A stretch of DNA of 32,751 nucleotides from Flavobacteriales bacterium. Its GTDB lineage: Bacteria; Bacteroidota; Bacteroidia; Flavobacteriales_C; GCA-002722245. How positions within the stretch are numbered: position 1 is the stretch's first letter; the number at the start of each line of letters is the position of its first letter. A program made the position numbers and the translations under genes. The notes beneath the pieces were generated by a model. That model saw nothing but the letters and a program-made list of their open reading frames with translations. It was not told where the DNA came from and made no database searches. Positions 1 through 32,751 of the stretch are shown piece after piece. The stretch is from the NCBI GenBank assembly GCA_023251075.1, contig JAHEZM010000009.1:89394-122144 (forward strand). Direction: 5' to 3'.

Positions 1-1133
1 TTCGTCCTGCATTTTATTACAAAGATGATGAAGTGGTAGTGGTAGCTTCAGAAAGACCGGCTATTCAAACGGCTTTTAATGTGCCTTTAGAATCTATTTC
101 AGCGATTAAGCCCGGACACGCTCTGATCATTAAAAAGAATGGAAATATTTCTGAGAAATTGGTGAAACAACCTTTACCAAGAAAAGAATGTTCATTTGAA
201 AGAATTTATTTTTCACGTGGTAGTGATGCCGATATTTATAAAGAGAGAAAAAGTTTAGGAAAAAACTTAGTACCGAGAATTTTAAAATCGGTGAATTATG
301 AATTTGATAATACTGTTTTCTCTTATATTCCTAATACCTCAGAGGCGTCATTTTTTGGATTGCGTGAAGGATTAAGCGATCATCGTATTGCAAAACAAAA
401 ACAATTGTTGCTTGAAAAAGGAGGCAACATCACCAATGAAGAGCTGGATAAAATTTTGAATATCGTAATCAGAACAGAAAAAATTCCGATTAAAGATGCT
501 AAGCTTAGAACCTTTATTACCGGGGATTCTGGAAGAGATGATTTGGTAGCACACGTTTACGATTCTACCTATGGTGTTGTGCGAAAAGGAATTGATAATC
601 TCGTTTTAATTGATGATTCTATTGTTAGAGGAACAACATTAAAACAAAGTATTTTAAGAATCATGGATCGCTTAGGTCCGAAAAAAATTGTAATTGCTTC
701 TTCTGCTCCACAAATACGATATCCCGATTGTTACGGAATTGATATGGCTAAATTAGGCGATTTCATCGCTTTTCAGGCAGCTATTTCTTTATTGAAAGAA
801 CAAGGAAAACAAGATTTAATTCAAGAGGTTTATAAGAAATGTAAAGCACAACAAAATTTACCGAAGGAAGAAATAGTGAATTATGTAAAAGATATTTATC
901 GGCCGTTTACTGCAGATGAAATATCAGCTAAAATCACACAATTGTTAACCCCTGAAGAAATTAATGCAGAGGTAGATATCGTTTACCAATCGGTGGAGGG
1001 CTTGCGTTTGTCTTGCCCTAATCATACCGGAGATTGGTATTTCACGGGTGATTACCCAACTCCTGGTGGAAATAAAGTGGTAAATAAATCGTTTATCAAT
1101 TACGTTGAAGGTAAAAATGTAAGAGCCTATTAG
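1..1133 (+). CDS. purF: Amidophosphoribosyltransferase, C-terminal part (5' end outside window)
   Basis: First committed step of purine synthesis: it makes phosphoribosylamine from PRPP and glutamine in the cytoplasm. The frame is open from base 3 (RPAFYYKDDE) with no start, so the N-terminal glutamine amidotransferase half lies upstream of the window. Visible are the hinge segment IKPGHALIIKKNG and the PRPP-binding loop LVLIDDSIVRGTT (about bases 600-640), followed by the typical SSAPQIRYPDCYGIDMA. The C-terminal tail after the PRTase domain is longer than in E. coli PurF, in keeping with the longer Bacteroidota form as I know it. It ends in TAG at 1133, and the next gene begins 18 bases later on the same strand, so they may be co-transcribed. 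Confidence 0.92.
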   Translation, partial: RPAFYYKDDEVVVVASERPAIQTAFNVPLESISAIKPGHALIIKKNGNISEKLVKQPLPRKECSFERIYFSRGSDADIYKERKSLGKNLVPRILKSVNYEFDNTVFSYIPNTSEASFFGLREGLSDHRIAKQKQLLLEKGGNITNEELDKILNIVIRTEKIPIKDAKLRTFITGDSGRDDLVAHVYDSTYGVVRKGIDNLVLIDDSIVRGTTLKQSILRIMDRLGPKKIVIASSAPQIRYPDCYGIDMAKLGDFIAFQAAISLLKEQGKQDLIQEVYKKCKAQQNLPKEEIVNYVKDIYRPFTADEISAKITQLLTPEEINAEVDIVYQSVEGLRLSCPNHTGDWYFTGDYPTPGGNKVVNKSFINYVEGKNVRAY

Positions 1134-1151
1134 TTTATTTAATACAATCGA

Positions 1152-2408
1152 ATGAAACCACGTTTAATTCAAATACTAATTATCCTTGGTGCCTTATCGA
1201 TTATTGTATTGTTTTCTACTCAGTATTTTTGGGCAAAACAATCACAACAATATGAGAATAAACAGTTCAATCAAAAAGTAGAAATTGCACTCACCAATAT
1301 TGGAAAACGTTTAGAGATTATCAATAAATCTAAAGTTTCCAAATTCCATCCCATAGAGCAAATTGATTACAACAAATTTGTTGTAAAAATTGACGATCAT
1401 GTGCAGCCGAAACTTTTAGGGGCATTGGTAAAAAACGAATTTCGTCGTTATAGCATTAAAGAAAAATACAACATTGCCATTTACGATTGTTTTAATGATT
1501 CTGTAGTTTACACCACAGCCACTGATAGTATCGTGCGAATTTCTTCTAAAGAATCTGATATGAAGTGGGATATCAATACGCACAATTTTGGAATCATTTT
1601 CCCTGATCGTTCAGAGGCTGTAAATGATTTGAATATTTGGCTCATTGCATCTATTGTTCCCTTAGTGGTGATGATCTTTTTTGCTTTCGCGATTTATATT
1701 ATTATCCGCCAGAAAAAATTAGATGAAATCAAAACCGATTTCATCAACAATATGACTCATGAATTAAAAACACCCATTTCCACCATCTCCTTGTCGAGTG
1801 AAGTTTTAATGAATCCTGCAATGGCCGGTGCACCTGAGAAACAACAACGCTATGCTAAAATTATTTACGATGAAAATCAACGCTTAAAAGGCTTGGTGGA
1901 AAAGGTATTACAAATGGCATTTTTTGAGAAAAAAGATTTTGAATTAAAGAAAGAGGAAACCAATTTGCATCATATTATTCAGCAGGCCGCTAATCGTTTT
2001 GAATTGGCCCTTAAACAGAAAGCCGGAAATTTAAATTTAGCATTGGAAGCAGAAAATGCCGATTATAAAGCGGATGCTACGCATTTAACCAATGTGATTT
2101 CTAACTTGATTGACAATGCCATTAAATATTGCAATAAACCTCCGGAAATTACAATAAGTACAAGTATTCAAAACAACTATATCACAATTAAAGTGAAAGA
2201 CAATGGGATTGGAATGAGTAAGGAAGAATTGAAAAATATTTTTGCGAAATTTTATAGAATCTCTACTGGGAATATTCACACTACCAAAGGGTTTGGTATA
2301 GGATTGAATTACGTAAAGTTTATTGTGGAAGAACATAAAGGCACAGTGGAAGTGGAAAGTAAGTTGAATGAAGGAAGTACATTTTCGATTAAATTACCTT
2401 TGTTATGA
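1152..2408 (+). CDS. Membrane sensor histidine kinase
   Basis: Two-component sensor of 418 residues. Transmembrane segments at about 8-26 and 161-186 bracket a periplasmic domain of about 130 residues with no recognised fold. HisKA follows directly, with phospho-acceptor H203 in NNMTHELKTPIS and no obvious HAMP domain. The HATPase_c domain has the N box around N318/N322 (SNLIDNAIKY), G1 box DNGIGMS (from D350) and G2 box GFGIGLNYV (from G380), so it should be catalytically intact. Its TGA stop overlaps the ATG of the response regulator (ATGA at 2405-2408), which implies translational coupling and a cognate pair. The signal sensed cannot be read from the sequence. Confidence 0.93.
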   Translation: MKPRLIQILIILGALSIIVLFSTQYFWAKQSQQYENKQFNQKVEIALTNIGKRLEIINKSKVSKFHPIEQIDYNKFVVKIDDHVQPKLLGALVKNEFRRYSIKEKYNIAIYDCFNDSVVYTTATDSIVRISSKESDMKWDINTHNFGIIFPDRSEAVNDLNIWLIASIVPLVVMIFFAFAIYIIIRQKKLDEIKTDFINNMTHELKTPISTISLSSEVLMNPAMAGAPEKQQRYAKIIYDENQRLKGLVEKVLQMAFFEKKDFELKKEETNLHHIIQQAANRFELALKQKAGNLNLALEAENADYKADATHLTNVISNLIDNAIKYCNKPPEITISTSIQNNYITIKVKDNGIGMSKEELKNIFAKFYRISTGNIHTTKGFGIGLNYVKFIVEEHKGTVEVESKLNEGSTFSIKLPLL

Positions 2409-3109
2409 TCGATGTAATTGGTAAAATATTATTGGTTGAAGACGATGAAAATCTAGGTTTTGTAATTAAAGATAACCTAGAAATGGAAGGCTATTTGGTG
2501 GATTTGGCAACGGATGGGAATGAAGGATTTCGTTTGTTTCACGGCGCTACTTACGATATTTGTTTATTAGATGTAATGTTGCCCGAAAAAGACGGATTTA
2601 CTTTGGCTCAGGATATCAGAAAAGTAAATCAAAATGTACCCATTATTTTTCTTACCGCGAGATCTTTAGATGAAGATAAAATTAAAGGATTCCAATCGGG
2701 AGCCGATGATTATATTACCAAACCATTCAGCGTTGGAGAATTGAGTTATAGAATTAAAGCAGTGCTCAAAAGAACTAAAAGCATTGAGCCAACTGATATT
2801 CAAAAAGACATATTTCATTTAGGTAAATTTATTTTTGATTTCCCCAATCAAACATTAACATTAGAAAATGATCAGCAATCACTTACCAAAAAAGAAGCTG
2901 ATATTTTAAAATTATTATGTTTAAATAAAAATCAGTTGGTGTCGAGAGATATGGCTTTAAAAGTGATTTGGGGCGATTCTGATTATTTCAAAGGCAGAAG
3001 CATGGATGTTTTTATTACTAAACTGAGAAAGTATTTAAAAGAGGATCCTTCGGTGGAAATTATCAATATTCATGGAACGGGTTTTAAACTTTCGGTTCCC
3101 AATCACTAA
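2405..3109 (+). CDS. OmpR/PhoB-family response regulator
   Basis: DNA-binding response regulator of 234 residues, partner of the kinase whose stop it overlaps by 4 bases. The receiver domain (about 7-120) has the acidic pocket D13/D14, phospho-acceptor D56 (CLLDVMLPEKDG), T84 (FLTARS) and K106 (YITKPF). The C-terminal winged helix (about 140-232) has the usual LTKKEADILKLL, recognition-helix region RSMDVFITKLRKYL and the closing HGTGFKL hairpin. Full length with all key residues present. Its TAA stop (3107-3109) interlocks with the TAG stop of the convergent porP/sprF-like gene, leaving no room for a separate terminator. Confidence 0.94.
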   Translation: MIDVIGKILLVEDDENLGFVIKDNLEMEGYLVDLATDGNEGFRLFHGATYDICLLDVMLPEKDGFTLAQDIRKVNQNVPIIFLTARSLDEDKIKGFQSGADDYITKPFSVGELSYRIKAVLKRTKSIEPTDIQKDIFHLGKFIFDFPNQTLTLENDQQSLTKKEADILKLLCLNKNQLVSRDMALKVIWGDSDYFKGRSMDVFITKLRKYLKEDPSVEIINIHGTGFKLSVPNH

Positions 3110-4305
3110 AAGTTGCTTTTCAACCTCTCCATTTCCATGTAATTACTTTTGATAGATTCAATGGCCGATTGGTAATCATTTCGTTTAGAGAATTGATCAT
3201 CGGACGGTGTTAAACCTGCGCTTTCAGCCTCTGCACGCAATGCTCTTACTTTATTTCTAAGTGTTTTGTCGCGTAATTGCAGAACTACCATTTTTTCTTC
3301 TTTAGATTTTTTCTCGAAAGCTTCCCTGTATTGTACATTTTTTTCTGAATCGCTTTGAGCCAATTGAATTTTTTCTTGTAGAGAAGAGCCTGTCATTGGC
3401 ATTTCCGATCTTATGTTATTGAATTTTGCAGCCACCATAATTTCATGTGTTCCATAGCTGTATTTACTAATACTTGTAATGGGTTGATCATAAGCGTAGC
3501 CAAACAATAACTTATCGTTTTTAGTTTTATAGCCAATCAATCCAGAAACAGCATCTTGAGTTCTGAACATAACTCCGGCCCAAATATAATCCTGATAAAT
3601 AATTTTTGCTCCAAAATCCAATTGAGGAAGCACAGGAGGACCCCATTTCAAAAGCACCGATGGTTCAATTTCAAAATCGCTAGCAACCCTGAATTTATTT
3701 CCAGCGGTGATGTAATAATGACCAGTTAATCTGCTTAGAGATTGAGTAGAAGTTTCGAAAAAATTTAATCTGTTTTGAATGAATTGAGGAACAGAAACCC
3801 CCACGTAAAATTTATCGGAATACCATTGAGCACCAAAACCAAAGTCAGGTACAATAGCTGATTGAACAGAATTCATTAAAGCATTGTCTCCCGCATCTTT
3901 TAAAGTTATTTGTGTTCCATCTACTTTAAACTGAAGAATACCACCAGAAATACCTAAGGAGACTCTTGAGTTTTCACTCACTTTAAAATTATAGGCATAA
4001 GTAACATACAGTCCTGTTCTGCTAGTTGGTCCCGTTACATCAGAAAAGATAGAACCCCCGAAACCGATATTTTTTGTTTTATGTGGACCGTTAACACTTA
4101 ATATATGAGTTCTTGGCGCATCGGTTACACCAATCCACTGATAACGGTTATTGGAAGCTGCCATAAAATAATCTTGCGTACCAGCAACAGCAGGATTGAT
4201 AATAAATTTATTTAGCATGTATTGAGAATACAAAGGAAGCTGTTGCGCTTTCAATTGAATAAAAAGAAGCGCCAGCACAATCGATATTTTAATTCTTGCT
4301 TTCAT
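3106..4305 (-). CDS. PorP/SprF family T9SS-associated outer-membrane protein
   Basis: The family consists of outer-membrane beta-barrel proteins tied to type IX secretion; in Flavobacterium johnsoniae SprF is needed for export of the adhesin SprB. Signal peptide of about 20 residues (MKARIKISIVLALLFIQLKA), then the family N-terminus QQLPLYSQYMLNKFIINPAVAG and a series of amphipathic strands to about residue 290. The gene starts 2 bases after the stop of the giant adhesin, giving a sprB-sprF-like order and a likely shared transcript. Unusual: about 108 further residues (about 292-399) that are charged, helical and Lys/Glu/Arg-rich, beyond the usual roughly 300-residue family length. This looks like a coiled-coil or periplasmic tail. 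The family assignment is firm; that it serves this adhesin is inferred from linkage. Confidence 0.9.
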   Translation of the reverse strand: MKARIKISIVLALLFIQLKAQQLPLYSQYMLNKFIINPAVAGTQDYFMAASNNRYQWIGVTDAPRTHILSVNGPHKTKNIGFGGSIFSDVTGPTSRTGLYVTYAYNFKVSENSRVSLGISGGILQFKVDGTQITLKDAGDNALMNSVQSAIVPDFGFGAQWYSDKFYVGVSVPQFIQNRLNFFETSTQSLSRLTGHYYITAGNKFRVASDFEIEPSVLLKWGPPVLPQLDFGAKIIYQDYIWAGVMFRTQDAVSGLIGYKTKNDKLLFGYAYDQPITSISKYSYGTHEIMVAAKFNNIRSEMPMTGSSLQEKIQLAQSDSEKNVQYREAFEKKSKEEKMVVLQLRDKTLRNKVRALRAEAESAGLTPSDDQFSKRNDYQSAIESIKSNYMEMERLKSNF

Positions 4306-4307
4306 TT

Positions 4308-7300
4308 TTATCTCATTAATGTTATTGGTCCGGTGTATTTGTTTAACCCTGGTCCAAGATCAATTACATAATAATACGTTCCAACTGGTAAAGGTTTACT
4401 ATCAAAGTTTCCATCCCATTGAGTAACATATCCTGGAGAACGGAAAACCAATTGACCCCATCTGTTGTATATTTCTACGTTACATTGTGGAAATTCTTCA
4501 ATTAAATCAATTACCCATTTCTCATTTCGTCCATCGCCATTTGGAGTAATACCATTTGGAAAGGTTATTTCCTTAGCAGTTTTAATCAAAATGGATGTAG
4601 TATCTGAACAACCCGCAGAGTTGGTAACTGTTAAGATATACGTTGTAGAAAGCGGTGGAGTTGCAACAGGATTTTGTAAGGTTGGATCATCCAAACTGGT
4701 TGGAGGAGTCCAGTCATAAGTTCCACCTATTCCAGCGCCCGTTCCGTGTAATGTGGTTGAATTGCCCTGTAGTACAAACGTTTTATCAGCACTCACTATC
4801 GCAGTAGGTAAAGGATTTACAGTGATAAAAATACTTGCGCTATCTGTACAATTTGCGCTGGTTACATACAAGGTGTATTTGCTATCAGAAACTGGAGAAA
4901 TAGTAATGTTTGAATCGGTGTCTCCTGTGCTCCATAAATAATTCAATCCACCATGTCCGTGTAAAGCTATGCTTTGCCCGAAACAAATAGTACTATCATT
5001 TCCTGCATCGGCATCAATGAAGGTAAGTGTTGCCACGTCAGCAGTATCTAATAAAGTACAATTATTGGCATCGGTAATAGTTAAAATATACTGACCAGGA
5101 TATAAATTAGAATTATCAAGATTTGCCGAGCTGTAAGAATTAGGTCCACTCCAGCTAAATATTAAAGCACCAGTACCTCCTGCAGCTGTTTCATCAATAG
5201 TACCTTCGTTCGTGTTGGTACATTGTGCCGGAGTAGTAGTATTGGATGCAGTAATTGCTGTAGGTTCACTTAAGGTAACGCTATTTGATTTCACGCAGCC
5301 ATTGGTATCGGTTACGATGATAGTATATTTCCCAGCACATAAATTAGAGGCGATATCGGTGGTTTGATTGTTCGAATCATCCCATAAATAAGTGAATGGA
5401 GGTGTACCACCTTGAGGGCTAACAGTAGCTGAACCATTACAAACCCCGTTACATAATAAATCGGTGCTGTCACTGATCGTTGGTATCAAAAGAGGTGGAT
5501 TATTTAATTGTTTAGCAGCATTTACTACACAACCGGTTTGATCGGTCATGGTAACGAAGTAATTACCTTGACATAATCCCAATACTTTATTGGTGGTAGC
5601 ATTATTTGCATTGCCTGGTCCACCCCAGGTAACGCTATAAGGTTTAACACCGCCGGTACCTACAGCAGTTACTTCACCATTACAATCTCCAAAGCATTTT
5701 GGTTTTTTTGAATTGATAGTTACCGCCAATGCGTTCAACGTATTGATAGTAACAGGCATTGAAGAAATACATCCTTTACTATCGGTTACTTGTGCGTTGT
5801 AAGGACCAGCACATAAAGCTGTTGCCAAGTCGGTAGTTTGAGCTCCCGCATCATCCCATAAGTAAGTATATCCGCCATTACCACCAGAGGCAACAGCTCT
5901 GGCCTGACCGTTACAAATGTTAGCACATAAGATATGGATAGTGTCGGTAATTGTAACTTGTAAGGCATTTGGTTGACCAATTGGTACAGCCAATGATGCA
6001 GGACAGCCATTGGCATCGGTTACGGTTACAGTATCATTTCCAGCACACAGAGTACTCACGGTATCACCCGTTTGTCCACCGTTCCAATTGTAAGTCAATA
6101 AACCTGTACCTCCACTTGCAATTACTCTTGCCTGAGCATTACATTCACCAAAACATTTTGCATTGGTTTTAGTTAATAGTGCCACTATTATTGGAGTAGG
6201 TTCAGTTAAACTCACAGAGGCCGTATCTTTACATCCGTTTACATCTACAATTTTAACATGATAGGTTTGCGGACAAAGATTTGATGCAGTGGTGTCGGTT
6301 TCTAATCCTGGAGTATCGTACCAACTGTAGGTAAAAGGACCTGTGCCTCCTGTTGGTTCAACGGTTGCTACACCATCACATGATCCATTACAGCTAATGT
6401 TCGAACTATCGGAAATAACTCCTATTAAAGGTGCAGGTTGAGTGATAACAACATCTAAGATAGAGACACAACCCGATCCGTCGCGAATGGTATCTGTGTA
6501 GGTTCCCTGACATAATGAACTTATAGCAGAGATTGTGCTGCCGGTTGTCCATGAATGTGTAATAGGAGCTTGTCCGCCTATTGGGATAATTTGAGCATTA
6601 CCATTACACAATCCAAAACAGGTAATATTGTTTTGTACCAAGTTGGTATCCATTCCTTTATTCAGGATTTCAATAGAATCGGTTATATTACAGCCATTAG
6701 CATCTGTTATTGCATAAGTAAAGAATTGATCACACAAACCAGTTGCTGTGCTATCGGTTTGATTTCCTGCATTGGGCCATAGGTAGCTATATGGCGTTGT
6801 GCCCCCACTAACACTTACTGTTGCTGTACCCACACAGTTTCCTGCACAGAATATATGTGTTGTATCACTAATTGTAGCTGCTAAAGCAGTAGGTTCGGTG
6901 ATGATAATTTGAACAGAATCTATACATCCGTTAGCATCAACCACTGTTGCGGTGTAAGTTCCCGGACAAAGATTTGCAACAATAGTATCAGCAGTTGCGG
7001 CAGGATCATTCCATGTGATGGTGTAAGGGCTAACACCTCCGCTTGCATTTACAGTAGCGGTACCATTGCAGGCATTAAAACAAGTAATGTCTTTTTCGTT
7101 GGTTACGGTGATGTCTAATGATGGCGGTGCAAATAAATTAACTTGAGCTGTGTCTCTGCATCCATTGCCATCGGTTACTTTAACTGGGTTTAACCCACCG
7201 CATAAATTAATGCCCGTTGTGTCGGTTTGATTTCCTGCGTTATACCAATCGTAAGAATAGGGTAATGTGCCACCATTAGCTCTTACTGTGGCCATACCAT

Positions 7301-10300
7301 CGCATACAGCTCCACACAATAGGTTGGTACTGTCAACTATAGCAATAGAGAAAGGAGTTGGTTCGGTAATAATTTGAGAAATAGAGTCCACACAACCATT
7401 GGCATCAGTGATGTTTACCTGGAAGGTATCAGGACATAATCCATTAATATTTTTTGTGTTGGCTAAATTGCTCCAGCTGTAGTTGTAAGGAGTTGTACCG
7501 CCTACACCCAAAGAGTTAATATTTCCGTTACATAAACCATTACATTGAACATCATTATAACTTTGAATAAAAGCATGAAGCTGTAAAGGTTCTGTGATGG
7601 ATTTGGTTCGTGAATTTATACATCCTACAGAGTCGGTAACAATTATAGTATAGCTTCCAGGACAAAGACTATCCGCTGTTGCAGTGTTTTGCAACAAAGG
7701 ATCATTCCATTGATAAGTATAGGTTAAACCAGTACCACCTGATGCAAGAAAAATGAGCTGACCATCACAAAATCCGGTGCAAGAAACATTTTGAATAGTA
7801 ACCTGAATATCGATTGAATCTGGTTCGTGAATGGTTATAGGCATAAAGTAAGAACATCCCGCAGAATCAATTACTGATCCTGTATAGTTTCCGGCACATA
7901 AATTTACAGCGATTGAATCGGTTTGAGAAGCAGGATCATTCCAAATATAAGAGTATGGTAGTTTCCCTCCGGAGGCACTAATAGTAGCGCTACCAATACA
8001 AATTTTATTACATACTAAATCTGTTTGACTACTAATAAAAGCACTGAACCCTGATGTATCGACAATGCTCACTAATGAACTGGAAATACATCCGTTAGAG
8101 TCGGTAACCGTTCCTGTGTAATAACCTGCACATAAGTTAACTGCCAATGAATCTGTTTGTGCTCCCGGGTCATTCCATGAGAAAGTATAAGGAGTTGTTC
8201 CTCCCGATACACTTAAGTTGGCAAATCCAACACAATCACAATGAACATTAGATGAATCGCTAATGAAAGAAGTTAATACAGCTGGTTCGGTAATAGTTAC
8301 AGAATCTGTATAAGAACATCCATTGAAATCGGTTACGGTAACTCTATAAATTCCTGGAGCAAGATTTATTAAACTATCGATTGTTGTTGCTGATGGATCA
8401 TCCCAAAGATAAGTATAAGGTAAAGTTCCTCCTGATGCATTAGCTTTTGCTGTACCATCGTTAGCGCCATTACAACTGATATTGGTATAAGTTGGAACGG
8501 TAATTAAAATGGCAGGTTGACTCACTATTACAGGGATTACATTACTACATCCAGCAACGTCTGTAATGGTATCATTATAAGTTCCCACGCAGATATTCAA
8601 AATAGAGTCGTTGGTAGAAATAATATCCCAAGAGTGTGTGTATGGAGCACCATTTCCACCACTCGGAACTATGCTGGCATTACCATTACAATCACCATTA
8701 CACAAAGGTTCTACTACTGATATGGTTCCGGATATTAATGGTGGTCCAAGTACTGTGGCATGCGTAATTCTGATACAACCCGTGCTATCTGTTACTTGTG
8801 CAATGTAGGTTCCGGCACAAAGATTAATAGCAATACTATCTGTTTGAACCAGCGGGTCATTCCAAAGATAAGTGTAAGGGGGATTACCAAACATTCCCAA
8901 TGCTTTTGCACTACCATCACATATTGAAAAACAACTTACATCGGTTGAATCAACAGTTTTTGCAATGAAAATGCTCGAGGTATCCAATATCGCAATAGAA
9001 ATACTATCCATACAGAAAGAAGAGTCGGTAACAACTACTTGATAGAGACCCACACAAAGATTGGATGCTTGTGGAGTGGTTTGTGCTCCTAAATCATTCC
9101 ATAAATAGGTGTAAGGACTTGTTCCTCCCGCTACGCCAACGGTAGCTGATCCGTTACATACGCATACAGTATATACAGTATCAATTATTGAAAGAGATAA
9201 TGCTGTCGGACTGAGAACAGATACTGATGAAGTATCGGCACATCCTAAACTATCATTTACAATAACCTGATAGACTCCCGCTGTTAAGCCTATTACGGTA
9301 TCGTTAGTGCTTGAACCAACATCATCCCATAGGAAGGTATATGAACCTGTTCCTCCTGAAGGGGAAGAATATACTTCACCATCGGTATCACCAAAACAGG
9401 TTACCGCTTTGGAAGTTGGATTAGCTTGCAAAATAACCGGATCGGTAATAGTAATCAATAAAGTATCTTTACAACCAACGGCATCAGTAATAGTATCTGC
9501 CACCACACCAGCACATAAGTTTATTACAGAAGAAAGGGTTCCTCCCACACTCCAGGAATGCGTATAAACGCCAGGTGTACCACCAAAAGGAAGAACTGAA
9601 GCTGTTCCTGAGCAATCCCCATTACAATTTGGATTGGTGATGGAAACAGTACCATCAACAGCTGTAGGGCTATTTATTAAAACTTGTGCCGTATCAATAC
9701 ATCCAATGGCATCTGTTATTTCTACATAAGAAAGGCCAGGGCATAAGTTAATGGCCGTAGAATCTGTTTGATTACCTGCGGTGTACCAGTTGTAAGTATA
9801 AGGGCCTGTCCCTCCACTAACAGAAGTATTTGCAGTTCCGTCGCAGGAGTTAAAACATAGAGTGGCCGTAGAATCTGTAATAATTGCTACTACAGGGTTA
9901 TTCGAAATATCGATAAAAACAGTCGCAGTATCTAAACAACCATTTGCATCTGTAACTTCTACGCCTCTGTTTCCAAAACAAAGTGCAGTTGCAATAGCTG
10001 TGGTTTGGTTCCCATCATTAAACCAATTATAGGTGTAAGGGCCCGTACCTCCTGCTGCCGATACTTCGGCAGAACCATTACATATATTGGTACAAGATGT
10101 AACAGAGGAGTCAATCATAGTTGCCACCACCACGACAGGAGATGTGATATGTACTTGTATGGTATCCTTACATCCTTTACTATCGGTCACTTGCACCTCA
10201 TTAATACCAACGCATAAATTAATTGCTAAAGCTGTGTTTTGATTACTAGCGGTATACCAATTGTAGGTGTAAGGCGCGGTTCCTCCCGATGCGTCAGCGG

Positions 10301-13300
10301 TTGCATCACCATCGCAAATTCCCGGACAAGTTGCCTGGTTGGAGTCTAACATGGCAGCAACTAAAACCGTTGGTTCGTTAATTGTTCCAGCAATAGAGTC
10401 TATACAACCATTGGCATCGGTAACTTCCACGTTGTATGTTCCAATGCATAGCGAAGAAATACTAGCCGTTGTTTGATTTCCTGCATCATACCAAACATAG
10501 CTATATGGTATAGTTCCCCCAGTTGAAACAGCAGCATTTAATATACCATTACAAGTACCATTACAGCTTGCATTGGTAGCAGAAATTGAAGCGTTTAAAA
10601 CAGCAGGTTGCGTGATGTTTACTGAAATTGTATCAGTGCAACCATGAGCATCGGTTGCTTCCACATGATATAGGCCAACTCCCAAGCCATTTACAAACGC
10701 AGTAGTTGGAGTGCCCGCTATATCATACCATGAATAAGTATAGGGAGCGGTTCCTCCCGAAGCATTTGCGGTGGCATCACCATCGCTTAGGCCATTACAA
10801 GATATATTATTGGAATCTGTTATTGATACGCTTAATACTTGGGGTTCTAGAATAGTAACAGATGCAAAATCAATACATCCATTGGCATCTGTTACGGTTA
10901 CGGAATGATTTCCTCCACATAAATTGATCGCGGTAGAATCGGTTTGATTTCCTGCAGTAGTCCAATCGTATGAATAAGGAGTAGCCCCGCCAACAGTGTG
11001 GACATTGGCCGAACCATCACAACTTCCAAAACAAGTGGTGCTATCGGAAGTATTTACCGTAGCATCAACAACAGTAGGGGCAACAAATGCAATAACAACG
11101 GTATCCTTACAACCTAAGAGGTCTGTCACTTCAACTGAATAATTCCTAACGCATAAATTATTTATGGAGGTAAATGTCACATTAAAAAAGTCGTACCACA
11201 AGTAACTGTAACCAGGAGTTCCTCCGGATGAAGTAACACCAACAGCACCGTCGCATACACCCAAGCAAGTTGCATTTTTAAACCCAGTAGTGTCAATGAT
11301 TAATTGTGTAGGGGAGGTGATAACAGTTGTTGCTGTATCTCTACAACCCGTTCCATCAGTCACTTCTACATTATAAGTACCATTACATAAATTTGAAACG
11401 CTTGCCGTACTTTGTCCGGCAGCATCGTACCAATTGTAAGTATATGGTAATGTTCCGTTGGATCCTGCTGCTGTTGCTTGGCCAAGACATTGTCCGAAAC
11501 AATTATTATTTGTTGAAGATGTAATTGCAATAGAAACGCCGGGGGGGACAATCAAATCATAATCAACAGTATCCAAACAACCATTGGCATCTTGAACCTC
11601 TACACTGTATGTTCCTGCACATAAACCAGTTACTCTTGTTGTTACTGGTCCTGCAGGTGTTAACCAGTTATAGGTGTAACCAGCGGTTCCGCCAGAACCC
11701 AAAGCTTCGAGTTCCCCAATGCAGGTTCCTAAACAGTTTAAAGGAACACTGTCAACTATATCAACAGTTAATGGTGCTGGAGATAAGATAGACGCTGTAA
11801 CAGTGTCTTTACATCCATTGGCATCAGTAACTTTAACATGATAATCCTGTGTACATAAGTTTGAAGCTACGGTATCTGTTTCTAATCCCGGAGTATCATA
11901 CCAGCTAAAAGTATATGGCCCAATACCTCCCATCGCTCTCACAGTTGCATCTCCATTACAGTAATTAGAACAAATGTTATTGGTTTGATTGACAATATTT
12001 GAAAATAATGTTGATGCAGGCTGTGTGATGGTTACAGTAGAAGTATCCTTACATCCATTGGCGTCTGTCACCTGAACATTAGATGCGCCAGCACAAATAC
12101 CAGTTGCTTTTACAGCGGTCATTCCAACCAAATTATACCAGAAATAAGTATAAGGCATTACACCTCCTCCAGCGGTAACAGTAGCATCTCCTGTACACAA
12201 TCCTCTACACATTACGTTAGTAGAATCAGTGATTGAAGAAGTAAGTGCTGCAGGTTCTGTAACAGTTGTTGTTGCGGTGTCTTTACATCCATTTCCATCA
12301 GTTATTTCAACGTTATAGGTGCCTGCGCAAACGTTGAATACCGGACTTGTCGTTGGAGCTCCAGGAGCATCATACCAAGAATAATTTAGAGGAGCAGTTC
12401 CTCCTGAACCCGAATATGTGATCCTCCCGATACATACATTATTACATAGTAAGTTTTGAGCAGTACTGGCACTTAACACTATTGCAGCAGGTTGTGTAAT
12501 GTCAATAGTTACAGTATCTAAACACCCATGTGTATCCGTTATTTCGCAATGATATGAGCCTGCGCATTTATTACTAATTGAATTGGTTGCCCCACCTCCT
12601 GCATCGTACCAACTATAGGTATATCCACTGGTTCCACCAGCCACAGAAATAGTTGCGGCACCGGTACATTTTCCATTACACAGAATATTGGTTTGACTAG
12701 AGATGCTTCCTGCCAATAATGCAGGTTCAATGATTGTATCGGCATGAGTTTCTGTACAGCCGGCATCATCAGTAATTGTTAAAGAATAAATTCCAGCACA
12801 TAAATTTATTGCTGATTCTGTTGTTTGTCCATCACTCCACAAATAGTGAAGTGTACCTAATCCACCAAAAGTTAATAGATTAATTTGCCCATCACAACTC
12901 TGAAAACAGGTATTATCTATGGTTCCTGCGGGGATTATGGTAATTGGAGGGTTTGAACTTATGTTGAAATTTTTCGGATAGTTGAGACCTGTACTTAAAT
13001 CCTTTACTACTACAGTATAGGCTTTAGAAACCAGATTATAAATTGAATCTGTTGGTTCCCCTGAATAGGGTCCAATTGGGAAATATGAATAGGTGAAAGG
13101 TCCTGCTGAACCGGCTACGTTTACTTTTGCTGTACCATCATTATTTCCCGGACAAGTTTCATCGGTTACCGTTACCGTTACCACTACAGCCATCACTTCC
13201 GCTCCGGCGTTTTTTTCGGTTTTAATTACAATAGGGTTGTTCGGTTGAAAACTGTAATTGACTTGTCCCTGAAAATCTTTTTTGTAATGGTTGCTGATGG

Positions 13301-13697
13301 AAGGGTTATTACCAATGATGTATTCAATTCTACCTTTAAAATCGTTGGTTATTTTTTCAGATAAGAAAATGCCACCAAAACTGGTTAAAGTGATATTTTC
13401 TGAGGAACTGATGCTCGTGTTTTTCGTAATGTTTTCCCAATTCATACCTCCAATGGAAATATTTCCGGAAATAATTACGGTTTGATTGTCGGTAGAGAAT
13501 GAATTTGCATCAAAAATGGCTTTTTCAAATTCATTAGGCGTTCCTGCTCCGCCATTGCCACCCGATTGGTAAGACCAATGTGAAGCATCACCCCAATTTC
13601 CACCATTACCCACCCAATATTTGTTAGCAGCAATAAGGCTTTCAGAAAAAAGGAGAGCGATGCTCAGTAGTATTAATATGTATCTATTTTGTTTCAA
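4308..13697 (-). CDS. Giant SprB-like repeat adhesin with gliding-motility (CHU_C) C-terminal domain
   Basis: Predicted T9SS-exported cell-surface adhesin of 3129 residues. TTG start at 13695-13697; an in-frame TAG lies four codons upstream and the signal peptide (about 1-23) starts right there. Residues about 25-165 form an N-terminal module opening YWVGNGGNWGDASHWS, of a type often found in CHU_C-tailed proteins. Residues 170-2892 are about 35 SprB-type repeats averaging 78 residues (core GGTxPYxYxW, then LCxG, then VTDxNGC). Two degenerate PKD/Ig-like domains follow (about 2893-3040). The last 87 residues (from E3043, FPNGITPNGDG, then IYNRWGQLVF and PVGTYYYVI) are the gliding-motility-associated C-terminal domain that directs T9SS export. 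It is very cysteine-rich, usually four per repeat. SprB-type proteins are adhesins moved on the surface during gliding; the ligand here is unknown. Confidence 0.95.
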   Translation of the reverse strand: MKQNRYILILLSIALLFSESLIAANKYWVGNGGNWGDASHWSYQSGGNGGAGTPNEFEKAIFDANSFSTDNQTVIISGNISIGGMNWENITKNTSISSSENITLTSFGGIFLSEKITNDFKGRIEYIIGNNPSISNHYKKDFQGQVNYSFQPNNPIVIKTEKNAGAEVMAVVVTVTVTDETCPGNNDGTAKVNVAGSAGPFTYSYFPIGPYSGEPTDSIYNLVSKAYTVVVKDLSTGLNYPKNFNISSNPPITIIPAGTIDNTCFQSCDGQINLLTFGGLGTLHYLWSDGQTTESAINLCAGIYSLTITDDAGCTETHADTIIEPALLAGSISSQTNILCNGKCTGAATISVAGGTSGYTYSWYDAGGGATNSISNKCAGSYHCEITDTHGCLDTVTIDITQPAAIVLSASTAQNLLCNNVCIGRITYSGSGGTAPLNYSWYDAPGAPTTSPVFNVCAGTYNVEITDGNGCKDTATTTVTEPAALTSSITDSTNVMCRGLCTGDATVTAGGGVMPYTYFWYNLVGMTAVKATGICAGASNVQVTDANGCKDTSTVTITQPASTLFSNIVNQTNNICSNYCNGDATVRAMGGIGPYTFSWYDTPGLETDTVASNLCTQDYHVKVTDANGCKDTVTASILSPAPLTVDIVDSVPLNCLGTCIGELEALGSGGTAGYTYNWLTPAGPVTTRVTGLCAGTYSVEVQDANGCLDTVDYDLIVPPGVSIAITSSTNNNCFGQCLGQATAAGSNGTLPYTYNWYDAAGQSTASVSNLCNGTYNVEVTDGTGCRDTATTVITSPTQLIIDTTGFKNATCLGVCDGAVGVTSSGGTPGYSYLWYDFFNVTFTSINNLCVRNYSVEVTDLLGCKDTVVIAFVAPTVVDATVNTSDSTTCFGSCDGSANVHTVGGATPYSYDWTTAGNQTDSTAINLCGGNHSVTVTDANGCIDFASVTILEPQVLSVSITDSNNISCNGLSDGDATANASGGTAPYTYSWYDIAGTPTTAFVNGLGVGLYHVEATDAHGCTDTISVNITQPAVLNASISATNASCNGTCNGILNAAVSTGGTIPYSYVWYDAGNQTTASISSLCIGTYNVEVTDANGCIDSIAGTINEPTVLVAAMLDSNQATCPGICDGDATADASGGTAPYTYNWYTASNQNTALAINLCVGINEVQVTDSKGCKDTIQVHITSPVVVVATMIDSSVTSCTNICNGSAEVSAAGGTGPYTYNWFNDGNQTTAIATALCFGNRGVEVTDANGCLDTATVFIDISNNPVVAIITDSTATLCFNSCDGTANTSVSGGTGPYTYNWYTAGNQTDSTAINLCPGLSYVEITDAIGCIDTAQVLINSPTAVDGTVSITNPNCNGDCSGTASVLPFGGTPGVYTHSWSVGGTLSSVINLCAGVVADTITDAVGCKDTLLITITDPVILQANPTSKAVTCFGDTDGEVYSSPSGGTGSYTFLWDDVGSSTNDTVIGLTAGVYQVIVNDSLGCADTSSVSVLSPTALSLSIIDTVYTVCVCNGSATVGVAGGTSPYTYLWNDLGAQTTPQASNLCVGLYQVVVTDSSFCMDSISIAILDTSSIFIAKTVDSTDVSCFSICDGSAKALGMFGNPPYTYLWNDPLVQTDSIAINLCAGTYIAQVTDSTGCIRITHATVLGPPLISGTISVVEPLCNGDCNGNASIVPSGGNGAPYTHSWDIISTNDSILNICVGTYNDTITDVAGCSNVIPVIVSQPAILITVPTYTNISCNGANDGTAKANASGGTLPYTYLWDDPSATTIDSLINLAPGIYRVTVTDFNGCSYTDSVTITEPAVLTSFISDSSNVHCDCVGFANLSVSGGTTPYTFSWNDPGAQTDSLAVNLCAGYYTGTVTDSNGCISSSLVSIVDTSGFSAFISSQTDLVCNKICIGSATISASGGKLPYSYIWNDPASQTDSIAVNLCAGNYTGSVIDSAGCSYFMPITIHEPDSIDIQVTIQNVSCTGFCDGQLIFLASGGTGLTYTYQWNDPLLQNTATADSLCPGSYTIIVTDSVGCINSRTKSITEPLQLHAFIQSYNDVQCNGLCNGNINSLGVGGTTPYNYSWSNLANTKNINGLCPDTFQVNITDANGCVDSISQIITEPTPFSIAIVDSTNLLCGAVCDGMATVRANGGTLPYSYDWYNAGNQTDTTGINLCGGLNPVKVTDGNGCRDTAQVNLFAPPSLDITVTNEKDITCFNACNGTATVNASGGVSPYTITWNDPAATADTIVANLCPGTYTATVVDANGCIDSVQIIITEPTALAATISDTTHIFCAGNCVGTATVSVSGGTTPYSYLWPNAGNQTDSTATGLCDQFFTYAITDANGCNITDSIEILNKGMDTNLVQNNITCFGLCNGNAQIIPIGGQAPITHSWTTGSTISAISSLCQGTYTDTIRDGSGCVSILDVVITQPAPLIGVISDSSNISCNGSCDGVATVEPTGGTGPFTYSWYDTPGLETDTTASNLCPQTYHVKIVDVNGCKDTASVSLTEPTPIIVALLTKTNAKCFGECNAQARVIASGGTGLLTYNWNGGQTGDTVSTLCAGNDTVTVTDANGCPASLAVPIGQPNALQVTITDTIHILCANICNGQARAVASGGNGGYTYLWDDAGAQTTDLATALCAGPYNAQVTDSKGCISSMPVTINTLNALAVTINSKKPKCFGDCNGEVTAVGTGGVKPYSVTWGGPGNANNATTNKVLGLCQGNYFVTMTDQTGCVVNAAKQLNNPPLLIPTISDSTDLLCNGVCNGSATVSPQGGTPPFTYLWDDSNNQTTDIASNLCAGKYTIIVTDTNGCVKSNSVTLSEPTAITASNTTTPAQCTNTNEGTIDETAAGGTGALIFSWSGPNSYSSANLDNSNLYPGQYILTITDANNCTLLDTADVATLTFIDADAGNDSTICFGQSIALHGHGGLNYLWSTGDTDSNITISPVSDSKYTLYVTSANCTDSASIFITVNPLPTAIVSADKTFVLQGNSTTLHGTGAGIGGTYDWTPPTSLDDPTLQNPVATPPLSTTYILTVTNSAGCSDTTSILIKTAKEITFPNGITPNGDGRNEKWVIDLIEEFPQCNVEIYNRWGQLVFRSPGYVTQWDGNFDSKPLPVGTYYYVIDLGPGLNKYTGPITLMR
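7818..8738 (-). repeat. Adhesin repeat block B (units 20-23)
   Basis: Second four-unit block (residues 1654-1960). In order: a THSW/DTITD unit; a unit without Cys2 and Cys3 (CNGANDG, NLAPG); a CxC unit ending in DTSG (HCDCVG); and a unit with QTDSIAVNLCAG. Each unit resembles its counterpart in block A. Lengths are 307 and 308 residues. Confidence 0.7.
8739..9662 (-). repeat. Adhesin repeat block A (units 16-19)
   Basis: First of two adjacent four-unit blocks (residues 1346-1653). In order: a THSW/DTITD unit; a unit without Cys2 and Cys3 (CFGDTDG, GLTAG); a CxC unit ending in DTSS (VCVCNG); and a unit with QTDSIAINLCAG. The same four-part order recurs in the next block, so the two look like copies of one ancestral segment. 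Confidence 0.7.
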
Positions 13698-13764
13698 AAT
13701 TTTCTATTCCCATTACTCTCTATGCCTCATTGTACGGCACTTTCACTTTCGGGTTTCTAAATAA

Positions 13765-14121
13765 TTATTGATCGATCGTTTTATATCGTTTTCCTCGAAT
13801 TAGGTTACCGCAATCCTTGCATTCAAATGGAAACGCTAATTTGTCTTCGCTTTTTTGGTAATCGAAAGTGATTTCATCACCCGGCATTATATTTTTTACA
13901 GCCAATAGCTTATTAGATCTCACTTCGCAATTAGGGGTGCATGAATGATTAATGAATTTTGCGGGGGCATCCACATCAATGTGTTTATTAAGCCCAATTT
14001 GAATAGTTGTTCTGGTAGGAAATTGTAGTATCAGACCTTCAATTATTAGTACAGTTTCACCTTTTTCAAAATAGGAGGAACTGAAGAGTCCAAGCATGTT
14101 TGCCGTAGCTTTTACTTCCAT
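13765..14121 (-). CDS. Small SET-domain protein (putative protein-lysine methyltransferase)
   Basis: 118 residues, nearly all SET domain. SET enzymes transfer methyl from S-adenosylmethionine to lysines; bacterial substrates are mostly unknown. Visible: an N-terminal LGLFSSSYFEKGE, the knot motif FINHSCTPNCEV with N58-H59, and GDEITFDY with the catalytic-type Y88. The post-SET segment is FECKDCGNLIRGKR (C101, C104), where the usual third cysteine before RG is Ile, so a classic post-SET zinc site is doubtful. I chose the ATG at 14121; a TTG at 14163 would add 14 hydrophobic residues that are not part of the fold. It lies between a lipoprotein gene and the adhesin, all on the minus strand, with no clear functional link. 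Confidence 0.85.
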   Translation of the reverse strand: MEVKATANMLGLFSSSYFEKGETVLIIEGLILQFPTRTTIQIGLNKHIDVDAPAKFINHSCTPNCEVRSNKLLAVKNIMPGDEITFDYQKSEDKLAFPFECKDCGNLIRGKRYKTIDQ

Positions 14122-14199
14122 CAGCAACAAATAAAAGAATATTACAAGCGATAATTCGCCCAAAACAAAATTCTAATTAACATTTGAAAGTGAAAATCC

Positions 14200-14766
14200 T
14201 TAGTTTTTTGTTTTGTATGCCAATTTGATTTTTATTTTATGAGGAGCAGTTTCATCACCACCAAAATAAGGATAAAGAAGGTAGTGGTCATTCCCTGTAC
14301 AGGTTCTTATTACATTGAAGTGTTTGTTATTCACTTCAAAATAGTAGTGATTTTTTTTACAAATGATGGTGCATTGTATTTCCGTATCTATAGAAACTGA
14401 ATCGATAAACTGTTCAGTTTTTTTACCGTTTACGTAGCAATAACTATGTAGCTGAATTTTGTTGTTTTTCCATTTCCACCCAATTCTCGCACTGTTATAG
14501 TGATGTGCTAATCCACAATCCGACATACCAAATAATTTATTTATGTCGTCTTGGTTTTTTGTAGCAATGTTACTGTATTTTGCCGTTGAATCGAAAATAA
14601 CTTTAAACTCTAAAATAGAGTCGGTAAAATGTTCAAAGCTATGATTGGATTGATGTTGTCCTTCTTCAATTACATAATTTTGAAGGTCACCATTGTTTTC
14701 TTTGTCTTTATTGCAGGATACCAATACCAGTATTAGTAGTCCTAAAACTCCACTTCCCTTTCCCAT
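14200..14766 (-). CDS. Putative lipoprotein, function unknown
   Basis: 188 residues with a lipoprotein signal: a hydrophobic stretch ending in lipobox LVSC with C18 as the lipidation site, then NKDKENNGD. The acidic/Asn residues after the cysteine suggest export, but the final membrane cannot be decided. The remainder is a compact globular domain with clustered aromatics (GWKWKNNKIQLHSYCYVNG) and an end segment YLLYPYFGGDETAPHKIKIK. I recall similar segments in uncharacterised Bacteroidota lipoproteins but cannot name a family. Four cysteines beyond the lipobox could form disulfides. Confidence 0.8.
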   Translation of the reverse strand: MGKGSGVLGLLILVLVSCNKDKENNGDLQNYVIEEGQHQSNHSFEHFTDSILEFKVIFDSTAKYSNIATKNQDDINKLFGMSDCGLAHHYNSARIGWKWKNNKIQLHSYCYVNGKKTEQFIDSVSIDTEIQCTIICKKNHYYFEVNNKHFNVIRTCTGNDHYLLYPYFGGDETAPHKIKIKLAYKTKN

Positions 14767-14835
14767 ATCCCCACAGTTTAGTTATATAGTTTACGCAAAC
14801 CAACTATTCTTGTTGCTGAGAAAGAGGGAAAGTTA

Positions 14836-15300
14836 TCAATAGTCGAGAGGAACTTCTTTGGAATCTTTAATCTTAGATAGAATTACCATTGATTGCATTT
14901 GTCCGATTTCCTCTATTTTCCCCAGTTTATGAGAGATTAAAGCTTCAAACGCAGGTATATCTTTCACCATAATTTTTATCAAATAATCAGAGTTGCCAGT
15001 GAGTTGATAACATTCCAATATTTCAGGAATCTTGTTGATTTTTTCTTTAAATCCGGCGATAGCATTTTCAATTTGACGAGTAAGTGAGATGGAAACAAAT
15101 GCCTGAATGCCTAAGCCTACAACCTGTTCATTTACGTTTGCATGATAACTTTTAATTACTCCGCTCGTTTCTAATTTTTTCACTCTTTCCAACGTAGGAG
15201 CCGGGGAAAGTCCTATTTCCTGACTCAATTGTAAATTTGTAATTCTACCATCCTGTTGCAGTTTTTGTAGAATTTTTAAGTCGGTTTTATCGAATTTCAT
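14836..15300 (-). CDS. Lrp/AsnC-family transcriptional regulator
   Basis: 154 residues, standard family length. An N-terminal winged helix-turn-helix (about 5-60, with TNLQLSQEIGLSPAPTLERV) precedes an effector-binding RAM domain (about 65-140, with LTGNSDYLIKIMVKDIPAFE). Family members sense amino acids and form octamers around DNA. The gene starts 36 bases after hemW, so it may share that transcript. Neither the ligand nor the targets can be inferred from the neighbours, none of which is an amino-acid metabolism gene. Confidence 0.93.
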   Translation of the reverse strand: MKFDKTDLKILQKLQQDGRITNLQLSQEIGLSPAPTLERVKKLETSGVIKSYHANVNEQVVGLGIQAFVSISLTRQIENAIAGFKEKINKIPEILECYQLTGNSDYLIKIMVKDIPAFEALISHKLGKIEEIGQMQSMVILSKIKDSKEVPLDY

Positions 15301-15336
15301 AATGTTGCGATTTTGAGTAAATCTATAACCTAAAAT

Positions 15337-16461
15337 TTAAATCACAAATAAATCGGAAGCTATTCCATCAGCCAAAAATTTTGCTTCTTCATTAAGGAGG
15401 TATGAATTATTCACTTTAATAATTTGTGCATTGTTTAAATAGCGGGAAATATTTTTAAAAAAATGTTGTTGGATGAAGGAGTTAAATTTTTTGATATCAG
15501 CTTCATCAATACCCCAAATGGTTCTTAAGCGAGTGAGCACATATTCGTTATATGCAGTACTTTCATTGATGATTTCTTTTTCGTTGGCTAATTCGTTCTG
15601 TTCGATATCGAACAGGTATTTAATATTATTCGAAATATTCCAGTATCTGTTTTGTAAATCATAGGAATGTGCTGCCGGACCAATACCTAAATATTTTTCC
15701 TGAAGCCAGTAAGAAGAGTTGTGTTTTGATTCGAAAGCAGGTAAGCAGAAATTGGAAATTTCATATTGACTATATCCAGCGGCTTTAAGTTTTTCGCGAA
15801 GAATAGAAAAATGATTTTCTGCTTGCTCTTCATCCATTGGAGCAACTTTTCCTTTATTTACAAAGCTACTCAATGCCGTACCTTTTTCAATAGTCATGCA
15901 ATAAGAAGAGATATGTTGAACACCTAAATCAATGGCTTTGTTTAAGTTTGATATCCATTTTTCATCGCTAAGTAGTGGAAAACCATAAATTAAATCAATA
16001 CTTAAATTATCGATTCCAATTTTTTTCGCCCATTGGATACATCGTTCTGCTTCATTGCTGGTGTGAGCGCGATTCATATATTGTAAATCTTCATCAAAAA
16101 ACGATTGAATTCCTATGCTAAGACGATTGATTCCAACTGCTTTTAAGTCTAGTAAATGTTGCTCATTCAAGTCGTCGGGATTCGCTTCTAATGTTATTTC
16201 CTGCACCTCGCTTAAATCAAAATTTTCTTGAAGCGCATAAAATATTTTTTCCAATTCATTTTTTGTCAGAAGAGAAGGAGTTCCACCACCAAAGTATATT
16301 GTTTTTACTTTTTCGTTTAAGAAATTTCTTTGCAAAAAAATTTCTTTGCAGATAGCACTAATCATTCTATCTCGATAAGAGTGAAAAGTGGTGCTAAAAT
16401 GAAAATCGCAATAATGGCAACTTTGTTTACAGAATGGAATATGGATATAGATTCCTGCCAA
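15337..16461 (-). CDS. hemW: HemW, radical SAM haem chaperone (coproporphyrinogen oxidase-like)
   Basis: 374 residues. HemW binds a 4Fe-4S cluster, SAM and haem, and is thought to deliver haem to respiratory proteins; it is often misannotated as HemN. The radical SAM motif is C11-x3-C15-x2-C18 (FCKQSCHYCDF), followed by YFGGGTPSLL, the family EANPDD and the SIGIQSF motif. The absence of residues before the IHIPFC motif fits HemW rather than HemN. The start is TTG at 16459-16461, giving the family-typical MAGIYIHIPFC. It lies 9 bases after, and in the same frame as, the stop of the upstream histidine kinase, so translation is probably coupled. Confidence 0.92.
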   Translation of the reverse strand: MAGIYIHIPFCKQSCHYCDFHFSTTFHSYRDRMISAICKEIFLQRNFLNEKVKTIYFGGGTPSLLTKNELEKIFYALQENFDLSEVQEITLEANPDDLNEQHLLDLKAVGINRLSIGIQSFFDEDLQYMNRAHTSNEAERCIQWAKKIGIDNLSIDLIYGFPLLSDEKWISNLNKAIDLGVQHISSYCMTIEKGTALSSFVNKGKVAPMDEEQAENHFSILREKLKAAGYSQYEISNFCLPAFESKHNSSYWLQEKYLGIGPAAHSYDLQNRYWNISNNIKYLFDIEQNELANEKEIINESTAYNEYVLTRLRTIWGIDEADIKKFNSFIQQHFFKNISRYLNNAQIIKVNNSYLLNEEAKFLADGIASDLFVI

Positions 16462-16470
16462 TTTTGTTTG

Positions 16471-17622
16471 CTATTTTTTCAATACAATTCTGAAACAGGT
16501 TCCTTTTCCTATTTCTGAATCTTTCACAAAGATTTTCCCTTTATGGTATTGTTCTATAATTCTTTTAGATAAAGATAAACCCAAGCCCCAACCGCGGGTT
16601 TTGGTAGTGAATCCCGGACGAAATATTCGCTTGAAATCACCTGATGGAATTCCTTTCCCGCTGTCTTCAATATCTATAATTACATTTTTTCCTTTTTCAA
16701 AAACACTTAAAGTAATACTCCCTTCTCCTTCCATTGCATCTACGGCATTTTTGAATAAGTTTTCAATTACCCATTCGAAAAGAGGTTTGTTCAGCGGAAC
16801 CAATTGTTCTGTTTTAAAATCGTGTTTCATTTCAACCTTTACTCTTTTCGATACACGTGTTTGTAAATAATGTAAAGCAGTGTTGAGTACTTCATCAATG
16901 GGTAATTTGGTAAGAATAGGTTTTGCTCCAATTTTCGAAAATCGATCGGTAACCGTTTCTAAACGATGAATATCTTTTGCGATTTCATCTGCCGTATTTT
17001 CTTCTAGTCCTTGTGATTTCAAATATTCCAACCATCCCATCAGCGACGACAAAGGAGTGCCCAACTGGTGAGCTGTTTCTTTCGCCATACCCACCCAAAC
17101 CTGATTTTGTTCTGCATTTCTACTGGCCGAAAACGCTAAATAAGCTACAATAATAAAGAGTGCTATAACCGTTAATTGAACATAAGGGTAATAGGTCAGT
17201 TTATTTAGTAAAACCGAGTTGTCGTAATAAATTAGCTGTTGCTCACTGAAGATGGGAATTTTAATGGGTTGATGCTTTAATTTTAATTCTTCTAAAAGGG
17301 TATATAGGTAGTTGCTATCTTTTACAATTTCAGTAGAATCAATATTTCTACACGATATAATTTTTCCTTTTTCATTCACTAACAGGAGAGGAATAGTGGT
17401 ATTGTTTCTGCTTATTTCTGATAAAAATGAAAGTTCGTTCATTCCTGTTTCCGGAGCGGCCAGGCGTTTGGTTGCTTCGGCCCATAGTTTAACTTTTTCT
17501 TCTTCTTGTTTCGATAGTTTTTGTACTAAATCATTCGTATACCAAAGAGACAAAACGCCAATGCTAATAGCAAAGAGCAGAAGAAATATTTTCCAAATTT
17601 GCTTTCTATAATAAATATTCAT
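16471..17622 (-). CDS. Membrane sensor histidine kinase (orphan)
   Basis: 383 residues. Transmembrane segments at about 11-29 and 147-165 enclose an extracytoplasmic region of about 115 residues. The HisKA-like box is GMAKETAHQLGTPLSSLMGW with H185; this H-box variant is one I associate with Bacteroidota kinases. The ATPase domain has the N box ENLFKNAVDAM, DSGKGIP, and GWGLGLSLSKRI. No response regulator is adjacent; the neighbours are an AsmA-family gene upstream and hemW downstream. Its TAG stop is followed in frame by three codons and then the TTG start of hemW. Confidence 0.9.
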   Translation of the reverse strand: MNIYYRKQIWKIFLLLFAISIGVLSLWYTNDLVQKLSKQEEEKVKLWAEATKRLAAPETGMNELSFLSEISRNNTTIPLLLVNEKGKIISCRNIDSTEIVKDSNYLYTLLEELKLKHQPIKIPIFSEQQLIYYDNSVLLNKLTYYPYVQLTVIALFIIVAYLAFSASRNAEQNQVWVGMAKETAHQLGTPLSSLMGWLEYLKSQGLEENTADEIAKDIHRLETVTDRFSKIGAKPILTKLPIDEVLNTALHYLQTRVSKRVKVEMKHDFKTEQLVPLNKPLFEWVIENLFKNAVDAMEGEGSITLSVFEKGKNVIIDIEDSGKGIPSGDFKRIFRPGFTTKTRGWGLGLSLSKRIIEQYHKGKIFVKDSEIGKGTCFRIVLKK

Positions 17623-17680
17623 TTCTCAGCTGAATTTAGAATGAAGATAAAATTCGTAATGCAACAATCATAATGCAATT

Positions 17681-20254
17681 TTATTTGCCGTCCCATTCTA
17701 AGTCTAAACGCGGTTTGGTTCCTTCTTGTTGTTTGTCATCAACTTTAGAATCTTTCTTTTCTTCCGATTTTTTATCTGAAGAAAATTCTTTTTTAAACGC
17801 GTCTCGCAATTCATCTTTTTTGGCGTCGATTTTAGTTTTTACTATTTCTTTTCGTGTTTCTTTATCATAACCAAATTCAGGATTATCAACGGTTCCTTTC
17901 ATATAAAAAGGAATAATTCCACTTTGTTCTTCTTCTTGTTCAATGAATTCGTTATTGTCGTTTTTCTTCTTGCGATAAGCTTTAATCAATTCAGAACTTT
18001 TAATTTTAAATCGATAATTTATTTTTTCATCAAAACCGTGTTCTCCGGCCACATTGATACTAAGCGCTGATGATTTTATCTCCATATCCGGAATAATAAT
18101 ATTTTGATCAGCAATTTCAATATCATTTTCCATGGTTGCGAATGTAAGGTGCGCTAAATCTAAATTTTTCATTTTGTACTCTTTAGTCAGAAATTCATCT
18201 AACTCCATTAAAGAAGGAAATTCGGTGAGTTTTCCATTTTCAATTTTAATGTGTGCTCGCGTGTACATTTTTTTCAAATCAATATTCAAATTAGTGTCGG
18301 CTTCTGCTTTAAAATAAATAGTGCTGGTTAAAACTCCATCAATATGTTTGTCCATGATGAAATCTTGTCCGAAATTTTCAAATGAACTAAATAGTTTTTT
18401 CACGTTTATTTTTTCGAGCTGACTGCTACATTCAAAAACAATTTTATCTTTTTTAGACGCATCTACGAAACCATTTATTTTTGCTTTTCCGTTGCTGGTT
18501 GAACAAACAAAATCATTGAGTTTAAGCATTTGATCTTCCAGTGCACCACTGCCCTTCATATTATCGGCTTCAAATTTTCTAAAGATGAATTTACCAATAT
18601 CAAATTTCAATTGTAAGGTGGTTTTTTCAGGTAAGTTAATTTTATAGTCATCATCATCTGATGATTCTGATTCCGATAAAAATTCGTCCATACTGAATTT
18701 ATTGGATTGAATAGAGGCGCTCATTTTAAAATCGGCTTGACCTAATAAATACAAATAAATATCGGGCACTTTTCCTTGAATATTAAAATCGGAAGTATTG
18801 GCATAACCCATTAATGAATCAATAGCAAAATCACGATTGTTGAATGATATTTTACCGTGTATATCTTTGTATTGATTAGGATCATCTACCAATTTAATGT
18901 TCACGTTGTTGAAAGTCATTTCTCCATCCGATTTCAACTGTTGTAAATATTGGGTGTTTTTATCGATAAAGATGTCGCTTAATTTTCCTTGAAAATCAAA
19001 AATGGTATGCGTACTACCAGTCATGGTTTCCACATTTTTCAATTGAATTTTTTTCTGTAAATCTTCTAACCGAACATCGGCTACTCCTTTAATTTTAATG
19101 AAAGGGTTTTTCATTTCGCTGATGGCTATTTCTCCTTGAATTTTGCTTTCATCCATTTGCATGCTAAAATTACTCACATTGATTTTATGAGCATTCATAA
19201 TACTTTCGCCATCGTAAAAATAGAATCCTTTTGCACTAATATTATCGAAGGAAATATTTTCTTCTTTTAGTATAAATTTCATGTCTTGTGCATCGAAATC
19301 TATTTTAATATCCGGAGCTCTTAGGTTGGTTAAAGTGTTGTTGATAGTGATGTTTAAAGCACTTTCGCCCTCCAATTGTAAGGGGGTAATATCCTCTACA
19401 TAATCGGCAGGAAGCAAAGCCAGAAGATCACTTATATCTGTTTTTTCTGTATTTGCTTTCAGGTTGAAATGAACACCATCTTTTTTATCAATGATTGAAC
19501 CGTTAGCATTAACTACTACTTTATCGTCGAGTTCCAATTCCAGTTCTCTCATTTTAAATTCATCGGTATTGAAGTAATAATTTCCTCCACGCAATTGGTG
19601 ACTAATGCTTACTGCTTTTTCAAACGTGAAATCAGGGTTTTGTAATTTAATAATAGATAAGTTTCCTTCAGAGGCAAAGGCTACATTGGTTTCATTGAAA
19701 ATAGGATACAAATCAATTTTATCGAGATGAAAAGCATATTTACTTTCTTCGTCTTCATCGAAGTAAGAAAATTTCATGTCGTCTAAATTGATCATGGTAA
19801 GATTAACTTCTACACCATCGTCCTCATTTCCTTCTTCTTCTTTATTTTCTTTCCATATATAGAAGTTAGCTCTTGCTCCTTCCTCGTATCCAATATTTAA
19901 ATCGCCCTCTTGCACATCTACCGCATCGATTTCAAAATTTTTGGTGAATACAGAAAGCATATCAAACATCAAAAAAAGCTTTTTTGCTTTTAAAAGTTTG
20001 GGCGCTTCTTTATCAATTCCTGGAATAGAAATATTATTTATTTCCAAAGAAGCTTTAGGGAATTTAGAGAAAAGAGAGAAGTGGATATTTGATGGATCAA
20101 CATCGATAGGACGAGATAAATTTTTGCTAATCTCTTTCATCACGGCCCTTTTTACTTCTTCCTGATATACTGTGCCTATGATTACCCCTGCGATAATGAA
20201 AAGCACAAATATGCCCAAGATGATGAGTCCTACTATTTTGAGCTTACGTTTCAA
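17681..20254 (-). CDS. AsmA-family membrane-anchored protein
   Basis: 857 residues. AsmA-like proteins are single-pass inner-membrane proteins with large periplasmic beta-rich regions, related to bridge-like lipid transfer proteins and tied to outer-membrane homeostasis. One transmembrane segment (about 7-29), then the AsmA N-terminal region (SRPIDVDPSNIHFSLFSKFP, SLEINNISIPGI), long beta-strand-rich repeats, and a C-terminal AsmA_2-like region (about 690-800). The last roughly 70 residues are highly charged (Lys/Glu/Asp), probably disordered. The start is TTG at 20252-20254; an in-frame TAG three codons upstream and the position of the membrane segment leave no better choice. Confidence 0.88.
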   Translation of the reverse strand: MKRKLKIVGLIILGIFVLFIIAGVIIGTVYQEEVKRAVMKEISKNLSRPIDVDPSNIHFSLFSKFPKASLEINNISIPGIDKEAPKLLKAKKLFLMFDMLSVFTKNFEIDAVDVQEGDLNIGYEEGARANFYIWKENKEEEGNEDDGVEVNLTMINLDDMKFSYFDEDEESKYAFHLDKIDLYPIFNETNVAFASEGNLSIIKLQNPDFTFEKAVSISHQLRGGNYYFNTDEFKMRELELELDDKVVVNANGSIIDKKDGVHFNLKANTEKTDISDLLALLPADYVEDITPLQLEGESALNITINNTLTNLRAPDIKIDFDAQDMKFILKEENISFDNISAKGFYFYDGESIMNAHKINVSNFSMQMDESKIQGEIAISEMKNPFIKIKGVADVRLEDLQKKIQLKNVETMTGSTHTIFDFQGKLSDIFIDKNTQYLQQLKSDGEMTFNNVNIKLVDDPNQYKDIHGKISFNNRDFAIDSLMGYANTSDFNIQGKVPDIYLYLLGQADFKMSASIQSNKFSMDEFLSESESSDDDDYKINLPEKTTLQLKFDIGKFIFRKFEADNMKGSGALEDQMLKLNDFVCSTSNGKAKINGFVDASKKDKIVFECSSQLEKINVKKLFSSFENFGQDFIMDKHIDGVLTSTIYFKAEADTNLNIDLKKMYTRAHIKIENGKLTEFPSLMELDEFLTKEYKMKNLDLAHLTFATMENDIEIADQNIIIPDMEIKSSALSINVAGEHGFDEKINYRFKIKSSELIKAYRKKKNDNNEFIEQEEEQSGIIPFYMKGTVDNPEFGYDKETRKEIVKTKIDAKKDELRDAFKKEFSSDKKSEEKKDSKVDDKQQEGTKPRLDLEWDGK

Positions 20255-20279
20255 TCTATTCTAGTTAAAAATTCAACTT

Positions 20280-21317
20280 TTATCCCAACATTTTCAGAAA
20301 TCTAATTTCATTTTCTGTTAAATGTCTCCATGTTCCTCTGGGCAAATCTTTTTTGGTTAATCCGGCGAAATATACTCTATCTAAACGAACTACTTTGTAA
20401 TCAAAGTGCTCAAATATTCTTCTCACAATACGGTTTTTACCAGAATGTATTTCAATTCCAATTTCTTTTTTATTTTCCTTGTTCACGTAGGCCACTTCAT
20501 CGGGTTTAATAAAGCCATCTTCTAAAGTGATTCCTTCAACTATTTTATTGTAATGATCCTGTTCAATATTTCTGTTCAATTCAACATGATAAATTTTCTT
20601 CACCATGTGCTTTGGGTGAATAAGTTTTTGAGTGAGTTCACCGTCGTTCGTTAGAAGCAGAACTCCAGTGGTGTTTCTATCTAAGCGACCTACCGGATAT
20701 ACTCTTACCTTTTTATCCAATCCTTTTAAAAGATCCAACACTGTTCTTCTTTTCTCTGGATCATCCATTGTGGTAATGAAATCCTTCGGCTTATTTAAAA
20801 GAACGTAGGCCAATTGTTCAGCACGTAAAGTTTCTTTACCGTATTGAATTTTATCGGTCATATTCACTTTGGTTCCCACTTCGGTAACTATTTTCCCATT
20901 TACAGAAATAGCGCCTACTTTAATCAACTCATCAGCTTCTCTTCTCGAGCAAACACCTGCATTAGAAATAAATTTATTCAAACGAATCATTCCGTCATCT
21001 TTTTTAAGATTTTCGGGACGCGCAACCAATAATTTCTTTTTGCTGGTTTTTTTATCTCCCCACCAACCTGTTTCGGGACGAGAATCTTTATTGAATTCCT
21101 TTTTAAAAGATTTTTTTTCTCCTGGTTTCGGGTCTTTCTGCCAAGGCTTCTTTTCGCCCGGAGTACTTGGTTTATCTTCTTTCATCCAGGGGTTTTTAGA
21201 ACCTGGTGTAGAAGGTTTGTCGTTTTTGCGGAAAGGCTTGCCATCACGGCGGTCTTTGTTGTTAGGCCTTTCATCGCGTTTCTTAGGGTTAAATTTCCCT
21301 GGCCTTTTGTTTTCCAT
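20280..21317 (-). CDS. RluB/RsuA-family rRNA pseudouridine synthase with basic N-terminal extension
   Basis: 345 residues. It converts uridine to pseudouridine in ribosomal RNA, probably 23S in the RluB manner. Residues 1 to about 108 are a low-complexity Lys/Pro/Gly/Arg-rich extension with imperfect repeats (KPSTPGSKNPW, KPSTPGEKKPW). An S4 RNA-binding domain follows (about 111-160, IRLNKFISNAGVCSRREAD), then the synthase domain with catalytic D213 in GRLDRNTTGVLLL and the later KNRIVRRIFEH motif. The core matches the family; the extension is probably disordered and RNA-binding. It starts divergently from the toxin-antitoxin-like module, across a 165-base gap holding a direct repeat. Confidence 0.92.
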   Translation of the reverse strand: MENKRPGKFNPKKRDERPNNKDRRDGKPFRKNDKPSTPGSKNPWMKEDKPSTPGEKKPWQKDPKPGEKKSFKKEFNKDSRPETGWWGDKKTSKKKLLVARPENLKKDDGMIRLNKFISNAGVCSRREADELIKVGAISVNGKIVTEVGTKVNMTDKIQYGKETLRAEQLAYVLLNKPKDFITTMDDPEKRRTVLDLLKGLDKKVRVYPVGRLDRNTTGVLLLTNDGELTQKLIHPKHMVKKIYHVELNRNIEQDHYNKIVEGITLEDGFIKPDEVAYVNKENKKEIGIEIHSGKNRIVRRIFEHFDYKVVRLDRVYFAGLTKKDLPRGTWRHLTENEIRFLKMLG

Positions 21318-21350
21318 TTTTTTGATTTAGAGGTAAAGTTAACATTTGTA

Positions 21351-21404
21351 ATCTTTATTCGCTTAGTTTTGTAACGTTTCTTAGGAATTGCGTTATTCTC
21401 AAAA
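21351..21404 (+). repeat. 54-base direct repeat, copy 1
   Basis: Copy 1 of a repeat that recurs at 22296-22349 with five mismatches over 54 bases (about 91% identity). It lies between the divergent rluB-like gene and the small antitoxin-like gene. Inside it are TAGTTTTG (21364-21371), which fits the Bacteroidota -7 consensus TAnnTTTG, and directly after it an inverted pair TAACG/CGTTA (21372-21395). Confidence 0.85.
21364..21395 (+). promoter_or_regulatory. Candidate promoter and operator upstream of the toxin-antitoxin-like genes
   Basis: TAGTTTTG matches the Bacteroidota -7 element. A TTTG at 21345-21348 could serve as the -33 element, but the 15-base spacing is shorter than usual. An inverted TAACG-N14-CGTTA follows immediately, where a repressor would block the promoter. 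An autoregulating antitoxin is the obvious candidate. This rests on motif reading alone. Confidence 0.35.
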
Positions 21405-21482
21405 GGGGTTTTCACCAGGAAAAATCGTGAAAAAATAAAGCATTTGCTTTCTAGTCGCATCTTTTCATATATTTACAATTCA

Positions 21483-21707
21483 ATGAGCACTAAAGAAGCA
21501 ATAGCGAAAGGCGGACCGATTTCAGGTTTTGAGCAATGGAGAGTTGCTTATGAATCGGCTTTTCCTTCTTATATAGACCGACTCTTAGCCGAGCTAAAAA
21601 GCGATATGCCCGATATTGTGACTTTAGGTATTGAAGGTGGCGTGATAAAAAAAAATATCATAGAAATTGTAGAGAATGAAAAACTTAACCGTTCTCGCAG
21701 GGCCTAA
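21483..21707 (+). CDS. Small protein upstream of zeta-like toxin, putative antitoxin
   Basis: 74 residues from the ATG at 21483 (MSTKEAIAKGGPISGFEQW). An alternative in-frame TTG at 21444 would add 13 residues without family support. It is predicted mostly helical, with no recognised helix-turn-helix. It overlaps the downstream P-loop gene by 32 bases, the tight coupling seen in toxin-antitoxin pairs, and its size and position (first gene) suit an antitoxin. I do not recognise the family by sequence. The role is inferred only from its partner. Confidence 0.7.
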   Translation: MSTKEAIAKGGPISGFEQWRVAYESAFPSYIDRLLAELKSDMPDIVTLGIEGGVIKKNIIEIVENEKLNRSRRA

Positions 21708-22296
21708 TGGTGCAGGAAAATCTACTTGTACCAACTTTTTTCTCGAACAAAATATTATAAAGGTTAAACCGGTAAATCTCGATGAGTTGAAACAACTTAT
21801 CGACCCAGCTATTTTACCTCACGACGTTCTTCGTTACCAAAGAGAAGAAAATAAACAACTAGAGAAATTATTTAAAGAGTTATATCTGCAAAAGATAAAT
21901 GCTTCTGAAGATTTCGCTTATGAGTGCAATTTAAGAGAAGAGCAACTCAAACCTGTTCCTTATTTTGAAAAGGAAGGCTATTCTTTGAATCTTATTTTCT
22001 TGTGTTTAGATGATGTAAATCAATGCGAGGAAAGAGTTCATCAACGTGTTCATCAGGGCGGACATTCGGTAGATAAAACCTCTATTATAGAAAATTTTAA
22101 TGAAGGCTTACGTAATTTAGATGAGTCATTTCTCGATTGGCATTCTGTTTTAATTATCGATAATTCGAAAGAAATGACTGCTGCTATATTCATCAAAAAA
22201 GGAAAATTAGAATTTAAGTTTTCTCTACCAAAAAGTATCAATGAGAAAAATACGCCAAAATTGTTTGCCTTTCTTTCTAGGAAAAACGCATACTGA
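21676..22296 (+). CDS. Zeta-toxin-like P-loop kinase
   Basis: 206 residues. Zeta toxins phosphorylate UDP-N-acetylglucosamine and so poison cell-wall synthesis; this small chromosomal form is a relative whose substrate is unproven. Visible: Walker A GPNGAGKST (residues 9-17), an acidic NLDEL segment (35-39), FAYECNLRE (80-87), and the conserved RVHQRVHQGGHSVDK (from about 120) followed by NFNEGLRNLDESF, the Arg-rich lid typical of this group. Preceded by an overlapping small gene and flanked by 54-base direct repeats. Toxicity is inferred, and some family members may be non-toxic small-molecule kinases. Confidence 0.82.
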   Translation: MKNLTVLAGPNGAGKSTCTNFFLEQNIIKVKPVNLDELKQLIDPAILPHDVLRYQREENKQLEKLFKELYLQKINASEDFAYECNLREEQLKPVPYFEKEGYSLNLIFLCLDDVNQCEERVHQRVHQGGHSVDKTSIIENFNEGLRNLDESFLDWHSVLIIDNSKEMTAAIFIKKGKLEFKFSLPKSINEKNTPKLFAFLSRKNAY

Positions 22297-22349
22297 TCTT
22301 TACTCGCTTAGTTTTGTAACGATTCTTAGGATTTGCGTTATTTTTAAAA
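22296..22349 (+). repeat. 54-base direct repeat, copy 2
   Basis: Copy 2 of the repeat at 21351-21404. It begins on the last base of the zeta-like toxin stop codon (TGA, 22294-22296) and ends 8 bases before the next start at 22357. The TAGTTTTG element (22309-22316) and the TAACG/CGTTA pair (22317-22340) are both kept, while mismatches fall in the spacer and flanks. The repeat plus toxin-antitoxin pair therefore forms a unit with period 945 bases. Confidence 0.85.
22309..22340 (+). promoter_or_regulatory. Candidate promoter and operator upstream of the MORN-like gene
   Basis: Same TAGTTTTG and TAACG-N14-CGTTA arrangement as in copy 1, here 17 bases before the ATG of the secreted MORN-like protein. 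There is no good -33 TTTG upstream in this copy. If both sites are real, one regulator could control the toxin-antitoxin pair and this gene. Confidence 0.3.
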
Positions 22350-22356
22350 AAATTGA

Positions 22357-23916
22357 ATGAAAAAAACACTTCTCTTCTTATTTGTTGTATTGGTAAACTT
22401 CTCTGTTGCGCAAGATACAACGCAATTTTCTTTTCAATGGAATGAGTACAATTGGACCTTTGAAAAGGATTTTAAGCCGGGATGGTATTATGGGTATGGA
22501 TTTCATCACGATACTGGTGAAGAATTGGTGAAGCGAGTAGGTATTTGCATTCAAAGGAGCAAAAAAATAAAAGTAGATTTTATTTCAGATACTTTAGGAT
22601 GGAATGACTTGGGTTATGAAATAGATACTAATTTGAAAATTGCACCTAATCCCCAAGTGATTCTTTATTATGCCAATGGCAAGGTAAAAGCTACAGTAGA
22701 CATTTTACCCTTTTTTGTTAGATGTAAGGCACCCAAAAAATTGGAGGAAAGATATGATACTATTGCTGTTGATGACGGTGAAGGGAATCTGGTTTATAAA
22801 GTTGTAGGTTCTCCCTATACAATCTATGATTTACCCTATAAAGAATTCAAAATAATCAAACACGGATATTTCACTTACTATGACACTTTAGGAAATGAAT
22901 TATCGAAAAGCTTTTATCAATTTGATAACATGAAAAGCGGCACATTGGCGTCGTTTAATGGAGAGTATGGAGTTAATTCGATGCAATATTTCAGCGAAAA
23001 TGGAAGTAAAAGACTCGATGTTTTTTTTGATGGCATGGATAGCACTAATCGCACAGAAACTTTGTATTACAAATCGGAAATTGAGCATAAAATTTATATA
23101 AAAAATATTTTGAGGTATGAAAGACACAGTATTGTTTCCTATGCTAAAGAAAGCGAAAGATGGTATAGTGAAAATGGGACAATAATACAGTCTGTTGATT
23201 ATCAAAATTGCCACGAAACTGGCTTTTATTTCAAATTAAATAAACAATTGGATACTTTGGAAAGAGGTTATTTTTCTGATGGTTTGAAAGATGGTCATTG
23301 GGAGCAATACGATACTTCGGCTTCGCATCACATGATCTTCTCAGGAGATTTTTATAAAGGACAGGGAAAAGGCAAACACCACTATTTTAAAAATGGAATT
23401 TTAAGTGAGGAAATTCAGTATAAATTATTTGCTAGCGGAGATGCAGCTACCGACAAGAGATATCAGAAAATAACAAATCAAAAAGATCTATGTCTTATAT
23501 CTCATAGACCAGATATACTATTCACAGCGAAAGACTTTAAGGTACTTTATTATGAGAATGGAAAAGTAAAACAAAAAATATTTTACGATCCTTATCACGT
23601 TTATTCTGGTGAACAGGAAGCTTGTTTTAATTCTGCTTATGTATATCCTTATGACTATGGTATTTTAGATGGTGTCTATATACCGGCAAATAGTTTTGAG
23701 GAAAAAATTCCCGGCTTAACAATTGGATGGGGTAATCAGAAATATGATACATCCATCATCTACTCTAAAATCAATTACGATTCACTCGGAGAAGAAACTT
23801 CTCGTTTGGTCTTTGTAAACGGCAGAGCCTTCGAAGGAACCAACATTATTTATGACAGTAATGCTAATTTTAAATCTATCACCGATTACCAGCAAGGCAA
23901 AATGGTAAAAAAATAA
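22357..23916 (+). CDS. Secreted MORN-like repeat protein
   Basis: 519 residues with a signal peptide (about 1-18, MKKTLLFLFVVLVNFSVA), so probably periplasmic or outer-membrane associated. It holds several degenerate MORN_2/YwqK-like units: YYANGKVKATVDI, YYDTLGNELSKSFY, WYSENGTIIQSVDYQN, HYFKNGILSEEIQY, and LYYENGKVKQKIFY. Such proteins are widespread in Bacteroidota with unknown roles; database names calling them antitoxins are not evidence of that function. The gene follows copy 2 of the direct repeat and may use a promoter in it. Confidence 0.82.
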   Translation: MKKTLLFLFVVLVNFSVAQDTTQFSFQWNEYNWTFEKDFKPGWYYGYGFHHDTGEELVKRVGICIQRSKKIKVDFISDTLGWNDLGYEIDTNLKIAPNPQVILYYANGKVKATVDILPFFVRCKAPKKLEERYDTIAVDDGEGNLVYKVVGSPYTIYDLPYKEFKIIKHGYFTYYDTLGNELSKSFYQFDNMKSGTLASFNGEYGVNSMQYFSENGSKRLDVFFDGMDSTNRTETLYYKSEIEHKIYIKNILRYERHSIVSYAKESERWYSENGTIIQSVDYQNCHETGFYFKLNKQLDTLERGYFSDGLKDGHWEQYDTSASHHMIFSGDFYKGQGKGKHHYFKNGILSEEIQYKLFASGDAATDKRYQKITNQKDLCLISHRPDILFTAKDFKVLYYENGKVKQKIFYDPYHVYSGEQEACFNSAYVYPYDYGILDGVYIPANSFEEKIPGLTIGWGNQKYDTSIIYSKINYDSLGEETSRLVFVNGRAFEGTNIIYDSNANFKSITDYQQGKMVKK

Positions 23917-23931
23917 TTTCCAAAAAATTCC

Positions 23932-23954
23932 AACCTTTACAACCTCGCATGGTC
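23932..23954 (+). promoter_or_regulatory. Candidate ECF-type promoter upstream of the sigma factor gene
   Basis: AAC (23932-23934) and GTC (23952-23954) are separated by 17 bases within CCAACCTTT...GGTCTTT. This resembles the AAC / GTC elements recognised by many ECF sigma factors, at a suitable distance (about 30 bases) before the ATG at 23986. It would mean autoregulation. The elements are short and could occur by chance. Confidence 0.3.
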
Positions 23955-23985
23955 TTTAGCACAGAAGACGTTAAAATTTTAATGA

Positions 23986-24534
23986 ATGAGTGAAGACCAA
24001 AAAGAGCTGATTCTGAGGTGTGTTCGCGGTGAGCGGAAGGCGCAGTTCGAGTTGTATAAGTTGTACAGCCGACAAATGTTCAGCATTTGTATGCGCATGC
24101 TCAGCCAACGCGATGAAGCTGAAGATGCCTTGCAAGAAGCTTTTGTAGCCGCTTTTAAAAGTATTGAGCAATTTAAACACGAATCTACTTTCGGCGCCTG
24201 GCTAAAACGCATAGTTGTGAATAAGTGTATCAATGCAGTAAACCGGAAGAATCGTTCATCGTGGATTTCTATCAACAATGACTCAATAGACATTGCCGAA
24301 GAAGAAAGCGAAGAACCTTTATCTATTGAACCGGAACAATTAAGCGCTGCTATAAAAAATCTTCCCGAAGGATGCCGTATGGTCTTCACTCTTTATGCTT
24401 TCGAGAATTATCCGCACGCTGAGGTAGCGCAAATGCTCAACATCAGTGTAGGAACCTCTAAATCACAGTACAATCGTGCTAAAGCTTTATTGAAACAAGA
24501 ACTTAAGAAATTACAACCATGCGAAACGAAATAG
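23986..24534 (+). CDS. ECF-family RNA polymerase sigma factor
   Basis: 182 residues, sigma-70 ECF type with only regions 2 and 4. Region 2 spans about 20-85 (YSRQMFSICMRMLSQRDEAE, DALQEAFVAAFKSIEQF, GAWLKRIVVNKCINAVNRKN). Region 4 spans about 122-178 (LPEGCRMVFTLYAFENYPHA, EVAQMLNISVGTSKSQYNRA). I chose ATG 23986 (MSEDQKE); an ATG at 23982 is out of frame. Its 3' end overlaps the next gene by 16 bases, and that gene's N-terminus looks like an anti-sigma anchor, so the pair is probably a sigma / regulator unit. Confidence 0.94.
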   Translation: MSEDQKELILRCVRGERKAQFELYKLYSRQMFSICMRMLSQRDEAEDALQEAFVAAFKSIEQFKHESTFGAWLKRIVVNKCINAVNRKNRSSWISINNDSIDIAEEESEEPLSIEPEQLSAAIKNLPEGCRMVFTLYAFENYPHAEVAQMLNISVGTSKSQYNRAKALLKQELKKLQPCETK

Positions 24535-26705
24535 AAAAATATATAGATAAAAACAGGAGTCAGCTGGATGTTGATATGCCTGGTGATGCTCTCTGGAATA
24601 AAATTGAAGAGGAGTTAGACGATAAGAAAAAAAGAAGAGGAGTTTACTGGTGGTGGGGTGTTGCAGCGAGTGTAGTAATAGGAATTGGCGTGTTGTTTCA
24701 ATTGCCTAAAAATGTTGATGGCGGAAAAAATGTAAGCGAGAATGTAAATGCGATCCAAAAATTAGGTTTGGATACGATTGCGGATACAGTACAAATTAAT
24801 TTAACGATGGTGCCCAAAGGGAAATTAAAAACAACCACCACGGTTACAGCGTTTTCTCCAATGGGGGATGAAGTTCATTATAAGAATAAGTCTACTTATT
24901 CATTGGATGATTGTAAAGCTAATGCATTTGGTGCAACCACCTCTCAATTTGCAACTGTTCAAAGCAATGTAAAATTATCTCCATTAGGTTTTACAACGGC
25001 TTCAACAAGCATTAGCGGAGAATATACTGTCGCTAAAAAAGATACAAAAAATGAAACAGTGATGTCGGGTATTTTGAGTATGGAAGGAAATGATTTAGCA
25101 GTACCTAAAGGCGCACAAATTGTAGTTACAGATAATGAGTCAGGTGAAATAGTAGGGATTTACAAGCCCAACGCTAAAACAGGAAAGTATCTTTTTGTTT
25201 TACCTCCCGGTAAAGATTATAATGTTACTTATGAAGCCGAAGGACTATTGTTTAAATCAGAAAGTCTTATTGTTCCCAACGACCAGCTTATTCCAGAAAA
25301 ACAGGATGCTGAAATTTACGGACAAATTGTAGAAAACAATTGGAAATCGCCTATGCAAGAACCCCTTTCTACTTTCTCTGTAGATGTTGATGCTGCAGGG
25401 TATAGCAATGTTCGTCGCTTCTTAAATAATGATGAATTGCCTCCAATGAACGCAGTGAAAATTGAAGAAATGGTGAATTATTTTGGCTACAATTATCCAG
25501 CGCCAAGTGGAGACCATCCTCTATCCATAACTACTGAGTATGCTGCTTGTCCGTGGAATACCAAACACCAATTGGTACACATTGGATTGAAGGCGAAAGA
25601 CATTCAAAAACAAAATATACCTGCAAGTAATTTAGTGTTCTTGATCGATGTTTCCGGTTCTATGCAAGCCGCCGATAAATTGGAATTATTAAAAAAAGGA
25701 TTTTCACTTTTAACCCAGCAATTACGCGAACAGGATAAAGTATCTATGGTGGTTTATGCTGGCGCATCGGGTATTGTGCTTCCTCCTACCAGAGGGAACG
25801 ACAAAGAAACTATTTTGGCAGCTTTAGATAAACTGGCGGCTGGCGGATCAACAGCCGGTGCAGAAGGAATTGAATTGGCCTACAAAGTAGCAGAAGAAAA
25901 TTTTATGAAGAATGGAAATAATCGTGTGATTTTAGCTACCGATGGCGATTTCAATGTGGGAATTTCAGAAGACGATGCATTGGTTGAATTGATTGAAGAG
26001 AAACGTAAATCGGGAGTTTTCTTAACTGTTCTTGGATTTGGAGAAGGAAATTTACAAGCCGAGAAAATGGAAAAATTAGCCGATAACGGAAATGGGAATT
26101 ATGCTTATGTAGATAATTTAATGGAAGCTAAAAAAGTACTCGTGAATGAGTTTGGTGCATTATATACTGTGGCAAAAGATGTGAAATTACAAGTGGAATT
26201 CAATCCTGCCAAAGTAAAAGCCTATCGTTTGTTGGGTTATGAAAACAGAATGTTGAATACACAAGATTTCGATAATGATACAATCGATGCTGGTGAAATG
26301 GGAGCAGGACATACGGTTACTGCTTTGTATGAAATAATTCCTGCGAATTCTGATGAGAAAATTTTTGATACGCCAGAGCTCCGTTACCAAAAAACCGAAG
26401 CAGCTCAATTCGCCAGCAACAACGAATTAATGTACATTAAATTCCGCTATAAAGATCCCAATGGAACACAAAGTAAATTGCTCAAACATGTAGTGCTTGA
26501 TCAGCAGAATATCCTTACCGAAAATTTCTATTTCTCTGCTGCTGTTGCTGAATTTGGCTTACTCTTACGTGATTCAAAATTTAAAGGAAATGCTTCTTTT
26601 GAAAATATAGAAAGCAATGCGGTTAAGGGTTATGGGAGTGATGCCAATGGTTACCGACATGAGTTTGTGATGTTGGTGAGGAAGGCCAAGTTGTTGAAGA
26701 AATGA
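24519..26705 (+). CDS. Anti-sigma-like membrane anchor fused to a VWA (YfbK-like) protein
   Basis: 728 residues. Residues 1-40 are charged and cytoplasmic-looking (MRNEIEKYIDKNRSQLDVDM), a transmembrane segment spans about 43-61, and the rest is periplasmic. Residues about 185-262 form a carboxypeptidase-regulatory-like beta domain (IVVTDNESGEIVGIYKPN, LPPGKDYNVTYEAEG). Then comes the YfbK-type N-terminal region (about 285-330, TFSVDVDAAGYSNVRRFL), a VWA domain with an intact MIDAS metal site (D377-x-S-x-S381, T445, D475), and a DUF3520-type C-terminus. VWA domains bind protein ligands through a metal ion. Overlap with the ECF sigma gene and the short cytoplasmic N-terminus suggest the protein also restrains that sigma factor; this is inference. 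Confidence 0.88.
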   Translation: MRNEIEKYIDKNRSQLDVDMPGDALWNKIEEELDDKKKRRGVYWWWGVAASVVIGIGVLFQLPKNVDGGKNVSENVNAIQKLGLDTIADTVQINLTMVPKGKLKTTTTVTAFSPMGDEVHYKNKSTYSLDDCKANAFGATTSQFATVQSNVKLSPLGFTTASTSISGEYTVAKKDTKNETVMSGILSMEGNDLAVPKGAQIVVTDNESGEIVGIYKPNAKTGKYLFVLPPGKDYNVTYEAEGLLFKSESLIVPNDQLIPEKQDAEIYGQIVENNWKSPMQEPLSTFSVDVDAAGYSNVRRFLNNDELPPMNAVKIEEMVNYFGYNYPAPSGDHPLSITTEYAACPWNTKHQLVHIGLKAKDIQKQNIPASNLVFLIDVSGSMQAADKLELLKKGFSLLTQQLREQDKVSMVVYAGASGIVLPPTRGNDKETILAALDKLAAGGSTAGAEGIELAYKVAEENFMKNGNNRVILATDGDFNVGISEDDALVELIEEKRKSGVFLTVLGFGEGNLQAEKMEKLADNGNGNYAYVDNLMEAKKVLVNEFGALYTVAKDVKLQVEFNPAKVKAYRLLGYENRMLNTQDFDNDTIDAGEMGAGHTVTALYEIIPANSDEKIFDTPELRYQKTEAAQFASNNELMYIKFRYKDPNGTQSKLLKHVVLDQQNILTENFYFSAAVAEFGLLLRDSKFKGNASFENIESNAVKGYGSDANGYRHEFVMLVRKAKLLKK

Positions 26706-26707
26706 CC

Positions 26708-26772
26708 GTAGGGGCACTCCTTGCGGGTGCCCAACACACAAATTATTAGGCACCCGTAAGGGGTGCCCCTAC
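26708..26772. repeat. 24-base inverted repeat between convergent genes (REP-like hairpin, possible bidirectional terminator)
   Basis: Left arm 26708-26731 and right arm 26749-26772 pair over 24 bases with two non-Watson-Crick positions (both G-U type in one RNA strand), around a 17-base loop. The arms are very GC-rich (GTAGGGGCAC...GGTGCC) in an AT-rich genome. It starts 3 bases after the VWA stop, and its right end contains the TAG stop of hemCD (26769-26771). A hairpin of this strength would end transcription from both sides, although there is no clear T-tract. It resembles short dispersed REP/MITE-type elements. Confidence 0.85.
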
Positions 26773-28328
26773 ATGATTTGCAAAGCGGCATCCACCAATC
26801 CCAACTCGCCAGTAATTTTTGGCATGTTGTAGTTTTTTACACCAAACAATTCCAGTTCTTTTCCAGTGGTTATACCAATAGCCACCACACCTTGTTTTTC
26901 TTGTAAAGAATATTTGCTGAAATACGCACGCACGCTACTCGGACTAGTAAACACCAGAACCTCACAAAAAGGAATATCAAATTCTACTTTCTCTATGGTT
27001 TCATAAGTTGGAAAATCTATAGCTTGCAATGGGTTTTTAAAGAACTGTTGAATGGTTCTTCGGGTGATATTCGATACCGGAAAAAGAGCAATTCCATTGC
27101 CTACTTTTGCAGCAAATTCTTCGCCTACTTTTTTAATGTCGACATCATTCCCAACAAAGTCGATTTTTGAAACATGTTTTACTACTTCCTGGTAAGTCCC
27201 ACTTCCAACACAGGCAATTTTTCTTCCCGAAATATCGGGATTCTTTTTAAAGAAAAAACGAGCAGAATTTCTACTGGTAAAAAACAACCAATCACTTTTT
27301 GGAATATCTGTAAAATCAATGCCTTTGAAAGAAATTAGTGCTTCGCCAAGTACTTCAATATTTTCCCCTAAAAAGGCTTTATTAAATAAACTATCAGAAG
27401 TGATTTTTTTTGAAACGAAAATTTTGAATTTTGAATTTTTAGTGTTGAGTTTTTGCAGAATTTCATCAGCTAAAACTTCGTGATTTTCATTCTCGGCATA
27501 CACTCTCTTCACTTCACTCTCACTCTTCCCCAACGCAGCCCATGTTTTATATACCCCATTTTCATAAATGCAATGAACACCTAGTGGGAGCTGACAACCA
27601 CCTTGCATTTTATTCAACACTTTTCTTTCTACAGCAATTTGTTTTTGCACTTCAACAGAATTCATGGGCTGAAGTATTTTTTCTAGTGCTGTATCGCTCT
27701 CGCGTATTTGTAAAGCCAACACTCCTTGTGCCGGAGCAGCAACAAATTCCCTGGGGTCTAAACGTACTTCTTTTAAATCGTTAACATCTAATTGTAATCT
27801 TTTTACACCTGCTGCTGCCAGCACAATAGCATCGTATTTTCCATCGCGTAATTTTTGAATGCGCGTAGGAACATTTCCTCTCAAATCATTGATCACTATA
27901 TCTTTTCTAAAGGCTTGAACTTGTGTTTTTCTTCTAGCTGATGAGGTTCCCACAATGGATCCTTCTTTCAGTGAAAGATTTTTGGAAGGGTCGAAATGCG
28001 AAGGACGAATTAATAAAATATCTGCCGGATCTTCACGCTTCGATACGCATGCAATTTTTAATCCTGCCGGTTGTTCGGTTTCTAAATCTTTATGCGAATG
28101 TACCGCTAAATCAATCGATCCATTTAACAATGCCTCTTCTAATTCTTTGGTAAAAAATCCCTTCCCTTCAATTTTATCGAAGCTTAAATTTTGAATTTGA
28201 TCGCCTTTGGTTTTAATGATATTGAGCTCAACTGTTTGTCCGAGTTGTTCTAATTGAGCTTTAACATGATAGGCCTGCCACAACGCTAAATCGCTACCGC
28301 GGGTTCCTATGATGATAGATTTTTGCAA
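26769..28328 (-). CDS. HemC-HemD fusion: hydroxymethylbilane synthase / uroporphyrinogen-III synthase
   Basis: 519 residues covering two consecutive tetrapyrrole steps: porphobilinogen to hydroxymethylbilane, then cyclisation to uroporphyrinogen III. HemC part, residues 1 to about 298: IIIGTRGSDLALWQA, VHSHKDLE with catalytic D81, GTSSARRKTQ, NDLRGNVPTR, and C245 in MQGGCQLPLG, the dipyrromethane attachment cysteine. HemD part, about 302-519: KIFVSKKITSDS, WLFFTSRNSARFFF, VLVFTSPSSVRAYF and a closing AIGITTGKELELFG. The start is TTG at 28326-28328, two codons after the in-frame hemA stop. The TAG stop lies in the inverted repeat. Confidence 0.93.
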   Translation of the reverse strand: MQKSIIIGTRGSDLALWQAYHVKAQLEQLGQTVELNIIKTKGDQIQNLSFDKIEGKGFFTKELEEALLNGSIDLAVHSHKDLETEQPAGLKIACVSKREDPADILLIRPSHFDPSKNLSLKEGSIVGTSSARRKTQVQAFRKDIVINDLRGNVPTRIQKLRDGKYDAIVLAAAGVKRLQLDVNDLKEVRLDPREFVAAPAQGVLALQIRESDTALEKILQPMNSVEVQKQIAVERKVLNKMQGGCQLPLGVHCIYENGVYKTWAALGKSESEVKRVYAENENHEVLADEILQKLNTKNSKFKIFVSKKITSDSLFNKAFLGENIEVLGEALISFKGIDFTDIPKSDWLFFTSRNSARFFFKKNPDISGRKIACVGSGTYQEVVKHVSKIDFVGNDVDIKKVGEEFAAKVGNGIALFPVSNITRRTIQQFFKNPLQAIDFPTYETIEKVEFDIPFCEVLVFTSPSSVRAYFSKYSLQEKQGVVAIGITTGKELELFGVKNYNMPKITGELGLVDAALQIM

Positions 28329-28334
28329 GGGAAA

Positions 28335-29555
28335 TTAATTGGTTTTATTCAACATGATTTCTTTCGCCATTTTCATGGGAACAGAAATGTATTTCTTTTC
28401 CATGTAAGCCAATACTTTATCTAGCACTTCGCGAGATTGAACATCCATTCCTTCCAGTTCTTTTGCGAATACAATATCTACAGCGTACTGGCGGATTTCT
28501 TTTACTTTTTGTGGTACTTCCTGCATTGCTTTAATTACCTGGCGCTCTGCAAAAACCCCTTGGAATTCGATCCAGTTATTTTCTAAAATATCGTTGCACA
28601 AATACAATTCTTTCTCACGTTTACGCAAATTCTCTTCCGCTTTTATTTTCAGCGCTTCAATACCGATATAATGCATTGGAAATTGTTGAGTAACTTTTTG
28701 CTCAACATCACTTGGTAGGGCTAAATCAATCACAATTTTTTTATTTCCTTCTCCTGCCAATAATGTTTGATAAACTTCAGAAGTAACAATAGGTTCTTCG
28801 GAACCAGTGCATGTAATTAGCACATCGAAACCTTCTGCTCTGTTTTGTAATTCGGAAAGAGGAAAAGCTTTTCCTCTTAAATGTTCGGCTAATTTTTCAG
28901 CTTTAGAAAAAGTTCTGTTGTACACTGAAAAATTTTCGAAGCCGTGTTTGCTCAAAAATTTAGCCATATTGGTATTGGTTTCACCCGCACCAATAATGAT
29001 AAATCGTGCATTATTTTTTAAACTGAATTCACGTAAAGTTCTGTAAGCCAAAGAAACAATAGATACAGGATTTTTAGCGATATCGGTTTTGGTATATACT
29101 TCTTTAGCAGCTTCAATGGCGTGTTTAATTACCAATCGAATAGTATCTCCTGTTAAGTTAAACTTTACGCATTCTTCGTATGCATTTCTAACTTGTGTAA
29201 TAATTTCTCTTTCCCCAATTACTAAGGAATCAAGAGAAGAGGCCAGATTGAAAATATGTTTCACAGCACTCTCTCCTTCGAGTTGAACGGAATTATTAAT
29301 CATCCATTGAACATCGCAGGAAGGATTGAAAGAAGCAAAGAATTTTTGCAAGAAGGTACTATCTAAATTTTCCTCTGTAACAAACACAAATTCCACCCGG
29401 TTACAAGTGGAAAGGTACATTAGCTCATTTACGTCGCTATTTGCATAAAGCTTCTTCAGTCGCAGTTCGCGCTGCGAATCCTCCAAGTGCAAAAGTCCGA
29501 TACTGTTGATATCGGTGGTTTTATGTGTAAATGCTATAATCTTAAGTTCCCTCAC
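28335..29555 (-). CDS. hemA: Glutamyl-tRNA reductase
   Basis: Makes glutamate-1-semialdehyde from Glu-tRNA with NADPH, the entry to C5-pathway tetrapyrrole synthesis. The catalytic cysteine is in LSTCNRVEF (C51 with my start). The NADPH domain has FIIIGAGETNTNMAKFL, followed by VYNRTFSKAEKLAEHL and DLALPSDVEQ, then the C-terminal helical dimerisation domain. I chose GTG at 29553-29555, which gives MRELKIIAFTHKTTDIN; a TTG at 29583-29585 would add ten residues (FTNDKQHRI) and is possible. The gene sits directly before hemCD with a shared transcript, so two genes cover three early enzyme activities. Confidence 0.94.
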   Translation of the reverse strand: MRELKIIAFTHKTTDINSIGLLHLEDSQRELRLKKLYANSDVNELMYLSTCNRVEFVFVTEENLDSTFLQKFFASFNPSCDVQWMINNSVQLEGESAVKHIFNLASSLDSLVIGEREIITQVRNAYEECVKFNLTGDTIRLVIKHAIEAAKEVYTKTDIAKNPVSIVSLAYRTLREFSLKNNARFIIIGAGETNTNMAKFLSKHGFENFSVYNRTFSKAEKLAEHLRGKAFPLSELQNRAEGFDVLITCTGSEEPIVTSEVYQTLLAGEGNKKIVIDLALPSDVEQKVTQQFPMHYIGIEALKIKAEENLRKREKELYLCNDILENNWIEFQGVFAERQVIKAMQEVPQKVKEIRQYAVDIVFAKELEGMDVQSREVLDKVLAYMEKKYISVPMKMAKEIMLNKTN

Positions 29556-29651
29556 AATGCGGTGTTGCTTATCATTCGTGAACAAATATCAGCAACGCAT
29601 TGTTTCCCTCTGTCATACAATTGTCAATAGGAAAACTGATAAAAGTCATTT

Positions 29652-30551
29652 TTAACCCTTTGGAGTTACGATTCCATCGGCTTGTAACTTCAATTTCATG
29701 TTTACCAGTATTTTATGTAATGTTTCTGCTGCTAAGCCATGTAAAACCAAATTGTAAGCAGCGGTGTAGGTAGTTTCAGGAACCATAGGGTGTTTGTTGT
29801 TGACTAAGCCTAAATGGGCCGGACTGTTTAAAATCTGGGCGCTGTAAATGGCAATCGTTTCATCAAGTTGTAAAGAATTCGATGCCCTTTCAAAATCCCG
29901 CGAGGTTAAAAAAAGTTGATAAAAAGGAGTAAACAATTCAATGGCCGAGCGTAAATCTAAAATATTGGTTCTTTTGTTGGGGAATTCAATATGGTTAAAT
30001 TGGTCGATGGTAATCATGCTTAAATCCAAAGGATTTTTCCCTTTGATCACAATATTTTTTTCACGTAGCTGAGCATTCAATTTAATTACGAAATTGTAAA
30101 GGTTCAAATCGTGTTTTAAAAATAAATCGTCTTTAATATCTTCAAAATTTTGCGGTTTTAAGGGATTGGTTTTTATTTCAATTCCTTCAATATTTTTTGA
30201 AATAAATTCCATGATTTCACTGCCTACGTGAAAATGGCGGAAGATTAATAAATTGGCATCTTTACTCACAAATTTTCGCAAGCCCCACGATAAAATCCGG
30301 TGTAATAATTTGGAAGAATTTATCAATCTAGGAAAGAAAAATTTAAAAATGTGAATGAAGAACATCATCACCTTCGACCAAATTTTAATGAGTGGTAAAA
30401 GATAGCGTGCCGATTTCGAATCGTTATCGCGCATCAAACTTAATTTGGTAATGTCGTTAATAGGAATGCTACTGTCTAAATACAGTGCCAACCAGGGATT
30501 GGGATCTCTTTCATCGTGTTGCGATAAATCGGAGTTTAAGTCGTTTTTCAT
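29652..30551 (-). CDS. Unrecognised protein in the ketosynthase operon
   Basis: 299 residues; I do not recognise the family. The N-terminal 50 residues are polar (DERDPNPWLALYLDSSIPIN). A hydrophobic, aromatic stretch at about 53-75 (PLIKIWSKVMMFFIHIFKFF) may be an amphipathic or membrane-associated helix. Histidines cluster in FRHFHVGSEIMEFI (about 103-116) and in the C-terminal helical part (NSPAHLGL, NNKHPMVPETTY, VLHGLAAETLHKIL), raising the possibility of a metal site. It begins 9 bases after the ketosynthase stop on the same strand, so it is probably co-transcribed and acts in the same pathway. It is not the flavodoxin-like DarA of dialkylresorcinol clusters. A 66-base gap without a clear promoter separates it from hemA. 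Confidence 0.75.
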   Translation of the reverse strand: MKNDLNSDLSQHDERDPNPWLALYLDSSIPINDITKLSLMRDNDSKSARYLLPLIKIWSKVMMFFIHIFKFFFPRLINSSKLLHRILSWGLRKFVSKDANLLIFRHFHVGSEIMEFISKNIEGIEIKTNPLKPQNFEDIKDDLFLKHDLNLYNFVIKLNAQLREKNIVIKGKNPLDLSMITIDQFNHIEFPNKRTNILDLRSAIELFTPFYQLFLTSRDFERASNSLQLDETIAIYSAQILNSPAHLGLVNNKHPMVPETTYTAAYNLVLHGLAAETLHKILVNMKLKLQADGIVTPKG

Positions 30552-30560
30552 TTTTTGAAT

Positions 30561-32408
30561 TTAATAATTTCCTATTTCTTCCAATTGAAGTTTGTATAAT
30601 TTTGCTGTTGTTTTGGCTGTTTTCACAATGCGTTTGGCAATTTCCATATCTAAGCGCGGATGATTTAAAGCCTGTTCTAAATTTTTGAAATGATTTTCGT
30701 CGGCCACTCCATGGTAAGTAAAAAACGAAACCTGATCATCACGTAAATGCAATTGCTCTTTCATCAATTCTCCCCAGCTGGCAGCCAAACGTTTTCCAAT
30801 ACCTTCAATAATAAACATTGAACCCAATAAATCAATAGGATTATTTTTACTGGCTTGTTGAAACATGAAGGAAGAAAGTGCCAGACTGCCAATATTTTTT
30901 TCTGCCTGAGTGATGGCTTCTAATTTTTCTCCCAAGTTTACGAAGTTCTTTTCCAGCATTTGGTAATCCTTGTGTTCAGCGGCTGTATGTTTAATAAAGG
31001 CCGATCGTAATTCGAACAACTCAATATCGATATTTGATGCAGCGCGTGAGATCCATTGCGATCCATCAATTACTTGCTGGCGCAAATCGCGCAATAATAA
31101 TTTGTAATCCTCTAAACTTAATTTTCCATCCTGTATTTTTTTCACAATAGGAACTTTATATAGTTGAGTTTCGAAATCAACCCACACCTGAGTTAATTGT
31201 CGAACCAACCATTCCGATGTTTCTGTTTTATTCAAATTCAGTTCAGGGGATTCAATGTTTTTTTCATTGGGTATTATTTTATTTTCTCCCGACCCTTCTA
31301 CCGTTAACTGCATGAAAGAAGTAATAAATCTGCCACTTTCAGGAACCATACATAAAATAGTATCTCCTTTTTTCAGCTTACCTGAATACATTAATTCTTC
31401 CAGCATAATGAAAATAGAAGCAGAACCTGTATTTCCTTTCGATGATAAATTGGTGAACCATTTTTCATTCGCAATTTCAGCGCCTCCTTTTCGCATTAAT
31501 TCTTTAATAGGTTCTTTAAAATATTCTGAAGAATAATGGCAACACAACCAATCTACCTGATTAGGTTTTATTTTCCCCTGATCAATCAATTCAAAATAGT
31601 GGGCAACACCTGTTTTCACTACCTGATCTAACAAACGAATATCTTGTTTTAAGTTGATAGCGCCGGCTTTAGAAGCAGTTTCGTAATCAGGATAATCGAG
31701 CCAGGTTAATTCTTTGTCGTTCGCATTGTCGTTTTTCCCGGTGAACATACAAAGAGGAAATTCATTGGCGTGAGATTTAATTTCTATCCAATCTATTTTA
31801 AGAGAAAAAGAAGAAGTAGATTTTTTGTTTTCGAGCACCATAGCGCCTGCTCCATCCGATAACATCCATCGAAGAAATTCAGTATCGAAAGGCACCGATT
31901 TTATTTGTTGTGCGTCGAAGCGGGAGGCTTTAAAAAGCCGACTAGAAAATTCACTTCCCACACAAACAGCATTTTGTTTTTCACCACATTTTATTTGAGT
32001 AAATGCATTTTTCAGGGCCATCATTCCGCTGGCACAAACACTTTGAAAACTGGCTATTTCGCAATTAGAAAAATCGAGTTCGGCGTGCACCATGGAGGCA
32101 AAACCGGGAACAGGTAAATCTCCTTGAGTAGTGCCCGTGCACAACAGCTCAATATCTTTTGGTTTCAGCGCGCTTTTGGCGAGTGCATTTTCTATGGCAA
32201 GCGCAGCCATATTGGCATTGCTGTGTGTGCTTTCCTGATTTTTATTGATGGCATAGTGACGAGATTTAATTCCATTTTGTTTTAAAATTCGCTCTTTAAC
32301 ACTACTTTTTTTACCATTAATTAAACCTAAATAATCTTCCATTTCTTCATTTGAAATGGGAGGATTGGGAAGAAAAATTCCAGAAGAGGTGATGTACACT
32401 TTTTGCAT
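30561..32408 (-). CDS. StlD/DarB-like beta-ketoacyl synthase III with C-terminal haem-oxygenase-like domain
   Basis: 615 residues from the ATG at 32408 (a TTG two codons upstream is less likely). Residues 1 to about 370 are a KAS III-type thiolase fold with the full catalytic triad: C125 (QSVCASGMMAL), H291 (CCHYSSEYF), N326 (SSKGNTGSASI). The opening VYITSSGIFLPNPPISNEEM, then INGKKSS and NGIKSRHYA, recalls StlD/DarB enzymes, which condense and cyclise two beta-keto acyl chains in dialkylresorcinol/flexirubin and stilbene synthesis. Residues about 395-615 are all-helical and haem-oxygenase-like, with H479, E535 (FIIEGIGKR) and H566-x3-D570-x2-H573, the pattern of HO-like diiron oxidases. No DarA partner or carrier protein is visible. 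It follows the hydroxylase gene by 2 bases. Confidence 0.85.
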   Translation of the reverse strand: MQKVYITSSGIFLPNPPISNEEMEDYLGLINGKKSSVKERILKQNGIKSRHYAINKNQESTHSNANMAALAIENALAKSALKPKDIELLCTGTTQGDLPVPGFASMVHAELDFSNCEIASFQSVCASGMMALKNAFTQIKCGEKQNAVCVGSEFSSRLFKASRFDAQQIKSVPFDTEFLRWMLSDGAGAMVLENKKSTSSFSLKIDWIEIKSHANEFPLCMFTGKNDNANDKELTWLDYPDYETASKAGAINLKQDIRLLDQVVKTGVAHYFELIDQGKIKPNQVDWLCCHYSSEYFKEPIKELMRKGGAEIANEKWFTNLSSKGNTGSASIFIMLEELMYSGKLKKGDTILCMVPESGRFITSFMQLTVEGSGENKIIPNEKNIESPELNLNKTETSEWLVRQLTQVWVDFETQLYKVPIVKKIQDGKLSLEDYKLLLRDLRQQVIDGSQWISRAASNIDIELFELRSAFIKHTAAEHKDYQMLEKNFVNLGEKLEAITQAEKNIGSLALSSFMFQQASKNNPIDLLGSMFIIEGIGKRLAASWGELMKEQLHLRDDQVSFFTYHGVADENHFKNLEQALNHPRLDMEIAKRIVKTAKTTAKLYKLQLEEIGNY

Positions 32409-32410
32409 GA

Positions 32411-32751
32411 TCAATGTTTAGTTTTTTTATTAGACGTAAATAACCAATCGAAGGTGGTGAGGGCAAAGCCAAAATTTTTCGAATTTTTGAAATGATGGAA
32501 TGCATGGCGAGTGCTAATTAATTTCCAAAAAACACCTTCTCCCTTTCCAAATCGGTAATTACAATGTCCGGCATAATTCAATAAGATACTGGCTAAAGGA
32601 TATAGAAAAATGGCGGAGGCAGAGAAATTAAAAAAAGGTGCAATAGTCATCGGAACAGTGCTGAGTAAGGTAGCTTCCAACCAGTGAAAACTATATACAG
32701 AATACACGGTGGAGATTTTCGATTGATGATGAATTTTGTGCACAGTTCTGT
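32411..32751 (-). CDS. Fatty acid hydroxylase / sterol desaturase family protein, C-terminal part (5' end outside window)
   Basis: Integral-membrane diiron hydroxylase family acting on lipids or carotenoids. Two of the three histidine boxes are visible: HKIHH (HxxHH) near the window edge, and HAFHH (HxxHH) before a closing FGFALTTFDWLFTS. In between are a hydrophobic stretch (about 30 residues, FFNFSASAIFLYPLASILLN) and GHCNYRFGKG. The frame is open to the window end (R-T-V before HKIHH), so the first box and membrane segments lie outside. It ends with TGA at 32411-32413, and the ketosynthase ATG follows 2 bases later, indicating one operon. The substrate is unknown; a long acyl chain is the family expectation. 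Confidence 0.85.
   Translation of the reverse strand, partial: RTVHKIHHQSKISTVYSVYSFHWLEATLLSTVPMTIAPFFNFSASAIFLYPLASILLNYAGHCNYRFGKGEGVFWKLISTRHAFHHFKNSKNFGFALTTFDWLFTSNKKTKH

Follow-up and report, generated by a model that had tools for sequence, protein, structure and literature searches.

The gliding adhesins of Bacteroidota combine great length with the need to carry load. In the literature searched, mostly papers accessible without subscription, we found neither an explanation of how their repeats are held to one another nor a report of disulfides in SprB repeats. A 32,751-nucleotide stretch of a Flavobacteriales genome (contig JAHEZM010000009.1; hereafter, the window) encodes a 3129-aa adhesin with 134 cysteines: how do these cysteines pair? 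From the anatomy of the protein and the covariation of cysteines across its homologs, both observed directly, we infer that the covarying cysteines are oxidized. We estimate a probability of about 0.85 that this T9SS type B adhesin, a stalk built from Ig-like SprB repeats, would be held by two independent kinds of disulfides, an optional Cys2-Cys3 bond within a repeat and a chained bond linking Cys1 of repeat n to Cys4 of repeat n+1.

The adhesin consists of a signal peptide (called by eye), 35 SprB repeats, another two domains of Ig/PKD-like type and a T9SS type B C-terminal domain (Table 1). The SprB repeat HMM PF13573 matches it in 25 stretches (4.8e-182; 589.7 bits, curated cut-off 28), which places the protein in the SprB repeat family. 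The C-terminal sorting domain is recognized by both PF13585 (CHU_C; 2.3e-24) and TIGR04131 (1.8e-17; 63.3 bits, cut-off 35), and the next gene encodes a predicted PorP/SprF-type partner, both hallmarks of T9SS type B cargo. Mean pairwise identity among the 35 repeats is 36%; units 16-19 and 20-23 probably represent a four-unit duplication (43-48% identity).

Table 1. Features of the adhesin locus (positions in the window; unit and domain numbers run from the N-terminus)
Feature	Position	Strand	Remarks
PorP/SprF-family outer-membrane partner, 399 aa	3106..4305	(-)	PF11751, 3.6e-75; Cys-free
Giant SprB-repeat adhesin ORF	4308..13697	(-)	3129 aa, TTG start; translated ORF
N-terminal region (signal peptide and Cys-free domain), aa 1-167	13197..13697	(-)	zero Cys upstream of unit 1
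Array of 35 SprB-type repeats, ~78 aa each	5028..13196	(-)	ORF split into units
Unit 1	12951..13196	(-)	Cys1 only, without Cys2/Cys3 and Cys4; first domain of the chain
Unit 11	10608..10841	(-)	only Cys1 and Cys4
Unit 17	9207..9440	(-)	only Cys1 and Cys4
Unit 21	8283..8516	(-)	only Cys1 and Cys4; probable copy of unit 17 (four-unit duplication)
Unit 35	5028..5264	(-)	only Cys1 and Cys4
Domain 36, PKD/Ig-like, aa ~2891-2962	4812..5027	(-)	boundaries approximate
Domain 37, last Ig-like, aa ~2963-3043	4569..4811	(-)	boundaries approximate
CHU_C/T9SS type B sorting domain, aa 3045-3126	4320..4565	(-)	PF13585, TIGR04131

The window adhesin resembles SprB of Flavobacterium johnsoniae in the repeat family (by HMM), the T9SS type B sorting domain and the adjacent PorP/SprF gene; this likeness is at the level of the family, and we do not claim orthology to SprB itself. 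In F. johnsoniae, SprB is ~200 nm long, and the twin-cysteine tail of SprF ties SprF to GldK (PMC12635249). The SprF-like protein of the window is Cys-free and so lacks the C-terminal Cys-Xaa-Cys that characterizes track-linked gliding adhesins of the F. johnsoniae SprB/SprF type, and none of the PorP/SprF paralogs found in the same genome has a C-x-C in the C-terminal tail. Against the disulfide reading, a search of this genome for oxidases yielded no VKOR or DsbB match, the only candidate being a DSBA match without an evident signal peptide.

Among the 35 units, Cys1 is present in 35, Cys2 and Cys3 in 30 each, and Cys4 in 34. The sequence-only reading had noted that 30 units carry both Cys2 and Cys3 and five (1, 11, 17, 21 and 35) carry neither, with none having a single one, and that Cys4 is missing from unit 1 only; both counts are exact. 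The accompanying chance figure, C(35,5) = 324,632, is arithmetically right but assumes independent losses; because units 17 and 21, probable copies, are 44% identical within the duplicated four-unit block, C(34,4) = 46,376 is fairer. The C-x3-C motif described for the repeats is C-x1-C in units 18 and 22, and unit 3 has one additional cysteine (aa 384). More consequential for the pairing, the tally omitted the two domains that follow unit 35: in domain 36, aa 2905 and 2950 are equivalent to Cys1 and Cys4, respectively, and domain 37 has a Cys4 equivalent (aa 3030) and no Cys1.

Covariation was scored in 2654 repeats from 164 ORFs. With position-tolerant scoring, Cys2 and Cys3 are both present in 722 repeats and both absent from 1920, so that 722 of the 734 repeats with either cysteine carry both. 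Co-occurrence far above chance thus extends beyond the window, and homologous arrays in which one cysteine of the pair often stands alone, the pattern that would speak against a bridge, did not emerge: only 12 of the 2654 repeats have a single one, several of these with a displaced partner cysteine. Scored by column (2638 repeats), the counts are 721 with both, 1888 with neither, 29 with Cys2 only and 0 with Cys3 only; 25 of these 29 also lack Cys1 and mostly look like a different two-Cys PKD-like domain, with its first cysteine near the Cys2 column.

Such co-occurrence might come from duplication and recombination of repeats, that is, from shared ancestry rather than from a bond, as the copied units 17 and 21 and the tendency of neighboring repeats towards the same Cys2/Cys3 state (OR ~10) would suggest. 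We consider this origin very improbable. On a tree of repeats built without the Cys columns, parsimony requires 335 changes for Cys2 and likewise for Cys3, the two switching together, and 122 pairs of sister repeats (cherries) differ in both cysteines compared to 9 that differ in one. Linkage also predicts that, of the associations between neighbors, Cys4(n)-Cys1(n+1), 26 residues apart, would be the strongest, whereas the strongest one is Cys1(n)-Cys4(n+1), at ~130 residues.

In direct coupling analysis (DCA), Cys2-Cys3 is the top coupling within the repeat (35.5 sigma) and falls below 1 sigma between repeats, on which we reject a bond of this pair between repeats. Replacing cysteines by gaps before DCA does not give a clean control, as each cysteine position stays recognizable by its gap. 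An AF2 model of units 13-15 (pLDDT 90.6; pTM 0.65, with the inter-domain angle uncertain) contains strands A4-11, B21-28, C35-38, E48-52, F55-62 and G68-75. Columns 19 and 53, occupied by Cys2 and Cys3, fit the B-E register of the 21-52, 24-48 and 25-48 couplings and extend the predicted ladder of strands B and E. A single-sequence model of units 10-12, which include a pair-less unit, reached a pLDDT of 37. Strict co-occurrence across independent homologs, the strongest DCA coupling and the fit to the B-E ladder make the previously proposed Cys2-Cys3 disulfide inside the repeat very likely.

Over its whole length, the model of units 13-15 matches tandem Ig/FnIII chains. Over three tandem domains, the best solved structural matches are to GhpA from Aureispira sp. 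CCB-QB1 (PDB 9flw, 9flu, 9flp and others; Foldseek 1.1e-8; VIA 9flw Z 11.3, rmsd 9.3, 218 residues), the grappling-hook protein, a giant surface protein of this Bacteroidota predator. Identity to the adhesin repeats is only ~20%, and SprB profiles searched against PDB sequences did not find the GhpA chains at E <= 10; two such profile searches returned nothing beyond short matches to phage Ig-like domains and weak hits to unrelated proteins.

The Cys2-Cys3 pair is present in 242 of 422 repeats of the adhesin's own family and in 8 of 460 repeats of the phylum sample, in agreement with the earlier remark that typical SprB repeats lack it. The commonest form in the SprB repeat family is the ordinary Cys1/Cys4 repeat, from which the window adhesin differs by the extra pair in 30 of 35 units; the predicted double cross-link marks a lineage-enriched variant of the repeat.

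For Cys1 and Cys4, the sequence-only reading had proposed a second intra-repeat pair, which would yield independently locked domains joined by flexible linkers. The retention of each of these cysteines in nearly every repeat and a weak overall association within repeats (OR 4.2, p 8e-4) are compatible with such an arrangement. Among adjacent repeats, however, the odds ratio reaches 619 for Cys1(n)-Cys4(n+1) (p 3.8e-32), whereas the intra-repeat values, 0 to 1.6, are not significant. DCA gives 1.9 sigma for the intra-repeat pair and 1.6 sigma for the reverse direction, compared to 9.4 sigma for Cys1(n)-Cys4(n+1), the top inter-repeat coupling between different columns (the next is 3.1). Thus, Cys1(n)-Cys4(n+1) covariation exceeds that of every other Cys1/Cys4 pairing. 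In an Ig-like fold, moreover, the AB and EF loops lie at the pole opposite the FG loops, and intra-repeat bonds would leave two cysteines without a partner, Cys1 in unit 1 and Cys3030, a pattern shared by orthologs. On covariation, we reject the intra-repeat Cys1-Cys4 bond; the earlier pairing is probably wrong, and the all-intra-repeat arrangement is improbable.

The ends of the arrays point to the same Cys1(n)-Cys4(n+1) chain. Cys4 is missing from 43 of 233 array-first units compared to 22 of 2382 internal ones, and Cys1 from 23 of 208 array-last units compared to 35 of 2381; the final domain ahead of the sorting domain keeps Cys4 in 33 of 34 proteins and lacks a Cys1 candidate in 23 of those. 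Concordant absences of Cys1(n) and Cys4(n+1) number 18 in 9 ORFs (mean 4, maximum 12 in 20,000 within-ORF shuffles), 6 of them from one protein (ORF L103). There are 21 discordant adjacent pairs, some in masked sequence and others clustered in L162, L194 and L084. Offsets -2 (OR 21) and +4 (OR 59) are raised as well, which probably reflects periodic arrays like that of L103. In the window, the chain would pair 36 of 36 Cys1 with 36 of 36 Cys4, leaving over only Cys384 and Cys3072. The stalk thus likely contains 30 intra-repeat and 36 inter-repeat disulfides: the total of 66 is close to the ~64 estimated before, all of which had been placed within repeats. The inter-repeat disulfide looks general for the SprB repeat family.

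A C-x3-C motif plus two more cysteines superficially resembles a metal-binding motif, and instead of forming disulfides the four cysteines could bind a metal or act as redox-active thiols. We consider this alternative very improbable. The Cys1/Cys4 and Cys2/Cys3 pairs are statistically independent (OR 1.0), on which ground we reject a four-Cys metal site; repeats with only one of the two pairs are common; and further strictly paired Cys columns of the same fold (24-48, 58-72 and 56-74) lie on opposing strands, as cross-strand disulfides predict.

Under the two-disulfide reading, Cys2, in the AB loop at the start of strand B, would bond Cys3 in the E-F turn of the same repeat, the bond being gained or lost as one unit. 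Cys1, in the AB loop, would bond Cys4 in the F-G turn of the following repeat, in a chain running from unit 1 to domain 37. Because consecutive inter-repeat bonds overlap, odd and even staples would form two parallel covalent paths, each of which would need, for every two repeats, only the ~26 backbone residues between a Cys4 and the Cys1 that follows it. The interleaved bonds should make the stalk almost inextensible: it would lengthen only slightly even with repeats unfolded, and one nicked domain would not sever it. The adjoining PorP/SprF partner would anchor the stalk.

Ester, isopeptide, disulfide and thioester cross-links have been described within the domains of cross-linked Ig-like adhesins (PMC10619420). 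In the giant adhesin of Mobiluncus mulieris and in Spy0128-type pilins, a single chain likewise forms a long stalk of covalently cross-linked, tandem Ig-like domains; the window adhesin would differ from these in the additional bond between successive domains.

With 36 of the 66 predicted bonds joining neighboring repeats, the mechanics of the stalk would change compared to the earlier intra-repeat reading: if each repeat bonds the next, the stalk would be a continuous disulfide cable, not beads on flexible linkers, and its stiffness, extensibility and resistance to proteases could be predicted directly. The covariation map provides a guide to cysteine mutation targets and the expected pairing. 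The gliding machinery of this phylum has recently been shown to be disulfide-coupled, and the cable would add a surface role for disulfides. We somewhat favor the broader possibility that the stalks of SprB-repeat proteins throughout Bacteroidota are covalent cables of two plies. In such a cable, the interleaved Cys1(n)-Cys4(n+1) bonds would give two load paths; the stalk would extend little beyond its native length despite the unfolding of domains and would survive single nicks, and Cys2-Cys3 and the rarer 24-48, 58-72 and 56-74 bonds would be interchangeable reinforcements of the fold. If true, these adhesins would share the two-ply cable as a general mechanical principle by which they bear gliding and adhesion forces.

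By the features tested, the adhesin belongs to the SprB repeat family and to T9SS type B cargo. Its repeats match Pfam SprB (PF13573, 4.8e-182), its C-terminal end matches CHU_C, and the protein matches NCBIfam TIGR04131; a signal peptide, recognized by eye, is followed by a Cys-free N-terminal region, the repeats, two Ig/PKD-like domains and a T9SS type B sorting domain. The repeats are old, given their mean pairwise identity of 36% and the lack of a detectable DNA tandem repeat in the array region. Most of the nearest named relatives are metagenome-assembled genomes of uncultured Flavobacteriales; the closest adhesin found by search is on a contig labelled Chryseobacterium gleum (CAMBXP010000019.1, locus L137), a label that looks wrong. 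SprB arrays also occur on contigs labelled as Nitrospinaceae and Rhodobacteraceae metagenome bins (loci L150 and L153), where mis-binning seems likely.

Features of the window (positions in nt)
Feature	Position	Strand	Remark
PorP/SprF-family partner gene	3106-4305	-	adjoins adhesin
SprB-repeat adhesin ORF	4308-13697	-	3129 aa
SprB repeat array	5028-13196	-	35 repeats, each about 78 aa
Likely four-unit duplication	7824-9668		units 16-19 and 20-23
SET-domain protein	13765-14163	-	132 aa, directly upstream of adhesin
Match to zeta toxin/AAA P-loop family	21676-22296	+	206 aa

When the 35 units were split and aligned, Cys1 was found in 35, Cys2 (in C-x3-C) and Cys3 (in LCxG) in 30 each, and Cys4 (in NGC) in 34. 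The paired presence or absence of Cys2 and Cys3 reported in the sequence-only reading was confirmed: the same five units (1, 11, 17, 21 and 35) lack both, and the accompanying chance figure of 1 in 324,632 is right, becoming 1 in 46,376 if units 17 and 21 are counted as one event. The apparent duplication (43-48% identity) includes the paired loss in units 17 and 21 along with a C-x1-C motif in units 18 and 22; unit 3 carries one extra Cys.

This pattern was examined in a wider sample that drew SprB arrays from the window's own family and from an even phylum sample, and added the loci that a search placed closest to the repeat. A profile built from the window's units yielded 2638 distinct, well-covered repeats from 164 ORFs, of which, by column, 721 contain both Cys2 and Cys3, 1888 neither, 29 Cys2 alone (25 of these lack Cys1, and most resemble another two-Cys domain) and none Cys3 alone. 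Position-tolerant scoring of 2654 repeats, with identical copies kept, gave 722, 1920 and 12 for both, neither and single, respectively. In a tree made after removal of the Cys columns, parsimony requires 335 changes for each of the two cysteines, and 122 sister repeat pairs differ in both compared to 9 that differ in one; Cys2 and Cys3 were thus gained or lost jointly and repeatedly rather than in one inherited event. In DCA of 2377 adjacent repeat pairs, Cys2-Cys3 is the top coupling (35.5 sigma). Together, these counts, joint changes and coupling make the proposed Cys2-Cys3 bridge within the repeat very likely.

The second proposed bridge, Cys1-Cys4 within the same repeat, is probably wrong. 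Within a repeat, the two cysteines are nearly independent (OR 0 and 1.6 in the adjacent-pair sets, 4.2 for all units), whereas Cys1 of one repeat and Cys4 of the next are strongly associated (OR 619, p 3.8e-32). Concordant absences number 18, from 9 ORFs, while 20,000 within-ORF shuffles gave 4 on average and at most 12. This +1 offset stands far above all others; offsets -2 and +4 are likewise raised, which we put down to the periodicity of L103 and similar arrays. Among inter-repeat DCA couplings between different columns, Cys1(n)-Cys4(n+1) ranks first (9.4 sigma; next 3.1), compared to 1.9 for Cys1-Cys4 within the repeat and 1.6 for the reverse direction. Cys4 is absent from 43 of 233 array-first units vs 22 of 2382 inside, and Cys1 from 23 of 208 array-last units vs 35 of 2381 inside; among the 34 ORFs carrying the sorting-domain motif, 33 have Cys4 in their last domain, and 23 of those 33 show no Cys1 candidate there. 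In the window, unit 1 has Cys1 without Cys4 and the last Ig-like domain has Cys4 (aa 3030) without Cys1, so that under inter-repeat pairing 36 Cys1 match 36 Cys4; close relatives have the same chain ends. Of the 134 adhesin cysteines, 72 would fall in inter-repeat pairs and 60 in Cys2-Cys3 pairs, leaving over only Cys384 and Cys3072. The data are far better explained by an inter-repeat Cys1(n)-Cys4(n+1) chain, which SprB-type repeats seem to share in general.

Domains with an Ig or FnIII fold carry their AB and EF loops on the C-terminal pole, opposite the FG loop on the N-terminal one. The AF2 model of units 13-15 (input, eight window triplets; mean pLDDT 90.6, pTM 0.65) contains strands A4-11, B21-28, C35-38, E48-52, F55-62 and G68-75 (our lettering). 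Cys1 (column 15) and Cys2 (19) map to the A-B loop, Cys3 (53) to the E-F turn and Cys4 (67) to the F-G turn; because these loops are at opposite poles, Cys1, Cys2 and Cys3 of one repeat are predicted to face Cys4 of the next. Tandem Ig and fibronectin III chains match the model from end to end, with GhpA (9flw) as the best hit. DCA contacts 21-52, 24-48 and 25-48 set the B-E register, on which the 19-53 pair falls. Extra optional Cys pairs on strands B-E and F-G occur in SprB repeats of L143, L141, L145, L174, L209 and other loci: columns 24-48 (21 of 21 for each, 12 ORFs), 58-72 (50 of 59 and 54, 22 ORFs) and 56-74 (16 of 19 and 16, 8 ORFs).

The predicted doubly bonded repeat is common in the window's own family (242 of 422 repeats), rare in the phylum sample (8 of 460, in 2 of 38 ORFs) and, in the biased set of nearest loci (442 of 1737), present in many lineages. 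The literature searched, with partial coverage, did not describe disulfides in SprB repeats. Neither the VKOR nor the DsbB family has a match in the genome itself, where the only match, a DSBA-family protein (L216), lacks an evident signal peptide, as against about 66 predicted adhesin disulfides; among 40 relatives, VKOR turned up in only 2. In F. johnsoniae, the C-tail C-x-C of SprF is required for its bond to GldK (PMC12635249), whereas the PorP/SprF-family partner in the window has no Cys, and we therefore do not call the adhesin the SprB gliding adhesin. The C-tail C-x-C is absent from all PorP/SprF paralogues found in this genome (loci L217-L228), and the GldK linkage may be absent as well.

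The cysteines follow one another along the chain as Cys1(n), Cys4(n), Cys1(n+1), Cys4(n+1), and Cys4 is separated from the next Cys1 by about 26 residues in the window. If the Cys1(n)-Cys4(n+1) bonds form, odd and even staples would make two parallel covalent paths, in each of which bonds alternate with stretches of about 26 residues. One path would thus cover two repeats with about 26 residues, a length that by our estimate only slightly exceeds that of two native Ig domains. The Cys2-Cys3 bond, optional like the other closely paired positions across the family, would close the pole of each domain. From the connectivity of the staples, the stalk would be nearly inextensible and would survive single cuts.
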